Virus record (IMG/VR): IMGVR_UViG_3300033183_000056
Location: 1 to 58,929 of that record
Length of the DNA stretch: 58,929 nt
Strand: one strand, 5' to 3'
Source of the DNA: a virus
Shown here: positions 1 to 58,929 of the stretch, in pieces
Layout: every line of letters begins with the position of its first letter
How positions within the stretch are numbered: position 1 is the first letter of the stretch
Notes under the pieces: generated by a model
Databases searched by the model: none
What the model saw: only the letters and a program-made list of their open reading frames with translations
What the model was told of the DNA's origin: nothing
Position numbers and translations under genes: made by a program

Positions 1-101
1 CCAACACGTTTGACTTCCGCACTAACGCTACCAAGAATCCAGCCACCACCTGCAATGATGACGCTAAGAAGTGTATCAATCAGGTGTGATATTTCCATCA
101 C
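1..101 (-). CDS. 5' part of the small membrane/coiled-coil protein (duplicate of the gene at 58656-58889)
   Basis: The start codon lies at 99-101 and the frame runs off the left edge. It is the same gene as 58656-58889 and appears twice only because the contig ends overlap. Its ATG overlaps the TGA of the upstream gene at 98-280, which is typical of translational coupling. Confidence 0.85.
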   Translation of the reverse strand, partial: MMEISHLIDTLLSVIIAGGGWILGSVSAEVKRV

Positions 102-141
102 TCAGCCTCTTCAATCACCAGTTCGCCAGCCTCAACCTGAC
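1..141. repeat. Terminal direct repeat, left copy (assembly overlap)
   Basis: Bases 1-141 are identical to bases 58789-58929. The repeat cuts through the middle of two genes (the small membrane protein and the start of the 60-residue gene), which join perfectly when the ends are merged. A 141-base overlap equals a common maximum k-mer of short-read assemblers, so this is most likely a circular-assembly signature and not a physical terminal repeat. Confidence 0.95.
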
Positions 142-280
142 GCATGATTTCGGCGTAGTGGCGGTTGGCTGGGTCTAGGGGGACGGACATCTCAATGCCA
201 TCAATCGTGGCTTTGATGCTATCTTGATTTCCAGCGATGTCATTATAATACACAGCATTTGTAATTATCATTTCATTCAT
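98..280 (-). CDS. Small conserved phage protein, 60 residues
   Basis: This acidic 60-residue protein contains the stretch VPLDPANRHYAEIM followed by an acidic tail. Short proteins of this type are common beside tail-fibre genes in phages; I do not know a function. It sits immediately downstream of the large fibre gene at 284-1327 on the same strand and overlaps the next start codon by four bases, so the genes are probably co-translated. Confidence 0.7.
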   Translation of the reverse strand: MNEMIITNAVYYNDIAGNQDSIKATIDGIEMSVPLDPANRHYAEIMRQVEAGELVIEEAE

Positions 281-283
281 ATC

Positions 284-1327
284 TTATAACTCCGCATCTG
301 CTGTATTGATTGTTTTGCCATACAAACTGCCACTTGCATCTCGCATTTCTTGAACATACCTATAAGTTGTTACAGATTGAAATGCGCCGTGATAAGAGCT
401 TGTCCCAGCATCATCAAATGATGTATTAGTCATTGATGGCGCAGAACGCATCTCTACTGGGAATGACATAGGTGCAAGAAGATAACCATATGCTCCAACA
501 CCTGTAGGAGTTATATAACCAGCCGATGTTCCTGTAATACAATAATACCTCTGACATTTAGCCAAAGTCTCGCCATAGCTTTCTGAGTGCTCAAACGGCG
601 TGGCCTGTTCGCCGACTTCAAGTTGGACGCCTGTGATGTAGAAGGTTGCGCTGGCGTTTGTAATCCACGCAGTCTGGTTGCTTGTCTTCCAAGTGTTAGT
701 TGCGGCCCAAGTATCGGCTGTCATATCCCAGTTTGAACCACTACCTAAATCCCAGAATAGTCTTAACCCAATTCCATTCGTGTCATTCCAAGTCCCAGAC
801 TGGTCAAGGCTAATTGTTACCTCTTTGCGTTCCCAAGTGTTAGCACTGCTAATTGAATATTCGGCGGCATAAGACCTGTTAGCAGATGCGTTTTGAAGCC
901 CAACGCAATAAGTGCCTGTTACACTACTTCTGACATAAAAAGAAATCGTTACAGTTTTGGCGTTGCTATTTCCAATTTCAAGTTGATTAGTTTCGTAACC
1001 TTCAATGCCAGCATAATAATATCTGTAATAATGACTTGTTCCTGCTGTCGTGTGTACTGTGGTTACGGTCAACTTTGTCGCATACTGAAACCCTGTTGGC
1101 ACTACACTTGTTTGTTGCTGTGCGCTAAATACACCATCTATCCCACCAGCAATATCTGCCTTCCACCTGTCAGCAAGTGCTTTTGTTGTCCCAGCAACAC
1201 AACTTACAGCAGAACCGCCGTTGCGCTGGTCAATAACACACGCCCCATTGATAATGAGGTTTCTGCCAGTGATGCCACCAGCATCTGCGCTTCCTGCTAG
1301 GTCTGCGAAATCTCTTGCTCGTGACAT
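284..1327 (-). CDS. Tail fibre / carbohydrate-binding-type virion protein
   Basis: The protein has 347 residues. Its N-terminal part carries the pattern GRNLIINGA...IDQRNGG. The middle is rich in aromatic residues and beta-strand-like sequence, with YRYYYAGIEGYE and ITGVQLEVGEQATPFEH. These patterns are familiar from phage tail-fibre and receptor-binding proteins with a jelly-roll-like module. It is one of at least five fibre-type genes in this block. The likely role is adsorption to the cell surface; the receptor cannot be predicted. Confidence 0.7.
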   Translation of the reverse strand: MSRARDFADLAGSADAGGITGRNLIINGACVIDQRNGGSAVSCVAGTTKALADRWKADIAGGIDGVFSAQQQTSVVPTGFQYATKLTVTTVHTTAGTSHYYRYYYAGIEGYETNQLEIGNSNAKTVTISFYVRSSVTGTYCVGLQNASANRSYAAEYSISSANTWERKEVTISLDQSGTWNDTNGIGLRLFWDLGSGSNWDMTADTWAATNTWKTSNQTAWITNASATFYITGVQLEVGEQATPFEHSESYGETLAKCQRYYCITGTSAGYITPTGVGAYGYLLAPMSFPVEMRSAPSMTNTSFDDAGTSSYHGAFQSVTTYRYVQEMRDASGSLYGKTINTADAEL

Positions 1328-1342
1328 TCGTATATCTCCTAA

Positions 1343-1594
1343 TTAAACTGCTTGTGATGCCAAGTGTGCCTGATACGCATCAATCACATCTTGTGTATGC
1401 ACAGCCGCACAAATGCCCTGCACCTTGCTGTCTTCGCCGCTGTAATCATCGCCAGCCGCAATGATGTGGCGGTGAAACGAACGGCTAATCTCTTCGCCAT
1501 CACGCTTGATAACGGTGGCGGTGCGAACCTGAACGTGGTTGTAGTCACCTACCACTTCAATCTTATCGACTACGCTTTCTTCTGTTAGTGCCAT
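1343..1594 (-). CDS. Hypothetical protein between fibre genes, 83 residues
   Basis: A polar 83-residue protein with a predicted beta-rich first half (VEVVGDYNHVQVRTATVIKRDG-like pattern) and a helical C-terminus. No catalytic motif is visible. Similar small proteins occur in phage tail-fibre clusters. Its place between two fibre genes suggests a virion or fibre-assembly role, which is only an inference from position. Confidence 0.65.
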   Translation of the reverse strand: MALTEESVVDKIEVVGDYNHVQVRTATVIKRDGEEISRSFHRHIIAAGDDYSGEDSKVQGICAAVHTQDVIDAYQAHLASQAV

Positions 1595-1649
1595 TTTTAT
1601 CTCCTTTGGCTATGGACTGTCCGACTCACCGCTATGCAGTGGGTTAAGA

Positions 1650-2522
1650 TTAAACTCTATATGTTCCTGTAAGCAGAACTTGCGCTGCACTGTCAATATT
1701 TACGCTACTTGCGCCACCGCTTCCACTCGCTTGGTTAATGTATATATAACTGGTATTCGATTGCATAAACGGCATTACTCTGTAATCCGATGTTATTGGC
1801 AACTCATTTGTGTAAGCTGAAAAAGAAGAAAATAAGTTTGCTGTATTTTTGGATGTGAAAGGAAGGCCTGTAAGTTTGAACGTACCAGAGCCAGTATGCG
1901 CTGTCCATTCGATGCTAGCTTGAATTTGCACCATATCGCCAATTTTTACATAGCTACCGACCTGATAATTGTAAGTGCCTGTTCCAGCAGTGGTCGCACC
2001 TGCTGCAACTGGCGTCCACGTCCCTTCCTCATAATCATCCAGATAGTTCGCTGAGCCAGTGCCACCTACATACACGCCGCCGGATACAGTTATATCGCCA
2101 GTCACATCAAGTGCTGTTGTCGGTGAAGCATTTACAATACCGACCCGATTATTCGTGCTGTCAACATACAGGGTGTTGGTGTCAAACGTAGCATCACCTG
2201 TGACGGTCAGATTACCACCAACACTAAAGTTGCTGGATACATTTCCACTGAACACACTAAAGGTATCATACACTACAACCTCAACAATATCGCTTGCCGC
2301 AAGAGCAGATAGACCACCAATAGTGTTGGCAGTCGTAGTGTTGTAATCCGTGCCAGCAACCAGCAAAACACCATTGAGGTATACATCAACGTAATTGCCA
2401 TCAGTAAATGTCAGCGTATTGCCGTTATCATCCGTGCCACTCAATGAAGTCTCACCGCCTGATGCAGTGAAATAGTAGCGACTACGGACTGCTTGGCTAG
2501 GTGTTTTGCCTAAATATGCCAT
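1650..2522 (-). CDS. Tail fibre-like structural protein
   Basis: The 290-residue protein starts with MAYLGKTPSQAVRSRYYFTA and contains DGNYVDVYLNGVLL, a pattern common at the N-terminus of marine phage fibre proteins. The middle has short repeats of the form VTGDATFDTNTLYVDSTN and VGIVNASPTTALDVTGDITV, the same beta-repeat style seen in the fibre at 3225-4817. The C-terminal 110 residues resemble a globular receptor-binding head. It lacks an S74 autoprocessing domain. Confidence 0.75.
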   Translation of the reverse strand: MAYLGKTPSQAVRSRYYFTASGGETSLSGTDDNGNTLTFTDGNYVDVYLNGVLLVAGTDYNTTTANTIGGLSALAASDIVEVVVYDTFSVFSGNVSSNFSVGGNLTVTGDATFDTNTLYVDSTNNRVGIVNASPTTALDVTGDITVSGGVYVGGTGSANYLDDYEEGTWTPVAAGATTAGTGTYNYQVGSYVKIGDMVQIQASIEWTAHTGSGTFKLTGLPFTSKNTANLFSSFSAYTNELPITSDYRVMPFMQSNTSYIYINQASGSGGASSVNIDSAAQVLLTGTYRV

Positions 2523-2553
2523 AGGTTACATTCCTTTGTCTATGTTATATCTC

Positions 2554-2901
2554 TTACCAACCTGCAGGAACTTTACCAACAATAGGTGGATTCACAAGGG
2601 TATCAATCTGGGTGTTCAACGTTGCTTGCATCTCTTCCTCTGTCTTGTCTAGCGATGCCAGCACCTTTGCCTTGCACCAGTCTTTTGTCAGGCTATCAAA
2701 CGCAGTGAAGTTGTCTGCATCAGCTTCGCCAGCACTGGCTGTGCCGTAAGCAGATACGGAAATCGGCTGGCCTTCAGCATTGGTTTCGGTGTCACTGACA
2801 GCGGTCATGCGCCAGTGAATTGTCTTTACGACATCGGACAAGTCGCCTTCGGTTGGGGCGGTGTCCAGTTGGGGAAAATCCCAGTTAAAGGTGTTTGCCA
2901 T
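2554..2901 (-). CDS. Conserved marine-phage protein of unknown function, 115 residues
   Basis: The protein starts MANTFNWDFPQLDTAPTEG and contains DVVKTIHWRMTAVSD, a pattern I associate with a small protein common beside tail-fibre genes in cyanophages and other marine phages. The C-terminal half is helical and acidic. Its family has no known function that I can recall. A virion or fibre-related role is suggested only by context. Confidence 0.65.
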   Translation of the reverse strand: MANTFNWDFPQLDTAPTEGDLSDVVKTIHWRMTAVSDTETNAEGQPISVSAYGTASAGEADADNFTAFDSLTKDWCKAKVLASLDKTEEEMQATLNTQIDTLVNPPIVGKVPAGW

Positions 2902-2912
2902 TGTTTACTCCT

Positions 2913-3224
2913 TCAGGCTGTGTATTGTCTTCTTTCAATTAAATGTTCTGGTAAAAAACTGTATTCATAACCAACTTGCTCATCTTGAAGACGATTAATT
3001 TCTTTTGTGTCATTGCAGATAATAACGTCAATATATTCCAATCCATTCAAAACTGCGTATTGTAATCGACATCCACCAAATTGTAACTCGTAATTGCTAT
3101 TCACAACAATCGGATTTACCATCCCGTGTTCTGCAATGTGTTCGTGTATAAGTTTCTGCCTTTCAAATATAGCCCATTGTCTAGGGTCAGTTGCTGTCTT
3201 TACTTCACTAACTTTCAAGCGCAT
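2913..3224 (-). CDS. ParB/sulfiredoxin-fold-like protein
   Basis: The 103-residue protein has the order expected of a ParB N-terminal/Srx-like fold: LIHEHIAEHGMVNPIVV, then QFGGCRLQYAVLNGLEYIDVII (key part GGCRLQYA at residues 50-57). The usual GERR-type motif is replaced by GGCR, so an intact nucleotide-binding site is uncertain. It overlaps nothing and sits directly after the fibre gene at 3225-4817. Such a domain is odd inside a tail-fibre cluster; it may be a small enzyme or regulator. Confidence 0.6.
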   Translation of the reverse strand: MRLKVSEVKTATDPRQWAIFERQKLIHEHIAEHGMVNPIVVNSNYELQFGGCRLQYAVLNGLEYIDVIICNDTKEINRLQDEQVGYEYSFLPEHLIERRQYTA

Positions 3225-4817
3225 TTAGTTGGCTTCCAGTGCCGCTACACGGCTTCTGAGTTGTTGAATTTCTTTTATTAACATCGGTACAAGTTTGCTG
3301 TAATCAACCCCCATCATCTCATCGCTTTCTGGATTGCCGGATACAGCTTCAGGTGCAACAGTCATAAGCTCCTGTGCCACCATTCCGTAATCCTGATGAG
3401 TGCCATCAACTATCCAGTCAAACTGCCGCACCTGAATTGCGTCAATCTTGTCACCAGCATCAGCCGCATTGGTGATGTTTTCCTTGAGGCGATAGTCGGA
3501 TGAGGTGACATAAGAAGTTGCGGAAGAAGTTGTTTGAACGCTACCGACAAAATTAGTGCCATTATAAAACTGTATATTGTAGGCAGTGCCAGCACCATCA
3601 TGTCTGGTTATAAGGCAAGTTCCGTTCGTTTGATTTGTTCTTGCAGATAAAGCAGGTGCGCCAGTTGCATAAGCAGAAAGCATAGAAGATGCCCAATCAG
3701 AGGTTTGATTGATATGCACCCTGCCTGACGAATCAATCCTCATTCGCTCCGTTAGAACGCTTGAAGTATTATCTTCAACAGCAAAATAGTTGCCGTTACC
3801 CTCATATTTAATACGAAAGCCTTTTGCCGCCCCTAAATCCCCCATCATATCAATGCCAGCGAATGAGTTATTTGCAGAGGCCACAGTAATAAGATTATTG
3901 GATGTTGAATCATCCCCCACTTGCAGTAGGGAACTAGGCGAACTCGTCCCGATGCCGACATTGCCGCCGTTAAAGTAGGAATCACCGTTAGAGTTAAGGT
4001 AAACCCTAGCTACACCGCCAGAATTGTTTAGTTGTAATATCCCGTTGTCACTGGACCTACCTAATGTTGATATTTGTATTCCTGTAGTGCCAGTTACTGT
4101 AGCGTTTCCATTTACGGTTAAGGCTTGAGAAGGACTTGAAGTTCCCAGCCCTAATCGCTGTGTGGAGGCGTCCCAATACAAGCCTTGTGTCACGCCGGTG
4201 CTGTCGTAGAAGGAGATGTCGCCGTTGGAGGCAATTTCCTGACGCTTTGTGGCATTGTTAGTCCAAAACACAATCGGTGTTGTTGTGTCATTGGATGTCA
4301 TCCCAATGCCTAAAAATATTGATGGCGCATAATTAAATGCCGCTACACCATTAGCACCAGACGAGCCAACGCGCATTTGATTACTTACATAACCAGTTGC
4401 AGATGAGTTCTCAAAACGATTTACAACATATGCACCTGCGCTTGTATCCGCTTGACTTATTTCCCCTGACACAGTTATGCCGCCAGAGGTGGTGGCGAGT
4501 TTAGCAGATGAAGATGTGCCGTTATCATAATACAAAGTTGCAGTGCCAGCCGTAGTGTTAAACTGTGCAAGGTTTCTGCTACTGCCGTTTGTAATATTGA
4601 CTGCCGCACCGCTAGACTGAATATAAAGGTTGCCAGTGCCGTTTTCGTTTATCCACGAGTGTGTTCCTGAATGAAACACCTGAAGGTCACTGCCAGCACC
4701 GAAGATAGCCTTGTCGTTGTCGCCGAAGGTGGCGTTACCATTAAATTCAGCATCACCTGTGACGGTCAGTTCATCTGCCGTATTAAATCGTGTAACACCT
4801 GCGCCGATGTATCCCAT
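3225..4817 (-). CDS. Tail fibre with C-terminal S74 intramolecular chaperone
   Basis: The 530-residue protein has repeated beta-helix-like segments (patterns such as GNVGIGTSSPSSLLQVGDD and RLGLGTSSPSQALTVNGNA). It ends with a peptidase S74 intramolecular chaperone of about 91 residues. The signature SDYRLKENI begins at residue 440, with the conserved lysine at about 445, followed by YGMVAQEL and a terminal coiled coil. In known S74 proteins the chaperone trimerises the fibre and then cuts itself off before the serine. The mature fibre would therefore end near residue 439. Confidence 0.85.
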   Translation of the reverse strand: MGYIGAGVTRFNTADELTVTGDAEFNGNATFGDNDKAIFGAGSDLQVFHSGTHSWINENGTGNLYIQSSGAAVNITNGSSRNLAQFNTTAGTATLYYDNGTSSSAKLATTSGGITVSGEISQADTSAGAYVVNRFENSSATGYVSNQMRVGSSGANGVAAFNYAPSIFLGIGMTSNDTTTPIVFWTNNATKRQEIASNGDISFYDSTGVTQGLYWDASTQRLGLGTSSPSQALTVNGNATVTGTTGIQISTLGRSSDNGILQLNNSGGVARVYLNSNGDSYFNGGNVGIGTSSPSSLLQVGDDSTSNNLITVASANNSFAGIDMMGDLGAAKGFRIKYEGNGNYFAVEDNTSSVLTERMRIDSSGRVHINQTSDWASSMLSAYATGAPALSARTNQTNGTCLITRHDGAGTAYNIQFYNGTNFVGSVQTTSSATSYVTSSDYRLKENITNAADAGDKIDAIQVRQFDWIVDGTHQDYGMVAQELMTVAPEAVSGNPESDEMMGVDYSKLVPMLIKEIQQLRSRVAALEAN

Positions 4818-4828
4818 AGCGATATTCC

Positions 4829-5173
4829 TTACGTAATCTCAAGAATAGACAAAACAACGTCAGCAGAAGATGCTGTGTTGGATGTAACCTTCAGGGTATC
4901 GCCCGGTTCCATCACAACCTTTTGTTCACCGCCAACAACAACAAGGCTGCTACCTACAGGAATAGGTGCATCCTTAATAATATAGACACTATCTTCTGCC
5001 CCACTTGTACGTGTGCTTGCATCCAATTGAACATCAATTTCAATCTGACTGGTGTGAATATTTGCACAAGTCAAACCAATGATTGTTGTTTGCGTAGATG
5101 CAGGACAGGTGTAGACTGTAGCAGGAGATGTTCCTATTGCAGTGTCTGTTTCTGATTTAAATGAGTTTGCCAT
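4829..5173 (-). CDS. Small virion-type beta protein, 114 residues
   Basis: The protein is beta-rich, with IGLTCANIHTSQIEIDVQLD and PVGSSLVVVGGEQKVVMEPGD. This pattern resembles small structural proteins found beside fibre genes in cyanophages. No enzyme motif is present. It is flanked by two fibre genes, so a tail or fibre accessory role is likely but not shown by the sequence itself. Confidence 0.65.
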   Translation of the reverse strand: MANSFKSETDTAIGTSPATVYTCPASTQTTIIGLTCANIHTSQIEIDVQLDASTRTSGAEDSVYIIKDAPIPVGSSLVVVGGEQKVVMEPGDTLKVTSNTASSADVVLSILEIT

Positions 5174-5198
5174 AAAAATTCCACCTAGATATTAAAAA

Positions 5199-5227
5199 AT
5201 TATACTATATATTTTAACCCAATGCAA
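5199..5227 (-). promoter_or_regulatory. Leftward sigma70-type promoter
   Basis: Read on the minus strand, TTGCAT (5222-5227) and TATAAT (5199-5204) are separated by exactly 17 bases. The same pair of hexamers forms the main leftward promoter at 21221-21249. It overlaps the end of the large fibre gene and would drive the fibre genes from 5173 down. Confidence 0.6.
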
Positions 5228-7133
5228 TAGCAAAAGCAAGTGAAGAATTGGTTGAATTAGTAATACTTGTAGCAAGAGTAGCACTTAATGCAGTAAGATT
5301 TGTATTAGTATTATTAATACTTGTAGCCACTGTTGCTGATAATGCAGTAAGATTTGTATTTGTATTGTCAATACTTGTTGCCAATGCAGCAGATACTGTA
5401 GTAATATTACTATTAATAGATGTGATTGCGTTTGTATTAGCAGTAATATTAGTATTGCTATTATCAATACTTGTTGCCAATGCAGCAGATACACCAACAA
5501 TAACACTATTAATAGAAGTAATAGCATTTGTATTTGTAGTAATATTTGTATTGCTGTTATCAATACTTGTTGCCATTGTTGCACTAAGAGCAGTCAAATT
5601 AGTATTTGTATTATTAATAGATGTTGCTAATGTGCTTGATACTGAAGCAATCTTACTATTAACAGAAGTAATGGCTGCGGTATTAACAGATGTTAATGCA
5701 CTTACAGCAGCAATATTAGTATTGCTGTTATCAATACTAGTTGCCATTGTTGCACTTAATGCAGTAAGATTTGTATTAGTATTATTAATAGATGTTGCTA
5801 ATGTGCTAGATACACCAGCAATAACACTATTAATAGAAGTAATAGCATTTGTATTTGTAGTGATGTTTGTATTGCTGTTATCAATACTTGTAGCCATTGT
5901 TGAACTTACAACTGCAGTAATGCTTGTTGCATAGTCAGTTACACTTGTAATACGGTTACTAATAGAAGTAATTGTAGGACCAACAAATCCTGTAGCACTT
6001 ACTGTTCCACTTACTTGTACACCAAAAGGAAATTCTGCATCTTGACCGTCTGCAAGAGTAAGCATATCAGCAGCACCAGTATTGGCTAATCTTATTCTAT
6101 TACTTTGAATATATAAATCACCAGTACCACTTTCTTTAATTACAGAATGAAGACCATTATGTTGAATAGTCAAATCATCACTGTCACCAAATTTTAATAC
6201 TGCATCATCTGGGAATGTTGCACTACCATCAACTGTAAGTTTATTAATAATATCCAGTGTCGTAATACTAACAACTTCAAAAGATTGATTAGGCTTAATG
6301 CCAATTGTTCCAGATACATCAAAGTCTGTAACTGTCGTACCATTTTCTGTTAAAAAGATACCTGTACCAGAACGAATTTCGTTCATTGTACCAGTGCCAG
6401 CAAGTCCTGTAATATTACTACCATCACCATAAAGATAAGTAGCACTTACAATACTTGTTGCTAAATTTTGTGAAAAAAGTTTACCAGTAACACTAGTTGT
6501 ACCTGAAACAGTAAATGTTCCATCTACTACAATATTACCGCCTACACTTACATTTCCATCTATTTGAGTATTACCAGTAATACTTACTGCACCAGCAACA
6601 TCGAGTGTTCCAGAAACAGACACATTATTTTCTACATATAAAGAAGAACCAGAAAGAGTACCACCAATAAAAGCATTAGCAGAAATAGTTGTTGTTGCTG
6701 TTACATCTGTTACACGACCATAAGCATCAATAGTCATTGTATTCATAGGTCCATAAGAACCTGCAGATACACCAGAATTCGCTAAATTAATTGTAGGGTT
6801 ACCTTCTGTACCGTCAGCATTAGTGACGCTTAGTGGGCTTCCTACGGCGATTGAACGACCATATACAGTTCCACCACTTACAGCAACAAGTCCTGTAGCA
6901 CCAGTAAGGTCAGCAATATTATTAAGAGCAGATACAGAAGCAGTAAGAGTTGCACCACCTAATTGGAATGTACCATTGATATTAACTGTGTCACTAGAAA
7001 TTTGTAAGGCAGAGTTTGTACCTTCACCATCTTGAACATTTCGTAATGTTGCATCTACACCAGAATTACTGTTACTAACTTGTAACAAATCTTTATATGT
7101 ATTAGCAATTGTTTTACCAGTAAGTGTAGCCAT
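5214..7133 (-). CDS. Long tail fibre with coiled-coil repeat tail
   Basis: The 639-residue protein has an N-terminal region with fibre-style beta repeats (VSVSGTLDVAGAVSITGNT, SVGGNIVVDGTFTVSG). The last 240 residues or so are a low-complexity helical repeat built from units like LATSIDNSNTNITTNTNAI and TNLTALSATMATSI. The register suggests a trimeric coiled-coil stalk. There is no S74 domain at its end. The repeats are also highly similar at DNA level, so length changes by recombination are plausible. It probably forms a fibre shaft. Confidence 0.75.
   Translation of the reverse strand: MATLTGKTIANTYKDLLQVSNSNSGVDATLRNVQDGEGTNSALQISSDTVNINGTFQLGGATLTASVSALNNIADLTGATGLVAVSGGTVYGRSIAVGSPLSVTNADGTEGNPTINLANSGVSAGSYGPMNTMTIDAYGRVTDVTATTTISANAFIGGTLSGSSLYVENNVSVSGTLDVAGAVSITGNTQIDGNVSVGGNIVVDGTFTVSGTTSVTGKLFSQNLATSIVSATYLYGDGSNITGLAGTGTMNEIRSGTGIFLTENGTTVTDFDVSGTIGIKPNQSFEVVSITTLDIINKLTVDGSATFPDDAVLKFGDSDDLTIQHNGLHSVIKESGTGDLYIQSNRIRLANTGAADMLTLADGQDAEFPFGVQVSGTVSATGFVGPTITSISNRITSVTDYATSITAVVSSTMATSIDNSNTNITTNTNAITSINSVIAGVSSTLATSINNTNTNLTALSATMATSIDNSNTNIAAVSALTSVNTAAITSVNSKIASVSSTLATSINNTNTNLTALSATMATSIDNSNTNITTNTNAITSINSVIVGVSAALATSIDNSNTNITANTNAITSINSNITTVSAALATSIDNTNTNLTALSATVATSINNTNTNLTALSATLATSITNSTNSSLAFAIALG
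5240..5930. repeat. Imperfect DNA repeats inside the fibre shaft gene
   Basis: About 690 bases are made of diverged repeats such as GTTATCAATACTTGTTGCC and CAGTAAGATTTGTATTAGT, present several times. They encode the repeated coiled-coil stalk of the fibre gene at 5214-7133. The third-codon positions differ little between units, which suggests recent duplication or gene conversion. Confidence 0.8.
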
Positions 7134-7427
7134 TTAAATCAAATTCCAATACTTGTCTGTGTCTTCCCAATTAGTTGTAGCCTGTTCCCATAGTTTATTT
7201 CTATCAAGATTATTTTCAGGTCTGGCATTTAGGATATGATGTTCTTTTTTAATAATAGGATTTTTGTTTTGTGGGTGATTTTTTAAATCATACATACCTT
7301 CAAAGTCACTGGGACATACCATCATCCCATAACTATTTTTTTTCATTACGTTGCGTTTGTATTCAAAACCACATACATCGCATTCTACAATTGAATTTAA
7401 ACTTCTAGCCATTAACTTGGTAACCAA
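7134..7427 (-). CDS. Small zinc-ribbon-like protein A (paralogue of next gene)
   Basis: The 97-residue protein has ECDVCGFEYKRNVMKKNSYG followed by MVCPSDFEGMYDLKNHPQNK. The CxxC and downstream CP could bind one metal ion with other ligands. It is clearly paralogous to the neighbour at 7412-7660 over about 45 residues. The two genes overlap by 16 bases. The family is found in marine phages near connector genes; its function is unknown to me. Confidence 0.7.
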   Translation of the reverse strand: MVTKLMARSLNSIVECDVCGFEYKRNVMKKNSYGMMVCPSDFEGMYDLKNHPQNKNPIIKKEHHILNARPENNLDRNKLWEQATTNWEDTDKYWNLI

Positions 7428-7660
7428 TCTGTAACTGTTACTATTGTTTCTGGCATTGGTGAGCGTCTTGAAGGATACTTTAGTACTTTTTCATTACCGA
7501 TTCTAGGACTTTTATTTTGAGGATGGTTTTGTAAATTATACCTTCCCTCATAATCCATAGGGCAAACCATTAAGCCATAACTATTCTTTTTTAAATCTCT
7601 TAATTTATATCTAAACCCACATACATCACAAATACCTAAAGCATTTTTTTCTTTGGACAT
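7412..7660 (-). CDS. Small zinc-ribbon-like protein B
   Basis: The 82-residue protein has ICDVCGFRYKLRDLKKNSYG and LMVCPMDYEGRYNLQNHPQ, matching its neighbour at 7134-7427 almost position by position. The tandem pair looks like a gene duplication. The ATG at 7658-7660 overlaps the end of the connector gene at 7660-8331, suggesting coupling. Confidence 0.7.
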   Translation of the reverse strand: MSKEKNALGICDVCGFRYKLRDLKKNSYGLMVCPMDYEGRYNLQNHPQNKSPRIGNEKVLKYPSRRSPMPETIVTVTDWLPS

Positions 7661-8331
7661 TATACCATAATCCTTGGTTTAAGGTAAAGATTTGTCCGTT
7701 CTCTGTCTTGTTCCATTGCTCGAAGCATACGTTCTTCATATTCTGTTTTAAGCATACTAATTCTTTGCACATCTACTCCTGGTCTTTTCATTGCCATATT
7801 GTAAGCAAGACCTGCAGTTAGACATGGAAGAAACTTACGTGATACATCTGCAGTTTCTACAGCAGATTTATTTACATCTTGAAGATAAGTAAATGTTTCT
7901 ACTTTAATTGTATCCGTAGAATTTTCAGGAATAGGCCAAAGGTACATTGTAGGATAGTCACGACCATTACGAATTGCATATTGTGTGGTACGACCTGTTT
8001 GACCTTTGTTAGGAATCTTCATATATTCTTCCATAGAGATACGTTCAAGTTGAATGTCACGATTATCTCTATTATGTACTGCCTCAAGCACATCAACTGT
8101 TGCACTTGCAAAAGCATATGATGTAACACTTGTAGTAAGAGAAACAGTAGATGTTCCAATTGACCACAACATTACACCACGGTTTTGCCAATCCTGAAGA
8201 ATAAGATTAATAGAACGTCTAGCAGACTTTGGTTCATGTCCAAGTGTCTGCTCTCCACCAATCATTTCTGTTGCTTCTTGAATAACCTCGTCAATATCCA
8301 TTGAGAAGTTATATGTACCTGAACTAGCCAT
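7660..8331 (-). CDS. Head-tail adaptor / tail accessory protein (gp4-like)
   Basis: The 223-residue protein has a helical N-terminus (VIQEATEMIGGEQ), a conserved-looking SINLILQDWQNRGVMLW, a beta middle with YLWPIPE, and a helical end rich in arginine. This order matches the phage adaptor and tail accessory proteins that bridge portal and tail in short-tailed phages. A second protein of similar design lies at 11152-11808, so the virion may have two stacked adaptor rings. Confidence 0.7.
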   Translation of the reverse strand: MASSGTYNFSMDIDEVIQEATEMIGGEQTLGHEPKSARRSINLILQDWQNRGVMLWSIGTSTVSLTTSVTSYAFASATVDVLEAVHNRDNRDIQLERISMEEYMKIPNKGQTGRTTQYAIRNGRDYPTMYLWPIPENSTDTIKVETFTYLQDVNKSAVETADVSRKFLPCLTAGLAYNMAMKRPGVDVQRISMLKTEYEERMLRAMEQDRERTNLYLKPRIMV

Positions 8332-8344
8332 TACTATTTACCTT

Positions 8345-8551
8345 TTACTTTTTGTACCAGTCTTCTTCCCACCATGGTTTTTTTTGTTCGTAGATTGGGA
8401 ATATGTTCGTTTCTTTTTTCCTAGCTTTAATATTTGTTGCCCAATATTTGAACGACCTATAGCCATTAATAAAGCCTGTTATGACCTGACTGACCAACCC
8501 TACCACCTTTTTTCTTAATAATGGGTTTGCGTGTCTTAGAATCTTTTTCAA
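8345..8551 (-). CDS. Hypothetical basic protein, 68 residues (start uncertain)
   Basis: The frame encodes a basic N-terminus and an aromatic end (KPWWEEDWYKK). Its first 28 codons overlap the end of the gene at 8466-8672 in another frame, which is a large overlap. Translation may start further in at a non-ATG codon. I see no known family. The tryptophan-rich end argues that the region after 8466 is translated. Confidence 0.4.
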   Translation of the reverse strand: MKKILRHANPLLRKKVVGLVSQVITGFINGYRSFKYWATNIKARKKETNIFPIYEQKKPWWEEDWYKK

Positions 8552-8672
8552 TACGAGGACCCATTACAGATGGACCAGTAAGTTCACGATTCATAGGATG
8601 GTTAGGGTCTTTTTTAGGGTCTTTGTATACTTTTTTCTTTGTTTTCCTTACAACAGGTGGGTTAATCAGCAT
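8466..8672 (-). CDS. Small lysine-rich protein, 68 residues
   Basis: The protein is very basic, with KTKKKVYKDPKKDPNHPMN and an end KKKGGRVGQSGHNRLY. The GGRV tail resembles tails on several other late proteins here. It is one of six small basic proteins encoded together. A DNA-contacting or internal virion role is possible; nothing shows it directly. Confidence 0.55.
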   Translation of the reverse strand: MLINPPVVRKTKKKVYKDPKKDPNHPMNRELTGPSVMGPRIEKDSKTRKPIIKKKGGRVGQSGHNRLY

Positions 8673-9031
8673 TATGCTTTTCCTTTTCCATATTTTTTAT
8701 GTGTTTGAGTTTTAGGCGGAGCCTTCTTACTGCCACCAGCACCAGCCCACAACTTTTTATCAGCCCAGTAAGCAGCAGACATTTTACCTTTAGCAATGTT
8801 TTTAGCATGACGTGCTTTAAATGATTTCCTAGCAGCGGCAGAATAGTTGTGACCCATTGAAGAATCACCATAATGTATAAGTTTAATCTTGTTACCTTCT
8901 TTAGCAAGGACCATACCTTTCTTGCCTGGTCGGTCAGATTTTCTAGGCTTATTAAAGCCAGCAAATTTTTTACCACGATATTCTATTCCTCCACTTGGTA
9001 GGCGTTTAACGCCAGGATACTTACTGTTCAT
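8672..9031 (-). CDS. Conserved basic phage protein, 119 residues
   Basis: The protein has MNSKYPGVKRLPSGGIEYRG, then PRKSDRPGKKGMVLAKEGNK and IHYGDSSMGHNYS, followed by ARKSFKARHAKNIAKGKMSA and AYWADKKLW. I recognise this pattern from marine phage structural regions, where the protein is conserved and of unknown function. It is strongly basic. Its start overlaps the next gene by four bases. Confidence 0.75.
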   Translation of the reverse strand: MNSKYPGVKRLPSGGIEYRGKKFAGFNKPRKSDRPGKKGMVLAKEGNKIKLIHYGDSSMGHNYSAAARKSFKARHAKNIAKGKMSAAYWADKKLWAGAGGSKKAPPKTQTHKKYGKGKA

Positions 9032-9288
9032 GTTGTCTTCCTATACCGTTTAACTTTTTTTGCGACAGTTTTAGGCTGCTTAACAAACTGCTTTCCAGAT
9101 TTAGTTCCTTTTCTTTTTGCTGCTGAAGTCGCCGCATATTCTTTTGCGGATAACGCCTTGATAGCTTTTTCTGGTAAATAACGCTCGCCTGTTGCTTTTG
9201 AACCTTGCGTGGATGGCTTACCACTTTTGGTTCTCCACTTTTGTTTTGTCCAAGCCTTCAAACTCCTTTGTGATTTCTTTAATCCCAT
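9028..9288 (-). CDS. Conserved basic protein, DUF5872-like
   Basis: The 86-residue protein contains KWRTKSGKPSTQGSKATGER, YLPEKAIKALSAKEYAATS and KRKGTKSGKQFVKQPK. From memory this matches a small family shared by phages and large DNA viruses (DUF5872), but I could not check the number. It is very basic and probably contacts nucleic acid. Its own promoter is likely at 9300-9328. Confidence 0.7.
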   Translation of the reverse strand: MGLKKSQRSLKAWTKQKWRTKSGKPSTQGSKATGERYLPEKAIKALSAKEYAATSAAKRKGTKSGKQFVKQPKTVAKKVKRYRKTT

Positions 9289-9299
9289 GCAATTATCCT

Positions 9300-9328
9300 A
9301 TTATAACACTTTAATTTTTTATATACAA
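9300..9328 (-). promoter_or_regulatory. Leftward sigma70-type promoter
   Basis: On the minus strand TTGTAT (9323-9328) and TATAAT (9300-9305) are 17 bases apart. It lies in the 44-base gap upstream of the basic protein gene at 9028-9288. Confidence 0.55.
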
Positions 9329-9332
9329 TATT

Positions 9333-9800
9333 TTACTTGTTATTGACCATGTATACAAGTAAAAACAGAAGACCTGCTCCTGTTAGTATTGACAATGTTA
9401 TTACAACCCATTCAATAAACTTTTGTCGGCGTTCTCTTTGTCTATACAAAGTCTCTTTTCTTTGTGTACGGATGTTGCCTTCCATACGAATAAGTTCATC
9501 CCAAGCCTTACTGCCCATAGTAAGTTGTATCCATTGTTTAAGTTCATCTCTTTGCTGTTGTGCTTTCTTTTTTGCAGCAAATGCTTCAATGGCTTCCTGT
9601 TCGATAGACTTACCAGCAAATAACTTTTTAAATATGGGTGGGTTCTTTGCTTCTTTCTCTGCTTGGTCTAAATCAGATAACGCACTCATCCATCTTGACA
9701 AGTCACCTGCCATAGATTCAATATCACGACCAATAGCGAAACCTTTTTTAAGTGCGCTAAAGGCTGAACTGGCAATTGCCATTGTTGTCACTGGGTCCAT
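9333..9800 (-). CDS. Membrane-anchored helical late protein, 155 residues
   Basis: The N-terminus is helical and alanine-rich. The middle is charged (EQEAIEAFAAKKKAQQQRDE). A single membrane segment lies at about residues 133-152 (WVVITLSILTGAGLLFLLVY). Homologous-looking proteins are widespread in marine podoviruses without a known role. It could be an internal virion protein or a lysis accessory. The gene overlaps the start of the next one by one base. Confidence 0.7.
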   Translation of the reverse strand: MDPVTTMAIASSAFSALKKGFAIGRDIESMAGDLSRWMSALSDLDQAEKEAKNPPIFKKLFAGKSIEQEAIEAFAAKKKAQQQRDELKQWIQLTMGSKAWDELIRMEGNIRTQRKETLYRQRERRQKFIEWVVITLSILTGAGLLFLLVYMVNNK

Positions 9801-10027
9801 TAGTACACCTTTACAGAGTTTTCTTCTATGTATTTAGGTACGCAATATGCGGTAACACGGTCTCGTTCATCCACCCAATCACGATGGGTGTAGTTTCCAT
9901 AACGTCTTGACAATTCAGAGGCAAAGAAGTTACAATCCGTAACACTCCTGAAATACATATCTCCACTAACGAGGTAACGGCTTTCTCCAGTTCCGATGTA
10001 AACAAGTAAGAGGAAGACGTGGAGCAT
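9800..10027 (-). CDS. Small conserved protein with hydrophobic N-terminus, 75 residues
   Basis: I place the start at the ATG at 10025-10027, because the longer frame would overlap the upstream gene by more than 200 bases. The protein then begins MLHVFLLLVYIGTGESRYLV and continues SGDMYFRSVTDCNFFASELS. It ends with ERDRVTAYCVPKYIEE. The hydrophobic start may be a signal or membrane anchor, and the two later cysteines could form a disulfide outside the cytoplasm. This looks like a conserved small family of marine phages. Confidence 0.65.
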   Translation of the reverse strand: MLHVFLLLVYIGTGESRYLVSGDMYFRSVTDCNFFASELSRRYGNYTHRDWVDERDRVTAYCVPKYIEENSVKVY

Positions 10028-10031
10028 ATCA

Positions 10032-10346
10032 TTAACTTGTATAACTCCCACCTTTTTCTTTATACTGTTTAGCCAGCATCTGTGCTTTACGTGCAGACCA
10101 TTGACCAGGTTTACCACCCTTACCGCCAGCCTTAATGCTTTCAAACAAACGCTTACGCATGGTAGGTTTGGTATAGTTACCTGCTTTATTAACACTACTG
10201 CCTTTAGATTTCTTAACAGTGTTTTTAGATTTACCAGCCTTAGACAGTGCAATAGCAATCGCTTGCTTTTGAGGTTTGCCCTCTTTTTTAAGTGTGCGAA
10301 TATTCTTGCTAACTGTTTTAGCCGATTTACCTGATTTTAATGCCAT
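10032..10346 (-). CDS. Lysine-rich conserved protein, 104 residues
   Basis: The N-terminal half reads SKNIRTLKKEGKPQKQAIAI, a short motif that recurs in small basic phage proteins (similar to what I remember as DUF6496). The C-terminal half has AGNYTKPTMRKRLFESIKAG and WSARKAQMLAKQYKEKGGSY. Both halves look conserved in marine phages. The strong positive charge suggests binding to DNA or to the capsid interior. Confidence 0.7.
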   Translation of the reverse strand: MALKSGKSAKTVSKNIRTLKKEGKPQKQAIAIALSKAGKSKNTVKKSKGSSVNKAGNYTKPTMRKRLFESIKAGGKGGKPGQWSARKAQMLAKQYKEKGGSYTS

Positions 10347-10348
10347 GA

Positions 10349-10549
10349 CTATGGCCTACGAGAACGTGCTTTGCCGTAGCCACGCATCTTTCCACCGTAA
10401 GACTTTTTCATAATCTTACCGCCATATGCGTAACTCAGCTCATCAAAGTCAGGGTCAAGAAGAAACTTGTCATCTTGAGCGTCCTGAAGTTCTTTCATGA
10501 GTTCTTCGTATTCACGGTCTTGTTCAGATTGCTTTTTATCTTTAGCCAT
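10349..10549 (-). CDS. Small protein with acidic head and GGK-type basic tail
   Basis: The first 40 of 66 residues are acidic and helical (REYEELMKELQDAQDDKFLL). The last part is glycine/lysine-rich (YGGKIMKKSYGGKMRGYGK). The tail resembles the end of the LysM protein immediately upstream at 10551-11150. No enzyme motif is present. Confidence 0.65.
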   Translation of the reverse strand: MAKDKKQSEQDREYEELMKELQDAQDDKFLLDPDFDELSYAYGGKIMKKSYGGKMRGYGKARSRRP

Positions 10550-10550
10550 T

Positions 10551-11150
10551 TTATTTACCCCTTACTGCTCCATAACCTCGCATGGCTGCACCGCAACCAA
10601 CTTTACCGCCCATGTTGCGTTTAACCATACCACCTTTTTTAACAACTGTTTTACCAGCCATAGTATTAATCATTTTCTTTTGTTTGCTAGAAAGTGAACC
10701 ACCACGTTTAGCAGCAACGTCACCTGCACGAAGACCACTCATGCTACCAGAGTTTGAAGATGGTTTCTTCTTGGGCATACGTTTTTTAGCACGTTCTTTT
10801 AGTGCTTCCATTCCAGTTTTCTTTTCGATGGTTTCTTTAGCCTTCTTAGGTGTAGGTGTAGTTTGCGCACCTGAATCTTTTACCTCACGGCGAAGAGCAG
10901 AGGTTACTGTTTCCTGCTGACCTTTAGTGCCTTTCAACATATTCATCATCGTTTGAGACATACGACCATAAGGACTGCCTTTGGTATTGCCAGGAACGCT
11001 ACCAGCCTTTGGCATCTTGATAGATTGACCAACACGAATCATGTTAGCGTTCTTAATGTCTGGGTTTGCCGCAAGAAGGGCTTGGATAGTTGTTCCATTC
11101 TTTTTTGCAATTTGTGACAGAGTGTCACCACTTTTTACTTTATAAGCCAT
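10551..11150 (-). CDS. LysM-domain virion-type protein
   Basis: Residues 1-50 form a LysM domain: [19 protein letters not shown], then [20 protein letters not shown] and QSIKMP. LysM domains bind peptidoglycan. The rest of the 199 residues is basic and low in complexity, ending in a glycine/lysine-rich tail ([20 protein letters not shown]). There is no catalytic domain, so it is not itself a wall hydrolase. It may attach a virion part to the cell wall during entry, or help assemble the tail. Confidence 0.8.
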
Positions 11151-11151
11151 T

Positions 11152-11808
11152 TTAATTTGCTCCTACTATTAGATTGTTATCTGCACCTGCAGGGCTAGAT
11201 GGCATTTGCATATCATCCCTACGTGTGCGTCTTGCTTGATTTTTTAAAGTATTTAATGCTTCTTGATACCGTTGTTCAAAAAGTTGAATTGCGTTGTAGT
11301 TTTTCATAAAGACCATTGCTTCAACCATACAGGCATTAAACAACGCATCATAGCAAAAGTCTGAAAAATAGTTATTAGGTGTAGCCGAAGCCAATGTGGT
11401 AGGTCTTGAGATATGTACCACCTCACCGTTAAATGTTGAAACTGGTGTAGGAGCAATCAGAACAGTTGTGTTATCACGTCTTGCATAATATTCTGGTGTA
11501 CCTGTGCTTGCGCTTACAGGCCAGTAATCTCGAATATATTCATCTGTTCTTTGCAGTAGATTGATTCGTGTGCCATTGGACACAATGTTTAAATTCTTAA
11601 CAATGCGTGTGCCAGATGGTAGAGTAACCTGATTTACTCCTGAAGACACAGCCACAGATGTATACGTAACCAAACCATAATCGTCTAGGTCACGAGTAAG
11701 ACGTTCCTCTGCTCTATTTACCATCTTGGGAATATAAGCAAGAAACTCTGTTCCATCATTTTCTGTGGCTTGTGAAATATCATCCACAAGATAAGTATAA
11801 TTAGCCAT
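11152..11808 (-). CDS. Head-tail connector / adaptor protein
   Basis: The 218-residue protein has an N-terminal helix ([20 protein letters not shown]), a beta-rich centre with [20 protein letters not shown], and a helical end ([20 protein letters not shown]). This is the design of phage adaptor proteins that sit below the portal. Its place directly after the capsid genes supports this. It overlaps the gene at 11801-12106 by eight bases. Confidence 0.7.
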
Positions 11809-12106
11809 AATAAATTGCTACTGTTGCGGTTGAGGTTGGGGCAGAAACTTTTACGACACCATAGGTTTTAATGCCATAATCTGGAATCATGATGTCACCT
11901 GCATCTACTACAGTGGTTGCAACAAATTTAATGTTGTTACCATTTGTATTGCCATGCTCGTCAGTTTGACTGCCAGTAATTGTAAATGTACCAATGCCTG
12001 AATAGGTAATACCTTTAATTCGTGTATCAGCAACAGTTGTGTTAGTGGTTGTGTCAAGAACAGCACCGCTGCCTGTAACAAACCCTTGTCGAATATTTGT
12101 AGCCAT
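11801..12106 (-). CDS. Small capsid-region structural protein, 101 residues
   Basis: The protein is small, beta-rich and threonine-rich (TGSGAVLDTTTNTTVADTRI, then [17 protein letters not shown]). It follows the capsid terminator and precedes the connector. It could be a head decoration or head-closure component. I do not recognise a named family. Confidence 0.6.
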   Translation of the reverse strand: MATNIRQGFVTGSGAVLDTTTNTTVADTRIKGITYSGIGTFTITGSQTDEHGNTNGNNIKFVATTVVDAGDIMIPDYGIKTYGVVKVSAPTSTATVAIYYG

Positions 12107-12152
12107 AGTTCATCCTTGTTAGTTAGTTGTTGACTATCTTTATATTATACAC

Positions 12153-12193
12153 AAAAAAAGAGGGATACAAAAGTGTACCCCTCAATTTTTTTT
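12153..12193. terminator. Bidirectional rho-independent terminator after the capsid gene
   Basis: A ten-pair stem (GAGGGATACA and TGTACCCCTC, one G-U pair) with loop AAAG spans 12160-12183. It is flanked by seven A at 12153-12159 and eight T at 12186-12193, so both strands carry a U-tract. On the minus strand it lies just after the capsid stop codon and would reduce transcription into the connector genes, keeping capsid mRNA in excess. Confidence 0.85.
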
Positions 12194-12213
12194 AGATTTT
12201 GTAGACGTTAGTC

Positions 12214-13155
12214 TTAGGAACCTGCGGAACCGTAGAAGCTACGCCAGTCTGACCAACCGAATGAGTAACGCTCACGTGCTTTAAAGCGGAGGTTACCAGT
12301 GTCGAAGTCAGGCTCCATCTTGGTCTGCAGAGGTGCGCGAACAAACATCTTTGCACCGTTAGGGCAGTCCGTCTTGAGGAACCAAGCATTGGTATCGGTA
12401 AAGCGGCGGTTTACAAAGAAGCCACCAGGTACCAGACCTTGGTTACGGATGGAGTTGATGTCATTGACGTTGGTAGCACCGTTAGTGCTGGTACTTGGGT
12501 TTACGCCAATGGTGGTTGACATCGTGCTGTTTAGAATCTGGTCAGCAGTAAATGCCAAGTCTGAAGGTACGTGCAAGGACTTTGCTTGCAGGCCAATTAG
12601 AATCCCACGGTCATCTTTAGCCTTAGAGACTGAAATCAGTGCAGATTCCAATGCTGCTTCAGACAGGTCAGTCGCACCAATGTAGTTTGACTGAGTACCT
12701 GCACCAATGGTTGGGTGCGAGGCAGAGAACAGTGCAACACCGTCACCACCTACGTAGGAAGAACTAAAGCCGTTATTGAAAACGTCTGCAGCCTTAACCT
12801 GCTTGGTGTTCGCCATGGCACGAGCGAGACCACGTGCGCGGAGTTTTGCGAAGGTGTCGTAGAGGTTGTCTTCCATTGCCTCTTCGGTCACTGCAAAAGC
12901 CAGTGCAACGGTTTCGTGTGTGTAGCGAGCAGTGTAGCTCTCTTGTGCATCGTCATAGGATACAGCAGAACCTTCACCTTTAACAGGTGCAGTGCCGAAG
13001 CCTGTGAAAAGCACTTCTTCTTCAAACGCACGGTCTGAGTTTTCTACGTCAAACAGTGGTGCGTGTTCGTCAGCAACTTCCCCATACTCCATACCGAAGA
13101 CGGCATTGAGACCAGGGAGCAGCTCTTTTGCGATACTTGCGCGATTAATAGCCAT
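12214..13155 (-). CDS. Major capsid protein
   Basis: The 313-residue protein has the pattern LLPGLNAVFGMEYGEVADEH near the start, then ARYTHETVALAFAVTEEAME and an LRARGLARAMANTKQVKAAD segment. Near the end it reads KARERYSFGWSDWRSFYGS. This fits HK97-fold capsid proteins of the Mu gpT-like kind. It sits between a decoration-like protein and a strong terminator and follows the scaffold-like gene, exactly where the major capsid gene is expected. No N-terminal scaffold extension is visible. Confidence 0.85.
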   Translation of the reverse strand: MAINRASIAKELLPGLNAVFGMEYGEVADEHAPLFDVENSDRAFEEEVLFTGFGTAPVKGEGSAVSYDDAQESYTARYTHETVALAFAVTEEAMEDNLYDTFAKLRARGLARAMANTKQVKAADVFNNGFSSSYVGGDGVALFSASHPTIGAGTQSNYIGATDLSEAALESALISVSKAKDDRGILIGLQAKSLHVPSDLAFTADQILNSTMSTTIGVNPSTSTNGATNVNDINSIRNQGLVPGGFFVNRRFTDTNAWFLKTDCPNGAKMFVRAPLQTKMEPDFDTGNLRFKARERYSFGWSDWRSFYGSAGS

Positions 13156-13174
13156 TTTTCATTCTCCCTTTCAA

Positions 13175-13786
13175 TTAAAACGCAGAGGAACCACCAGAAA
13201 CTGGTGCAGTTACGATTGCGTCATGGAAGTTGTCAGTATGCTGTACCAAGCGTACATTCATTTTAAGATATGCACGTTCAGTTGCACTGTCAACATCGTT
13301 ACCTGGCTCATTTACTGGGTCAAGCGCACGAACCATAGCAATGGTTGAGCTACGACCAGCAGCCTGAACACCGTGACCTGACATACCTGTAAAGGTAGAA
13401 CCAGAGCCAAGAGTAACTGCAAAGTTCTGTGAACCGTAAAGGTCACCAACAGTTACAGATGCGTCAGCTTGTACTTCAAAAACAGCACGTGCATCATCAG
13501 CTACCATAGCATAAGCATCAGTAGCAGAAGTTGAAGCAGGCCAGTACTTGCTAAACTTTTGCTCACCGTTTGCTACGTAACGGCAACCCATGAACACACC
13601 TTGTGCTACCTCAGTAGCAGTAGTAATGACTTGGACTTTCCCTGCATTAATGCGGACCAAATCTCCAGTGAAGATGTTGGCAGCGTAGCCTGAAGCAATT
13701 GGATACTCGTTTTGAGCATCATTGTTTACGTTGCTACCCCGCTTGCGAGAAGGTCGGAAGCCAAACAGTGATTTAGATGTAGTCAT
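13175..13786 (-). CDS. Capsid decoration-like protein
   Basis: The 203-residue protein is beta-rich with IASGYAANIFTGDLVRINAG and VAQGVFMGCRYVANGEQKFS. It resembles head-decoration or capsid-stabilising proteins encoded directly upstream of the major capsid gene in many phages. The last third is polar and flexible. The gene ends 19 bases before the capsid start, so both are likely on one mRNA. Confidence 0.65.
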   Translation of the reverse strand: MTTSKSLFGFRPSRKRGSNVNNDAQNEYPIASGYAANIFTGDLVRINAGKVQVITTATEVAQGVFMGCRYVANGEQKFSKYWPASTSATDAYAMVADDARAVFEVQADASVTVGDLYGSQNFAVTLGSGSTFTGMSGHGVQAAGRSSTIAMVRALDPVNEPGNDVDSATERAYLKMNVRLVQHTDNFHDAIVTAPVSGGSSAF

Positions 13787-13842
13787 TGTTTTCCTCCTAA
13801 AAGATTAAATATGACACTTACTAAGTTCCGACCCTATCCAAT

Positions 13843-14334
13843 TTAGTCTTGGAATTTTGCGGTTCGCCCCTTAGTAACTTGTGTTTTACTATTGTTGCGA
13901 ATTGGCATACGAGAATCATTCTGCCCCATAAGTTGTGCATTAACTGCATCAACCATTTCACGGCTTTGATTTTCAAAATATGCCTGACGATTCTGTGCTT
14001 TTTTCAATGGCATCTTAGCAAGAGCCAGGTCTCCACGACAGACCGCACCTGTGTATCGTCCTTCTTCTCTCACGAAAGAAGTATGCGCTAGTTCAGGAAC
14101 CTCATCCACTGAAACAAATTCCCAGCCTTCAGCAATACGCTTGCCTACGTTTTGATAGTCATCCTGTCCTTTTTGTAGAACCCGAATCCACCGCAGTTTC
14201 AAGCCTTGGTCTAGGAAACGGTTTTCTAATGAATCAGGAATATCAAGAAGATTTGGTTCACGATATTCGTAATCTGCTTCTCTTGTGTTGAGTTCACGAG
14301 CCTCTGCATTACGTGATGTTGTGTTTCGTGTCAT
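13843..14334 (-). CDS. Conserved head-region protein, 163 residues
   Basis: I use the ATG at 14332-14334, which follows the upstream stop at once; a longer frame would overlap that gene. The protein carries LLDIPDSLENRFLDQGLKLR, WIRVLQKGQDDYQNVGKRIA and EGWEFVSVDEVPEL. This pattern occurs in marine phages between scaffold and capsid genes. Its exact role is unknown; it is probably a minor head protein. Confidence 0.65.
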   Translation of the reverse strand: MTRNTTSRNAEARELNTREADYEYREPNLLDIPDSLENRFLDQGLKLRWIRVLQKGQDDYQNVGKRIAEGWEFVSVDEVPELAHTSFVREEGRYTGAVCRGDLALAKMPLKKAQNRQAYFENQSREMVDAVNAQLMGQNDSRMPIRNNSKTQVTKGRTAKFQD

Positions 14335-14335
14335 T

Positions 14336-15313
14336 TTAATAACCTCCACGCTGATTAATGTTGGTGTATTCACCGTCTGCTTTTTCTACTTTTAGCTTTT
14401 CGGCTGCGTACTGTTCAAGTGGTATCCCCCATTTCTCAGCAAGGCGCACATCTTCTTGAGACAATTTAACCTTACGTCCAGAACTAGGGTTGGGAGTGCG
14501 TGACGCTCCTGCTACAACCTGAGAAGCATTGGTCGGTGCTTCAGTCCGTGCTTGCGTCTGCGAGGGTTCAAACCGATTGGGGAATGTTGCCTGTAGACGT
14601 TTGTCAATTTCTTCGTAATACTCATCGTCAGAAGGGTCATAACCTTCGTCCTTCATGCCTGCATCAATTTGCAATGCAGCCTGAGTAAGAATTTGGTCCT
14701 GTCCAAACCAAGGATTACGCCCTGCCCATGCAATGGCTTTAGGGTCATAAGCCTCTTGTGCTTGCTGTTGAGTTTGCTGTCGGCGTTGTGCTTCTAATTC
14801 AAGTTCTTGTTGATACCTGTTGTAAGCATCTTGGCTCTGTTTAATCTGTGCTGATTCAAACTGAGCATTTGACATTGCCTCTTGTGCTGCAAGCATCTGG
14901 TCGGCATCACCGCTTTCTACGGCTTGGCGATAGGCTTTCTTAGCAAGTTCCAACCTGTCACCAATCTGACGTTCATTAGAATCAAGAGTTTCTTTTAGAC
15001 TTTTATTGTACTCTTCTTCTTTTGCTTTTAAACGCTGCTCTAGTTCTTCTTGGCGTTTCTGCAATTCAGCAATTTGCTGCTCACGTTCTTTACGCTGTCG
15101 AACCAGTTGGCGAATACGTTTCTGTGCGCCAGATTCTTTTTCTTCAGTTTCTTCTTCCTGCCCTTGCTTTGCGGTTTGTTCCGAAACATTATCAGTATCC
15201 TCAAAGTCTAGTTCAGGTTCTTCAGGTTGAGATTGGTTTTCAATTTCAAACTCTACCTTTTCTTCGTCCTCTTTTACGGTTGAGGTATTTACCGTTGTCC
15301 ATTCATCAGACAT
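14336..15313 (-). CDS. Scaffolding-like protein
   Basis: The 325-residue protein is acidic at the N-terminus (EEKVEFEIENQSQPEEPELD) and has a long glutamine/glutamate/arginine coiled coil at about residues 60-190. The C-terminus is short and basic (SGRKVKLSQEDVRLAEKWGI). Acidic, coiled-coil proteins encoded directly before the capsid gene are usually scaffolds. The inverted pair CGTCAG/CTGACG about 25 bases upstream could form a hairpin in its leader. Confidence 0.7.
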   Translation of the reverse strand: MSDEWTTVNTSTVKEDEEKVEFEIENQSQPEEPELDFEDTDNVSEQTAKQGQEEETEEKESGAQKRIRQLVRQRKEREQQIAELQKRQEELEQRLKAKEEEYNKSLKETLDSNERQIGDRLELAKKAYRQAVESGDADQMLAAQEAMSNAQFESAQIKQSQDAYNRYQQELELEAQRRQQTQQQAQEAYDPKAIAWAGRNPWFGQDQILTQAALQIDAGMKDEGYDPSDDEYYEEIDKRLQATFPNRFEPSQTQARTEAPTNASQVVAGASRTPNPSSGRKVKLSQEDVRLAEKWGIPLEQYAAEKLKVEKADGEYTNINQRGGY

Positions 15314-15407
15314 ATTTTTCTCCTTTTACGTCAGTTGCGATACCTGACGAGTTACGCTTGATTATTATATTACACTAAAAATTGTGTATATACAATAGTC
15401 AGTGTCA
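15314..15407. other. Short intergenic region with hairpin and TATAAT
   Basis: This gap holds an inverted repeat CGTCAG-N9-CTGACG in the leader of the scaffold-like gene. It also has a minus-strand TATAAT with a poor -35 (TTGTAT, 20 bases upstream). I see no gene. A weak leftward promoter is possible. Confidence 0.4.
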
Positions 15408-15824
15408 TTAATTTGACAGATTAAATGTAGGGTCTAGTTCTTTAGGGTCTGAGATAACCATAGAAATCTGGTCATCAAAGAGAAGGATAAGCCTTACTCC
15501 CTTATAAAAAAACTTTTGGCCTGAATGTTTTCCGTAACAGACATAATCTCCAACAGAACACCAAGGACCTTTCGGAAACTTGTCTTCATCTTCATACGCT
15601 GTTTCACCAATTGCAAGAACTTTACCTACAGTGGTAAGATAGGCAATATCATTTACAGTAGAATCTGGTAGAATGATACCGCCTTTTGTTTCTTTCTTAA
15701 CGGATACGGGCCGCACCAATAGGTGATAACCTGGGATACGAGGAAGGACTTCAGGGTCTGGTGCTTCACCAGCAGTAATCCATTCGTCATTCTTCATTGC
15801 TTTGTCCATAGCGACTGCTTGCAT
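15408..15824 (-). CDS. GroES-like co-chaperonin
   Basis: The 138-residue protein has the GroES core: PRIPGYHLLVRPVSVKKETK, then the mobile-loop pattern GGIILPDST, followed by GKVLAIGE and VGDYVCYGKHSGQKFFYKG. In GroES the hydrophobic residues after GGI contact GroEL; here they are I-L. Phage co-chaperonins such as T4 gp31 let the host chaperonin fold large capsid proteins. Its position among head genes fits that job. An N-terminal 25-residue extension is unusual. Confidence 0.85.
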   Translation of the reverse strand: MQAVAMDKAMKNDEWITAGEAPDPEVLPRIPGYHLLVRPVSVKKETKGGIILPDSTVNDIAYLTTVGKVLAIGETAYEDEDKFPKGPWCSVGDYVCYGKHSGQKFFYKGVRLILLFDDQISMVISDPKELDPTFNLSN

Positions 15825-15826
15825 TT

Positions 15827-16018
15827 TTACTCCTCATCGTCTTCATATATCATTTTGTTTACCAAACTTTTGATTTCAACACGAGCAAATTCAAGCCCTT
15901 GTATTCTTCCTACCAAGTTTGTATACGTATGATAATCCGAAGCCGTTCCAGATGCAAGCGAATTTTTTAGAGACTCGATTTCTTTTACAAGCATCTTATC
16001 TATTTCTTCATATAACAT
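15827..16018 (-). CDS. Small helical protein, 63 residues
   Basis: The protein is almost entirely helical and charged, with LVKEIESLKNSLASGTASDY and LVGRIQGLEFARVEIKSLVN. It probably forms a coiled coil. Small proteins of this kind occur in phage head regions. It is tightly packed between the co-chaperonin gene and the next, so one mRNA is likely. Confidence 0.6.
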   Translation of the reverse strand: MLYEEIDKMLVKEIESLKNSLASGTASDYHTYTNLVGRIQGLEFARVEIKSLVNKMIYEDDEE

Positions 16019-16884
16019 TAGATTAGTTTCTGGTAATTAGTACCATAAGGGTTACGTTCTATGCGTCCACCTGATTTTTTTTGAACAATTTCTGATATGC
16101 GTGGAAGGTCTGCCAACCCTGCTTCAGCATTAATAGCCCTAACCTCTGCATCAGAAAGAACGCGATTGACTTTCATCTCACCGCTAATAATCCAGTTACC
16201 TGTCATATTAGGATTTGTTTTATATCGGTAATGTCCACGTTTAGGAAGTTGGTCAGTAATATGTGCAGTCTTCATATCAGGTGTACCATCTTTTTTAATT
16301 CTAGCTCTTTGATTTGCTACAGATTGCCAATCAACATCTGCTGGCATTTCTACTTCTGCCCATACTTGATTGTCTTCACGAACATTAGGTTTAAACTTAG
16401 GGTCTTTAACACGCTTACCAGTAGCAGGGTCAATCTTGCCACCAATATGTGTAGCGATAGGAAAGTCGCCAGCGTGCCATCCAGGTCTATAGGCTAATGG
16501 ACCAAGAGTAGACTTTACTTTACCTGTATCTGTCAATTCACCTGCAGTTGCTTCCAACCATTTACCAATTGGAACAGGTTCTTTTGCATTAACAAAAAGT
16601 GGATATAGTTGTCCGTCTTTACCAACTCTAAAAAGTTTATAAGCCTTGATAGTTTTTTGTGGTGGCTCATAATCATGAACCTTAACTTTTTGTGTATTTT
16701 CTAAAAGTTCATCAGAAACCTTTACTGCGGCTGTCTGCTTCTCACTCATATTAGCAAGAGAAGCTAAACCCTCACGTGCTTGTTTAACTGCTTTAGGTGC
16801 TGCTTTCTTTGCAGTTTGCTTTGCACCTGACTTCATAGCAAGTTTTACAAGTTTACTGAGTGCCACTTTGCTTGCTCCCTTCAA
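16018..16884 (-). CDS. Polyvalent-protein-type domain, unknown function
   Basis: The first 60 of 288 residues are basic and alanine-rich. The rest is a compact domain with KAYKLFRVGKDGQLYPLFVN, PIGKWLEA, LAYRPGWHAGDFPIATHIGG, VWAEVEMPADVDWQ and GHYRYKTNPNMTGNWIISGE. I recall this domain inside large multi-domain proteins of phages and mobile elements, where its role is unknown. Here it stands nearly alone. It ends with a GGRIERNPYG-type tail. It overlaps the portal gene by 32 bases. Because it lies between portal and head genes, it may be packaged. Confidence 0.6.
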   Translation of the reverse strand: MKGASKVALSKLVKLAMKSGAKQTAKKAAPKAVKQAREGLASLANMSEKQTAAVKVSDELLENTQKVKVHDYEPPQKTIKAYKLFRVGKDGQLYPLFVNAKEPVPIGKWLEATAGELTDTGKVKSTLGPLAYRPGWHAGDFPIATHIGGKIDPATGKRVKDPKFKPNVREDNQVWAEVEMPADVDWQSVANQRARIKKDGTPDMKTAHITDQLPKRGHYRYKTNPNMTGNWIISGEMKVNRVLSDAEVRAINAEAGLADLPRISEIVQKKSGGRIERNPYGTNYQKLI

Positions 16885-19360
16885 TTAACATCTTAGTAAG
16901 AATGTCTGCAGCCTTCATTGCTTCTTGCTGGTCAATGTTTTCTTGTGTCTTAATCAGGTCAGCAATAAGTTTGAGAGCCTCAATTGCACGTTTATTGTTG
17001 CGGTCTGCTTCTTTTTCGTCAGCACGGAGAGTATTCTCTGCACCAATCTTGTAAGCATCCAGTGCCAGTTTCTGTTCTTTAATGTCAAGGTCACGTTGCT
17101 TGAGTGCGCCTTCAACAGATTCTTTAGCAAGTTGTGCTTGAACCTTTTGCTGTTCAATGTCAAGACGCTTGGCTTCCATCTGAACCATTGCCTGTTCAGG
17201 AGTAGGACCACCTTGCATAGCGGCTTGGTTAGCCATCATGACTTGTTGTGCAGCCTGTGCCATAACTTGTTCGATAACCATTGGGTTCTGCAGATTCGGG
17301 TCACCCTGTGGAGCCTGAGACATCATCTGACGTGTCAAACCATTAACTTGCTCTTCGTACTTCATAACCATATGTTCTTGAATGTTGGCTTGCAGTACAG
17401 GAGCAATTCGTTGCATGATTGGGTTTGCACCATTCATTGGGTCTTGCAAGTACATTGTCTTGACCTGAATATGTGCATCATGGTTCTGACCTGCAAAGGC
17501 TTTGATAGGTAAGCCTTTAACTGCTGCTTCAATATCTGATACAGGGTCAAGAGGTTGTGCTGCAAGTTTATCAGGCAGAATCTTATCAAGGTTAGGAATG
17601 TTAGCCGCATTGAGAAGAGTGCGATTTAGTTCTTCCATGTTAAACATTCCAGGAGGTGCAGTCTGTGCCAACTGCATTGCCATCTGTGTCATCATCAAAC
17701 GATGTGCAGACGAAGGAATGTTGGGGTCACTTACAGGAATGACATCTACACGACCATCAAAGTCTCTGCGGAATACGTTCTCTGAAGTGCCAGGGACATC
17801 GTAGGGGTACTTGTTCGGTAGGCTCTCATAGTTAATACGAGCCAGAATCTTAAACTCATCCTTCTGTGCTTTGTGCAGTCGCTTATGGATTGCGCTAAAG
17901 AACTTGCTGGATGCTTCAAGCAATGCCATGGTTGTACCTACAGGACCATAGTTGGAACCGTCTGCAATAACCTGTTCAGTTGTGTCTGCAAACTTTTGAC
18001 CTGCACCAGAGATAAATGTAAGCATTTGGAAAAGTGTGGCAGAAGGTTCTTTGTATGGCAAAGGTACAATAGACTTGGTTAAGTCCATGCCAGTTGCTTC
18101 TACTTCTTTAAACTCGCCAGGGGCAATAGGGTCATTGTCACCTACAATGCGAACACCTTTGGCTTTGAAACCACCAGGAAGGTTTGCAAATTGACCTGCA
18201 TCAATCAGATTACGCAGTGCTGCAGTTGCAGACATTGTGAGGTTACCAAGGAAGTGAATGAGACCAAGACCATAGAAACCAAAGCCAGGAACAAAGCGAT
18301 AATGCGTAAAGAACATTTTCTTTTTCTTTGTCTTGTCTTCTTCATTCCAGTTACGGCGAATTGCTAAGACCTTACGCGATTGTTCTTCAATGGTTACAAT
18401 GTATGGGCAGGCATAGCCATGGTCTTCAATGTCAAGATAGCAATGTTGTTCCAACAGTACATACTGTGGGTCATTGTCACCTGTTGGAGACAAACCTAAA
18501 ACTGTATCCATTTTCTCTGTAAGGGCTGACTGTTCAGGCTGATATGGCTTTGGCAGGTCAATGTCAGTATACATACCTGCTTCAATCTGCCTGTACAGTT
18601 CATGCGGACTGCGATATATCACATGAGTATATCGGTCCGCCCTGCGTAAGTCTGTGGCATAGTAGGACACGTAGAATTGGTCTATGGGTACAAACTCACT
18701 AACAGGGCGTTCTTCTGCTGCGTCATAGTAAATCTTCTTAAACGCAGAACCAATTAGTGGGAGGTGGAAGAGCATCCGTTCAAACTCGTCAAAGTATTCA
18801 GGCATCTGCTCAGTCAACTGATAGTTCATAAAGTTCTGAACACGGTTAGCCTGTTTCTGACGCTGTTCTGTAACGTCACCTAGAATCTGAGCCTTTACAG
18901 GACCAGATGCAGGAAAGAGTTCTTGTGATGCACGTGATTGAAACTTTACTGCAGATTCAATAAGGAGAGGATGTACTGCAGTTGCTGCGCCTTCAAAAGG
19001 CTCTGTTGTTTCTTCAAGTTTTAAACCAAGCAAATCAAAGCCACGTTCAAACATAGATTCCCATTCGGAGCGAGAATCTTTATCTGCTTCAAACTTGTCA
19101 TAGACTTCAATGCCGATTTCAATAAGTTGGTCTTCGTCCAGTTTCTCTGCAAGGTTTTCATAGAAACCATCATTGATGTCAATCTCTACACCTTCGTCAG
19201 ACATCTCAATGTCTACATCGCCAAACTCAACCTCTACTTCGCCAGTATCGGGGTCTATTTCGATGCTTACATTGTCTGGTGTGGTGTCTCGTTCAACATC
19301 CAGTTGAATAACATTATTCCCTACAGGAATTTGGTCATACGGATTTCGTTCAGTTGCCAT
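16853..19360 (-). CDS. Portal protein
   Basis: The 835-residue protein has a highly acidic N-terminus, then the portal-like core with FEGAATAVHPLLIESAVKFQ, DEFERMLFHLPLIGSAFKKI and VPIDQFYVSYYATDLRRADR. A hub-like segment follows (FGFYGLGLIHFLGNLTMSAT, ALRNLIDAGQFANLPGGFKA). The last 200 residues are a glutamine/methionine-rich helical barrel region. Large portals of this kind occur in podoviruses with P22-like or related heads. It is encoded next to the large terminase, its usual partner. Confidence 0.9.
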   Translation of the reverse strand: MATERNPYDQIPVGNNVIQLDVERDTTPDNVSIEIDPDTGEVEVEFGDVDIEMSDEGVEIDINDGFYENLAEKLDEDQLIEIGIEVYDKFEADKDSRSEWESMFERGFDLLGLKLEETTEPFEGAATAVHPLLIESAVKFQSRASQELFPASGPVKAQILGDVTEQRQKQANRVQNFMNYQLTEQMPEYFDEFERMLFHLPLIGSAFKKIYYDAAEERPVSEFVPIDQFYVSYYATDLRRADRYTHVIYRSPHELYRQIEAGMYTDIDLPKPYQPEQSALTEKMDTVLGLSPTGDNDPQYVLLEQHCYLDIEDHGYACPYIVTIEEQSRKVLAIRRNWNEEDKTKKKKMFFTHYRFVPGFGFYGLGLIHFLGNLTMSATAALRNLIDAGQFANLPGGFKAKGVRIVGDNDPIAPGEFKEVEATGMDLTKSIVPLPYKEPSATLFQMLTFISGAGQKFADTTEQVIADGSNYGPVGTTMALLEASSKFFSAIHKRLHKAQKDEFKILARINYESLPNKYPYDVPGTSENVFRRDFDGRVDVIPVSDPNIPSSAHRLMMTQMAMQLAQTAPPGMFNMEELNRTLLNAANIPNLDKILPDKLAAQPLDPVSDIEAAVKGLPIKAFAGQNHDAHIQVKTMYLQDPMNGANPIMQRIAPVLQANIQEHMVMKYEEQVNGLTRQMMSQAPQGDPNLQNPMVIEQVMAQAAQQVMMANQAAMQGGPTPEQAMVQMEAKRLDIEQQKVQAQLAKESVEGALKQRDLDIKEQKLALDAYKIGAENTLRADEKEADRNNKRAIEALKLIADLIKTQENIDQQEAMKAADILTKMLIEGSKQSGTQ

Positions 19361-19401
19361 TTATTTACGTGTCCTATCAATTTATGTGTACTGATTTTCT
19401 T

Positions 19402-19430
19402 ATTATACATCTATGTGCGCCAGTACGCAA
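19402..19430 (-). promoter_or_regulatory. Leftward sigma70-type promoter before the portal gene
   Basis: On the minus strand TTGCGT (19425-19430) and TATAAT (19402-19407) are 17 bases apart. It overlaps the end of the terminase gene and would start mRNA about 35 bases upstream of the portal start codon, allowing head genes to be made without terminase. Confidence 0.55.
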
Positions 19431-20973
19431 CCCTCTTTTGCTTTCTTGGGTTGACATCATCTTCCCAATTAGGGTCTTCTGGGTGTAGCAAGTTCCAACT
19501 ATCTTTCATATAGTGGATTGCCATTGTCATACAGTCTACTTGGTCATCGTGTGCGCCGTTTGGAAATGACATACACTCATCGTATAGGTCATCTGCGTAT
19601 TGTCTGTCCTTTGGTAGCCATACACGCCCTGATTCCATCATGGGAGTTGACGCATATACACGAGCAACCTTGTCTCTGTCTGGTAAATAATCCAGAACAG
19701 GCAAGCCTGCCCTGCGCATATCCTGAATCAAAGACTGACCAGAGGCTTTTTTCTCAATAATACACACGTCAGGCCGATAATCTTGGTAAAGTTCTTGGGC
19801 TAACCTGCGTAACTCTGGATATTCAAACCTTCCCCTGACATTACCAAGCAGTATCAGGTTTGACGTAAAGGTTTCACCACCATATTCGTCCTTTTCATAG
19901 TTAGAAAAGATGCCCCACGTCTGAATGACACTGTAATCGGCAGTACGTCTTGTACTAAATGCTGTATCATAGGTCTGAATTATGAAGTCACAAGACGGAG
20001 GGTCTTCATATTCCCACCATTTGAACCATCTTTTCTTAATAATACCGCCATCATCAGGCGATGGGTCCTGCATATACAGAGAGTTCCAGTATCTCGCACC
20101 GTTTGTTGCTCTGATTTCTTGCTCGTCTACCCTTAGAACTTCATCTGGCTTCCATTCTGGAAAATATGACGTACCAACTGGGAGGTCTAGCAACTCCGCC
20201 GCGACTTCATCAAGCCAGGCAGGTATCGAAATAACTTCCCAGGGGTTGGTTGTTTCTTCTACTACTGATTCCTGCTTTAAAAGCCAACCACAAAGGTCAT
20301 CATAATGGTATCTTGTGTTGATAATAATGATGGCTCCGTTCGGCATGATACGAGTACGCAAGCCTGCAGGATACCATTCCTTGATATATCTACGACCTGC
20401 TTCACTAAAACTGTCCTCTTCCGACATAACGTCATCAAGAAGCGCAACGTGCGCACCACGACCTGCTACCTGACTGCGAACACCTGCTGCATAATAAGAA
20501 CCATTCTTGTTTGTCTTCCATTTACCTGCTGCCTTTACGTCACTACGCAAAGACACACCTTTAAAAATCTTTTGAAACCGTTCAGTGTTTACAATGTCAC
20601 GGACTGTTCGACCAAAGTCACTTGCAAGTTGGTCAGAGTGTGATACAGACATAATCTCATGGTTAGCAAAGTTACCAATGTACCATGCTGGAAACAATTT
20701 GCTACAGATTACTGACTTGGAAGAACGTGGTGGTAAAAACACCATTAATCGTTTTGTTCTTCCTTCTACTACTCCTTGGAGTTTGTCACATAACAATTCA
20801 ATGTGTCTGCCCATCTTAAAATCAGATACAATGGTAGGTGCAAATATCTTAACAAATGTCAAGAAATCTGTTTTTGCTTTGGTGTCGTTATATAGTTTTA
20901 GATTGTCTCGTAAGTTAATATACGTTGACACACCAGAAAGTTCTGGGAGTTCGTTCAAACTATTATTCAACAT
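19411..20973 (-). CDS. terL: Terminase large subunit
   Basis: The 520-residue protein has an ATPase domain with a Walker A-type PPRSSKS (residues 81-87) and Walker B VALLDD (about 176-181, then MSEED). A C-terminal RNase H-like nuclease follows: TYDTAFSTRRTADYS with the first aspartate at about 336, CIIEKKASGQSL, and HDDQVD near 482. It pumps DNA into the capsid and cuts it. Its small-subunit partner is encoded 22 kb away on the other strand, which is unusual. Confidence 0.93.
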   Translation of the reverse strand: MLNNSLNELPELSGVSTYINLRDNLKLYNDTKAKTDFLTFVKIFAPTIVSDFKMGRHIELLCDKLQGVVEGRTKRLMVFLPPRSSKSVICSKLFPAWYIGNFANHEIMSVSHSDQLASDFGRTVRDIVNTERFQKIFKGVSLRSDVKAAGKWKTNKNGSYYAAGVRSQVAGRGAHVALLDDVMSEEDSFSEAGRRYIKEWYPAGLRTRIMPNGAIIIINTRYHYDDLCGWLLKQESVVEETTNPWEVISIPAWLDEVAAELLDLPVGTSYFPEWKPDEVLRVDEQEIRATNGARYWNSLYMQDPSPDDGGIIKKRWFKWWEYEDPPSCDFIIQTYDTAFSTRRTADYSVIQTWGIFSNYEKDEYGGETFTSNLILLGNVRGRFEYPELRRLAQELYQDYRPDVCIIEKKASGQSLIQDMRRAGLPVLDYLPDRDKVARVYASTPMMESGRVWLPKDRQYADDLYDECMSFPNGAHDDQVDCMTMAIHYMKDSWNLLHPEDPNWEDDVNPRKQKRVAYWRT

Positions 20974-21174
20974 TTATGTATTTGTTCCTTTTGATTTCTG
21001 ACATACATACTGTATGGAGATGACAGGAGGTGTGACACGTGCTGACACAAAGTCAATTATCATTTCTGCTACTCTTGCTTTACAAGATGTTTCATTCTGT
21101 AACAAACCTCTATTATCTGACAACTGAATACAAGAATTATCTATGAAACAAACCAATACAAGTGCTTGAAGCAT
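20974..21174 (-). CDS. Small cysteine-containing protein with hydrophobic start, 66 residues
   Basis: It begins MLQALVLVCFIDNSCIQLSD, a likely signal or membrane segment, and continues ETSCKARVAEMIIDFVSARV and ISIQYVCQKSK. The four cysteines fit a small exported protein. Similar short proteins are common in marine phages. It is the first gene of the leftward block, directly below the strong promoter at 21221-21249. Its stop codon abuts the terminase start. Confidence 0.65.
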   Translation of the reverse strand: MLQALVLVCFIDNSCIQLSDNRGLLQNETSCKARVAEMIIDFVSARVTPPVISIQYVCQKSKGTNT

Positions 21175-21191
21175 TTTGGTTATCCTTTTAT

Positions 21192-21209
21192 TGTGACATA
21201 ATTGTCACA
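21192..21209. promoter_or_regulatory. Palindromic operator-like site, copy 1
   Basis: The sequence is TGTGACA-TAAT-TGTCACA, an 18-base perfect palindrome apart from the spacer. It lies just downstream of the start site expected for the leftward promoter, an ideal place for a repressor. Related sites lie at 21482, 22022 and 22044. Confidence 0.6.
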
Positions 21210-21220
21210 CTATAAAAAAA

Positions 21221-21249
21221 ATTATAACAGGCTATTGACAAGTATGCAA
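21221..21249 (-). promoter_or_regulatory. Main leftward sigma70-type promoter
   Basis: On the minus strand TTGCAT (21244-21249) and a perfect TATAAT (21221-21226) are 17 bases apart. It points at the small exported protein gene and the terminase. It overlaps the rightward promoter at 21235-21263, so the two probably exclude each other. Confidence 0.7.
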
Positions 21250-21263
21250 GTAAATGTTATAAT
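21235..21263 (+). promoter_or_regulatory. Main rightward sigma70 promoter, perfect consensus
   Basis: TTGACA (21235-21240) and TATAAT (21258-21263) are separated by 17 bases, an exact match to the consensus. Transcription would start near 21270 and run through the 21-bp repeats toward the early genes. Confidence 0.8.
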
Positions 21264-21283
21264 CTCTATATAAAGATAATAAG

Positions 21284-21388
21284 AGATAATAACAAGAAAA
21301 ATAAAACTTGTAACAAGTTCTAAATAACTTGTAACAAACTATATAAAACTTGTAACAAACCTTAATAAACTTGTTACAAGTTTGTTAC
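21284..21388. repeat. Iterated 21-bp repeats
   Basis: AACTTGTAACAA or close variants start at 21305, 21326, 21347 and 21368, exactly 21 bases apart; a degenerate unit begins at 21284. The first unit extends to the palindrome AACTTGTAACAAGTT and the last to AACTTGTTACAAGTT. A spacing of 21 bases is two helical turns, so bound proteins would face one side. They lie just downstream of the rightward promoter and may be an operator cluster or origin iterons. Confidence 0.8.
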
Positions 21389-21433
21389 ATCTTAATAGTC
21401 TTTACAAATCTATATAGCCCCCTGCCTGTCCTC

Positions 21434-21471
21434 CCTGTGTTTATTAGGAACGCTAAGAACAGGTTTTTTTT
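21434..21471 (+). terminator. Weak terminator-like hairpin with T-tract
   Basis: CCTGT (21434-21438) can pair with ACAGG (21459-21463), followed by eight T (21464-21471). The stem is short and the loop long, so it may act as an attenuator for the transcript from 21270. Confidence 0.35.
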
Positions 21472-21481
21472 ATGTTCGGAG

Positions 21482-21499
21482 TGTTGCAAAAATGTCACA
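21482..21499. promoter_or_regulatory. Palindromic operator-like site, copy 2
   Basis: The sequence TGTTGCA-AAAA-TGTCACA has the same 7-4-7 layout as the site at 21192. It covers the start codon of the 48-residue gene. Confidence 0.45.
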
Positions 21500-21638
21500 G
21501 TTATTAAAAAAATTATCTAATTGTTTTCTAAATTTCTACCATGCCCCATCAAAGGATGCCATAGATAAATGGGCAAAAACTGAGTATGGTGCAGATGCAG
21601 AGTATTTTAAATTTCTCTACAATTCTAAGAAAAAGTAA
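21492..21638 (+). CDS. Small protein of 48 residues in the control region
   Basis: The frame starts at 21492, ten bases after a GGAG. It encodes MSQLLKKLSNCFLNFYHAPS followed by KDAIDKWAKTEYGADAEYFK and FLYNSKKK. The WAKTEYGxD pattern occurs in small proteins of other marine phages, which supports a real gene. The 7-4-7 palindrome at 21482-21499 overlaps the start codon, so expression may be controlled there. Confidence 0.6.
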   Translation: MSQLLKKLSNCFLNFYHAPSKDAIDKWAKTEYGADAEYFKFLYNSKKK

Positions 21639-21772
21639 GGGATTCCTTATTGATTAGGAACCTCTTATTTTTGCAAATATGTGTCACCCCCCTTTATATA
21701 TATTAAATGCTGACAATTTTTTTTGGTAGGGGTCAACCTTATAGACTATCATATTCTCAGAAAAATGTCAAT

Positions 21773-21838
21773 GTCAAAAATTTGACGCTGCTGGTGGTGT
21801 TTCACAATTCCTGGAATTTGTCAAGTCAAAAATTTGAC
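21773..21838. repeat. Two copies of GTCAAAAATTTGAC
   Basis: The same 14-base near-palindrome occurs at 21773-21786 and 21825-21838, 52 bases apart (about five helical turns). The arms are GTCAAA and TTTGAC. This looks like a protein-binding site pair. Confidence 0.6.
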
Positions 21839-21879
21839 AGGTTTTGTTTTACCTTATTATATTATATCAATCACACAAT

Positions 21880-21993
21880 GTTAGCCCCGTCTAACTTTTT
21901 TAGTTTTGCCTAACTATCCTCCCCTCCCCTAACAATGTTAGCCTGGCCTAACTTTCTTAGCATCGTCTAATTAGATTAGTGATGACTAAATAA
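21880..21993. repeat. Iterated 19-bp repeats of NTTAG-N6-CTAAC type
   Basis: Six units start at 21880, 21899, 21918, 21937, 21956 and 21975, exactly 19 bases apart. Units 1 and 4 are perfect GTTAG-N6-CTAAC palindromes; 2, 5 and 6 keep both halves with one or two changes; unit 3 keeps only the right half. The A+T-rich stretch 21850-21870 borders the array. A+T-rich DNA beside iterons is typical of protein-dependent replication origins. Confidence 0.8.
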
Positions 21994-22021
21994 GTTATAT
22001 TCCACTCAGGGATTTTATTAT

Positions 22022-22061
22022 TGTGACATTTATGTAACAGTCGTGCTGCATTTTTGCAACA
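22022..22061. promoter_or_regulatory. Palindromic operator-like sites, copies 3 and 4
   Basis: TGTGACA-TTTA-TGTAACA (22022-22039) and TGCTGCA-TTTT-TGCAACA (22044-22061) share the 7-4-7 design of the sites at 21192 and 21482. Their starts are 22 bases apart. Confidence 0.5.
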
Positions 22062-22137
22062 CTATCAATATCATACCTTATTATATATACCTTGCTAGGC
22101 TTCATCATATTTTTTTTCTTTTTCTTGTTTTTTTGTG

Positions 22138-22275
22138 TTGACAATCAAAAAAGATTATGCAATAACCTAATTAATGATTAACTATTGTTGAGGTTTTAAG
22201 GTTTTTGAGACAACAAAAAAAAAATGAAAAAAAGTTATTTTTCTTGTTGACAATCTAAAAAACCTATGATAAACC
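22138..22275 (+). promoter_or_regulatory. Two copies of a TTGACAATC-type promoter-like motif
   Basis: TTGACAATC followed by an A-run and TATG occurs at 22138 and again at 22247. Each has a perfect -35 but no good -10 at 17 bases; TATG lies 12 bases on. The second copy is about 60 bases before the gene at 22306. They could be regulated early promoters needing an activator. Confidence 0.4.
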
Positions 22276-22305
22276 ATAAAGACAATATCAAAAGAGGTTA
22301 AGAAA

Positions 22306-22500
22306 ATGGCAAGGCAAAAAAGACTAGGAAAAAGAGAGAGACAACAAGATAGGCTCTTGCGTCAATCTCACAACATACCAGCCATAACCAATAATTCATC
22401 ATGGTGGGCTAGGCACGCTGGCAGGGTTTGCCAAAACACAAAATATGAATATCGGGAAAATAAGTTCAACGAGGTAATAAGAGAGGCATTATATAAATAA
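22306..22500 (+). CDS. Small basic early protein, 64 residues
   Basis: The protein begins MARQKRLGKRERQQDRLLRQ and ends with NKFNEVIREALYK; a WWARHAGRV segment lies in the middle. It has a ribosome-binding site (AGAGG) ten bases upstream. It is the first gene of the main rightward run, strongly basic, and could bind nucleic acid. I do not recognise it. It is a candidate ligand for the nearby repeats, which is only a guess from position. Confidence 0.6.
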   Translation: MARQKRLGKRERQQDRLLRQSHNIPAITNNSSWWARHAGRVCQNTKYEYRENKFNEVIREALYK

Positions 22501-22505
22501 CATAT

Positions 22506-22632
22506 TGTCAAGAAATTGACACTAGGCTTGATGGTGGATACCTCGCCTAGACGATGGGAAAGATTAGACTAGGCTTGCAATGGTGCAAGAACCTGCTGCC
22601 GAAACTCGGCCAGGCATCTCTCAACATGGAGA
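22506..22632 (+). ncRNA. Structured leader RNA upstream of the 71-residue gene
   Basis: Five hairpins follow each other: TGTCAA-GAAA-TTGACA (22506-22521, GNRA loop); CTAGGC/GCCTAG (22522-22550); CTTGCA-ATGG-TGCAAG (22574-22589); GCCGA-AAC-TCGGC (22598-22610); and TCTC/GAGA (22617-22632). The last one covers the GGAG ribosome-binding site of the next gene, so folding could block translation. No gene is visible here. It may be a cis-acting regulator. Confidence 0.5.
22560..22582. repeat. 23-bp inverted repeat, left arm
   Basis: The 23 bases are the exact reverse complement of 22890-22912. The arms enclose the 71-residue gene with 307 bases between them. In the transcript they could pair the leader to the trailer. 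Confidence 0.85.
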
Positions 22633-22639
22633 CTAGACT

Positions 22640-22855
22640 ATGTTTGTAATTCTCGCAACAAAACCACTTAATGATGGGACTAAAGGCTTTCGTTTTAATT
22701 TCCTAGGTAAAAAGGGGATTTTGCGGATTCGTAAAAAGTCCCATGGCTGGAATACTCGCAATGGTAAATCATGCTTTATTCGTAATATGGGCAAGGTTTA
22801 TCTAGCGACTGAAAAGCCTTGGAATTATAAAAAATTCTATCATTTTGCAGGTTGA
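22640..22855 (+). CDS. Small basic early protein, 71 residues
   Basis: The protein reads FVILATKPLNDGTKGFRFNF, LGKKGILRIRKKSHGWNTRN and GKSCFIRNMGKVYLATEKPW. It is strongly basic and beta-rich. It has a GGAG eight bases before the ATG, inside a possible hairpin. It is enclosed by the 23-bp inverted repeats. I do not recognise it. Confidence 0.55.
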   Translation: MFVILATKPLNDGTKGFRFNFLGKKGILRIRKKSHGWNTRNGKSCFIRNMGKVYLATEKPWNYKKFYHFAG

Positions 22856-22881
22856 CAATCTATGCTCTGCAATGGTATTAA
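22852..22881 (+). promoter_or_regulatory. Rightward promoter candidate
   Basis: TTGACA (22852-22857) is 18 bases from TATTAA (22876-22881), which is preceded by TGG (extended -10). It overlaps the stop codon of the previous gene and would drive the gene at 22928. Confidence 0.5.
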
Positions 22882-22889
22882 TAAAATAT

Positions 22890-22912
22890 CATTGCAAGCC
22901 TAGTCTAATCTT
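22890..22912. repeat. 23-bp inverted repeat, right arm
   Basis: This is the perfect partner of 22560-22582. It lies 16 bases before the start of the gene at 22928, so pairing could also affect that gene's ribosome-binding region. Confidence 0.85.
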
Positions 22913-22927
22913 GAAAGGGAAAACGCT

Positions 22928-23527
22928 ATGTTTCAAAATCATCAGACTAAAATCAGCCAGGCGGCAATCAACGACAAGTCTGGCAAAATGCTTGGCAAGG
23001 TTATGACAATGGTCATATTGTCAATTCAGCAACCATGGTTTAACATTGAAACAATGATGTTAGATGTTGAACACAATGGCATCGAATCTAAATATTTATG
23101 GGGCATGAAACATGATGCCTATAAATATATCTTGCGGAATCGTAAAGATATTCATAAGTCTTTTCTTTCCTATCTTGACGGCAAAATGGAATTATCGGAA
23201 TTGCTATTGATAGTCGCATCTTGTCCTAGTCTTGGATTAGTCAAGGCTGGGTTTGTAATTCAATTAGTAATAGGCGAAATAGGATGCTTAGACTTGCATA
23301 ACCTACGCCGATTTGGATTATCAGCGTTAACATTCAAATATGGTGCCAATGCAACATATGCTCTAATGAAGCGCAAGGCTGAATTATATATTGAGACTTG
23401 CAATAAATTAGGCGGATGTGAATATCTATGGGATTCATGGTGCGACTATCTGGCGGAGAAAAACCCAAATAAATTCCGCAATGGTTATCATGTATCAGAA
23501 TTACACGCAAGCGCAATGGGGGTATAA
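22928..23527 (+). CDS. Conserved early protein with glycosylase-like helical pattern, 199 residues
   Basis: The pattern FQNHQTKISQAAINDKSGKM, IQQPWFNIETMMLDVEHNGI, then ASCPSLGLVKAGFVIQLVIG and CLDLHNLRRFGLSALTF is familiar from marine phages. The PSLGLVKAGFVIQ-LDLHN part recalls the helix-hairpin-helix and following aspartate of DNA glycosylases, but no lysine nucleophile is obvious. A DNA-binding role is plausible. The distance from known glycosylases is large. Confidence 0.6.
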   Translation: MFQNHQTKISQAAINDKSGKMLGKVMTMVILSIQQPWFNIETMMLDVEHNGIESKYLWGMKHDAYKYILRNRKDIHKSFLSYLDGKMELSELLLIVASCPSLGLVKAGFVIQLVIGEIGCLDLHNLRRFGLSALTFKYGANATYALMKRKAELYIETCNKLGGCEYLWDSWCDYLAEKNPNKFRNGYHVSELHASAMGV

Positions 23528-23529
23528 TC

Positions 23530-23808
23530 ATGGCAGTAATAAAGATAAAAGCATCATGGTCAGATGATTTTCATCTATCAATAGGCGATGAATTTGGATA
23601 TTTGGAAACATTACCATCACGAAAATTGAAGAATGGTAAGACTGTATATTTCAGTAATCCTGTAATAATAAAAGATACGGCAGAATTGAAAACAGTCTTG
23701 CAACAATTCCAAAGCGGTAATCTTACGGCATGGAATTGTGATGGCTATTGGGATGATGATGATGTTTGCAGGAATGGAAAACCTGTAAGAGAATGTAAAT
23801 GTTGCTGA
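23530..23808 (+). CDS. Hypothetical early protein, 92 residues
   Basis: The protein begins AVIKIKASWSDDFHLSIGDE and ends with WDDDDVCRNGKPVRECKCC. Four cysteines in the last 14 residues (C...CKCC) may bind metal. It starts three bases after the previous stop. I do not know the family. Confidence 0.6.
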   Translation: MAVIKIKASWSDDFHLSIGDEFGYLETLPSRKLKNGKTVYFSNPVIIKDTAELKTVLQQFQSGNLTAWNCDGYWDDDDVCRNGKPVRECKCC

Positions 23809-23836
23809 TAAAATAAAAAACCTGCAGCATTTTCAA

Positions 23837-23851
23837 CCAGGAATTTCCTGG
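23837..23851 (+). other. Short hairpin in an intergenic gap
   Basis: CCAGGAA and TTCCTGG are separated by one T and form a strong small stem-loop. It lies between two genes, before a possible 22-residue peptide. It has no T-tract, so it is probably not a terminator. Confidence 0.4.
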
Positions 23852-23867
23852 AGAAAGGTATTGACAA

Positions 23868-23936
23868 ATGGAAATAATTATAGTATTACAGATTGTGTTG
23901 CCAGTAATGGTATTTGTATTAACCAATGGAGGCTAA
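23868..23936 (+). CDS. Possible hydrophobic micropeptide, 22 residues
   Basis: The frame encodes MEIIIVLQIVLPVMVFVLTN plus GG and a stop. It is almost all hydrophobic, enough for one membrane segment. A purine-rich GGAGAAAGG lies 8-16 bases upstream. It fills the gap between two genes and its stop is three bases before the next ATG. The length is too short to be sure. Confidence 0.4.
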   Translation: MEIIIVLQIVLPVMVFVLTNGG

Positions 23937-23939
23937 GAC

Positions 23940-24155
23940 ATGGAACGCATCGACACAACAACACCGCATGGTCATACAACAACAATTCCAGTTGACCAAT
24001 TTTTAATGTTGATGTATGACATTGCAGAAGAAATGTTGTATCAACATTCGAGAGGCAAACAAATTTCTGATGAAAGGTTTGCTGAAATGCAAATAGAATA
24101 TGCAGTCGAAGCCAAAGAAATCTTAATCCGCAATGGTATTCTGAAAGGGGAATAA
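23940..24155 (+). CDS. Hypothetical helical protein, 71 residues
   Basis: The protein has a threonine-rich start (MERIDTTTPHGHTTTIPVDQ) followed by a helical, acidic body (FLMLMYDIAEEMLYQHSRGK). No motif of known function is visible. It lies three bases after the micropeptide stop and has AATGGAGG upstream, so expression is likely. Confidence 0.55.
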   Translation: MERIDTTTPHGHTTTIPVDQFLMLMYDIAEEMLYQHSRGKQISDERFAEMQIEYAVEAKEILIRNGILKGE

Positions 24156-24157
24156 TT

Positions 24158-24532
24158 ATGGATAGACAAACAGCAAAACATCTTCGCAAAGAATTAGAAA
24201 CAATCTTTGCTAGTCATGGCATCAATGGTTTTGATATTGAAATTGGCAATGCTAGTTTCAATGATTTCGATGTAACCTTTAAGGTTGTCATCCGCCATGC
24301 TGATGCTAAACCAAAAGCCGAAAGAGAATTAGAACGCCACGCAGAATGGTATGGTCTTGACATCAATAAGATTGGAACAATTCGCGGTGACAAATATACT
24401 CTTGTCGGATACAACACAAGAGCAAGAAAACAGCCATGGATTGTTGAGAAGTTAGACATTGGCGGTAATGGTGGCAGATATAAGATTGGTGACGATACCG
24501 CTAAACGACTATTCGGAAAGGATGTTGCATAA
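24158..24532 (+). CDS. Conserved early phage protein, 124 residues
   Basis: The pattern LRKELETIFASHGINGFDIE, ERELERHAEWYGLDINKIGT and KYTLVGYNTRARKQPWIVEK is known to me from marine phages without a function. The fold appears alpha/beta. Its stop overlaps the next ATG. Confidence 0.65.
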   Translation: MDRQTAKHLRKELETIFASHGINGFDIEIGNASFNDFDVTFKVVIRHADAKPKAERELERHAEWYGLDINKIGTIRGDKYTLVGYNTRARKQPWIVEKLDIGGNGGRYKIGDDTAKRLFGKDVA

Positions 24533-24717
24533 TGCTTGAACATTATAGACAGTTGATTGGGTTTCATATAGTAGGGTTTCGCTTTGAGTGTGACGAATAC
24601 GGCAATGACGAAGGCTGGCCTATCTATATGTTAAAGAACGACAAAGGCGAAGAGGTTGACCTTGTAATCTCTTGTGACCCAGAAGGTAATGGCGGTGGCT
24701 TTGCCTTCATAGAGTAG
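24532..24717 (+). CDS. Small conserved phage protein, 61 residues
   Basis: The protein reads LEHYRQLIGFHIVGFRFECD, then YMLKNDKGEEVDLVISCDPE and GNGGGFAFIE. Its beta-rich pattern with a terminal GGGFAFIE is common in phages of this kind. Function is unknown. It is coupled to the preceding gene by a one-base stop/start overlap. Confidence 0.65.
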   Translation: MLEHYRQLIGFHIVGFRFECDEYGNDEGWPIYMLKNDKGEEVDLVISCDPEGNGGGFAFIE

Positions 24718-24727
24718 GACATTAAAA

Positions 24728-25180
24728 ATGGAATACACAGTTGATGATTACAATGTGCACATCAAGCGTGGCTATGTGCGTGAAGATGGAATGATATTGT
24801 GGGGCATCCGCAAATATAAAGGTATTCGTTATCTTGATTGGCGGACTGTCAAACAATATATAAAGTCAGTAAAGAAAAAGAAAGAGGCATCAGCCAATGT
24901 TCGCATGAAGCATAAGGCTAAACTTGATGACATTAAACTTGGCTTGGGTTGTGAGCGATGTGGTTTTGGAACACATAAGTTTCCAAAGAAATATCGTAAA
25001 CACATGGCACAGTTGCTAGACTTTGACCACATTGACCCATCAACAAAACAATATAATGTCTGTGATATGGGTGGTTATGGGTGGCAGTTAATACAGAAAG
25101 AGATTGACAAATGCCGCATTTTGTGCAAACCTTGTCACAATAAACACACCGCTAACCAAAACAGAAAGGATGTGTCATGA
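24728..25180 (+). CDS. HNH endonuclease
   Basis: The 150-residue protein has a zinc-ribbon CERC (C75, C78), the core LLDFDHIDPSTK (D100, H101), and a second metal pair ILCKPCHNKHT (C133, C136, with H137 and H140). This is the HNH arrangement with structural zinc. Free-standing HNH enzymes in phages are often homing-type nickases. There is no intron here. It follows small genes and precedes the methyltransferase, but it lacks features of a cognate restriction enzyme. Confidence 0.8.
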   Translation: MEYTVDDYNVHIKRGYVREDGMILWGIRKYKGIRYLDWRTVKQYIKSVKKKKEASANVRMKHKAKLDDIKLGLGCERCGFGTHKFPKKYRKHMAQLLDFDHIDPSTKQYNVCDMGGYGWQLIQKEIDKCRILCKPCHNKHTANQNRKDVS

Positions 25181-25326
25181 AGGATGATGATGATGGCTTT
25201 GAATTTGAAGGTATATGGATTACCAACAGAACAAAATCACCATGTGGCAGGTTTGACTTGACACAGGAACAATCTGATGAACTCTATGGAAAGGATACAG
25301 ATAATGAATGTGCTGAGTTTGTTTGA
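25177..25326 (+). CDS. Small acidic protein, 49 residues
   Basis: The ATG overlaps the TGA of the HNH gene (ATGA). The frame encodes MKDDDDGFEFEGIWITNRTK, then SPCGRFDLTQEQSDELYGKD and TDNECAEFV. It ends inside the methyltransferase gene in another frame (23-base overlap). The coupling and sensible composition support a real gene. The function is unknown. Confidence 0.55.
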   Translation: MKDDDDGFEFEGIWITNRTKSPCGRFDLTQEQSDELYGKDTDNECAEFV

Positions 25327-26107
25327 TGGTATGTCATGTGGCAGAATTGCTCTTGACAAACTAGGTATTCAACCAGGATTTTATTTTGCGGCGGAGATTG
25401 ATAAATACGCCATACAGATAGCAAAGAAGAACTATCCTGACACTATTCATCTTGGCGATGTGCGTGATGTGTGGTGGCCTGAATCATTTGATGGCGTAAA
25501 GATTGACCTGCTCATTGGTGGTTCGCCATGTCAAGGCTTCTCGTTTGCTGGTAATCAGTTGAACTTCGATGACCCTCGAAGTAAGTTATTCTTTGAGTTT
25601 GTGCGATTGCTAAAAGAATGTAAGCCTAAATATTTTCTGCTTGAGAATGTCCGCATGAAGAAAGAAAGCCAAGAGATTATCAGCGAATATCTAGGTGTCG
25701 AGCCTGTCGAGATTAATAGTAGTCTTGTATCGGCACAGAACCGCAAGCGTTTGTATTGGACAAACATTCCCATGGATGGATTGCCAGAAGATAAGGGCAT
25801 CAAACTGCAGGACATTCTTGAGGATGGCTATGTAGACAGAGACAAGGCGCATTGCCTAGATGCAAACTATTTCAAGGGTGGCAATCTCAAATCATACTTT
25901 GAAAAACACCGAAGACAGTTGGTGTTTAGTGATGATAGTTTCTGTGGTGTATGGCGGCATCTCTACCCAGTAGAATGTGAGCGATTACAGACTGTGCCTG
26001 ATGGATACACCGAAGGCGTGTCAAATACACAACGCTATAAGATGCTGGGTAATGGATGGACAGTTGATGTCATCACTCATATTATGAAAGGAATGGAATA
26101 TGCCTAA
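25304..26107 (+). CDS. dcm: DNA cytosine-C5 methyltransferase
   Basis: I use the ATG at 25304 because it gives the classical start NVLSLFDGMSCGRIALDKLG (motif I). It is followed by GGSPCQGFSF with the catalytic cysteine at 76, ENV at 114-116, QNRKRLYW at 145-152 and MLGNGWTVDVI at the end (motif X). At 267 residues it is short, with a small target-recognition part. It methylates cytosine in DNA, probably to escape host restriction. AAGGA lies before the start codon. Confidence 0.92.
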   Translation: MNVLSLFDGMSCGRIALDKLGIQPGFYFAAEIDKYAIQIAKKNYPDTIHLGDVRDVWWPESFDGVKIDLLIGGSPCQGFSFAGNQLNFDDPRSKLFFEFVRLLKECKPKYFLLENVRMKKESQEIISEYLGVEPVEINSSLVSAQNRKRLYWTNIPMDGLPEDKGIKLQDILEDGYVDRDKAHCLDANYFKGGNLKSYFEKHRRQLVFSDDSFCGVWRHLYPVECERLQTVPDGYTEGVSNTQRYKMLGNGWTVDVITHIMKGMEYA

Positions 26108-26285
26108 GTCAATACACGAACTACTACAGGCTGACACCGAAGAAGAACTAGACAGAATGATAAAGTCTTATGAATATCGTTATCCATACCAAGGTTATGA
26201 CACAAGAGTACAGCGAAGATATGAACTGCCGCACTCTGAGAAACCTTGGGTGGCGATGATGTCTCGTTTGGATTCTTGCGATTAG
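26100..26285 (+). CDS. Hypothetical protein, 61 residues
   Basis: The frame overlaps the end of the methyltransferase gene by eight bases. It encodes PKSIHELLQADTEEELDRMI and SYEYRYPYQGYDTRVQRRYE. The first part is helical and acidic. No function is visible. Confidence 0.55.
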   Translation: MPKSIHELLQADTEEELDRMIKSYEYRYPYQGYDTRVQRRYELPHSEKPWVAMMSRLDSCD

Positions 26286-26296
26286 GAGATTGTATA

Positions 26297-26488
26297 ATGT
26301 TTGAAGCAAGCAAATCATACACCATTGGCGTATGGGATTTAACCTTTTGGGTTATTGATACAGACACTGATGAACCAATAACAAACGAAGATGGCACAGT
26401 AAAACTATTTGATGTGGATAACTATGACTATTCATATCTTGCAGATGGTATTGAACTTGAACATTTGAGAGAGCGTAAACATGACTAA
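26297..26488 (+). CDS. Hypothetical acidic protein, 63 residues
   Basis: I start at 26297, eight bases after AGGAG, because the longer frame runs back into the previous gene. The protein reads MFEASKSYTIGVWDLTFWVI, then DTDTDEPITNEDGTVKLFDV. It is beta-rich with a charged end. No function is known to me. Confidence 0.55.
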   Translation: MFEASKSYTIGVWDLTFWVIDTDTDEPITNEDGTVKLFDVDNYDYSYLADGIELEHLRERKHD

Positions 26489-26723
26489 TATTATCTATGT
26501 TGACTACATTAATAATGACAACAAACTAGATACGCAAGCCTTTGAATATACAAAGAAACCTTTCTATCACTATGTAGATGATGGAGATTATGAAGGTTTG
26601 CATCTTGACGAAACCATTGCAATCGTGTATGATAAAGATAAAACAATTCAACCGATATGGTTTCGTAAACAGGCAGGAAAATGGATACCTACACCTGACC
26701 AATACTATGGAGACGAATCATGA
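26481..26723 (+). CDS. Hypothetical protein, 80 residues
   Basis: The protein begins TNIIYVDYINNDNKLDTQAF and ends PTPDQYYGDES. It overlaps the neighbours by a few bases on both sides, as usual for this tightly packed run. It is acidic and aromatic. The function is unknown. Confidence 0.6.
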   Translation: MTNIIYVDYINNDNKLDTQAFEYTKKPFYHYVDDGDYEGLHLDETIAIVYDKDKTIQPIWFRKQAGKWIPTPDQYYGDES

Positions 26724-26920
26724 AAGAGTTTGAAGTTTACACACAATGGCGTGGCTATTCTATCATTAGAGTACAAGCCGAAAATAAAGAAGAAGCACAG
26801 ATGATGGTGGAAGAAGGGAACTATGACCCATCGAATGAAGTCATGACAGGCAATGGATTAAATGCAGGTTATGAAGAAGAAGAAGTCTTTGAAGTCGTTG
26901 AACTAGGAGTAGTAAAATGA
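26720..26920 (+). CDS. Small acidic protein, 66 residues
   Basis: The protein reads KEFEVYTQWRGYSIIRVQAE and continues with helical EEAQMMVEEGNYD, ending EEEVFEVVELGVVK. The alternating beta-alpha-beta pattern is common in small phage proteins that are thought to be regulatory. Its stop overlaps the leader-peptide ATG. Confidence 0.6.
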   Translation: MKEFEVYTQWRGYSIIRVQAENKEEAQMMVEEGNYDPSNEVMTGNGLNAGYEEEEVFEVVELGVVK

Positions 26921-26967
26921 GACTTGAACTTAACACAGGAGTAGTAAAATGAGACTTGAACTTAACA
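26905..26967. repeat. Tandem duplication of a ribosome-binding site and start
   Basis: A 32-base unit starting AGGAGTAGTAAAATGAGACT occurs at 26905-26936 and again from 26937, with 31 matching bases. It copies the Shine-Dalgarno sequence and the first codons of the gene at 26949. Confidence 0.9.
26917..26952 (+). CDS. Duplicated-start leader peptide, 11 residues
   Basis: The duplicated ATG opens a frame MRLELNTGVVK that ends in TGA at 26950-26952, overlapping the real start codon at 26949. The peptide's first six residues equal those of the following protein. It probably arose by slippage and may act as a coupled leader. Confidence 0.5.
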   Translation: MRLELNTGVVK

Positions 26968-27281
26968 TAAAAGAATATGATGCACCAAGAGAACATCTTA
27001 TTGAATGGCTAGGCTTGTTGCCTCATTGGGTTGTTGAATACAACCTGCTAGGTGGTGAAGACCTGGTGGAACACATGGAATCTAGTTATGGTTTTGGTAG
27101 TCTATATAAAGTTGAGGGTGAAGTATTACCTGATGGAAACTACCGCAGCCCTTATGAAGAAGACGGAGACTTGTCATGGGTAGGTAAAATGAAAACAAAA
27201 GATGGTGATGTATACTTTTATCCATACGCAATCACCGCATTACCTACAGCGAATGGATACTTTATTACAAGGATGGACTAA
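26949..27281 (+). CDS. Hypothetical protein, 110 residues
   Basis: The protein begins MRLELNIKEYDAPREHLIEW and has LGLLPHWVVEYNLLGGEDLV and EHMESSYGFGSLYKVEGEVL. It looks alpha/beta and acidic. It has a strong AGGAG 8 bases upstream in the second copy of the tandem repeat. The function is unknown. Confidence 0.65.
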   Translation: MRLELNIKEYDAPREHLIEWLGLLPHWVVEYNLLGGEDLVEHMESSYGFGSLYKVEGEVLPDGNYRSPYEEDGDLSWVGKMKTKDGDVYFYPYAITALPTANGYFITRMD

Positions 27282-27553
27282 TGTGTAAGGACTGTGAAGA
27301 AGAATTTGGATTTGCTTATGCACCAGATTGGCAAGTAGATGACATGAGGCTTGCATCTGCTTTTTATTTGGATAAATATTTACCAAAACATTTAGCAGGC
27401 GAAATTTACAGCAAAGAAGCATTAGATTTCATTGAGAAAAACAAAACAAATATCCACATATCAGCAGAGGAAGTACGAAGCGATATACATGATTCAGCAT
27501 TGTTTATAAGACACTATGTTGAACATGGTTTTACAAACACAAGTAAATGTTAG
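27281..27553 (+). CDS. Hypothetical protein, 90 residues
   Basis: The protein starts MCKDCEEEFGFAYAPDWQVD. The CKDC near the start may help bind metal. The rest is helical, ending HYVEHGFTNTSKC. The start codon overlaps the stop of the previous gene. I do not recognise it. Confidence 0.6.
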   Translation: MCKDCEEEFGFAYAPDWQVDDMRLASAFYLDKYLPKHLAGEIYSKEALDFIEKNKTNIHISAEEVRSDIHDSALFIRHYVEHGFTNTSKC

Positions 27554-27563
27554 GAGTATAACA

Positions 27564-27728
27564 ATGAATAGAATACGCCCTGTGAATCCTGTTGCTAGAG
27601 CAGTTGCCTTGACAAGACGCAGGGCATCTGTTCTTCCACCAAAGAAAGGAAAGAAATCTTACAACAGAAAGAAACTTGAATCCCCTATGAAGAACTATAT
27701 AGATGTACAGGATAGTAACAAGTTATGA
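27564..27728 (+). CDS. Small basic conserved protein, 54 residues
   Basis: I start at 27564, after GGAG, because the longer frame is inside the previous gene. The protein reads MNRIRPVNPVARAVALTRRR, then VLPPKKGKKSYNRKKLESPM. The KGKKSYNRKK ending is common in small phage proteins of unknown function. It is strongly basic. Confidence 0.65.
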   Translation: MNRIRPVNPVARAVALTRRRASVLPPKKGKKSYNRKKLESPMKNYIDVQDSNKL

Positions 27729-27738
27729 TTACTTGTTA
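27716..27738 (+). other. Eight-pair hairpin over the stop codon
   Basis: TAACAAGT (27716-27723) pairs with ACTTGTTA (27731-27738) around a seven-base loop that holds the TGA of the preceding gene. The arms resemble the 21-bp iteron halves. There is no T-tract, so it may be an mRNA 3' stem or a protein site and not a terminator. Confidence 0.5.
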
Positions 27739-27808
27739 TTATCTTGTATCAATCTTTAATAAAGATATTATACACACAATAAAAAACATTGTCAAGGAAA
27801 AAAATAAG

Positions 27809-27837
27809 TTGACTTATTGGATATGTTATATTATTAT
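27809..27837 (+). promoter_or_regulatory. Rightward sigma70-type promoter
   Basis: TTGACT (27809-27814) and TATTAT (27832-27837) are 17 bases apart in the 183-base gap before the gene at 27912. This gap has no credible gene; it holds this promoter and the hairpin at 27716. Confidence 0.6.
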
Positions 27838-27911
27838 GTCACTGATGCTTGCATTTGCAATCATCGCTACTTTGTCAATCGTGTTTGTCAATTATTAGAA
27901 AGGTAAAACAA

Positions 27912-28133
27912 ATGACAACATACATCAATTATAAATCACATGAAGAAATGAGTGATACAGATTACGAATACATCATGACTGTTGCAGATGATGTACCTGA
28001 GAACTTAAACATAAATGAAATAAATGATTTTCTAAATGGGATTATCTTCTATCCTTCCAGGTTTGACGAAGAAGAAGATTACATGAAAGACTTCGATGAC
28101 TATGACATCCATGAGATTATGAAAGGACTATGA
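27912..28133 (+). CDS. Hypothetical acidic protein, 73 residues
   Basis: I start at 27912, after AAAGG, because the longer frame begins inside the promoter gap. The protein reads MTTYINYKSHEEMSDTDYEY and has EEEDYMKDFDDYDIHEIMKG at the end. Its high negative charge could mimic DNA. The function is unknown. Confidence 0.6.
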   Translation: MTTYINYKSHEEMSDTDYEYIMTVADDVPENLNINEINDFLNGIIFYPSRFDEEEDYMKDFDDYDIHEIMKGL

Positions 28134-28135
28134 TA

Positions 28136-28318
28136 ATGAGTGTCAATCTTTGGGAAAAAGACCGCAAGCGTTTGTTTCGTGAGTTGTTCCATCAATATCT
28201 TGATGAAGGCTATGACCAGAAAGAAGCAAAGCGTTTAGCAAAAGAAGAAGCCGAAGATATTATGGCAGATAATGCTGAATATATTGACAACATTAACAAG
28301 GCAATATGGGATGACTGA
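28136..28318 (+). CDS. Small conserved helical phage protein, 60 residues
   Basis: Two ATG codons lie in frame at 28130 and 28136; the second is at the better distance from AGGA. The protein reads MSVNLWEKDRKRLFRELFHQ and YLDEGYDQKEAKRLAKEEAE. This pattern is common in cyanophages and other marine phages, without a known function. It is helical and charged. Confidence 0.65.
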   Translation: MSVNLWEKDRKRLFRELFHQYLDEGYDQKEAKRLAKEEAEDIMADNAEYIDNINKAIWDD

Positions 28319-28466
28319 TAAAATTATTACAGAAAAACAAATACTTATGGACAATGTTCATGAACTCCAGAGACATCTGCAGCAGGCATACAAAAAGATT
28401 GCAGAACTACATGAGCAGTTAGAAAAATGTTTAGCAGAAAAGGATAGCAAGAATGTTGCTTCATGA
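28311..28466 (+). CDS. Small coiled-coil protein, 51 residues
   Basis: I use the ATG at 28311 that overlaps the end of the previous gene. The protein is a heptad-rich coiled coil: MTDKIITEKQILMDNVHELQ, then RHLQQAYKKIAELHEQLEKC. It ends KDSKNVAS. It could form a dimer or bind a partner. Confidence 0.55.
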   Translation: MTDKIITEKQILMDNVHELQRHLQQAYKKIAELHEQLEKCLAEKDSKNVAS

Positions 28467-28644
28467 ATTTTACGGACAGGATGGTAATTCAAATCGCAAG
28501 GCAACAGTATACAAGGATGGCGATTCATATCTTGTATACATGATGCGTGACATGGCAGTCATTGAAGAGCGTAGAATTACAGGACGCAGTGAGCAGTATG
28601 CTGAAGACTGTGCAGAGAATTGGGTACTAGGAGTAATCAAATGA
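28453..28644 (+). CDS. Hypothetical protein, 63 residues
   Basis: The protein has the pattern HEFYGQDGNSNRKATVYKDG, then SYLVYMMRDMAVIEERRITG and AEDCAENWVLGVIK. The pattern of a short beta-sheet and a C-terminal helix ending AEDCAENWVLG is common in marine phage small proteins. It overlaps both neighbours by a few bases. Confidence 0.6.
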   Translation: MLLHEFYGQDGNSNRKATVYKDGDSYLVYMMRDMAVIEERRITGRSEQYAEDCAENWVLGVIK

Positions 28645-28778
28645 ACACATACAAAGTGATTGCAACAATCGAAGTTACAGTAGAGGCTGAAGACCACGAA
28701 GAAGCAGAGGCTATTGGTCTTGATGGTTTATGCTGGACAAATGCTGACATTGAAGTGTTAGAGGAGACAGACGAATGA
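28641..28778 (+). CDS. Small acidic protein, 45 residues
   Basis: The ATG overlaps the TGA of the previous gene and the TGA overlaps the ATG of the next, so the frame exactly fills the gap. It encodes MNTYKVIATIEVTVEAEDHE and EAEAIGLDGLCWTNADIEVL. The beta-alpha-beta pattern resembles the gene at 26720-26920. It is probably a real small gene. Confidence 0.65.
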   Translation: MNTYKVIATIEVTVEAEDHEEAEAIGLDGLCWTNADIEVLEETDE

Positions 28779-29320
28779 ATAGGTTTATCATTGACCACCA
28801 TCCAGTAGGTATTGCAAGACAGTTGTGTGACAAGCATATTGTTAAGATGCCGCTGGAAGAAGCACAGATGTTATGTACAGTTGTAAGAAAGTATGCACCT
28901 GACTACGCTGATGAACACGAACTATATAAGACTGCACATCCAAAACATCCCTGCACTATTTGGGCAGGTGAAACTCGTGCAAACTTTATGTTTGCTTATA
29001 CTCTGTATGATGCAATGCTAGAAGAATACAAGTATCGTTACCATCGTGACCATGGCGCAGGTAATCCAAGCGTTACCAATCCAAAGGCCACACGCTACCA
29101 CCTTCTTGATGCCGCCAAACACATCCCCGAAGGTGGACTTACTAAACATCCTGAATGTTTCAGTGAGCATACACATCTTGTAACAAAAGAACCTTGGCCT
29201 GTTTCTTCTTATCGTGCCTTTTACATTATTGACAAGATGCGAATAGCAGAGTATAATAACGGACGTGAGATGCCATTGTGGTTAGCCGAAGCAAAATACA
29301 ACTTAGAAGGGACTATGTAA
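28775..29320 (+). CDS. Conserved phage protein with DKHxVKMPLE motif, 181 residues
   Basis: The pattern LCDKHIVKMPLEEAQMLCTV, HPKHPCTIWAGETRANFMFA and EEYKYRYHRDHGA is found in many T4-like and marine phages. I know no assigned activity. The conserved histidines, lysine and aspartate look like an active site. The phage copy is complete. It lies in the early run before MazG and replication genes. Confidence 0.7.
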   Translation: MNRFIIDHHPVGIARQLCDKHIVKMPLEEAQMLCTVVRKYAPDYADEHELYKTAHPKHPCTIWAGETRANFMFAYTLYDAMLEEYKYRYHRDHGAGNPSVTNPKATRYHLLDAAKHIPEGGLTKHPECFSEHTHLVTKEPWPVSSYRAFYIIDKMRIAEYNNGREMPLWLAEAKYNLEGTM

Positions 29321-29322
29321 AG

Positions 29323-29475
29323 ATGAATAAAAAAGATTTAATCGTTGCATTACTTCATGAGATTGAACACTTCAAAACATTGCTTCAACCTCATGATACA
29401 GGACACATTCATACAACCATTAGCGTTCTAACGAACCGTGTTGAAGAACTTACAAAGGAATTATATAATGGATGA
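29323..29475 (+). CDS. Small conserved helical protein, 50 residues
   Basis: I start at 29323, three bases after the previous stop. The protein reads MNKKDLIVALLHEIEHFKTL and LQPHDTGHIHTTISVLTNRV, then EELTKELYNG. The LLQPHDTGHIHTTI stretch is strikingly conserved in marine phages in my memory. Three histidines may bind metal. No function is known. Confidence 0.7.
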   Translation: MNKKDLIVALLHEIEHFKTLLQPHDTGHIHTTISVLTNRVEELTKELYNG

Positions 29476-29722
29476 TAAGATTGTAAACCTATTCTCTGTT
29501 GTCAAGAATAAAAAAGAAGATTACGACAAAGCCATTAAGGAATCTGTGGCTGTTGCCTTTGAGAAGGCAATGGAACAAGACCTCAGAGATGTCATGATTA
29601 TGGGATGGAAAGATGATGGAGAGATGGTGTTAAGTTTTGCTTGTGATTCTGCACCCGAAATGATTTTTATGTTAGAACTTGTTAAAAGGGAAATCTTAGA
29701 TGGAGCCAGGAAATCAGAATAG
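29468..29722 (+). CDS. Hypothetical protein, 84 residues
   Basis: I start at 29468, after AAAGGA. The protein has a helical start (MDDKIVNLFSVVKNKKEDYD) and a sheet/helix end (MVLSFACDSAPEMIFMLELV). It may interact with nucleotides or proteins, but no motif says so. It overlaps the next gene by 23 bases. Confidence 0.6.
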   Translation: MDDKIVNLFSVVKNKKEDYDKAIKESVAVAFEKAMEQDLRDVMIMGWKDDGEMVLSFACDSAPEMIFMLELVKREILDGARKSE

Positions 29723-29918
29723 CACTGTCTACTATGAGACAGAAACAAACATTCGTATCATAGACAATGTTCCTAATGCTGATGACTACATTCAAGAGCG
29801 TGGTGTTCTTGCAAGAGCAATGGGATATGAAACAGTTACGAATAAGAATAGAACCCTAGACATTTACGATGAAGGTGTTCTCATTGGAACATACTTCCAC
29901 GATAAGCACATGAATTGA
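29700..29918 (+). CDS. Hypothetical protein, 72 residues
   Basis: The protein reads MEPGNQNSTVYYETETNIRI and ADDYIQERGVLARAMGYETV, then DIYDEGVLIGTYFHDKHMN. It is acidic and mixed in structure. The start has GGGA upstream. I do not recognise it. Confidence 0.55.
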   Translation: MEPGNQNSTVYYETETNIRIIDNVPNADDYIQERGVLARAMGYETVTNKNRTLDIYDEGVLIGTYFHDKHMN

Positions 29919-29929
29919 AGGAGTTATGA

Positions 29930-30259
29930 ATGGAACTTAAAGAATACGGTGAACTAGCAATGAAGACTGCAATCTTTCCGAAGGAAGATGGATATGTCTA
30001 TACTGCACTAGGATTGGCAGGTGAGGCAGGTGAGATTGCTAACAAGGTAAAGAAGTTTATTCGTGATGGTTACGATGAAGAAGAACTCAATGAGAAACTG
30101 AATGATATTGCAGATGAACTAGGTGATGTGCTGTGGTATGTGGCTGCAGTTGCTCATGTAATTGGAACTGACCTTGATGCCATTGCAAAAGGTAACCTAT
30201 ACAAACTTGCTGAACGACAACGCAAGGGAACACTACAAGGCTCTGGAGATAAGCGATGA
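29930..30259 (+). CDS. mazG: MazG-like nucleotide pyrophosphohydrolase
   Basis: The 109-residue protein has the all-alpha NTP-PPase signature: LAGEAGEIANKV (E32 and E35) and IADELGDVLWYV (E63 and D66), the EXXE-EXXD metal site. It hydrolyses nucleoside triphosphates, possibly (p)ppGpp or aberrant dNTPs in phages. It sits directly before the replication genes. It is short, a single domain. Confidence 0.88.
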   Translation: MELKEYGELAMKTAIFPKEDGYVYTALGLAGEAGEIANKVKKFIRDGYDEEELNEKLNDIADELGDVLWYVAAVAHVIGTDLDAIAKGNLYKLAERQRKGTLQGSGDKR

Positions 30260-30594
30260 ATTTTCTTTCAAAAGAAAATCTTCCAAACTTAAGGAAACTA
30301 CAAGAGATACATTACAAACGAGGATTAGAATATGATAATGATTACAACGAAGGTTCAGACGCAAGAGAAGCAAGAAGACTTCAAAAAATAATAGGCTTCT
30401 TAGAACTTGAAGATGATTTACATCTTGAATATGAAAACCCTGGCCTCATATCTATTAATGAAAAATTTATTGTTTCATTAAAAAGTAATAAATGGAAAGT
30501 CAAAGGAAAGAATGTATGGTATAGACATAAGCATGACTTGAAATCATTTGTTGATACATACATTGTTAAGAAGGATATAAAGTATGATGACTGA
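30256..30594 (+). CDS. Hypothetical protein, 112 residues
   Basis: The start overlaps the stop of MazG. The N-terminal half is helical and charged (LRKLQEIHYKRGLEYDNDYN), while the C-terminal half is lysine-rich and aromatic (LKSNKWKVKGKNVWYRHKHD). It may bind nucleic acid. No family is recognised. It overlaps the start of the helicase-primase by 11 bases. Confidence 0.6.
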   Translation: MNFLSKENLPNLRKLQEIHYKRGLEYDNDYNEGSDAREARRLQKIIGFLELEDDLHLEYENPGLISINEKFIVSLKSNKWKVKGKNVWYRHKHDLKSFVDTYIVKKDIKYDD

Positions 30595-32254
30595 TAGAAA
30601 ACCATCCTCGATTGAGGTACGAAGAGAATCCTGTGAATGTGGCTCGTCTGATGGGCGAGTTGTGTTTGCAGATGGACACAAGCATTGCTTTGTTTGTAAC
30701 AAGCACTGGAAAGCAAACGCATCTGAATCTACACAAGCAAAACAAACAGTGATACCTGTGCAGAAAACTTACAATCCAATCTCTGAACGTGGTGAATACA
30801 ATGCACTACATGACCGCCGTATCAAGAAAGAAACCTGTGAGTTCTTTGGTGTCAAGTCTATCACTAATGCTGACGGCTCTGTACACTCTCACATCTATCC
30901 ATACTACGATAGAGATAAGTCTCTTGTCGCAAACAAGATAAGAACTGTCGAGAATAAATCATTTAGGTGTGAAGGTAATCTTGCAGATGCTACCATGTTT
31001 GGTCAGCACAAGTTTAGTAGTGGCGGAAAGTATCTTACCATCTGTGAAGGTGAGGTTGATGCGATGTCTGCCTATGAATTGCTAGGTTCTAAATGGCCTG
31101 TCATCTCTGTAAGAGCAGGCGCACAAGGTGCAATTAAAGACATCAAAGCAAACTACGAATACATCAATTCGTTTGAGACTATTGTTGTATGCTTTGACAA
31201 TGACGAACCTGGTCTTGATGCTGCCAATAAAGTTGCACAAGTCTTTGAACCTTTGAAGTGTAAGATTATGAATCTTAACTTGAAGGATGCTAATGAATAC
31301 CTGCAACAGAATAAGCGTGAAGAATTTACTCGTGCCTTTTGGAACGCTACACCTTACACACCTGCAGGTATCATTCGCCTTTGTGATTATGTTGATGAAC
31401 TCTACGAAGAAGACGAACAAGATACAGTACCATATCCATTCGCAGGATTGAATGAGAAACTATATGGTATGCGAACTGGTGAACTTGTAACCATTACTGC
31501 AGGTACTGGCGCAGGTAAGACATCTCTGATGTATGAGATTGAATATCATATGCTGAAGAATACAACAGCAAACATTGGTATCATTCACCTAGAAGAGAAC
31601 AAGAAACAAACCATGTTCCACTTGATGTCAATCCCTGCTAACAAAAGATTGTTCATTAAAGAAGAACGAAAGGATATGACACGAGAAGAACTAAAGCAGT
31701 ATGAAGACGACACCATTCGTGACCCACGATTGATTGCCTTTAATCACTTTGGTTCTATCACAACGGAAGAAATTCTTTCTCGTGTTCGTTACATGGTCAA
31801 GGCTATGGACTGTAAGTATATTATCATTGACCACCTATCTATTCTTGTATCAGGTTTGGATGATGGAGATGAACGCCGTAACATTGATATGCTTATGACT
31901 AAGTTGCGTAGTCTGGTAGAAGAAACCCAATGTGGTATGCTTCTTGTGTCACATCTACGCCGTGGCTCTGGTGATACAGGACATGAGCAGGGTAAAGAAA
32001 TATCTTTGTCTATGCTTCGTGGCTCTCACAGCATCGCACAGTTGTCTGATGGTGTCATTGCTCTTGAGCGTGACCAGCAAGCCAAAGACCCTGTACAGGC
32101 CAATACAACGACTGTGAGGGTGCTTAAAAACCGTTACGCAGGTGATACAGGCATCGCCACCTATCTGCTCTATGACAAGAATACAGGGCGTATGGCAGAG
32201 ATTGATGACCCATTTAAAGAGGAAGATAATTCTGACATACAAGATTATCTTTAG
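30584..32254 (+). CDS. DNA primase-helicase (T7 gp4-like)
   Basis: The 556-residue protein has a zinc-binding primase head with CEC (C17, C19) and HCFVCNKHW (C35, C38). A Toprim core follows: TICEGEVDAMSA (E155) and FDNDEPG (D205, D207). The RecA-like helicase has Walker A GTGAGKTS at 307-314, HLEENKKQT, and an IIIDHLSILV motif. It unwinds DNA at the fork and makes RNA primers. ATG codons at 30584 and 30587 are both possible starts. Confidence 0.93.
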   Translation: MMTDRKPSSIEVRRESCECGSSDGRVVFADGHKHCFVCNKHWKANASESTQAKQTVIPVQKTYNPISERGEYNALHDRRIKKETCEFFGVKSITNADGSVHSHIYPYYDRDKSLVANKIRTVENKSFRCEGNLADATMFGQHKFSSGGKYLTICEGEVDAMSAYELLGSKWPVISVRAGAQGAIKDIKANYEYINSFETIVVCFDNDEPGLDAANKVAQVFEPLKCKIMNLNLKDANEYLQQNKREEFTRAFWNATPYTPAGIIRLCDYVDELYEEDEQDTVPYPFAGLNEKLYGMRTGELVTITAGTGAGKTSLMYEIEYHMLKNTTANIGIIHLEENKKQTMFHLMSIPANKRLFIKEERKDMTREELKQYEDDTIRDPRLIAFNHFGSITTEEILSRVRYMVKAMDCKYIIIDHLSILVSGLDDGDERRNIDMLMTKLRSLVEETQCGMLLVSHLRRGSGDTGHEQGKEISLSMLRGSHSIAQLSDGVIALERDQQAKDPVQANTTTVRVLKNRYAGDTGIATYLLYDKNTGRMAEIDDPFKEEDNSDIQDYL

Positions 32255-32256
32255 AG

Positions 32257-32285
32257 TTGACATAACAAACTGAACAGAGTATAAT
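32257..32285 (+). promoter_or_regulatory. Perfect sigma70 promoter abutting the polymerase start
   Basis: TTGACA (32257-32262) and TATAAT (32280-32285) are 17 bases apart. The expected start site, about seven bases downstream, falls on or next to the polymerase ATG at 32293. There is no ribosome-binding site between them, so the mRNA from here would be leaderless. Confidence 0.75.
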
Positions 32286-32292
32286 TACCACC

Positions 32293-33939
32293 ATGAAAAA
32301 AGTTGCGTTAGATATTGAAACAGATGACATCAACGCCACGGTGATACATTGTATCTGTGGTAAGGATGTTGATACTGGTGAGACTTATGAATGGTATGGT
32401 TCTTCCATCTCTGAGTTTCCAGATTGGTCAAAGCAGATTGACTTGTTTATTATGCACAATGGTGTATCGTTTGATGCACCTGTGCTGAACAGGTTGACAG
32501 GCAGTAACATTAAACTGTCGCAGATTCGTGACACTCTTATCTTGTCACAGATTGCTGACCCAATGCTTGAAGGTGGTCACAGTCTTAAGGCTTGGGGTGA
32601 ACGGCTTTGCAATTATAAATTAGACTTTCATGATTTTGAAAGGTTCACTGAAGAAATGTTAAAGTATTGTCATCAGGATGTGGATGTAACTGTGCAGTTA
32701 TACAAACATCTTCTTCCTACATTGCAAAACTTTACAGCAAAGTCTATCGAACTTGAACATCAGGTTCGTGCAATCATAGACAAACAAGAAAAGAATGGTT
32801 TCAGTCTTGATATACCAAAGGCTTCTATTCTTGTTGCTCGTTTATCTGAAGAAGCAGCATCCATTGAAGAAGAGATGCAGTCAATCTTTCCACCAATCGT
32901 GGAAGAGAGATACTCAGAGAAGACAGGCAACAGACTTAAAGATAAGATTGAAGTCTTTAACCCAGGCTCTCGACATCAGATTGCCAAACGTCTGCAAGAG
33001 AGGGGCTGGAAACCTGAGAAGTTTACACCCACTGGTCATCCCATCGTAGATGAAGGTATACTAAAGGGTGTTGATATGCCAGAAGCACAGAAGATTGCAA
33101 GATATTTGCTTCTACAAAAGCGTGTTTCTCAGGTACAATCATGGCTGGATGTAGTCCAAGATGATGGTAAGGTTCATGGGCGTGTGATGACCTTGAAAGC
33201 CATTACAGGACGCATGGCGCATCACGGACCTAACATGGCACAGATACCTGCCGTCTACTCTCCCTACGGCAAAGAGTGTAGAGAGGTGTGGATTACTTCG
33301 TCACCCTCGTACAAACTGTTAGGCTGTGATGCGTCTTCTCTTGAACTTAGATGTCTTGCACATTACATGAATGACACAGGCTTCACCAATGAGGTTGTTG
33401 ATGGTGACATCCATACAGCAAACCAAAACAATGCAGGTCTTGAAACTCGTGACCAAGCAAAGACATTTATCTATGCTTTAATTTATGGTGCAGGTCCTGC
33501 TAAGATTGGTACTATTGTGGGCGGCGGAGCATCTGCAGGTAAGAAGGTAATGGAAAGGTTTATGTCAAATATGCCAGCACTAAAACGCCTTCGCACATCT
33601 GTTGACAGAGCCGCACAGACAGGAACAATTCGTGGTCTTGATGGTAGACGATTAAAGGTAAGACAACAACACGCAGCAATGAACTTATTGTTGCAAGGTG
33701 CAGGTGCTATCATCTGTAAGACTTGGCTAAAGAATATTATTAAATCTGCTGGTAAGTTTGATTACAAACTTGTTGCTAGTATTCATGACGAATACCAGTT
33801 TGAAGTAAGAGAAGACCAGGCAGAAGACTTTGGTAAGATGACAAAGGATGCAATGAAAATGACAGAAGCAGAATTAAAAGTAAACTGTCCATTGGATAGT
33901 GAATATAAAATCGGAAACAATTGGGCGGAGACACACTAA
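32293..33939 (+). CDS. Family A DNA polymerase (T7-like)
   Basis: The 548-residue protein has an N-terminal 3'-5' exonuclease: DIETDD (D7, E9), MHNGVSFDAPVL, and YCHQDVDVT (D129). The polymerase part has motif A GCDASSLELR (D346), motif B RDQAKTFIYALIYG (R386, K390, Y394) and motif C IHDEYQFEV (H498, D499). The residue matching E. coli Pol I position 762 is tyrosine, as in T7. It is short for the family, with no extra domain. No thioredoxin-binding loop can be judged by eye. Confidence 0.93.
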   Translation: MKKVALDIETDDINATVIHCICGKDVDTGETYEWYGSSISEFPDWSKQIDLFIMHNGVSFDAPVLNRLTGSNIKLSQIRDTLILSQIADPMLEGGHSLKAWGERLCNYKLDFHDFERFTEEMLKYCHQDVDVTVQLYKHLLPTLQNFTAKSIELEHQVRAIIDKQEKNGFSLDIPKASILVARLSEEAASIEEEMQSIFPPIVEERYSEKTGNRLKDKIEVFNPGSRHQIAKRLQERGWKPEKFTPTGHPIVDEGILKGVDMPEAQKIARYLLLQKRVSQVQSWLDVVQDDGKVHGRVMTLKAITGRMAHHGPNMAQIPAVYSPYGKECREVWITSSPSYKLLGCDASSLELRCLAHYMNDTGFTNEVVDGDIHTANQNNAGLETRDQAKTFIYALIYGAGPAKIGTIVGGGASAGKKVMERFMSNMPALKRLRTSVDRAAQTGTIRGLDGRRLKVRQQHAAMNLLLQGAGAIICKTWLKNIIKSAGKFDYKLVASIHDEYQFEVREDQAEDFGKMTKDAMKMTEAELKVNCPLDSEYKIGNNWAETH

Positions 33940-34355
33940 TGGAAAACCTAGAACCGAAAAAGGAAGACCGTAAGAAGTTTGACATTGACCTACAATATGG
34001 TAAGGTTCGTGAACAGGCTGTAGCAGATATGTTGCAGGACAAAAGAATTGAAGTCAAATCTGAGCGTGATATGTGGATGCGCACAGGAAACATAGCAATC
34101 GAATATGAAAGTTATGGCAAGCCCTCTGGCATCGCCGCTACTGAATCAGATTATTGGTTTCACAATCTTTGTATCGGAGATGAAATCTTTGCTACTCTTG
34201 TCTTTGATACAAAGAACTTAAAAAGAATTATTGATAACCTAGATTACAAGAGGAGTGTAAATGGTGGTGACCACAACGCATCTAAGATGTACCTTCTAAA
34301 CTTACAAAAACTTTTTTCTTCAGATGTTATAAAATCTTTTAAAGAAAGTGCTTGA
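33939..34355 (+). CDS. PD-(D/E)XK-like nuclease, 138 residues
   Basis: The start codon overlaps the polymerase stop (TAATG), after GGAG. The protein reads DIDLQYGKVREQAVADMLQD, then RIEVKSERDMWMRTGNIAIE and YESYGKPSGIAATESDYWFH. The E-X-K at 38-40 followed by a second acidic strand and a K/S-G-I stretch fits the restriction-nuclease fold. Similar small phage proteins lie next to polymerase genes. The role may be in recombination or DNA degradation. Confidence 0.7.
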   Translation: MENLEPKKEDRKKFDIDLQYGKVREQAVADMLQDKRIEVKSERDMWMRTGNIAIEYESYGKPSGIAATESDYWFHNLCIGDEIFATLVFDTKNLKRIIDNLDYKRSVNGGDHNASKMYLLNLQKLFSSDVIKSFKESA

Positions 34356-34380
34356 CATCTGATATTGAATATGCGATAAT
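34352..34380 (+). promoter_or_regulatory. Rightward extended -10 promoter before the SSB gene
   Basis: TTGACA (34352-34357) and GATAAT (34375-34380) are 17 bases apart, with TGC directly upstream of the -10. A leader of about 50 bases follows, containing the hairpin GCGGT-N6-ACCGC and a good GGAG before the SSB start. Confidence 0.65.
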
Positions 34381-34436
34381 ACACAACAATCAAAGAAGCG
34401 GTCATTGAACCGCACTGAAATAGGAGATGAAAAATA

Positions 34437-34904
34437 ATGAGTGTAATTTCTGGTAAAGCATATTGGGCTTCTGTTGTTAAACCTAATACTACCTTTGAAC
34501 CTGTATGGTCTATTGATGTTTCTCTTGATGCCAAGAACAAAGCCATCGTAGAACAAGACGGACTGAAGGTTAAGAACAAAGGTGACGAGCGTGGTGACTT
34601 TGTTACCATCAAGCGTAAGGTAGAAGGCAAGAACGGTGAGAACTCTGCACCAATTGTAATGGATGCGCATAAGCGTCCTCTTGCAGACGGTGTTCTCATT
34701 GGTAATGGTTCTGATGTCAATGTACAATACAAGCCTTACGAATGGAACTGGAAGGGTAACTCTGGCATTGGTGCTGACCTTCGTAAGATTCAAGTCCTTG
34801 ACTTGGTTCCCTATGAAGAGCCTGATGGAGAAGACTTTGATGTTGTTCCATCTGGTTACTCTTCGGTTGACCAATTGGAAGATGACATTCCATTCGGTAA
34901 CTAA
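34437..34904 (+). CDS. ssb: Single-stranded DNA-binding protein
   Basis: The 155-residue protein has a beta-rich core (SGKAYWASVVKPNTTFEPVW, FVTIKRKVEGKNGENSAPIV, GNGSDVNVQYKPYEWNWKGN) that fits an OB fold of the T7 gp2.5-like phage type. It ends in an acidic tail with a terminal aromatic stretch (QLEDDIPFGN), the usual protein-docking tail of SSBs. It protects single strands at the fork. It has its own promoter, consistent with high need. The gap of 86 bases downstream holds a hairpin with CTGGC/GCCAG arms and no gene. Confidence 0.8.
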   Translation: MSVISGKAYWASVVKPNTTFEPVWSIDVSLDAKNKAIVEQDGLKVKNKGDERGDFVTIKRKVEGKNGENSAPIVMDAHKRPLADGVLIGNGSDVNVQYKPYEWNWKGNSGIGADLRKIQVLDLVPYEEPDGEDFDVVPSGYSSVDQLEDDIPFGN

Positions 34905-34990
34905 ATAATAACAAGGGTGTCACGGTACAGTATATGGTGATGGTCTGGCTAGTGTCGCGGTGGGTACGCCAGAATATATAAGGATATAAT

Positions 34991-35269
34991 ATGACTGACT
35001 ATGGAAAAATCATAAGAGAATATGAAGAAGAAGAAAGAAAGAGGCAAGCAGATATGCAATCAGAAATGGTAGACCATCCGCCTCATTACAATCAGTCAGG
35101 TATAGAGTGTATTGATGCAATCATGGCTGCAACAGATGAAGGCTTTGAGTATTACTTACAAGGAAACATTATTAAATACCTTTGGCGTTATCGTTACAAG
35201 AACGGTGTTGAAGATTTAAAGAAAGCGCAATGGTATTTAAGCAAACTAATAAACATAAAGGAAAAGTAA
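34991..35269 (+). CDS. DUF3310 protein
   Basis: The 92-residue protein has the DUF3310 core: HPPHYNQSGIECIDAIMAAT, then YYLQGNIIKYLWRYRYKNGV and EDLKKAQWYLSKLI. This family is common in phages near nucleotide-metabolism and replication genes; its activity is unsettled. The stop overlaps the start of the next gene. Confidence 0.85.
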   Translation: MTDYGKIIREYEEEERKRQADMQSEMVDHPPHYNQSGIECIDAIMAATDEGFEYYLQGNIIKYLWRYRYKNGVEDLKKAQWYLSKLINIKEK

Positions 35270-36126
35270 TGGCTAATATTGATACACTTATCCAAGACAT
35301 AAATAAGACATTAGAAAAAGGTATTAACACTGGCTCTATAAAGAATAGAGATGCTATTCAAAAATGTACAACGGAGATGTATCGCGCTATTCGTAATACA
35401 TTAGATGAAGGCCAGCGCGAATCCTCTTCTACTCTTCGTATGTCACAGATAGGTAAACCTAATAGACAGATTTGGTATGACTTAAAGAAAACAAAAAAAC
35501 CTGACCTTGATGGGCAGACAAAGTTAAAGTTTCTATTTGGTGATTTGTTAGAATCATTACTTATTCTTTTGGCTACTGTCTCTGGACATGAGGTAACTGA
35601 AGAACAGCAAGAGGTTGAAGTAAATGGAATCAAAGGACATAAAGACTGTCGTATTGATGGAGTATTGGTAGATGTCAAGTCAGCATCGTCCTATGCTTTT
35701 AAGAAGTTTAAAGACGGAACACTGCAGTTTGATGACCCCTTTGGTTATATTGCTCAAATCTCTGGTTATGCTGAAGCAGGTAAAGACAAAGAAGCAGCGT
35801 TCTTCGCAATCGACAAGTCATCCGCAGAGTTGGCGTTGCTTAAAATAGATGACATGGAAATGATTAATGCTTCAGACCGTATCAATGAGTTGAAGGAAGT
35901 CACAAGTAAGGACACACCGCCACCTCGTTGTTATGGTGACGAAGCAGATGGCAAGTCTGGTAATCGTAAACTTGTTATCGGTTGTGTCTACTGTCCATAT
36001 AAAGAAACTTGTTGGGCAGATGCTAATGGTGGTCAAGGTCTTCGTTCTTTCAAATACTCCAATGGTGTACGCTATCTGACTGTTACAGCAAAAGTTCCAG
36101 ACGTAGAAGAACTAACTGTTGCATGA
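35269..36126 (+). CDS. RecB/Cas4-type nuclease with cysteine cluster
   Basis: I start at the ATG overlapping the DUF3310 stop (TAATG). The 285-residue protein has the PD-(D/E)XK exonuclease signs: GDLLESL (E95), DCRIDGVLVDVKS (D130, D135, K137) and QISGY (Q163 to Y167, the RecB QxxxY motif). The C-terminus has CVYCPYKETC (C239, C242, C248), as in the Fe-S domain of Cas4 and AddB; the fourth ligand could be C33 or C221. It likely acts as the 5' exonuclease for host DNA or recombination. Confidence 0.8.
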   Translation: MANIDTLIQDINKTLEKGINTGSIKNRDAIQKCTTEMYRAIRNTLDEGQRESSSTLRMSQIGKPNRQIWYDLKKTKKPDLDGQTKLKFLFGDLLESLLILLATVSGHEVTEEQQEVEVNGIKGHKDCRIDGVLVDVKSASSYAFKKFKDGTLQFDDPFGYIAQISGYAEAGKDKEAAFFAIDKSSAELALLKIDDMEMINASDRINELKEVTSKDTPPPRCYGDEADGKSGNRKLVIGCVYCPYKETCWADANGGQGLRSFKYSNGVRYLTVTAKVPDVEELTVA

Positions 36127-36530
36127 GAAAAGTAACAAAGCGGCAAAGAAAATCGGGTAAGGCTCATTCCTTTCGTAGTAACTCAGAATATAATTGTTCG
36201 GTTCTCCTTTCAAAAAAAAAGATTGGCTATCTCTACGAGCCTTATCCGATTCCCTATGAGTGGACAGAAAATAAAAAGTATATTCCAGATTTTATTCTAC
36301 CCAATGGAATTATCCTTGAGGTCAAGGGTAGATTTATGTTAGAAGACAGAAAGAAACATCTGTTTATTCGTGACCAGCGTCCTGATGTAGATATTCGTTT
36401 TGTATTTGATAACCCTTATCGCAAACTATATAAGGGTGGTAAGATGACATACGCAGATTGGTGTGAGAAATATAACTTTAAATACTGCAAACTAAATGAC
36501 GGCATACCAGAGGATTGGCTTGCCTCATGA
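36123..36530 (+). CDS. Endonuclease I, Holliday-junction resolvase (T7 gp3-like)
   Basis: The 135-residue protein has SNSEYNCSVLLSKKKIGYLY (E22), PYPIPYEWTENKKYIPDFIL (D56) and EVKGRF (E66, K68), which match the active site of T7 endonuclease I. The end reads GGKMTYADWCEKYNFKYCKL. It cuts branched DNA so that concatemers can be packaged, and probably breaks down host DNA. It overlaps both neighbours by four bases. Confidence 0.9.
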   Translation: MRKVTKRQRKSGKAHSFRSNSEYNCSVLLSKKKIGYLYEPYPIPYEWTENKKYIPDFILPNGIILEVKGRFMLEDRKKHLFIRDQRPDVDIRFVFDNPYRKLYKGGKMTYADWCEKYNFKYCKLNDGIPEDWLAS

Positions 36531-36859
36531 TAGACGATGACGTTTTTTTTTCATCAGAACAAGTTGTAGCAAGTGTGTCTCGACCAGAGAAGACACTTTT
36601 TCTTGCTGTCATTCTGCAAGCATTACTTGATGCAACCAAGCCAGAGTATGAAGGCGAACCTCTTCACGCAGTAATAGAAAGAGATAGAGCCAAAGCCTGG
36701 TTCTTTGCTTCCATTGGTGTAACTGCCGAAGACTTTAATGAAGTATGTGATAATGCAGGAGTAAACCCTGCTTACATGAGAAGGTTTGCTTATCAGGTAT
36801 TAGAATCTGGTGAGGTTGACTTCGTAAGAAAAAGAATAAATGCTGTTTTAGGACACTAA
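36527..36859 (+). CDS. Conserved phage protein beside endonuclease I, 110 residues
   Basis: I start at 36527, where ATG overlaps the previous TGA. The protein is helical: RPEKTLFLAVILQALLDATK, HAVIERDRAKAWFFASIGVT and EDFNEVCDNAGVNPAYMRRF. The last part looks like a helix-turn-helix (AEDFNEVCDNAGVNPAYMRR). It may bind DNA. The family is common in marine phages at this position. Confidence 0.65.
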   Translation: MIDDDVFFSSEQVVASVSRPEKTLFLAVILQALLDATKPEYEGEPLHAVIERDRAKAWFFASIGVTAEDFNEVCDNAGVNPAYMRRFAYQVLESGEVDFVRKRINAVLGH

Positions 36860-36864
36860 AGATA

Positions 36865-36893
36865 TTGCAATCTGTTTTTAAATGTGATAGTAT
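36865..36893 (+). promoter_or_regulatory. Rightward promoter before the reductase gene
   Basis: TTGCAA (36865-36870) and TAGTAT (36888-36893) are 17 bases apart, with TGA directly before the -10. The gap is 70 bases long and holds GGAGAGAGG before the reductase start. Confidence 0.5.
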
Positions 36894-36929
36894 TAAGGCT
36901 TGTCACTTTGAAAACGGAGAGAGGAAAAC

Positions 36930-38870
36930 ATGAACAATTATTTACCCACTGATTACCAAAACTTTATTGCATTGTCACGCTATGCACGTTGGAAAGATGA
37001 CGAGCAACGCCGTGAAAACTGGCAAGAAACTATTGCTCGTTACTTTAATTATATTGCAAAACATCTAAAAGAAAAACATAACTATACTATTAAGAAAGAC
37101 CTTCGTAAAGAACTTGAAGAAGCAGTTCTAAACCAAGAGATTATGCCAAGCATGAGAGCATTGATGACCAGTGGTCCTGCTCTTGACCGTTGTCATGTTG
37201 GTGGATATAACTGTTCATACCTACCTGTTGATAATCCTCGTGCCTTTGACGAGACTATGTATATTCTTATGTGTGGTACAGGCGTTGGCTTCTCTGTTGA
37301 ACGACATCATATTGAGAAACTACCTGTAGTAAACGAAGAGTTTCATGAAACAGACACAGTAATTAAAGTCGGTGACAGCCGTCCAGGTTGGGCAAAGTCA
37401 CTTAAGGAACTGATTGCCATGCTTTACTCTGGACAGATTCCTAAGTGGGATGTATCAGAGGTACGACCTGCAGGTGCAAGACTAAAGACATTCGGAGGAC
37501 GTGCATCAGGACCACAGCCACTTGTAGAATTGTTTCAGTTCTGTATTGAAAAGTTCAAGGGTGCAGCAGGACGCAGGCTCTATCCTATCGAATGTCACGA
37601 CATCATGTGCAAGATTGGTGAGGTTGTAGTTGTAGGTGGTGTACGCCGTTCTGCTCTCATCAGTTTGTCAAACCTCAACGATGACCAGATGCGCCACGCT
37701 AAGTCTGGCGTATGGTGGGATGAACCTGAAAAGAACATCAAGCGCGAAGGTCAACGCTCACTGGCTAATAACTCTGTAGCATACAAAGAGAAGCCACAGA
37801 TGGGTACATTCATGCGTGAGTGGTTGTCACTATATGAATCACATTCAGGTGAACGTGGTATCTTCAATCGTCAGTCAGCACAGAAGCAGGCACTGAAGAA
37901 TGGACGCCGTGATGCTGACCAAGACTTTGGTTGTAACCCCTGTAGTGAAATCATTCTTCGCCCTTACCAGTTCTGTAACCTCTCAGAGGTGGTTGTAAGG
38001 GACACAGACACTCACCAGAGCCTCGCTAGGAAGGTTCGATTAGCAACCATACTAGGCACATTCCAAGCAACGCTGACGGACTTTAAATACCTTCGTAAGA
38101 TATGGCAAAAGAATACAGAGGAAGAGCGTTTGTTGGGTGTATCTTTGACAGGTATCATGGATAATAAGTTGACAACTAGTCCTAGTCCTGCATTGCTTGA
38201 AGACTTAAAAGAAACTGCTGTATATACAAATAAGGTTATGTCTAAAGAGATTGGTATTTCTCAATCTACAGCAATCACTTGTGTCAAACCTTCAGGCACT
38301 GTATCACAATTGGTAAATGCAGCATCAGGTATTCATGCTCGACATAATCCATACTACATTCGTACTGTTCGTGGTGACAACAAAGACCCACTAACACAGT
38401 TTATGATTAGCCAGGACATTCCTAATGAGCCTGACGTTACGAAGCCTGACAGCACGACTGTGTTTAGTTTTCCTATGAAATCCCCAAAGGGTGCAGTATG
38501 CCGTACAGATATGACTGCTATTGAACAACTTGAATTGTGGTTGACATATCAACGACATTGGTGCGAACATAAACCATCTGTTACTATATCTGTAAAAGAA
38601 GAAGAATGGATGGCTGTTGGTGCCTGGGTATATAAACACTTCGATGAAGTATCTGGTATTAGTTTCCTTCCATTCAGCGAACATACATATAAGCAAGCAC
38701 CTTATCAGGATTGCTCAGAAAAAGAGTACACAGATATGTGTAATCGTATGCCTTCTAAGATTGATTGGTCATTACTGAGTGAGTTTGAGAAGGAAGACAC
38801 AACATCAGGTGGACGTGAGTTGGCTTGTACTGCTGGAGTTTGTGAGGTGGTTGACCTTACAGCAGCATAA
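36930..38870 (+). CDS. Class II ribonucleotide reductase, B12-dependent
   Basis: The 646-residue protein is a monomeric adenosylcobalamin-type enzyme. It has the active-site motif NPCSE (residues 336-340, thiyl C338 and E340), the partner cysteines C95 and C349, and the C-terminal redox pair CTAGVC (C633, C638). The C338 to C349 spacing equals that of C408 to C419 in the Lactobacillus enzyme. It makes deoxyribonucleotides during infection without oxygen or a second subunit. The host must supply cobalamin. Confidence 0.92.
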   Translation: MNNYLPTDYQNFIALSRYARWKDDEQRRENWQETIARYFNYIAKHLKEKHNYTIKKDLRKELEEAVLNQEIMPSMRALMTSGPALDRCHVGGYNCSYLPVDNPRAFDETMYILMCGTGVGFSVERHHIEKLPVVNEEFHETDTVIKVGDSRPGWAKSLKELIAMLYSGQIPKWDVSEVRPAGARLKTFGGRASGPQPLVELFQFCIEKFKGAAGRRLYPIECHDIMCKIGEVVVVGGVRRSALISLSNLNDDQMRHAKSGVWWDEPEKNIKREGQRSLANNSVAYKEKPQMGTFMREWLSLYESHSGERGIFNRQSAQKQALKNGRRDADQDFGCNPCSEIILRPYQFCNLSEVVVRDTDTHQSLARKVRLATILGTFQATLTDFKYLRKIWQKNTEEERLLGVSLTGIMDNKLTTSPSPALLEDLKETAVYTNKVMSKEIGISQSTAITCVKPSGTVSQLVNAASGIHARHNPYYIRTVRGDNKDPLTQFMISQDIPNEPDVTKPDSTTVFSFPMKSPKGAVCRTDMTAIEQLELWLTYQRHWCEHKPSVTISVKEEEWMAVGAWVYKHFDEVSGISFLPFSEHTYKQAPYQDCSEKEYTDMCNRMPSKIDWSLLSEFEKEDTTSGGRELACTAGVCEVVDLTAA

Positions 38871-39154
38871 TCGTCCACGTCTAGGGCGATAGGGTATAGT
38901 GGCTATGTTGCGTACAGGTGCTATACCTGAGTAGGAAATAACCTACGTTAGAGTGGCAACTATCTCTATGTTGGATGTCGGCATAGAGCGATATATCAAA
39001 TGCCATCTGCAGTGCGGTTGGTATAGGGCATCCCAAATTACTGATACTATATTATCATTACGTTCCATAAATGTTACATTAATGCTATTAACGTATCATA
39101 TATGAACCATTATTCGCCACTGATAGTAACTAAATTTGACCACGGAGAGTAGCG
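38871..39154 (+). ncRNA. Multi-hairpin RNA candidate after the reductase gene
   Basis: No frame of useful length exists here. Bases 38892-39036 contain consecutive stems: GTATAG-TGG-CTATGT-type (38894-38908), CAGGT-GCTAT-ACCTG (38915-38929), GTAGG/CCTAC (38931-38946), CTCTATG/CATAGAG (38964-38988) and ATGCC/GGCAT (39000-39031). GGTATAG and CTATACC could alternatively close the first two. The G+C level looks higher than around it. From 39040 to 39154 I see only A+T-rich sequence and a ribosome-binding site. Confidence 0.5.
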
Positions 39155-39322
39155 ATGAAGAGGATGCCAATGAAAACAGGGGATGAATATGATGCCCTTA
39201 CAAAGTTTAAGAAGTTCCTAAAGTGGCGTTCTGGTCAGCGAAAGGCAATAAAACGAGCGTACAATAAGAAAGAACGTAAATGGTTAGACAAGGAGACGAC
39301 AGATGAAGCAGATAATGTGTGA
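39155..39322 (+). CDS. Small basic protein, 55 residues
   Basis: The frame starts eight bases after GGAG. It encodes MKRMPMKTGDEYDALTKFKK, then WRSGQRKAIKRAYNKKERKW and LDKETTDEADNV. The pattern MKTGDEYDAL...GQRKAIKRAYNK is familiar from small proteins in marine phages. It overlaps the next gene by 20 bases. It could bind RNA or DNA. Confidence 0.65.
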   Translation: MKRMPMKTGDEYDALTKFKKFLKWRSGQRKAIKRAYNKKERKWLDKETTDEADNV

Positions 39323-39524
39323 CCCACCAAGTGGCTGGAAGTATGGCTTTCCTAAACCATTGCCAGAACATCTTGCAAGTATATTGTTAAATCCGCCAGA
39401 AGATAGCATCAAGTTAGGTGAAGGTGTAGTGGAATGGATTGTCAAGGAAGGCTATCCGCAAGAAGAGATTGACAAGTGCGGTGAGCATTTCTGGTTGCGT
39501 TATTGGGAAGCGGATATGAGTTAA
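39303..39524 (+). CDS. Conserved small protein, 73 residues
   Basis: The protein reads MCDPPSGWKYGFPKPLPEHL, then LNPPEDSIKLGEGVVEWIVK and EGYPQEEIDKCGEHFWLRYW. The DPPSGWKYGFPKPLP stretch is strongly conserved in small proteins of marine phages in my memory. No activity is known. Confidence 0.7.
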   Translation: MKQIMCDPPSGWKYGFPKPLPEHLASILLNPPEDSIKLGEGVVEWIVKEGYPQEEIDKCGEHFWLRYWEADMS

Positions 39525-39548
39525 AACGCATAAAAATAAAATATGTGT

Positions 39549-39616
39549 TAGTACCGATAGGGTTGATTAGTTTAATATTAATGCTATATTAGTACTAATA
39601 GTACCGATAGGGTTGA
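39549..39616. repeat. 18-bp direct repeats before the tRNA-like element
   Basis: TAGTACCGATAGGGTTGA occurs at 39549-39566 and again at 39599-39616, 50 bases apart. The second copy ends four bases before the tRNA-like element begins. Confidence 0.85.
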
Positions 39617-39620
39617 CGAA

Positions 39621-39700
39621 TTGGGTGTGAGTGTAACGATGAGTTTAGGATAACACTTGCTACTTGTAGACTGATACAGGTTCAAATCCTGTCACCCAAA
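39621..39700 (+). other. tRNA-like element lacking a canonical anticodon arm
   Basis: TTGGGTG (39621-39627) pairs fully with CACCCAA (39693-39699), giving a seven-pair acceptor stem. A perfect T-arm ACAGG-TTCAAAT-CCTGT lies at 39676-39692. The middle holds a stem of up to seven pairs (TGAGTGT/ACACTTG, 39628-39659, two of them G-U) with an 18-base loop. I cannot find a five-pair anticodon stem with a seven-base loop. It may be a degenerate tRNA, a tRNA mimic, or a former attachment site. The region from 39701 to 39769 has a further hairpin, CGTGG-TAGG-CCACG. Confidence 0.5.
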
Positions 39701-39769
39701 GGGTTGCGCCTTAATACGCACGTGGTAGGCCACGGTTAGTCTACCAACTTACTTTAAAAGGAGAAAGTA

Positions 39770-39952
39770 ATGGATGATTTTAAAGTTGAAGTAACAGAGA
39801 TGATTGAGCATGAAGACGGTAGTGCAACTGTTATATTTGATACTTGTGAAAGAGGAAGAAAGTCACTAATATCGTATGGCTTGCTGAAGATACTAGAGAC
39901 TGCAGCAAGCACAGCATTACCATTTGAAGAAGGAGAAGAAAATGAAGATTAA
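39770..39952 (+). CDS. Small conserved acidic protein, 60 residues
   Basis: The protein reads MDDFKVEVTEMIEHEDGSAT, then VIFDTCERGRKSLISYGLLK. It has an excellent ribosome-binding site (AAAGGAG). The pattern is common in cyanophages and related marine phages. The function is unknown. It overlaps the next gene by eleven bases. Confidence 0.7.
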   Translation: MDDFKVEVTEMIEHEDGSATVIFDTCERGRKSLISYGLLKILETAASTALPFEEGEENED

Positions 39953-40157
39953 GTTTGACACATACACAAAGGATGTAGCATCAGCGGCTGCAGCATTTAG
40001 TTCTCTATATGCGTATTGTTCTGATTTAACAATCTCAACAAATGATTGGTATGATGGTGCTATCAATGTTCACGGCGAGATTGATTCAGGTAATATGGGT
40101 ATACTAGAGAAAGCACTTCCAGATGTCACATTCAACGAAGACACAGACAAACTCTAA
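39942..40157 (+). CDS. Hypothetical protein, 71 residues
   Basis: I start at 39942, after GAAGGAGAAG. The protein reads MKIKFDTYTKDVASAAAAFS and SLYAYCSDLTISTNDWYDGA. It is alpha/beta and slightly acidic. I do not know the family. Confidence 0.55.
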   Translation: MKIKFDTYTKDVASAAAAFSSLYAYCSDLTISTNDWYDGAINVHGEIDSGNMGILEKALPDVTFNEDTDKL

Positions 40158-40287
40158 ACTAATATGGCAACAAGGTGATAGTTGGATTATATTCAACCCA
40201 CCTCCTAGTCATCCATCTTATACAGAATGGTTAAAGTTAAAGGAGAAGGAAGAGAATGAAAAATCAGATAATTCAAACCCTGCGTAA
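40123..40287 (+). CDS. Small overlapping gene, 54 residues
   Basis: The frame lies across the gap 40158-40255 and overlaps both neighbours in other frames. It encodes MSHSTKTQTNSKLIWQQGDS, then WIIFNPPPSHPSYTEWLKLK. The IWQQGDSWIIFNPPPSHPSY stretch looks conserved and is not what a random frame would give. Only the central part may be essential. Confidence 0.5.
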   Translation: MSHSTKTQTNSKLIWQQGDSWIIFNPPPSHPSYTEWLKLKEKEENEKSDNSNPA

Positions 40288-40459
40288 TCATGCAATCTCT
40301 CACATTGAAAAGCATCGTGCTAATGTTGAGATTTATCTTCGTCACCCTGTTGGTATTGGCGAACATGGTTGCATCATGGATACCATCGAAAAAGAACTAG
40401 ACGAGATGGCAAAGTATGCAGACCAACTTGAAATACTAGATAAATATTTTGTTGATTAG
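40256..40459 (+). CDS. Small conserved helical protein, 67 residues
   Basis: The protein reads MKNQIIQTLRNHAISHIEKH, RANVEIYLRHPVGIGEHGCI and MDTIEKELDEMAKYADQLEI. This is a well-kept small family of T4-like cyanophages and other marine phages. It has AAGGAGAAGG before the start. The function is unknown to me. Confidence 0.7.
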   Translation: MKNQIIQTLRNHAISHIEKHRANVEIYLRHPVGIGEHGCIMDTIEKELDEMAKYADQLEILDKYFVD

Positions 40460-40480
40460 CAGTTAAAAATAGTGTATAAT
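40452..40480 (+). promoter_or_regulatory. Rightward promoter with palindrome over the -10
   Basis: TTGATT (40452-40457) and TATAAT (40475-40480) are 17 bases apart. The -10 lies inside the 15-base palindrome AGTGTAT-A-ATACACT (40471-40485), a likely operator. It drives the two sugar-enzyme genes. Confidence 0.65.
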
Positions 40481-40510
40481 ACACTGTATTTTAATTAAAA
40501 GGATTTAATA

Positions 40511-41287
40511 ATGTTCTTACCAAAGCAACATACAATTTATATTGGCTATGACGAAAGAGAGAGAGATGCTTATGAAGTTCTTCGATATTCAATTCTCAAA
40601 TACAATCAGGACTACAATATCATTCCTCTCGTTCAATCAGGTTTACGTAGAGCAGGCTTGTATCGCAGGGCTGCTAGGATGGATAGCATTAATGGCAAAC
40701 GTGTAATGGTTGACGAGACTGATGGGCGACCATTCAGTACACAGTTTACCTTCACACGCTTTCTGATTCCTGCACTCAATCAATACGATGGCTGGGCTTT
40801 GTTTATGGATTCAGACATGATGCTACGCACAGACATTGGTGAATTGTTTGACAAGTATACTCGCAATACTGAGTATGCCATTCAGTGTGTCAAGCATAAC
40901 TACACTCCAAACAAAACAATTAAAATGGATGGACAGATACAACAAACATACAACAGAAAGAACTGGTCTAGTTTTATGTTGTGGAATTGTTCTCATGCCG
41001 CTAACCTACGCCTTACTGTCGATGATGCTAACGTAAAGACAGGCTCATGGCTACATGGTTTGTCATGGCTTGAAGACGATGAGATTGGTGCTATTAACGA
41101 AGATTGGAACTGGCTAGATGATTGGTCACCAGAACATTTGAATCCTAAGAACGTACACTTTACTACTGGTGGTCCTTGGTTTAAAGAATGGGAACCTAAA
41201 CGTCAGTCCGACATTGCCTATGCAGGTGAATGGGAATCACTTCGTAGTCAACTTATTTCTGAGAAGATGATTGGAGATGTAATTTAA
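40511..41287 (+). CDS. Glycosyltransferase, GT-A fold
   Basis: The 258-residue protein begins FLPKQHTIYIGYDERERDAY and contains FTRFLIPALNQYDGWALFMD, with the metal-binding DSD at residues 100-102. A HGLSWLEDDEIGAI segment follows and the end has HFTTGGPWFKEWEP. This matches GT8-like nucleotide-sugar transferases of phages. It overlaps the stop of the next gene's start by one base, so both are co-expressed. The sugar and acceptor (cell surface or DNA) cannot be told. Confidence 0.75.
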   Translation: MFLPKQHTIYIGYDERERDAYEVLRYSILKYNQDYNIIPLVQSGLRRAGLYRRAARMDSINGKRVMVDETDGRPFSTQFTFTRFLIPALNQYDGWALFMDSDMMLRTDIGELFDKYTRNTEYAIQCVKHNYTPNKTIKMDGQIQQTYNRKNWSSFMLWNCSHAANLRLTVDDANVKTGSWLHGLSWLEDDEIGAINEDWNWLDDWSPEHLNPKNVHFTTGGPWFKEWEPKRQSDIAYAGEWESLRSQLISEKMIGDVI

Positions 41288-43596
41288 TGTATACTTTTGT
41301 AACATCATTTAGTGAGAAAGGTTATCATGAGTATGGCAAAACAATGCTTGAAAGTGTTAAAGAAAAATGGAATCCAGAACACTTTAAACTTATTGCGTAT
41401 TATCATGATTTCGACATTTCGACTGTCGATGCTCCTATTTGTGATAGTATTTCTTATAGGAATCTAAACGATGTAGAAGAGATGGTTCAGTATCGTGAAC
41501 GCATGAAGATTCATGATGGCACTGAAGGCGGTAAGATGGCATACAACTGGCGTCTTGATGCTATTAAATGGTGTCATAAGGTATATGCCATGACAGACCT
41601 GGCATTTGAAATGATGGAAGATTCTATTGATGTTACAAAAGAACATCAAGAACATTGGATGATTTGGATTGATGCAGATACAGTGACAACAAAACTGTTA
41701 CAAGTTGCAGATGTAAACAGATGGTTACCTGCAAAGGTTGACCTTGTACACCTTGGACGTAAGGATGTTGACTACAGTGAGACAAGTTTCATGGGCTTTA
41801 ATCTGTCTCGCCATAATACTTGTAGTCTTCTTGCTGACCTTCGTGGTTGTTATACGATTGGTGAGACTGTAGCCTATCGTGAATGGCATGATGGTTTTAT
41901 CTTTGAGCGTCTGCTTAATATCTACAAGGCACATGGTATGGTTGTTCATAATCTTTCTGAAAATGCAACAGGTCTTGATGCCTTTGGTCAGTCACCCTTG
42001 TCTGAATATTTTACGCATTACAAAGGCAATCTCAAGAAGAAAGCAAGCAAAACACAGGTATCACCTGATGTCACTGGTCCAAAGCGTTACAAGCAGTTGG
42101 CAGATATTGTTCGTCATTACAAGCCTAAGACTATTGTAGAGACAGGCACATGGAATGGTGGACGTGCTATTGAGATGGCTCTCGCTGCATTTGAAACACA
42201 TGACAAGGTACATTATCTTGGCTTTGATTTGTTTGAAGAAGCAACAGAAGAACTTGACAAGTATGAGATGAACAGCAAGCCACACAATACCATTGAGGCT
42301 GTACGCAATCGTCTTGACGAGTTTGCTGCCAAGATGCAGGAGCGTGGTAAACGATTTACTTTTAAACTACATAAAGGTGACAGCAAGAAAACACTGGAAC
42401 GTTGTAAGGCTGTAAAGAAGGCAGACTTTGCATACATTGATGGTGGACATTCTTATGAAACAGTTAAGTCTGACTACGAGAATTTGAAGACTGTTCCTAT
42501 TCTCGTGTTTGATGATTACTTTACTAAGGATGGCGCAGGTAATCTACCACATAAAGATAACCTTGGTGTTAATAAACTAATGAAGGAGATTGAAGCATAT
42601 GGAAAGGTTGTACTTCCTAGCAATGACCCTGTTCTTGGTGGTGGCATTACACATCTTTGTTTTGTAGCAAACAAGAAAGGGCTTCCTAAACTACCCGATG
42701 ATATTACTCGTGTTCCTATTGTTGTCACGCCTAAAGATTCTCGACCAAAGAAAGAAATCATTGACAACGTAAAGGCTAACAAAAAACTGATTAAAGACTT
42801 TGATTGGATTAAAACAAGCAAGGTTAATAATGAAACAGCAATCATTGTATCTGGTGGTTACAGTACAGACTTTTATCTTTTGAAGGAACGCATTGCAAAA
42901 ACAGGCGGTAAAGTATTCTGTGTTAAGCATAGTTATCCTAAGTTACTTGAGCAAGGCATTGACCCGTTTGCCTGTGTTATTCTTGACCCTCGACCTATTG
43001 ATGGTATGAGTACACATGGCGTAGTTCGTAAGGACTTGTTTCAGAAAGTAGATGACAAGACATTGTTCCTTGTTGCATCTATGACTGACCCATCTGTTAC
43101 CAAACACCTTATGTCAAAGGGTGCAAACATTAGAGGATGGCAAGCCTATTCAGATGCGCTTCGTGACATAAGCATCAAAGAAAAGATTGTTGTTGACAAG
43201 GAAACAGGCATCGAAGAAGGTTCAACACTGATTACTGGTGGTACTTGTGCAGCAATGCGTACACTTGCTATTGCTCATACATTAGGTTTCCGTAACTTTG
43301 AACTGTTTGGTTTTGACTGTTCTATTGAAAACATGACGGAAGAAATGAAAAAAGAATCTACTGAAACAGAACCAGGAAAGAATAAATATTTTCAGGTTGA
43401 GTTAAACGGTAACCATTTCTGGACTACAGGCGAGTTGCTTGCTATGGCACAAGACTGTGAGAAACTGTTTGACAATATGGAAATGGATATGGGAATTACA
43501 TTTCACGGTAAAGACACACTATGTGCAGAAGTATGGAAATCCTCTAAGCGTGGTAAAGAAAAGCATTATTCAGAGTTACTAACTGATGCCGCTTAA
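41287..43596 (+). CDS. Three-domain protein: transferase, SAM methyltransferase, DUF115-like
   Basis: The 769-residue protein has three parts. Residues 1-235 look like a second GT-A domain with a DAD at 129-131 (IWIDADTVTT). Residues 270-465 are a class I SAM-dependent methyltransferase with ETGTWNGG (285-292), LGFDLFEEAT, YIDGGHSYETV and LVFDDYF. Residues 515 to about 680 have AIIVSGGYSTDF and TLITGGTCAAMRTLAIAHTL, GFRNFELFGFDCS, which resemble DUF115/MAF-type proteins tied to flagellin or cell-surface glycosylation. It probably modifies a sugar. Confidence 0.75.
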   Translation: MYTFVTSFSEKGYHEYGKTMLESVKEKWNPEHFKLIAYYHDFDISTVDAPICDSISYRNLNDVEEMVQYRERMKIHDGTEGGKMAYNWRLDAIKWCHKVYAMTDLAFEMMEDSIDVTKEHQEHWMIWIDADTVTTKLLQVADVNRWLPAKVDLVHLGRKDVDYSETSFMGFNLSRHNTCSLLADLRGCYTIGETVAYREWHDGFIFERLLNIYKAHGMVVHNLSENATGLDAFGQSPLSEYFTHYKGNLKKKASKTQVSPDVTGPKRYKQLADIVRHYKPKTIVETGTWNGGRAIEMALAAFETHDKVHYLGFDLFEEATEELDKYEMNSKPHNTIEAVRNRLDEFAAKMQERGKRFTFKLHKGDSKKTLERCKAVKKADFAYIDGGHSYETVKSDYENLKTVPILVFDDYFTKDGAGNLPHKDNLGVNKLMKEIEAYGKVVLPSNDPVLGGGITHLCFVANKKGLPKLPDDITRVPIVVTPKDSRPKKEIIDNVKANKKLIKDFDWIKTSKVNNETAIIVSGGYSTDFYLLKERIAKTGGKVFCVKHSYPKLLEQGIDPFACVILDPRPIDGMSTHGVVRKDLFQKVDDKTLFLVASMTDPSVTKHLMSKGANIRGWQAYSDALRDISIKEKIVVDKETGIEEGSTLITGGTCAAMRTLAIAHTLGFRNFELFGFDCSIENMTEEMKKESTETEPGKNKYFQVELNGNHFWTTGELLAMAQDCEKLFDNMEMDMGITFHGKDTLCAEVWKSSKRGKEKHYSELLTDAA

Positions 43597-44074
43597 AGAA
43601 AAACATGAGAAGTTTTGTCAATCCTATGTCTTGCATCGAAATGCTACAAAAGCGGCAATCGCTGCAGGATATAGTGAAGCGTCCGCACATAACCAAGGTT
43701 ATCGCTTGGTACACGATGAAGCCATTAAGGAAAGAATCAAGGAACTTGAGCAAGGCATAACCACAGATGTAGATGTTATATCAGAGATTGAGAAGCAGTA
43801 CGAAGCGGCTCGTATATCTGGTCACGGCAATACTGCTCTCAAGGCTCTTGAACTTCTTGCCAAGGTCAGAGGTAATAATGCAGATGACGTATCAACAGAT
43901 GTTGAGACATTAGAAACTGAGATTATTTATTCGTTACAAGTAATGGGATTTGAAAAGGCTTTTGAACTAATGGAACAAGCCTTTCCAAACCAGTTTAAAG
44001 AAGACGAATTACTTCTTGCCGATGAACTTAGCAGCCCCACGCATAGCGAAGGTGGCACTGATAATCAAGCCTAG
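43586..44074 (+). CDS. terS: Terminase small subunit
   Basis: The 162-residue protein has KHEKFCQSYVLHRNATKAAI, then AAGYSEASAHNQGYRLVHDE and AIKERIKELE, the helix-turn-helix pattern of Terminase_2 small subunits. It recognises phage DNA for packaging. It overlaps the end of the previous gene by eleven bases. It is the last gene of the rightward block; the large subunit is at 19411-20973 on the opposite strand. Confidence 0.82.
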   Translation: MPLKEKHEKFCQSYVLHRNATKAAIAAGYSEASAHNQGYRLVHDEAIKERIKELEQGITTDVDVISEIEKQYEAARISGHGNTALKALELLAKVRGNNADDVSTDVETLETEIIYSLQVMGFEKAFELMEQAFPNQFKEDELLLADELSSPTHSEGGTDNQA

Positions 44075-44395
44075 TCCATACTGATACCACTGAGGCATCT
44101 GTTCTAATGCTTCAAATCCATCGAAGACAATCTGCCTACCCCAATCACCACAGAAGGCTAGAATAAGCGGAATAGAAAATAGTAGCGTCAGCCATTCATC
44201 TTTCCAAGATGTTGCGCTGGCTTCTGCCATTGTTAAATCCCAATCAATCTCACCTGTTGCCTTCTTCTGCATGACAACAGCCTCTGCTTGGGCTTTAGCA
44301 ACCTTTGTTGCGCTTACTGCTTTTTTTTCTTCTACTTTTCCATTCAACCAAGTACCTGCTAATTCGGCTACTGGTCCTATTAATGCTTGCCACAT
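44009..44395 (-). CDS. Holin-like membrane protein
   Basis: The 128-residue protein has MWQALIGPVAELAGTWLNGK at the start, a charged middle, and two membrane segments (about 71-88, TLLFSIPLILAFCGD, and 102-123, YGLGLIISATFAMRG). This resembles GTA-type three-segment holins and similar marine phage proteins. Its 3' end overlaps the terminase small subunit by 66 bases on the other strand. It is the last gene of the leftward block before the meeting point. Confidence 0.6.
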   Translation of the reverse strand: MWQALIGPVAELAGTWLNGKVEEKKAVSATKVAKAQAEAVVMQKKATGEIDWDLTMAEASATSWKDEWLTLLFSIPLILAFCGDWGRQIVFDGFEALEQMPQWYQYGLGLIISATFAMRGAAKFIGKK

Positions 44396-44434
44396 ATGGT
44401 GTCCTTTCTAATATATAACTATAAACTTGTCCTA

Positions 44435-45232
44435 TCATGCTGGCGGTATCTCATTCTTAATATAAATCATATCTAAACCAGCAGAAACTTCAACATTGCC
44501 ACTACCAGAATCAGATATTGCTCTTACTTCAATATCAGTTTTTTCTGTAAATTTCAAAGGAAATCTATACACCTGATTTATGTTTCCACCATCAACTTGT
44601 ATACCAAACTTATCCTTTACTTGAAAGACTTCTCCATATGGACGTGCAACAATAGTTGCTGTTAATAACTTGTTAGAAGTTGTACAAGCAGCAGTAATAT
44701 GGCTTTGATAAAGATAGGCAGTATATCCTGCAGGTACTGTCCATAAAGCCATTAAAGTTTGTCCATCTCCTGCTACAACTGTTGCATATTTATTTACTGG
44801 AACACCAGCAGTTACTGTACCTGTACCTGCATAAATAACACCTGCATTAGTACCATTACTACCTGCACTACGAACAACCATACGATTAATACGTAAGTAT
44901 TCATTTGTTGTGTTTACTGCAGTTTGTCCATCTAATGTAACTGTTTCATTAATCTCATTATAATCAGCATCCAGACCATATAACTGAACAGTTTCTGCAC
45001 CTGTACCACCTTCATCATCATCCGTGCTTGAACTTGAAACCTTTAAAACAGAAGCAGAACTCAGGTAGTTATACAAGCCACCTTCTGCCCATATAGTTTC
45101 CAAAGAATTATCTATGTCTTGGTTAAAACCAAACTTAAAATTAGTTTTATGAAAAGCAATCTGTCCTCTTGAAACTTGTAATTCAAAAGGTTCATGCTTT
45201 CCAGTACGTGTCATTGAACTAGGCGTACCCAC
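44435..45232 (-). CDS. Virion structural protein, 265 residues
   Basis: The protein is beta-rich with SLETIWAEGGLYNYLSSASV, LYGLDADYNEINETVTLDGQ and VNTTNEYLRINRMVVRSAGS. I recognise the GLDxNYNExxExVTLxGQ pattern from virion proteins of marine phages. Its precise part in the virion is unknown. It is adjacent to the lysozyme. Confidence 0.7.
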   Translation of the reverse strand: MGTPSSMTRTGKHEPFELQVSRGQIAFHKTNFKFGFNQDIDNSLETIWAEGGLYNYLSSASVLKVSSSSTDDDEGGTGAETVQLYGLDADYNEINETVTLDGQTAVNTTNEYLRINRMVVRSAGSNGTNAGVIYAGTGTVTAGVPVNKYATVVAGDGQTLMALWTVPAGYTAYLYQSHITAACTTSNKLLTATIVARPYGEVFQVKDKFGIQVDGGNINQVYRFPLKFTEKTDIEVRAISDSGSGNVEVSAGLDMIYIKNEIPPA

Positions 45233-45718
45233 TTAAAAACTTCCTTCTTTCATAGCGTTACTTAAAATTATTGCACGTTGTCCTACTTGGTCAGCCCACC
45301 TCGAATCCAACATCTCAGAAGATGCAATATCAAACGACCTCTCATGTATTGCGTTCCACATCTTCACAAATTTTTTTAGTCGAGGCACACCCATATTAAA
45401 AGCCATGTCCATCAATACAAGTTGACGAACATCATCCAGTTCTTCTACGCACGGATGGGCTTTACATAATTCTTTTTCTACAATCTCAATATCATTGAGG
45501 GCTAGATACCTTGCATCTTTCTCAGTTATACCGTGTTCGTAGACCACCTCCAAATTCGGAATGTCAAGGTAATCTAGCTCCTCTTTACTGATACCACGGT
45601 CTTCTAAGTTTCTCCCTATTCCAATGGTATCAATACCTAATGAATCCTGATAAACTTCCAGAACCAAACCTTCATGTTCAATAAGTTTGTTTATAAAATG
45701 TTCTCTGTTATATTTCAT
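45233..45718 (-). CDS. T4-type lysozyme (endolysin)
   Basis: The 161-residue protein has the GH24 signature HEGLVLEVYQDSLGIDTIGI. E16, D25 and T31 are spaced as E11, D20 and T26 in T4 lysozyme. The later AFNMGVPRLKKF and W(A)DQVGQRA segments are also typical. It cuts peptidoglycan at the end of infection. No signal peptide is visible, so a holin is needed; candidates lie on both sides at 44009 and 45844. Confidence 0.9.
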   Translation of the reverse strand: MKYNREHFINKLIEHEGLVLEVYQDSLGIDTIGIGRNLEDRGISKEELDYLDIPNLEVVYEHGITEKDARYLALNDIEIVEKELCKAHPCVEELDDVRQLVLMDMAFNMGVPRLKKFVKMWNAIHERSFDIASSEMLDSRWADQVGQRAIILSNAMKEGSF

Positions 45719-45843
45719 ATGTTAAATCTCTTTTACTTTTTAACAGATACTATAATATTAGTTAAGCATCTTTTACTGTTTTAATTGACACTAGAATATT
45801 AGTTAAATATACCTTGTTTTTTTAACATATTATGTCAAATTTA
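45719..45843. repeat. Tandem 40-base repeats in the lysozyme leader
   Basis: Bases 45729-45765 and 45769-45806 are diverged copies (TCTTTTACT at the start, AATATTAGTTAA at the end), with a period of 40. On the minus strand each gives TTAACTAATATT and a TATAGT-like stretch. They lie just upstream of the lysozyme start and may hold a late promoter, or binding sites. I find no canonical promoter. Confidence 0.6.
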
Positions 45844-46050
45844 CTAGGTTACTTTCTTGTGTTCACCACCCATCCAGATTCCAAATGCACCTGTCATAGC
45901 TCCCATTACAACGCTTACAAAGGCTGACTGTGATGCTGTTGGGTCTTCCAAGTTCATAAACCACTCTGCACAACGCCAACTCATTAGTGTCATTACCGCC
46001 ATCATAAGTCTTGGAAGTATTTTCCATTCAAGAATCTGCTTCGCTGACAT
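45844..46050 (-). CDS. Small two-helix membrane protein, holin candidate
   Basis: The 68-residue protein has a first membrane segment in KILPRLMMAVMTLMSWRCAE and a second in SAFVSVVMGAMTGAFGIWMG, with a short basic tail GGEHKKVT. Two membrane spans, small size and a gene next to the lysozyme make it a plausible holin. Similar small proteins accompany endolysins in pelagiphage-type genomes. Confidence 0.65.
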   Translation of the reverse strand: MSAKQILEWKILPRLMMAVMTLMSWRCAEWFMNLEDPTASQSAFVSVVMGAMTGAFGIWMGGEHKKVT

Positions 46051-46736
46051 TACCCATATATCCCCATGAATAAATCTTTTAATGGTGTATTGTCATTAAT
46101 CATACCACCGCCTGCAAAGTGATGTGTCTTATCTGAAGAAGGCGAAGGTGTTGAAGGAGAAGAAGGACTACCTTGAGAAATAGATTCTTCCATAGCCTGC
46201 TGTGCTGCTTCCTTCATAGCCTTGTTTGCTTCAGACTGAGCAATCTGTGCTTCTACATTAGCAGCATGGTCAAACTGTGAACTAGCATAACCACCACCCA
46301 TTCCTGGTCCTTGTGAATAAGGACTTGGCACACGGTCAGAAGTGCCATAAATAGCATCAATTGCTTCAGGTGTTAAACCTTGACCATAACCTGTAGTTTG
46401 TTTTTGTTCTTGTGAGAAATCACTAGGAGAAGCACCACCATATAAGGCTTGGTTTGTCACTGGTGACTGCATACCTAAAACCCTACCAGCCAATGTTTGA
46501 GATAGAGCGTGCATAATACCAGGACCTGAAAGCATAGGCCGTCCCAACTGCTGACTACCTGCTGCCATATTAGAAAAAAAACCAAGACCTGTCAAACCAA
46601 GACCAATTGGATTATTAGCAAGACCTACAATAGTACCAATGTTCTGCAACTGTGTACCTACAGGCACGTCTTCTGCAGGCTTTGCAGGTTGTGCTTCGCT
46701 TGCTTGTTCTATCCGTTCTTTAAATACATCAACCAT
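46050..46736 (-). CDS. Late protein with AGGGMI tail, 228 residues
   Basis: The protein is glycine/serine-rich with a hydrophobic middle (PIGLGLTGLGFFSNMAAGSQ). A low-complexity serine/proline linker lies before HHFAGGGMINDNTPLKDLFM. The end resembles the glycine motif tails of other late proteins here. It overlaps its neighbours by one base on each side, so it belongs to the virion gene run. The function is unknown; an internal virion part is likely. Confidence 0.6.
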   Translation of the reverse strand: MVDVFKERIEQASEAQPAKPAEDVPVGTQLQNIGTIVGLANNPIGLGLTGLGFFSNMAAGSQQLGRPMLSGPGIMHALSQTLAGRVLGMQSPVTNQALYGGASPSDFSQEQKQTTGYGQGLTPEAIDAIYGTSDRVPSPYSQGPGMGGGYASSQFDHAANVEAQIAQSEANKAMKEAAQQAMEESISQGSPSSPSTPSPSSDKTHHFAGGGMINDNTPLKDLFMGIYG

Positions 46737-49700
46737 TAGTCTTCCTCAATCTTTGTTCCATTAATATGTTTAAAAAATGCTAAAATACTATCATATGGTA
46801 TAGGCGCACCAGAATAGTATTCTGCTCTACCATAATCAGGAACACCAGGTCTAAAAATATTTTGTCTAGTATCGTTCAATAGGTCTGCCGTTTGCTTAGA
46901 TACAGGGTCACCTGTCCTAAACTTTAAAGCCTTAACCATTTCTCTTCCATAATCCTCACCAAATAATGCTCCAAAAGAATCATTGATTGATTTTAATTCT
47001 TGAAACCCATTTAGTCTTTGTCTTTGCGACTTGACATAAGCATCATATATTTCTCGTTTAGTAGCATTAATAGGTTTTAAACCATCAGTAAATATTCTAC
47101 TGGAATTATTAATCTTATTAATGCTAGGTTGTAAAGCATACTTTGCTCTCGCTGTCAAATCTAAACGCTGATTACGAAGGCCAAAAAAAGCAGGTATTCC
47201 TACATCACCACCAAATGTTTGGTCATAACCTGAGATGGTAAAATCACCAGGTCCAATACCTTCTGGTAAGTTTTCACTGTTACTAAAATCACCCATTAAA
47301 GGTGATACAATTTTCCAAGTATCTCCTTTAGTTTGTTCATAAGCATAGCGTTTATTAAAAAAGTTAACAACGCCAGGAGTTAGAGGACCAATGGCAATAC
47401 TAAGACCATTTTGAATTTTACCCATAATTCCTGGTTCATTAAAATATGTTTTACCATCAATCAAATCTAGTGCTGCTTTTGTTATCATTGAAGGTGACAC
47501 AAAAGGACCGACAGCGTTTTCAAATGTTGCAAGTGCGGCTTTTTGTGCATCTTCATCTGTCAATGAACCAGACTGTGATGCACGTATAATACCTTTGGCT
47601 GCAGACTTCATAAATGCAAAGGGGTCAAGTGGACCCATATTTAGATAATTAACACCAACATGACCAACTTTATCTTTGTTAATGCCACTCAGATAAATTC
47701 TATCTTGAAATGCTTCATATGAAGGTACAACATTATTGATTCCTTCTTCTTGCTCATCTGAGATATTATTAATATATCTTGAATCTGCAGACCATATAGC
47801 AGGACCAAGACCAACTACAGTTGTTCCAGCGGCTCTTTTAGCGGCGGCTTTCTGCAATTCCTTATTACCACTCATTGCATCAGCATATGTGTACTTCATA
47901 AGGTTTTTTGTAATACGAGCCATTTCTGCAGGGAAAGCAATAAAGTCTGAACCAAACCACTGACCACGTAATTTTTTTAATGCACGAGGAACAGCATCAT
48001 AGTTAGGCATTAAGTCTCTTGTACGTTGAGCAGCAAGTTCAGCAATTTCTTTTGAGTTCTTATTAGGATATGCTTTTGACAACATCTTTTTTGTTTCTTC
48101 AAAGTGAATGATTTTAAACATATCGTCCTCTGCTTGATACAAGTTTTGAAGAAAATTGTTTGTTTTCTTTATTCCTCTTGTTGCAATAGTTTTATCCATC
48201 CAATCTTCACCGCCAGATTTCTTAATAGCATTAAGATTTCGACGCATGATGTTTACATTAACACCACTGTTTGTCACACCAAGACGTGCATATTCAGCCG
48301 CAATGTCAGCAAGTTCACGATTGGTTTTGTTTGCAAGAAATGCTGCAGTCTGTTCTAGTGCTTTGGCAGATGACTTAACACCAGGAGTAATACCATTGGC
48401 AGTAAGAATAAAGATGTTACCTATAAGGTTACGACCATGTGTAGCAGGTGATAAAACAGTCTTAGCATTTTGTGACCAACCTTTTGCTTTCATCCAATAC
48501 TTCAATGCAGAACCTTGGTCAGGCATAATTTCATCAAAACCATCTTTAATGGCTTTAGCATAGATAGGGTCTACATAAATACCATCAAGAGGATTTTTAA
48601 CTTTACCTTGTTGTGCTGCACCCTTACCAACAACTCTACCAAATCTTGTAATACCTACATCACGAAGATTTATATCTTTAATACCTTCTGACATTCCTCT
48701 TTTAGCAACACCGTTTTCTACCATTTCTTCAGCAAGTTCTGTAAGAAACTCGTTTTCTGCTTTGATAAGAGAAAGTTTAGAAAAAGTATTTGAATAATTT
48801 TTTAATGGGTCATTAACTTCACCCCACATAAGTTTAATAGGGTCAGCAAATTCACCACGCTTTGCAAGAACTTTACTTGTTCCAGGAAATTTGTCAATTC
48901 CTCTAGCACCTATAAACTCCATAAAGCCTGCATCATCAGCAGTTTTAGGAATAATCTCACGAATGGTTTCTACAATCTCATCTGCTGGAGTTCCCATAGA
49001 TTGAAGATGCCTTGCAACACCTTCAATAACATCATCTGTAGGCATATTACCTACGTTTTCAAGTTGACCTGTTGTAGGATTATATGTCTTACCGTTTCTC
49101 CATTCGTCAAATCTTTTATTAAGAGCCTTTCTAAAGTTGGCATCGTCAAATACTTCATATGAACGGTTAAGATATGTACCTAGATTGTTGTCAAAGGTTA
49201 CTTTTAAACTATTACTTACAACATTATCTATTGCATACTTAGATAAGTCATCTAAGTTAGTACGCATTTCGTCAATAATATTTTTAGTACGCCCTCCAGC
49301 CTGTGCAATCTGGTCATAGTCTACCTTATTGCGGCGCAAGTCATTTAAAATATTATTAGCCAGAGGTATAGATTCTTCTCTTACCTTTTGTAATATTTTT
49401 GTTTTCTTTTGATGTCGTATAGTTCCAGGAACTTCTTGTGATAGTTCTCGTATAAGACGTTGTTCTTTATTTTGGAAAAATTCAAGACGGCGTTCAGCCC
49501 TTGCAAGAGCATCATCTGAATATTGTAATGCACCATTAATAAGTTTGTATGAAGATTCCCAATCACCAAGTTCATCTGTGGCTACATCTTTTAATTCTTG
49601 TACAAGAGCATTTGTTTTTATTTCTGCAGCCTTCTGCTCACCTTTTCTAAGAAAGATTTTATTGGCAGTATCCTTGTCAGTACCAAGAGTAGAAGAAAAC

Positions 49701-50593
49701 TCAGCACCGATTCTACCACGTGCAGTTATTTTTTTTCTAGGAACTACTGTGTCAGTTACATTTAAAGCCTTTGCTAAATATCTTGGAAGACCTAACATCA
49801 TTGATGCAGGTAATTCAATAGCAGTATTCTTAACAAACGCATCAAGATAATCTAGCAGATTAGGGTCATCGTATTCACCAGTTTCTGCTGCACGTCTTAC
49901 CAGTTTTTCACCTTCGTCATCTTCCATAAGCATATCAAAAAGATTATCACGAGGGTCTTCAACAATGGTTGTTGCCGCAGAGCCTGCAAGACCCATGCCT
50001 GCATATTTAGCATACCTACGACCTTTACGACCTAACTTTCTTTTAGCATTGGTTATGGTTGCTCTAACACCAGGAACTGCTTTACCAAGAGTTGTTGCAC
50101 CCTTTGCTACTTTAACAACACCTGTATATGGAATAAGATAAGAACCAATAGTGCCTGTAATATTTTCTGCACCTGCAATAAAACCTTCACCATGATATGG
50201 GTCAAATGTTTCACTTGCAAATTCTTTTACAGAATCTGGAACATATTCACCAACAGCATCAAGCATATTAGTAAATGGTTTTTCAATAAAATCTGGAGTA
50301 ATAGCACTTGCAAAACCTGCAACACCTTCATAGGTTTCACCTAATGCACGACCTACTGTACGCTCTGCTACATCAGGAACACCCCATACAACACCACGAC
50401 CACGAAAGTCTAGTTCACCTTTTTCTCCTGCTTCTATAAACTGTTTATTAGCAGCAATAAAATCATCAGGGTCAACACCAAGAAACTGTATAGTATCACG
50501 ATAGTTTTCCTTAGATAACAAACCTTCTCTTGCAAGACTGTTTAGTTTTTGCTTAGTTTCCTGAAATGTTTGAGAACGATAACTAATAGCCAT
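46736..50593 (-). CDS. Giant internal virion / ejection-type protein
   Basis: The 1285-residue protein is mostly helical and basic, with hydrophobic patches (GSYLIPYTGVVKVAKGATTL; TVLSPATHGRNLIGNIFILT). No catalytic motif of a transglycosylase or polymerase is evident. The place between lysis genes and another large virion protein, and the size, fit the internal proteins that short-tailed phages inject to build a DNA channel. It is too large and too little repetitive for a typical tape measure. It could include LPD-type domains. Confidence 0.65.
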   Translation of the reverse strand: MAISYRSQTFQETKQKLNSLAREGLLSKENYRDTIQFLGVDPDDFIAANKQFIEAGEKGELDFRGRGVVWGVPDVAERTVGRALGETYEGVAGFASAITPDFIEKPFTNMLDAVGEYVPDSVKEFASETFDPYHGEGFIAGAENITGTIGSYLIPYTGVVKVAKGATTLGKAVPGVRATITNAKRKLGRKGRRYAKYAGMGLAGSAATTIVEDPRDNLFDMLMEDDEGEKLVRRAAETGEYDDPNLLDYLDAFVKNTAIELPASMMLGLPRYLAKALNVTDTVVPRKKITARGRIGAEFSSTLGTDKDTANKIFLRKGEQKAAEIKTNALVQELKDVATDELGDWESSYKLINGALQYSDDALARAERRLEFFQNKEQRLIRELSQEVPGTIRHQKKTKILQKVREESIPLANNILNDLRRNKVDYDQIAQAGGRTKNIIDEMRTNLDDLSKYAIDNVVSNSLKVTFDNNLGTYLNRSYEVFDDANFRKALNKRFDEWRNGKTYNPTTGQLENVGNMPTDDVIEGVARHLQSMGTPADEIVETIREIIPKTADDAGFMEFIGARGIDKFPGTSKVLAKRGEFADPIKLMWGEVNDPLKNYSNTFSKLSLIKAENEFLTELAEEMVENGVAKRGMSEGIKDINLRDVGITRFGRVVGKGAAQQGKVKNPLDGIYVDPIYAKAIKDGFDEIMPDQGSALKYWMKAKGWSQNAKTVLSPATHGRNLIGNIFILTANGITPGVKSSAKALEQTAAFLANKTNRELADIAAEYARLGVTNSGVNVNIMRRNLNAIKKSGGEDWMDKTIATRGIKKTNNFLQNLYQAEDDMFKIIHFEETKKMLSKAYPNKNSKEIAELAAQRTRDLMPNYDAVPRALKKLRGQWFGSDFIAFPAEMARITKNLMKYTYADAMSGNKELQKAAAKRAAGTTVVGLGPAIWSADSRYINNISDEQEEGINNVVPSYEAFQDRIYLSGINKDKVGHVGVNYLNMGPLDPFAFMKSAAKGIIRASQSGSLTDEDAQKAALATFENAVGPFVSPSMITKAALDLIDGKTYFNEPGIMGKIQNGLSIAIGPLTPGVVNFFNKRYAYEQTKGDTWKIVSPLMGDFSNSENLPEGIGPGDFTISGYDQTFGGDVGIPAFFGLRNQRLDLTARAKYALQPSINKINNSSRIFTDGLKPINATKREIYDAYVKSQRQRLNGFQELKSINDSFGALFGEDYGREMVKALKFRTGDPVSKQTADLLNDTRQNIFRPGVPDYGRAEYYSGAPIPYDSILAFFKHINGTKIEED

Positions 50594-50608
50594 TACTGGT
50601 AAGTATCC

Positions 50609-52831
50609 TTATTCTTCATAAAACGCATCAGATTCGCCAATGGCTTTATTGCCAGATTGAGGTTTTGTTTGATTTAATATAGCACCTTCGGTTCCACCTT
50701 GAATACCAGTTTTCTTTAACTCAGAAGCAAATATTTCTCTAAATCTTGCATCAGCCAAAGCAGGGTCATTTCGTAAAGTATAACTGCTATTCATGTCATT
50801 GCTCCATAATTTTAAAGCAGTTGTTTTTGCACTTTCCAGTTTGTTAAGTTTTGTTGGGTCAGTCATACTAAGAATATCTGTACCTAATACAGAAGCCATA
50901 ATATTATTCATAGTAGTTTCTGATGGTGTTGAAATACCAGAACCCCATTCACCAAGTTTAATCTTAGATTCAATATCATCTTGAATTGCTTTTTGAACTG
51001 ACAAAATATCTGCAAGTTGTTGACGTTCTGCAGTAGTACGTGCCTCACCAACATCTGCTTCACCTTTAAGCAGCGCAAGTTTTTCTGCTTGTGTTTTTTC
51101 ACCAAGCTCACCCTCTTGTGCAACAAGTTCACCAACCCTTGCAAGCGGCTTTTCACCAGCCTGTGCAATCTGTGCAAGCAAACCTTTAGTTGTGTCAGCA
51201 CCAAGAAGACTGCGACCAAACTCTGCAAGTTGTAAATACTTTTGCTTTTTAAGTTCTTCCTTGCGTTCAGATTCTTTCTTACCAAGACCTTCTCTAAGAG
51301 TTTTAAGTTCTGCCTGATATGCTTTCATCTCAGGAGAAAGAGTTTCTCTACCTTGGATTTTCTTTAAGGCTTGTTCAAGTAATGTCAATTCTTCTTTTTG
51401 TTCATCTTTAGAAGGAGATGGAATAATCTCTGGTTTAGGCGGTGGAGCCATAACCGTACCTGAAGGTGGTTGAGGACCTTTAGTAGTAGTAGATGCTCCT
51501 GTAGGTGCTTGAGATGTCATAGTCTCAACAGCCTTAGTAACAACTTCAGGTGTTATTTCTTCTGTTGTAGTTGTAACTTTTGGTTGAGCCTGCATTGTAG
51601 ATGGAATAATAATATCTGTTTCTTCTGGCGGACCAAACAACATTGTACCAATATCACGGTCTTCACCAATAGTCAAAGGCTTTTCTGTTGTTGCAACAAT
51701 ACCAGATTCTGCTACACCTTCTTCATCTACATTCATAAGATTAGCACGAACAAGTCCTGAAGCAGGAGACTTTGCAAGTGTGTTATCGTCCTTTACACGA
51801 TACCATTCACCATCTTTAAATTCGTACTGTGTTTCTTTACCAAATTTAGAAATAACTCTACGCTCACCTTGTTGGAAAGGTAATACAGGACCTGCTTCTT
51901 GTAATCGAACAGTACCACCTTCTTTAAATCCACCGAAGGCTCCTGCAAGACCTGCAATACCAGTACCAATACCAAGAATATTTTGTGCTAGGCTTGCTGG
52001 TGGAGCAATATAGGATGATGTACTATAAGTAGAAGGCGTGTAAGGAAAGCCACGAATAATAGACTGATATTCTTGTAGTGTTTGAGTTGGATACATCTGC
52101 TCTTCTTGGAACTGTGAGTAGCCAAGGTCAAGCGCACGTTGTGCCATCTGTTGACGTTCAGAACCAAGGGCTTGCAATGCACCAATTTCTTTGAGAGCCT
52201 GTGCAGGAAGAGCAGCACCCATCTGTGACAACGTACCTGCTGCACCACGTTCACGTGCTTTTTGTGCTTCAAAAGCGGTTTGCGCACGGTCATAGGCAGA
52301 CTGAAGACCACGTGTTTGAATGTCACCTAACTGTTGCTGTAGATTGCGGCCTGCTTCTGCTTCAAGAATAGCCTGACGAGAACCACCAAAGCCACCTGCA
52401 CGTGCAGCCTGCGCACCAATCTGTTGCATCTGTGGTGCAAAACTACGCATAGCCTCACGCTTTTCAACGTCAATAACGGCTTGCTGATATGGTGACATAT
52501 ATTGTGCGGCTTGTGGCGCACCAAACTGTTCTGCTTGGCCTAGTGTAAGACCAAGAGCAGGCGTGTAATAAGTTTGTGCCGAAGACAGATAAGGACTTGC
52601 AGCAACGCCTCTACCAGCAAATTCACGAATGGCTTGCTGTGATGCTAACTGTTCAGGTTCAAATTCAGCAATACGTGGGCCTGTATAAGCCTGATAGCCT
52701 TCTTCTTCCTTACGCTCCATCTGTCCTTTGGCACGTTCCAGAATATCTGTAACATACGGACGAAGTTCGGTAGGGAACTCCGAAGTCGTTGTTTGTGTAG
52801 TTGCTGCAGGTTGTCCGCCACCTTTACTCAT
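50609..52831 (-). CDS. Large glutamine/alanine-rich virion protein
   Basis: The 740-residue protein starts with a region rich in alanine, glutamine and arginine (SFAPQMQQIGAQAARAGGFG, GSRQAILEAEAGRNLQQQLG). A hydrophobic stretch follows (LAQNILGIGTGIAGLAGAFG), then GFKEGGTVRLQEAGP and a proline/threonine linker, and helices at the end. The first part is a pattern common in marine podovirus virion proteins. It is probably ejected or lies inside the head. Confidence 0.65.
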   Translation of the reverse strand: MSKGGGQPAATTQTTTSEFPTELRPYVTDILERAKGQMERKEEEGYQAYTGPRIAEFEPEQLASQQAIREFAGRGVAASPYLSSAQTYYTPALGLTLGQAEQFGAPQAAQYMSPYQQAVIDVEKREAMRSFAPQMQQIGAQAARAGGFGGSRQAILEAEAGRNLQQQLGDIQTRGLQSAYDRAQTAFEAQKARERGAAGTLSQMGAALPAQALKEIGALQALGSERQQMAQRALDLGYSQFQEEQMYPTQTLQEYQSIIRGFPYTPSTYSTSSYIAPPASLAQNILGIGTGIAGLAGAFGGFKEGGTVRLQEAGPVLPFQQGERRVISKFGKETQYEFKDGEWYRVKDDNTLAKSPASGLVRANLMNVDEEGVAESGIVATTEKPLTIGEDRDIGTMLFGPPEETDIIIPSTMQAQPKVTTTTEEITPEVVTKAVETMTSQAPTGASTTTKGPQPPSGTVMAPPPKPEIIPSPSKDEQKEELTLLEQALKKIQGRETLSPEMKAYQAELKTLREGLGKKESERKEELKKQKYLQLAEFGRSLLGADTTKGLLAQIAQAGEKPLARVGELVAQEGELGEKTQAEKLALLKGEADVGEARTTAERQQLADILSVQKAIQDDIESKIKLGEWGSGISTPSETTMNNIMASVLGTDILSMTDPTKLNKLESAKTTALKLWSNDMNSSYTLRNDPALADARFREIFASELKKTGIQGGTEGAILNQTKPQSGNKAIGESDAFYEE

Positions 52832-53240
52832 CTTTTACTTCCTTTGTTACTATATAGTGAGTTTGTTTATACCCACGTGTTTCTAACTTTTTTATCCAGC
52901 CTTTGCGTCCTACTATTTCTATTCTGTCACATTCCTGCGACCTTGCAAATCTTTCAAATATTTCAGTATCAACCCAACTATCTATATCCTTACCACCCAT
53001 CAGCACAATACGCAGTGCTTTTCTTTTCTGATATGGTAGTATTTCTGTAACAGCAGCGTAGACTATTTCCTTTGGGTTATAACCTACAAACAGTTGCATC
53101 GTACTATTAAGAAGACGTGACAACACAAAGTTACTGTCAAAGTCTCCATCATTAAAATCAATGGCTCGTTGTAGCATAGGCTTTACAACAGGCCAAACAA
53201 GGTCAACATCATTGACCCCAACTAGAGTTTCATCAAGCAT
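52824..53240 (-). CDS. GNAT-like / T7 gp13-type internal virion protein
   Basis: The 138-residue protein reads LVWPVVKPMLQRAIDFNDGD, NSTMQLFVGYNPKEIVYAAV, TEILPYQKRKALRIVLMGGK and ECDRIEIVGRKGWIKKLETR. The arrangement matches the acetyltransferase fold with IVGRKGWIKKLETRGYK as the last conserved part, as seen in small internal virion proteins of podoviruses. The acetyl-CoA loop is not obvious, so it may be a structural relative. Confidence 0.65.
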   Translation of the reverse strand: MLDETLVGVNDVDLVWPVVKPMLQRAIDFNDGDFDSNFVLSRLLNSTMQLFVGYNPKEIVYAAVTEILPYQKRKALRIVLMGGKDIDSWVDTEIFERFARSQECDRIEIVGRKGWIKKLETRGYKQTHYIVTKEVKDE

Positions 53241-54474
53241 ATGATTTGGCTATTTTCTTTCCGTTAATCTGGTTAGGTTGTTTCTTTTTGCCAAACGCTT
53301 TCTTGCGAACCTCTTCCCTAAATTCGTCAAGTATTCTTGCTCCTGCATCTGAAGAGCCATTACCAAGTGCAGATACCGTATAAGCATCTATAACATATTC
53401 ATCAGGACTTAGCAGTGCCGTATCAATGTTACCACCGCCCTTAACACGGAAGGCTACATTATCTGACATACCATCACCACGTCCACTATCTTCTACCATA
53501 CCTGCAAAGCGACCACCACCGTTAGTGCTTGCAGCATTTTCAATCATCTTACCACCCTCATTACGTGGTACTGTTTTAAATGTTGCAGGTGTATATCTGT
53601 ATTTAAAGAACTGCAATGGGTCTACACCCTGCGCACCTTGTGAAATAAATGCTTGCTTAATCCGTTCTTGTGTCAATGGTTCATCTTTGTAAAGATATTC
53701 CATGCTTTCTTCACGAGGACGGTCAACTACAAGTCGTTCATCCTTTTTTATTTCTGGCATCTTAGGCTTATCATACACACCTGCAAGAGTTGCCGCAAGA
53801 GGTGTAGCGGCTTCTGCCCCTGCTACTTTATAAAGTGTTTCTCCAGTAAGAGGTGCTATAGTTTCACCAGCCGCTTTACCCATCAATGCTTTTTGTACAG
53901 GAGTAACAGTGGCTTTAGGACCACCGATTGCTTCTATTCCTTTAGCAAATAAAGATGGTGTTGGTTTTGTCATTTGGTCTATATAAATTTGTTCAGTAAA
54001 CTTTTGAGACGCAAGTCCAGGGTCTACTCCAACTCTTGCTGCCGCAACAGCATCTGGAGCCGCTGCTTTAGCCGCTTCAATAGCCTTATCAGTTGGTGGA
54101 GTTGCACCACCAATCATGCCTGCAATCTTAGCACCACCAAATGCCATCAGACCATCCATAGCGGCACGACCAATGTCACCTCTGTTTGCAGCCAAAGACG
54201 CACCACCAGCGGCAAGAGCCATTTGTAATGGTGTTAATGTACCACCAGATGCAATGTTCAAACCTGTAGCAACCAATGTCGGTAGAATATCTTTAAGTTT
54301 AAACGCTTCAGGCAAACCTGTTGATGGGTTGACAGTCAACTGGCCCATAGACTGTAGTGCAGCAACCTCTGGCCTTGTCATGTGTACAAGTTCTGTATCT
54401 CCCATACGACCTTTCATAGCCAGTAAATTGGCTAATCCAGATTTAGGTGCTTGCTTGTTGATTAAATATGCCAT
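53233..54474 (-). CDS. Virion protein with hydrophobic glycine-rich middle
   Basis: The 413-residue protein has a hydrophobic glycine/alanine-rich part (LTPLQMALAAGGASLAANRG, AMDGLMAFGGAKIAGMIGGA) like the membrane-active parts of ejection proteins. The end has FRVKGGGNIDTALLSPDEYV and IDAYTVSALGNGSSDAG, a pattern frequent in marine phage virion proteins. It overlaps the GNAT-like gene by eight bases. An entry or internal role is likely. Confidence 0.65.
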   Translation of the reverse strand: MAYLINKQAPKSGLANLLAMKGRMGDTELVHMTRPEVAALQSMGQLTVNPSTGLPEAFKLKDILPTLVATGLNIASGGTLTPLQMALAAGGASLAANRGDIGRAAMDGLMAFGGAKIAGMIGGATPPTDKAIEAAKAAAPDAVAAARVGVDPGLASQKFTEQIYIDQMTKPTPSLFAKGIEAIGGPKATVTPVQKALMGKAAGETIAPLTGETLYKVAGAEAATPLAATLAGVYDKPKMPEIKKDERLVVDRPREESMEYLYKDEPLTQERIKQAFISQGAQGVDPLQFFKYRYTPATFKTVPRNEGGKMIENAASTNGGGRFAGMVEDSGRGDGMSDNVAFRVKGGGNIDTALLSPDEYVIDAYTVSALGNGSSDAGARILDEFREEVRKKAFGKKKQPNQINGKKIAKSYA

Positions 54475-54475
54475 A

Positions 54476-54688
54476 TTACATTACCTTATTTGGCGTCATA
54501 TAGTTTGATTGCGCCTTTGTATTATCCGCTTGAAAATTACTAATATTATTATACACCGAATTTTGCTGTAATGCCAGCCCCGAATTGGCTTTTTTACCAA
54601 AGTAATCTTTTGGTTGAGCAATACCGCTATTAACATTTGTAATAAATGTACCGTTATTCAGCAAATCAAAATACTTTTTGTTATCCAT
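54476..54688 (-). CDS. Hypothetical protein, 70 residues
   Basis: I start at the ATG at 54686-54688 that overlaps the stop of the gene upstream. The protein reads MDNKKYFDLLNNGTFITNVN and DYFGKKANSGLALQQNSVYN. It is asparagine-rich and flexible. It lies in the virion run; no function is visible. Confidence 0.55.
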   Translation of the reverse strand: MDNKKYFDLLNNGTFITNVNSGIAQPKDYFGKKANSGLALQQNSVYNNISNFQADNTKAQSNYMTPNKVM

Positions 54689-54957
54689 TAGTTTAAATCC
54701 ACCCATCCTGTGCTGCTTACATAGCCTTTAAATTTCTCTTCACCCTTAGAATAGGCTATATCACCAGGGTTTGGTCTACCAATTTCTGTAACAGTAACAA
54801 CTGCATAGACTTTTGTTGAAGGTCTTGCATCTACTACATTATCTCTTAGGTCTAGTTCCTGTGCTAACTGATTAGCCCAAGACATAATTGTGTCATATAC
54901 TTGTTGTGGGCTTGCATCTCTTGGTAAGTAGATAGGCAGGTTAGGATAGTTAGCCAT
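54688..54957 (-). CDS. Conserved small tail-region protein, 89 residues
   Basis: The protein has an N-terminal half with NYPNLPIYLPRDASPQQVYD and WANQLAQELDLRDNVV. The second half is beta-rich with YAVVTVTEIGRPNPGDIAYS and GEEKFKGYVSSTGWVDLN. The end looks like a small fibre-associated fold. It is coupled to the gp10-like gene by one base of overlap. Confidence 0.6.
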   Translation of the reverse strand: MANYPNLPIYLPRDASPQQVYDTIMSWANQLAQELDLRDNVVDARPSTKVYAVVTVTEIGRPNPGDIAYSKGEEKFKGYVSSTGWVDLN

Positions 54958-56837
54958 TAACGCTCACCATCAGGTTGTAATGCAACACGCATAGAACCCC
55001 AACGCCATGAACCACTATTAGTACCTGACACACGAACAGATGCTTGTCTGCCTCTTGCTCTAAAGTTTATCTTTTTTGTTGTGTCAAATATTTGATATGG
55101 TCCTTTAATTATGTCAGAAGAAGCAGGATATTCGTTTGTTTTAATATATACTTCTACAGAGTTACCTGCATCAAAACTATAATCAGGAATGATACGATTC
55201 ATAAACATTATGTTATCACCATCATCAATATCTAATTTAGCAGATTCAAGGAAAGATGACAAGGCTTTTCCATCTCCAGTATAAATACCATCAGGTTCAT
55301 TATCCCACAAGTATTGACTTGCAGTAGCAGATACAGCACCAGTAGTAATTGTATTATCAAAAATCTTTCTGTCTCTAAACGTAGTAAAGAATGAATCACC
55401 ATAGACCCATGTTCTTTCTTCTACATTATAAATAATATATGCGTTAGGTTCAGTAGAGTTTGCTTTTGGATATAACCAGATAATTTCTTTAAACTCTGAG
55501 TTTACACCTGCATATACTTTATCTTTATTTGTCATGTTAAAGTCATCGTACAAGTATCTACGAACTGTACATGGCAGGTTTCTTACACGACCATCAAAAG
55601 CATAAAAGTTATTGTCACCCATCCAGTATGAAATACCATCATAGTCAACTGCAGCATGGGGGCCAATAAGACCACATTTTGTACCTACTTGTTGAAAGTT
55701 AAAAATAAATGGTGGACCTACAAACTGCTGTGTATACATAGCATTGTCTGTCCAGATATGAATAGAGTTACGTGAACGTGTAGCACCTATAATTTCTGTA
55801 CCGTCAGCAAGAATAGTCTCACCTGATGTAGTATTAATAGATGGTTGCCAATTTGTAAAGTCTTCTTGGTCTGACCAACGTACCAGCATAGAGTTAAATG
55901 TACCAGTAGCATATTCATTTGTTGCATAACAAATAACGTGTCTATCATTAGGTGACACAATAAGAAAGTTAGATTGACTTGGTGCATCAGTTGCAGTAAT
56001 GTATGGCGCAGCAGTAGAACTTGTTACAGGCTTCATACGTTCTGGTGTAGTAGATATATCTACATCAAGATAGTAAATATTACCGCCACGTCTTAAACCA
56101 ATAACGTCCTCACCCCAGTTGTCAAAGGTCCATTGTGCGCCTCTAAATGTAAAGCCAGATTCAGATGCTTCGTCATTCCATGCACGTTGTCCTGTAATAG
56201 ATGCACCTGCTTGAAATGTTGCAGCACCATAACCAAGACCTTGAATACTATCTGACAATTGGTTTTCTAAAAGAAATGCTACCGATACAGCAGTACCACC
56301 TGCCGTTGCAGAAGTATCTGTTGCAGTAACATCTGAAGTAATAGTAAAGTTATTAATGTCTGGCGCAGTTACAACCGCAAAGATTGGACCACCTGCAGTA
56401 GAGGATGTAAGTACAATGTTACCACCAATTGTAGCAGCAGCTTGAATAATAATACGGTCACCAGATTCAACGCCGTGGTTTGTAATGTTTACTGATACTG
56501 TAGTAGAACCTGCATTTGTAGAGAAAACATCAGATGCAGAAACAACTGACACAATAGGAGTGACATCATAAAGTGTAGAATCTTTTTCTACATAAACTTG
56601 TTCATTAGTACCAAGAATAAGATGCTTACGTGTATCATTATCTGCCCATTGTAATACGTCACGAGGAATACCATTTAATGCTTCTGTATTATGTTTTTGA
56701 TAACCACGAATGTTTTCTGGTTTACCTTCACGAAACCTTACACGGTTACCATCATACCATTTACCTTCTTCTGCATATTGTGTAGATTCCCTATGAAATC
56801 CGGGAAGAAAATTTAATTTAGCATATTTAGTTGCCAT
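54957..56837 (-). CDS. Tail hub / packaged-DNA stabilisation protein (P22 gp10-like)
   Basis: The 626-residue protein is beta-rich with LNFLPGFHRESTQYAEEGKW, YDGNRVRFREGKPENIRGYQ and DNDTRKHLILGTNEQVYVEK at the start. Later it has AMYTQQFVGPPFIFNFQQVG and YDGISYWMGDNNFYAFDGRV, as in beta-propeller tail hubs. The known P22-like gp10 proteins close the tail after packaging. It ends with an immunoglobulin-like RASVRVSGTNSGSWRWGSM part. Confidence 0.75.
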   Translation of the reverse strand: MATKYAKLNFLPGFHRESTQYAEEGKWYDGNRVRFREGKPENIRGYQKHNTEALNGIPRDVLQWADNDTRKHLILGTNEQVYVEKDSTLYDVTPIVSVVSASDVFSTNAGSTTVSVNITNHGVESGDRIIIQAAATIGGNIVLTSSTAGGPIFAVVTAPDINNFTITSDVTATDTSATAGGTAVSVAFLLENQLSDSIQGLGYGAATFQAGASITGQRAWNDEASESGFTFRGAQWTFDNWGEDVIGLRRGGNIYYLDVDISTTPERMKPVTSSTAAPYITATDAPSQSNFLIVSPNDRHVICYATNEYATGTFNSMLVRWSDQEDFTNWQPSINTTSGETILADGTEIIGATRSRNSIHIWTDNAMYTQQFVGPPFIFNFQQVGTKCGLIGPHAAVDYDGISYWMGDNNFYAFDGRVRNLPCTVRRYLYDDFNMTNKDKVYAGVNSEFKEIIWLYPKANSTEPNAYIIYNVEERTWVYGDSFFTTFRDRKIFDNTITTGAVSATASQYLWDNEPDGIYTGDGKALSSFLESAKLDIDDGDNIMFMNRIIPDYSFDAGNSVEVYIKTNEYPASSDIIKGPYQIFDTTKKINFRARGRQASVRVSGTNSGSWRWGSMRVALQPDGER

Positions 56838-57979
56838 TAAGCGTTCTCCCCATTATAAAAATCTGAAAAAGAAATTACACCAGAAGTTGGAACATCTTGA
56901 TTAATATCTTGATATTCTTTCGGGTCCATCCATATAAACACAATTCCCGGTGCGCCTAATGAACCAGTACCGTCACTGTTGTTTTGTTTCTGACCGCCCT
57001 GACCCCATCCACCACTACCAGTAGTTAGCGCACCTGTGCTACTATTAAATGACAAATCTGTATATCCAGAATGGCTACGGTATCCATTTGAAGTATGACC
57101 ACTCCATGTAGTAGTACTTGTAATAAGACTGTTTAATGCAGAATCACCCCAACCACTAGGTACAGTTGTTCCTGCAGAACCCCACCAAAAACCATCAGCA
57201 CCGCTATAGGCTGCTACTTCGGTGCATCCACCAGTTGCATATGCAGGACCACCAAGAGTTCTATTACGGCTATTAACTTGTGGTGCGCTAGATGTACCCT
57301 GATTCCAAATCCAAGAGAAAGGTGAATACTGTCCACCCAATGCTCTAACAGTAAATGCTGTACCACTGCTATTAGTTCCAGTTACTCGTGATGTACCACC
57401 ACCACCTGAACCACCATCATTTCCAGAACCATCATTTGAACCTAAAGGTTGTCCACTTGGCATACCACCAGCATACCATGTTAAAACTGCTCCACTAGAA
57501 ACTGAGGCTGTAGCATACACAGCACCACCACCAGCACCGTTGTCACCACCTTCACCACCCCAATAAGAACTGGACGCACCACCACCAACACAAATAATGT
57601 GAACAGTTCCTGCATAGGGAGCAGTCCATGTTCCATTGTTTTGGCTAGTAAATGTAGGATACAAGTTATCAGGTTGGCTTTCACTAATCAAACTTCCATC
57701 TGATAAGTACCTATCTGCTCCAGCCAAAGTACTAAGAGATGATGGTTCTGCAGACGTTCCTTGATATACTTGAAGATTGTTTGGAAGACTACCACCCTGC
57801 CACTTTGGAGCATATGTACCAGAAAGAGTTGAAAGATTACTGCCTGTTGCATCAATAATTTTTTGACTAGGAACAAGCCCACCATCTCTATAAAATTCAC
57901 TTATAGAGTTTGGTTGGGTATCGCTAAATTCTGTTGCTATATCGTTTAAAGAAATAGGACCAGAAGCAGGTAACACCAT
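56837..57979 (-). CDS. Glycine-rich tail adhesin
   Basis: The 380-residue protein begins MVLPASGPISLNDIATEFSD, then ISEFYRDGGLVP, a widespread phage fibre start, and ends with SGVISFSDFYNGENA, which echoes the start. The centre is glycine-rich (GGEGGDNGAGGGAVY, GNDGGSGGGGTSRVTG). Glycine-rich loops form the host-binding part of T2-type adhesins. It probably binds the cell surface. It overlaps the hub gene by one base. Confidence 0.75.
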   Translation of the reverse strand: MVLPASGPISLNDIATEFSDTQPNSISEFYRDGGLVPSQKIIDATGSNLSTLSGTYAPKWQGGSLPNNLQVYQGTSAEPSSLSTLAGADRYLSDGSLISESQPDNLYPTFTSQNNGTWTAPYAGTVHIICVGGGASSSYWGGEGGDNGAGGGAVYATASVSSGAVLTWYAGGMPSGQPLGSNDGSGNDGGSGGGGTSRVTGTNSSGTAFTVRALGGQYSPFSWIWNQGTSSAPQVNSRNRTLGGPAYATGGCTEVAAYSGADGFWWGSAGTTVPSGWGDSALNSLITSTTTWSGHTSNGYRSHSGYTDLSFNSSTGALTTGSGGWGQGGQKQNNSDGTGSLGAPGIVFIWMDPKEYQDINQDVPTSGVISFSDFYNGENA

Positions 57980-57989
57980 GTTATTATTC

Positions 57990-58616
57990 CTATGCCGTTG
58001 TTACAGTTGCGTATGCTGTTATATTACCTATTACAGATAAGTTTCCACTTGAATCCAATTTCATTTTGCTGTCACCGCCTGTCTGAAAGAAAAGATTACC
58101 ACCACTTTCTACTACAGTCCAGTTAGCAAAATTATAGTTTGTTGCAGAAATAACACTTGTTGTAATACTTGTTGCAGTAAAGATATTAGCAGTAAAAGCA
58201 GATACAGATGTAGGTGCTTCTACTTTATAAATTTCTGTACCGTCACAAGCAACCATAACATTAGTTCCTTGTGGGATTTCTACTGCAGTACCACCCGCAG
58301 TTTTTACTTTTGTTACAAAACTACCAGTTGTGTTTTCACGTACAAAATAAAGTTTCTCTTGAGAAGGAATAGTAATAGTTACATCTGCTGTTAATGTACC
58401 TGCAAGTTCAAGAGACATATTTCTTGCTTCATCTGTTGCACCATCATTAGATGTAAGAGATACAGGTATGCTACTTACTGATACAATAGCATAGCCAGCA
58501 ACTGCTTCATCAACTAAGTCAATAACATTCTGGTTCATAATCAAACCCCAAGAGTTTGGATTTTCCCCATCAGCTTGTTTTTCTAATCGTATTCTTGATG
58601 TATATGTAGATGCCAT
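57990..58616 (-). CDS. Tail fibre-type structural protein, 208 residues
   Basis: The protein begins ASTYTSRIRLEKQADGENPN and SWGLIMNQNVIDLVDEAVAG, a typical pattern in phage tail structural proteins. The middle is beta-rich (LTADVTITIPSQEKLYFVRE). The last 60 residues have threonine/serine-rich fibre repeats (ATSITTSVISATNYNFANWT). It is likely part of the tail tip or of a short fibre. Confidence 0.75.
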   Translation of the reverse strand: MASTYTSRIRLEKQADGENPNSWGLIMNQNVIDLVDEAVAGYAIVSVSSIPVSLTSNDGATDEARNMSLELAGTLTADVTITIPSQEKLYFVRENTTGSFVTKVKTAGGTAVEIPQGTNVMVACDGTEIYKVEAPTSVSAFTANIFTATSITTSVISATNYNFANWTVVESGGNLFFQTGGDSKMKLDSSGNLSVIGNITAYATVTTA

Positions 58617-58647
58617 TTATCTCTTCCTATAATTGAAATTTCTTTAT

Positions 58648-58676
58648 ATTATATACTACTTTATTCTTTCAGACAA
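58648..58676 (-). promoter_or_regulatory. Leftward sigma70-type promoter
   Basis: On the minus strand TTGTCT (58671-58676) and TATAAT (58648-58653) are 17 bases apart. It overlaps the end of the gene at 58656-58889 and would drive the fibre genes from 58616 down. Confidence 0.55.
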
Positions 58677-58889
58677 TATTTTGTCAAGTTTATCTTCTAC
58701 TCTATGCAAAGCTTCCATGACACGATTCATATCGTCACGAAGTTCCATCTTAGTTGCATAGTCTTCACGTGTTCTATTTACTAAGATACCAACACGTTTG
58801 ACTTCCGCACTAACGCTACCAAGAATCCAGCCACCACCTGCAATGATGACGCTAAGAAGTGTATCAATCAGGTGTGATATTTCCATCAC
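58656..58889 (-). CDS. Small protein with one membrane segment and a coiled coil, 77 residues
   Basis: The protein has a single hydrophobic segment (SHLIDTLLSVIIAGGGWILG) followed by a charged helical part with NRTREDYATKMELRDDMNRV and LHRVEDKLDKILSERIK. This design, with the N-terminus in the membrane, resembles small spanin-like or holin-accessory proteins and also some virion proteins. It lies between fibre genes and crosses the contig joint. Confidence 0.65.
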   Translation of the reverse strand: MMEISHLIDTLLSVIIAGGGWILGSVSAEVKRVGILVNRTREDYATKMELRDDMNRVMEALHRVEDKLDKILSERIK

Positions 58890-58929
58890 TCAGCCTCTTC
58901 AATCACCAGTTCGCCAGCCTCAACCTGAC
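58789..58929. repeat. Terminal direct repeat, right copy (assembly overlap)
   Basis: This is the second copy of the 141-base end repeat. Bases 58886-58929 also carry the last codons of the 60-residue gene that is complete at 98-280. Removing one copy gives a 58788-bp circle. Confidence 0.95.

Follow-up and report, generated by a model that had tools for sequence, protein, structure and literature searches.

Introduction

RNA C and RNA D of phage T4 are stable RNAs other than tRNAs that are cut from the phage tRNA transcript and whose function is unknown. GOLLD and ROOL are structured phage RNAs, likewise of unknown function, that are often located near tRNA islands (PMC12286853), and the theta ribozymes, which are HDV-like, are small double-pseudoknot RNAs situated beside phage tRNAs (PMC10879173). 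The manA RNA (RF01745), of marine and T4-like phages, is a further structured RNA with a pseudoknot; its function is unproven and it is a riboswitch candidate (PMC2864571). Here we describe an RNA from aquatic viruses that is new as a family and belongs to a kind already known, that of phage RNAs which, like GOLLD and ROOL, are orphans associated with tRNA arrays. At about 165 nt, and with no match in Rfam, it differs from GOLLD (>800 nt) and ROOL (~660 nt). Its likeness to RNA C and RNA D is one of description.

A structured RNA abutting a ribonucleotide reductase gene

The window, by which we mean the whole 58,929-nucleotide stretch of viral DNA that was analysed, comes from an HMO-2011-like phage with a primase-helicase, a DNA polymerase, a Cas4-like nuclease and a portal. 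The RNA lies directly downstream of the class II ribonucleotide reductase (RNR) gene, the first base of its P1 hairpin being the last base of the TAA stop codon. In order, the fold consists of the P1 hairpin, an H-type pseudoknot formed by P2 and PK1 that encloses P3, a three-way junction of P4, P5 and P6, and a 3' tail.

36930-38870, (+): class II RNR gene, a 646-aa open reading frame with RNR homologues in phages
38870-39034, (+): whole conserved RNA element, from P1 to GGGCATCCC, defined by homologues, covariation and cmsearch (155.9 bits, the window being in the seed)
38870-38876 and 38884-38890, (+): P1 hairpin, ATCGTCC with GGGCGAT, optional across the family
38893-38899 and 38921-38927, (+): P2, GGTATAG with CTATACC, from strand pairs and covariation
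38907-38911 and 38956-38960, (+): PK1, H-type pseudoknot, GTTGC of the P2 loop with GCAAC, from strand pairs and covariation
38931-38946, (+): P3 hairpin, GTAGG with CCTAC, in both alignments, optional across the family
38961-38963 and 39023-39025, (+): P4, TAT with ATA, inferred to close the three-way junction
38964-38988, (+): P5 hairpin, CTCTATGTTG-GATGT-CGGCATAGAG, from covariation, its loop near-invariant
39002-39022, (+): P6 hairpin, from covariation in both alignments
38974-38977 and 39029-39032, (+): PK2, proposed on compatibility, GATG of the P5 loop with CATC of the 3' tail GGGCATCCC

A preliminary description of this DNA had put forward a candidate new structured RNA here, a compact region of several stems. 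Covariation in 21-27 diverse relatives, the pairing of their strands, the lack of an Rfam match and the passage of the element as a unit between unrelated phages bear this out, and the evolutionary boundaries, 38870 and 39034, fall at about the place described; an AAATT tail beyond them reaches 39039. The composition does differ from that of A+T-rich intergenic DNA, as had been noted, with a GC content of 0.48 in the element, where the 110 bases that follow have 0.31 and the window as a whole 0.40. The description was also right that there is no gene on either strand: only ORFs of 50-51 aa are present, none convincing, and protein coding was rejected on these short frames together with a core whose length varies between 139 and 151 nt without a reading frame being kept. 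Nor is the element a tRNA, a tmRNA or a simple terminator, there being no tRNA or tmRNA match at the element with ARAGORN or Rfam and no intrinsic terminator site (a GC-rich hairpin with a run of T after it) within 38870-39040.

None of the 4227 families of Rfam 15 matched the window at the gathering threshold, or positions 38800-39100 at E up to 10. Over the RNA in six relatives (L151, L205, L172, L104, L125 and L092) there was no overlapping Rfam match at E up to 2, and the open-access literature holds no description of this RNA family. Folded as a single sequence the element gives -55.5 kcal/mol, mildly above chance (z -2.07, 8 of 200 shuffles), and its minus strand gives a z of -0.26. With a z of only -2.07 the case for the RNA was made to depend on its relatives, not on folding alone.

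Relatives and distribution

Among 80 RNR-bearing virus loci fetched by protein there was one homologue, L024, in the same place after the RNR gene and with 78% identity over 177 nt. A 17-nt pattern from the most conserved part found 19 contigs, and further patterns brought the family to about 30 distinct copies in IMG/VR virus contigs, all from aquatic viruses and normally one per contig. Most of the pattern searches required TTGGATGTCGG, which biases the motif towards invariance; a scan with only ATAGGGCATCCCAAATT, free of this bias, returned the same family with TTGGATGTCGG intact, and in addition L208-L211 and L212. The former carry the TGGGTGTCGG hairpin, P1, P2, PK1 and the 3' tail, keep GGGATAGGGCATCCC, have tRNAs nearby and are probably distant members of the family, scoring E about 4 with the covariance model. 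This model, built on the core and used for searching without PK1, found L202, L125 and L172, none of them in its seed, at E values of 1.8e-14 to 2e-8, and L090 and L092, likewise outside it, at 3e-4. Across the family the RNA is about 115-170 nt long.

A covariance search of the 79 other RNR loci found no RNA, so its occurrence is patchy even among phages with closely related RNR genes. Pattern scans, two in all, confirmed no member among 84,980 cellular genomes, the nine candidates having E values of 0.03 or worse or no score at all, and BLASTN with the window element and four divergent members found none in 50,697 isolated-phage records.

Covariation supports the fold

In a 21-sequence alignment tested against a hand-drawn structure, standard pairs make up 94.5% of 854 cells and 21 of the 41 pairs show two-sided change. 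The covariation score is 0.394; shuffled alignments give 0.194, none of 500 reaching the real value, and slid partners give at most 0.09. An alignment of 27 sequences fitted by the model, and thus biased towards its own structure, scores 0.443 against 0.187 shuffled and at most 0.12 slid. Pairing was also assessed on strands picked by hand from 22 members, divergent ones included; L208 and L209 are in this set and in neither alignment. Since hand-picking favours pairing, strands crossed between relatives serve as the control.

For P2, 21 distinct strand pairs are paired at 164 of 164 positions compared with 53% when crossed, and four of its five columns in the 21-sequence alignment change on both sides; PK1 has 15 distinct strand pairs, paired at 132 of 133 positions compared with 75%, and two-sided change in three of five pairs. 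P1, which is lacking in L125 and L172, has 13 distinct strand pairs (125/131, or 95%, paired; 80% crossed), while P3 is lacking in L098, L125, L172 and L202. In the junction P5 is 99.5% paired, with two-sided change in six of ten pairs of the 21-sequence alignment, and P6, separated from it by the ATATCAAAT linker, is 84% paired with two-sided change in four to six of nine pairs and one internal T-T mismatch. P4 is compatible throughout both alignments without any variation, and PK2 is compatible in 21 of 21 sequences, with one G-U variant and no two-sided change, and is absent in L090 and L092; as both hardly vary, they are compatible with the fold rather than proven.

Of the stems named in the preliminary description, CTATG...CATAG corresponds to P5. 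The one given most weight, CAGGT-GCTAT-ACCTG, can form in the window, where alone it competes with P2, but the conserved fold is different: all five of its pairs are kept in only one of 21 relatives because CTATACC pairs instead with GGTATAG (38893-38899). Consistent with this, an exact 23-nt pattern derived from the stem had no hits. The two pseudoknot interactions had been missed. The description had also asked for relatives to be searched for covariation, with random drift as the contrary outcome; the fold covaries and drift is not what the relatives show. The modest z value might be taken to mean that ordinary intergenic DNA folds here by chance, a reading that the conservation and covariation in relatives already refute and that is hardly conceivable. 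It is virtually certain that a conserved structured RNA exists at 38870-39034 on the plus strand of the window.

A candidate of a different kind was mimicry of a peptidyl-transferase strand of 23S rRNA, GATGTCGGC being common to the element and E. coli 23S. This match was set aside as evidence, since in 294 of 400 trials a shuffled version of the element also had at least a 9-mer in common with 23S.

Genomic settings and the proximity of tRNAs

Every copy shares the strand of its neighbours. There are three settings: HMO-2011-like phages carry the element 3' of RNR, T4-like phages carry it 3' of gp32, and it is also found inside tRNA arrays. It abuts the RNR stop codon in the window, L024 and L084. 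At 11 array loci (L091, L096, L203, L112, L151, L125, L172, L202, L205/L206, L090 and L092) the conserved fold lies within the array on the same strand, as expected of a structured ncRNA linked to tRNA arrays. The fit is often tight, the distance from the 3' end to the next tRNA being 5-8 nt in L202, L203, L112, L091, L096, L125 and L172, 16 nt in L151 and 50-68 nt in L173 and L205/L206; in L125 and L096 the RNA starts 2-4 nt past the preceding tRNA. The next tRNA has the anticodon CTA, that of an amber suppressor, in L125 and L205. Many family members have no tRNA nearby.

A small RNA with two pseudoknots beside phage tRNAs, twice with the anticodon CTA, recalls the theta ribozymes of gut phages (PMC10879173) and might be a self-cleaving or tRNA-processing ribozyme. 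We regard this as improbable. No Rfam ribozyme model matches, and many members are away from tRNAs; moreover theta ribozymes are at tRNA 3' ends, whereas it is a tRNA 5' end that regularly comes just after the new RNA. An HDV-like nested double pseudoknot was tried and rejected on the hand-checked strands, as only about 6-9 nt separate the 5' strand of PK1 from the 3' strand of P2, where the P3 helix and loop of HDV will not fit.

Two other features of these arrays may be recorded. In L125 the CTA-anticodon tRNA after the new RNA is followed at 2726-2843 (+) by a skipping-rope RNA (RF02924), which is alike in being a non-tRNA RNA of the same array and unlike in being a separate family in a separate place. 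In L112 an Endonuclease VII-like/HNH gene at 2232-3152 (-), a probable homing endonuclease, lies between tRNA-Gly and the RNA and is absent in the similar L203.

Transfer between phages and slots shared with manA RNA

The T4-like L100 and the RNR phage L098 have, in a whole-contig comparison, a single stretch of DNA similarity. This is a block of 225-230 bp with 88-93% identity, made up of a 58-nt leader and the RNA and ending 0-5 nt after CATCCC, and the same block is common to the RNA region of L100 (900 bp) and L085, L086 and L099. It is direct evidence that the RNA has been transferred horizontally, as a unit, between unrelated phages. Related T4-like phages carry the RNA at different sites.

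Such transfer, the absence from the 79 other RNR loci, the varied sites in T4-like relatives and an apparent loss in L212 would all suit a selfish intergenic cassette of no benefit to the phage. The block nevertheless travels without endonuclease, recombinase or terminal repeats, the RNA is usually a single copy per locus and selection holds the fold across very divergent members, and we judge a purely selfish element to be quite improbable. Mobility and function are not mutually exclusive, and covariation across unrelated aquatic phage groups, together with transfer as a unit, indicates a useful function for the phage exerted through the RNA alone.

The manA model (RF01745) does not match the new RNA, and it finds manA RNAs elsewhere in three of the same records:

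L151, 10-170, (-): manA RNA, model match
L207, 4358-4523, (-): manA RNA, model match
L208 record, 15263-15474, (-): manA RNA, model match

The slot 3' of gp32 holds the new RNA in L100, a second, truncated copy at the end of the L207 contig, and manA in L151. The full copy in L207 is 13 nt upstream of the manA RNA, which scores over the cut-off and precedes a glycosyltransferase-like gene. The two RNAs are thus alike in the slot that they fill, while they differ in sequence, topology and conserved positions and co-occur as separate elements. Against the 5' UTR of sugar or nucleotide genes expected of manA, the new RNA has RNR and gp32 (both upstream), tRNAs and varied ORFs as neighbours.

These shared positions allow the tentative suggestion that a pool of mobile structured-RNA cassettes, the new family and manA among them, occupies a few slots and acts in trans during infection; this is possible, if doubtful. 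Were it true, manA would, at least in some phages, act in trans and be more than a riboswitch, an idea on which its positions 3' of gp32 and 13 nt past the new RNA bear. The association with tRNA arrays, gp32 and RNR, and the slot shared with manA, similarly bear on the roles of orphan phage RNAs and on the status of manA as a riboswitch.

Past gp32 in L096, from 5750 (+), there is a structured-looking stretch of ~100 nt with a terminator-like GGGGGACTTCGGTCCCC at its end, which may be a further RNA occupying this slot.

Action in cis or in trans

Since the RNA follows RNR, and in some phages precedes start codons, the main rival to an independent RNA gene is an element acting in cis, which could serve the gene downstream as a riboswitch or leader, or the RNR or gp32 mRNA upstream as a 3'-UTR element for stability or processing. 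The abutted RNR stop codons and the knotted, aptamer-like fold are in keeping with this, as is the L207 copy just upstream of manA, itself a riboswitch candidate. In L082, L085, L086 and L139 translation signals, namely a ribosome-binding site and a start codon, lie downstream within about 25-45 nt, and a 5' leader would also look like this, which counts against a trans-acting gene. The neighbours on either side are, on the other hand, inconsistent. Upstream are RNR, gp32 or tRNAs. A tRNA follows directly in eight arrays, and elsewhere the downstream neighbours are unrelated (tRNAs, thymidylate synthase, glycosyltransferase-like genes and small ORFs), so that the constant position before functionally related genes typical of a riboswitch is not seen. 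In the T4-like L100 the RNA comes after gp32 (phrog_224) and is followed by a hairpin that looks like a terminator, GGGAGACTTCGGTCTCCC-TTTTC, and by a convergent gene, with no sense gene before them, leaving nothing downstream to regulate. Overall a cis-acting role seems unlikely.

What favours an independent RNA instead is the variety of its neighbours, its close fit between tRNAs, the apparent terminator in L100 and its transfer as a unit. We consider it probable that the family is a trans-acting ncRNA gene that is mobile and is cut out of longer transcripts. From sequence, fold and setting we infer the following course. The RNA would be transcribed within a longer phage transcript, that of the RNR operon, the gp32 operon or a tRNA array, and probably freed by nucleases, either those responsible for maturing the adjacent tRNAs or ones that trim around the knotted fold, an excision suggested by the spacing to the tRNAs. 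It would fold into the H-type pseudoknot and then the three-way junction, with the P5 loop able to be capped by the 3' tail. As a stable RNA it would then act in trans, most likely by offering positions that are invariant and unpaired, those of the P5 loop, the ATATCAAAT linker and the 3' tail, to a host protein or RNP, and it would spread between phages as a cassette.

Apparent loss of the RNA and other features of the loci

L212 resembles L168 minus most of the RNA, deleted between GGTTGGT repeats, and looks like a relative of L168 that has lost it, which would make the RNA dispensable at least there. At 10310-10412 of L212, and 3' of the RNA in L168, is a conserved 100-nt stretch, TGCTGG...CCAGCACCA, that looks like a tRNA-like RNA with an odd body and has no credible Rfam match. 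The window has a tRNA-like sequence of its own at 39621-39700, with an acceptor stem TTGGGTG/CACCCAA, a T-arm ACAGG-TTCAAAT-CCTGT and a degenerate D/anticodon part, which neither ARAGORN nor Rfam calls. A direct repeat around CCGATAGGGTTGAT is present at 39550-39567 and 39600-39617, 50 bases apart, and the related CCGATGGGGTTGAT precedes the RNA site in both L168 and L212. Finally, positions 39088-39103 of the window are TTAACGTATCATATAT, a promoter-like intergenic motif that is not enriched within the window and that recurs nearly unchanged ahead of the RNA site in the same two contigs, L168 and L212.

Follow-up and report, generated by a model that had tools for sequence, protein, structure and literature searches.

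What is made by a pair of overlapping phage genes that appears to specify two glycosyltransferases, a methyltransferase and a relative of bacterial flagellin glycosyltransferases, and where is the product placed? Virus-encoded glycan enzymes, glycosylation of phage virions and multi-domain viral transferases are all already known. The pair examined here lies in IMGVR_UViG_3300033183_000056, a 58,929-base virus record from IMG/VR, the whole of which is referred to below as the window. A sequence-only reading of the locus had described a glycan-modification cassette and proposed three uses for it: alteration of the host envelope, decoration of virion proteins, or modification of DNA bases.

The locus and its gene context

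By gene content, the window appears to derive from a tailed, podovirus-like phage. The terminase large subunit (TerL), portal and major head gene are encoded on the minus strand, and a primase-helicase, DNA polymerase, Cas4-like exonuclease and ribonucleotide reductase (RNR) on the plus strand. Among phage records, the closest large terminases are those of HTVC023P-type pelagiphages, at 38% identity to that of the window. Both cassette open reading frames (ORFs) are located where the plus-strand replication block ends, and both have the extents originally given for them: a 258-aa gene, hereafter G, at 40511-41287 (+), and a 769-aa fusion protein at 41287-43596 (+). The two ORFs share one base (TAATG), and the fusion ORF overlaps by 11 bases the ORF of the terminase small subunit (TerS; 43586-44074, +), a conserved downstream neighbor that lies outside the enzyme set. 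TerS is separated from TerL (19411-20973, -) by ~23 kb, with the two genes on opposite strands, and accompanies the glycan cassette in relatives. A scan for promoters and terminators gave no clear excess over shuffled sequences.

Several other genes of the window deserve mention. Facing the cassette at 44435-45232 (-) is a conserved 265-aa protein (phrog_8198, E 5.6e-54), the gene for which is oriented convergently to the cassette in many relatives; the protein is rich in Ser, Thr and Gly and is a candidate acceptor. The head-gene block includes a GroES-like co-chaperonin (15408-15824, -; Cpn10, E 3.9e-10), and a GroES gene is similarly placed in HTVC023P. A LysM-domain protein (10551-11150, -; E 6e-16) lies amid the structural genes, and a C5-cytosine DNA methylase (25277-26107, +; E 3.5e-43) in the early block.

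Domain composition of the two proteins

Searched as a single sequence, G matches the Pfam GT8 model weakly and under the cut-off (E 0.011). A profile of the G family matches two enzymes of solved structure, WbbM (E 2e-4) and GlyE (E 5e-4), the latter a GT8 enzyme, and the two aspartates of its DxD motif, D100 and D102, are invariant across 38 sequences. The AlphaFold model is confident (mean pLDDT 91.5), and GT8 folds head its list of Foldseek matches (GlyE, WbbM, LgtC and glycogenin), with a capsid glycosyltransferase of the chlorovirus PBCV-1 lower down. By profile, as well as by modeled GT-A fold with its DxD, G is a GT8-type GT-A glycosyltransferase, in keeping with its first description as a GT-A transferase.

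The fusion protein is modeled as three confident domains (mean pLDDT 89.4); the pTM of 0.52 means that their placement relative to one another is not reliable. Foldseek matches to the model include Maf, alpha-1,3-galactosyltransferases, O-methyltransferases and MptE. The protein thus holds one GT-A, one methyltransferase and one Maf-like domain, the second GT-A being that of the adjacent gene. For the N-terminal third (N domain; 41287-42045, +, approximately aa 1-253), no Pfam model was matched, and a search of its sequence against the PDB returned zero matches up to E 5. Its predicted fold resembles GT6 alpha-1,3-galactosyltransferases (Foldseek E ~1e-6) at a low identity of ~10%, and it carries the motifs WIDAD, LGR..YSE, EWHD and H.KG. 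Because of the lack of a PDB sequence match, we file the N domain as having a GT6-like fold and not as a GT6 member.

The central, or MT, domain (42070-42684, +, approximately aa 262-466) matches Methyltransf_24 at aa 284-403 (E 2.4e-11; 44.9 bits against a curated cut-off of 26.3). Its motifs are ETGTWNGG, GFDLF and IDGGH, of which E.GT and IDGGH are conserved, and its model folds like small-molecule O-methyltransferases; we assign it as an S-adenosylmethionine (SAM)-dependent O-methyltransferase. The remaining C domain (42745-43593, +, approximately aa 487-769) matches PF01973, the Maf/DUF115/MptE-like family, at aa 490-681 (E 6e-13; 49.4 bits against a curated cut-off of 34.6), and shows the motifs SGG, VKH, DPR, GGT and GFD. 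By profile and by fold, its nearest solved structure is the Maf glycosyltransferase 5MU5 (profile E 2.5e-5), with MptE (8sd5; E 0.0037) second. We considered and rejected its identification as a Maf flagellin glycosyltransferase proper, as only the central PF01973 part matches and the flanks are a GT-A and a methyltransferase domain. The sequence-only reading had named a second transferase-like domain, a SAM methyltransferase and a DUF115/MAF-like domain in this protein, and unrelated folds would have spoken against it; the predicted folds agree with each of the three.

Nearly all relatives in which a given domain is present retain its key motifs. In every domain dN/dS lies between 0.04 and 0.16 (Nei-Gojobori estimates from comparison with four relatives, in which synonymous sites are partly saturated), and all parts of the cassette are under purifying selection. 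Given these ratios, and given that hundreds of viral stretches encode a relative, the cassette ORFs are not chance reading frames.

A core module of a mostly aquatic phage lineage

In a scan of viral contigs, a relative was encoded in 305 stretches, and the 80 top matches cover nearly the whole protein. According to domain models, G followed by an N-MT-C fusion is the arrangement in 147 of the 240 loci fetched, although some contigs are counted twice. The survey of neighbors that had been proposed finds the fusion beside the same G in more than 100 viral loci. TerS is the next recognized gene downstream in 130 of 153 fusion loci, with none recognized in 18. Among 18 long related records, TerS is present in 15 and the fusion in the same 15; the other three have neither and are probably fragments. 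Distances for the fusion correlate with those for TerS (r = 0.88) and RNR (r = 0.92), values reached in 0 of 999 permutations, indicating that the cassette co-evolves with both genes. In one record (L122) the upstream ORF resembles a class I RNR small subunit, as named by eye, and the module and TerS are still present. Since all 15 TerS-bearing long records carry the fusion, and since distances track TerS and RNR, the glycan module is core to this mostly aquatic lineage. The same whole-record searches led us to drop the idea that the cassette is an accessory moron.

The domain order had been called unfamiliar. It was not found described in the literature that we searched, but it is common in viral contigs and standard in a whole lineage. 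The architecture is also already present in databases without a function: the 714-aa predicted structure of A0A6J7X5Q0, from an uncultured Caudovirales phage, can be aligned with almost the entire fusion (E 8e-64, 33% identity), and its name reflects its methyltransferase domain only. Among cultured phages none with the full fusion was found; tblastn with the whole protein recovered the N part alone, in two phages, and searches with the MT-C and C proteins of relatives gave no match.

Variants and their neighborhoods

Outside the standard arrangement, the parts occur in several other combinations. N and MT-C are separate genes in L108, L117 and L129, the MT domain is absent from L106, L109 has four separate genes, and only C and G are present in L110. 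In L135, a radical SAM/SPASM gene (6865-7797) occupies the position of G, directly before a complete N-MT-C fusion. Single genes with the reverse order, MT-N, are found on MarineAlpha3 and Rhodospirillaceae metagenome-assembled genome contigs (L241:7317-8813 and L244:1396-2895). Such recurrent joining, splitting and reordering suggests that the parts may act on one product.

The non-fused relatives also differ in where they lie. In L129, the major head protein and a decoration-like structural protein are followed by G, N, a GDP-mannose 4,6-dehydratase (E 2.8e-117), MT-C and then further morphogenesis-like genes. The same pair of head genes precedes PF01973 genes in L110 and in many loci of the L196 type. 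At L196:7938-10734 and similar loci among L181-L240, on contigs of up to ~35 kb, two consecutive PF01973 genes immediately follow the head and decoration-like genes. The capsid proteins of L129, L110 and the L196 type belong to a single family (36-56% identity), and therefore these capsid-adjacent cases are not fully independent and represent fewer events than their count suggests. In L109 the parts surround an unrelated head gene, and in L108 they stand just before the portal gene. The latter phage, which has G, N and MT-C, also encodes a CMP-sugar cytidylyltransferase (L108:6180-7046, -; PF02348, E 2.3e-36; KdsB-like by eye) that adjoins the portal gene and is the only one among 24 records. 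CMP-sugars are the donor class of Maf enzymes. Closer to the window, a sister clade within its own lineage, represented by four long records plus additional contigs, encodes a GDP-mannose 4,6-dehydratase directly after TerS.

Proposed function and alternatives

We propose that the cassette encodes a soluble, cytosolic enzyme set that would decorate a virion protein, be it capsid, decoration protein or fibre, with a short, O-methylated glycan, and give this proposal roughly even chances. The Maf-like C domain would link the first sugar, which the host would provide in activated form, to Ser or Thr of a phage protein; a priming role for this domain is a guess from homology. G and the N domain, as two GT-A enzymes, would lengthen the glycan by one or two sugars, the MT domain would cap it through O-methylation, and all of this would take place before the particle is assembled. 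We infer the donor sugars, linkage, order of action and acceptor in this scheme, as well as its benefit, which may be particle masking or adsorption tuning.

The proposal is favored because a single operon holds two GT-A enzymes, an O-methyltransferase and a Maf-like domain, all conserved. That the cassette builds a glycan is likely. The proposal as a whole is also favored by the GDP-mannose 4,6-dehydratase genes within the L129 set and after TerS in the sister clade. It is weakened by the absence of a sugar-nucleotide gene from the window, which has neither a GDP-mannose dehydratase nor a CMP-sugar synthetase, by the shared capsid family of the capsid-adjacent cases, and by the failure to find the full fusion in a cultured phage. 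The virion as the target is about an even bet that draws on gene neighborhood: it is favored by the parts of non-fused relatives adjoining head, decoration-like or portal genes, and weakened by the lineage of the window itself, in which the set adjoins TerS where the replication block ends, away from the head genes. Of the three uses first envisaged, virion decoration fits best.

The main rival explanation is that, in the infected cell, the set alters a glycan of the host surface (LPS, capsule or flagellin), for instance to block re-adsorption of progeny or entry of competing phages. Flagellin is the substrate of the Maf relatives, related N and G genes lie close together in marine bacterial genomes, and a survey, as cited in PMC9599517, links pelagimyophage glycosyltransferases to LPS modification; moreover, a comparable cluster in Pelagibacter phage Mosig EXVC030M contains a sulfotransferase and FkbM-type methyltransferases. 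However, the cassette proteins have no membrane segments and the set has no membrane or flippase component, and in other lineages the parts lie amid head genes. The window also lacks a tyrosine integrase and so shows no sign of lysogeny, the state in which serotype conversion pays most, and lysogenic serotype conversion was rejected for this reason. We consider an action on the host envelope unlikely overall, although it retains an appreciable share of the probability.

Far less probable is hypermodification of phage DNA bases with methylated sugars as a defense against restriction. Phage glycosyltransferases acting on DNA are known, and one of the PHROGs matched by the MT domain is labeled DNA methyltransferase. 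Relatives of the HTVC023P type have thymidine hypermodification genes (PMC9599517), but PF00303, the thymidylate-synthase-type hydroxymethylase, is absent from the record in a search whose controls were detected, leaving this part of the sequence-only reading with little support. Furthermore, the MT domain is of the Methyltransf_24 type, with an IDGGH motif and a small-molecule O-methyltransferase-like fold, and the C domain is similar to a protein glycosyltransferase. Marginally less probable still is a role of the fusion in cofactor or other small-molecule metabolism, with the C domain acting as an MptE-like pterin diphosphokinase. MptE gave PF01973 its name, and its structure 8sd5 also matches the C domain by fold (TMt 0.67), but profile and fold scores are better for Maf, and the C domain travels with glycosyltransferases and GDP-mannose dehydratase. 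In the printed alignments, the phage domains have DPRP or similar at the position of DLDG in 8sd5, and on this ground we rejected the C domain as an MptE pterin diphosphokinase.

Comparison with known systems

The proposed virion glycan set can be compared with A064R of the chlorovirus PBCV-1, a GT-GT-methyltransferase that finishes the capsid glycan (PMC9614988). A064R is a single viral protein whose two GT domains and SAM methyltransferase assemble a glycan and methylate it, and we propose a comparable activity for the cassette, in which the second GT-A is encoded by the adjacent gene; the first domain of A064R is a GT-A with DxD, as in the cassette, and PBCV-1 encodes a GDP-mannose 4,6-dehydratase, as do some relatives of the window phage. 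They differ in that the order is GT-GT-MT in A064R and GT-MT-Maf in the fusion, that A064R has no Maf-like domain, and that its substrate is the N-glycan of a eukaryotic virus, unlike the O-glycan proposed here.

Maf modifies flagellin within the cytoplasm, prior to assembly (PMC4065374), and PF01973 resembles the sialyltransferase Cst-II (PMC11339370). The domains flanking Maf are Rossmann-like and helical, whereas the C domain of the window is phage-encoded and flanked otherwise. Capsid and tail glycosylation in mycobacteriophages (Freeman 2023, cited in PMC12363180) likewise involves phage-encoded glycosyltransferases, with a virion target that is demonstrated there and inferred here; the description given in PMC12363180 mentions no methyltransferase-Maf fusion. 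Mosig EXVC030M (L113) has adjacent N-type and G-type genes and methyltransferases in one cluster, as here, but they are unfused, and MT and C domains of the cassette family were not detected. In the literature searched, we found no description of the Maf-type combination, its core status or its recurrent adjacency to head genes, and no work on DUF115 in phages.

Implications

It is possible, though on balance doubtful, that the cassette represents a phage O-glycosylation machine contained largely in one polypeptide, with Maf-type priming and with fused and neighboring transferases and methyltransferase extending and capping the glycan. If true, phages of a widespread aquatic lineage would be putting Maf-type chemistry to viral use, and modification of their virions would be an obligatory, core trait. 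To our knowledge, virion glycosylation has been demonstrated in few tailed phages, and the benefit known for it relates to animal immunity. Here the glycan pair is core in a common phage lineage whose bacterial hosts make no antibodies, and therefore a different payoff would be expected, such as adsorption, stability or protection from particle-binding factors. Natural variants offer ready comparisons: L106 without the methyltransferase, L108 and L129 with split genes, and the sister clade with its extra GDP-mannose dehydratase.
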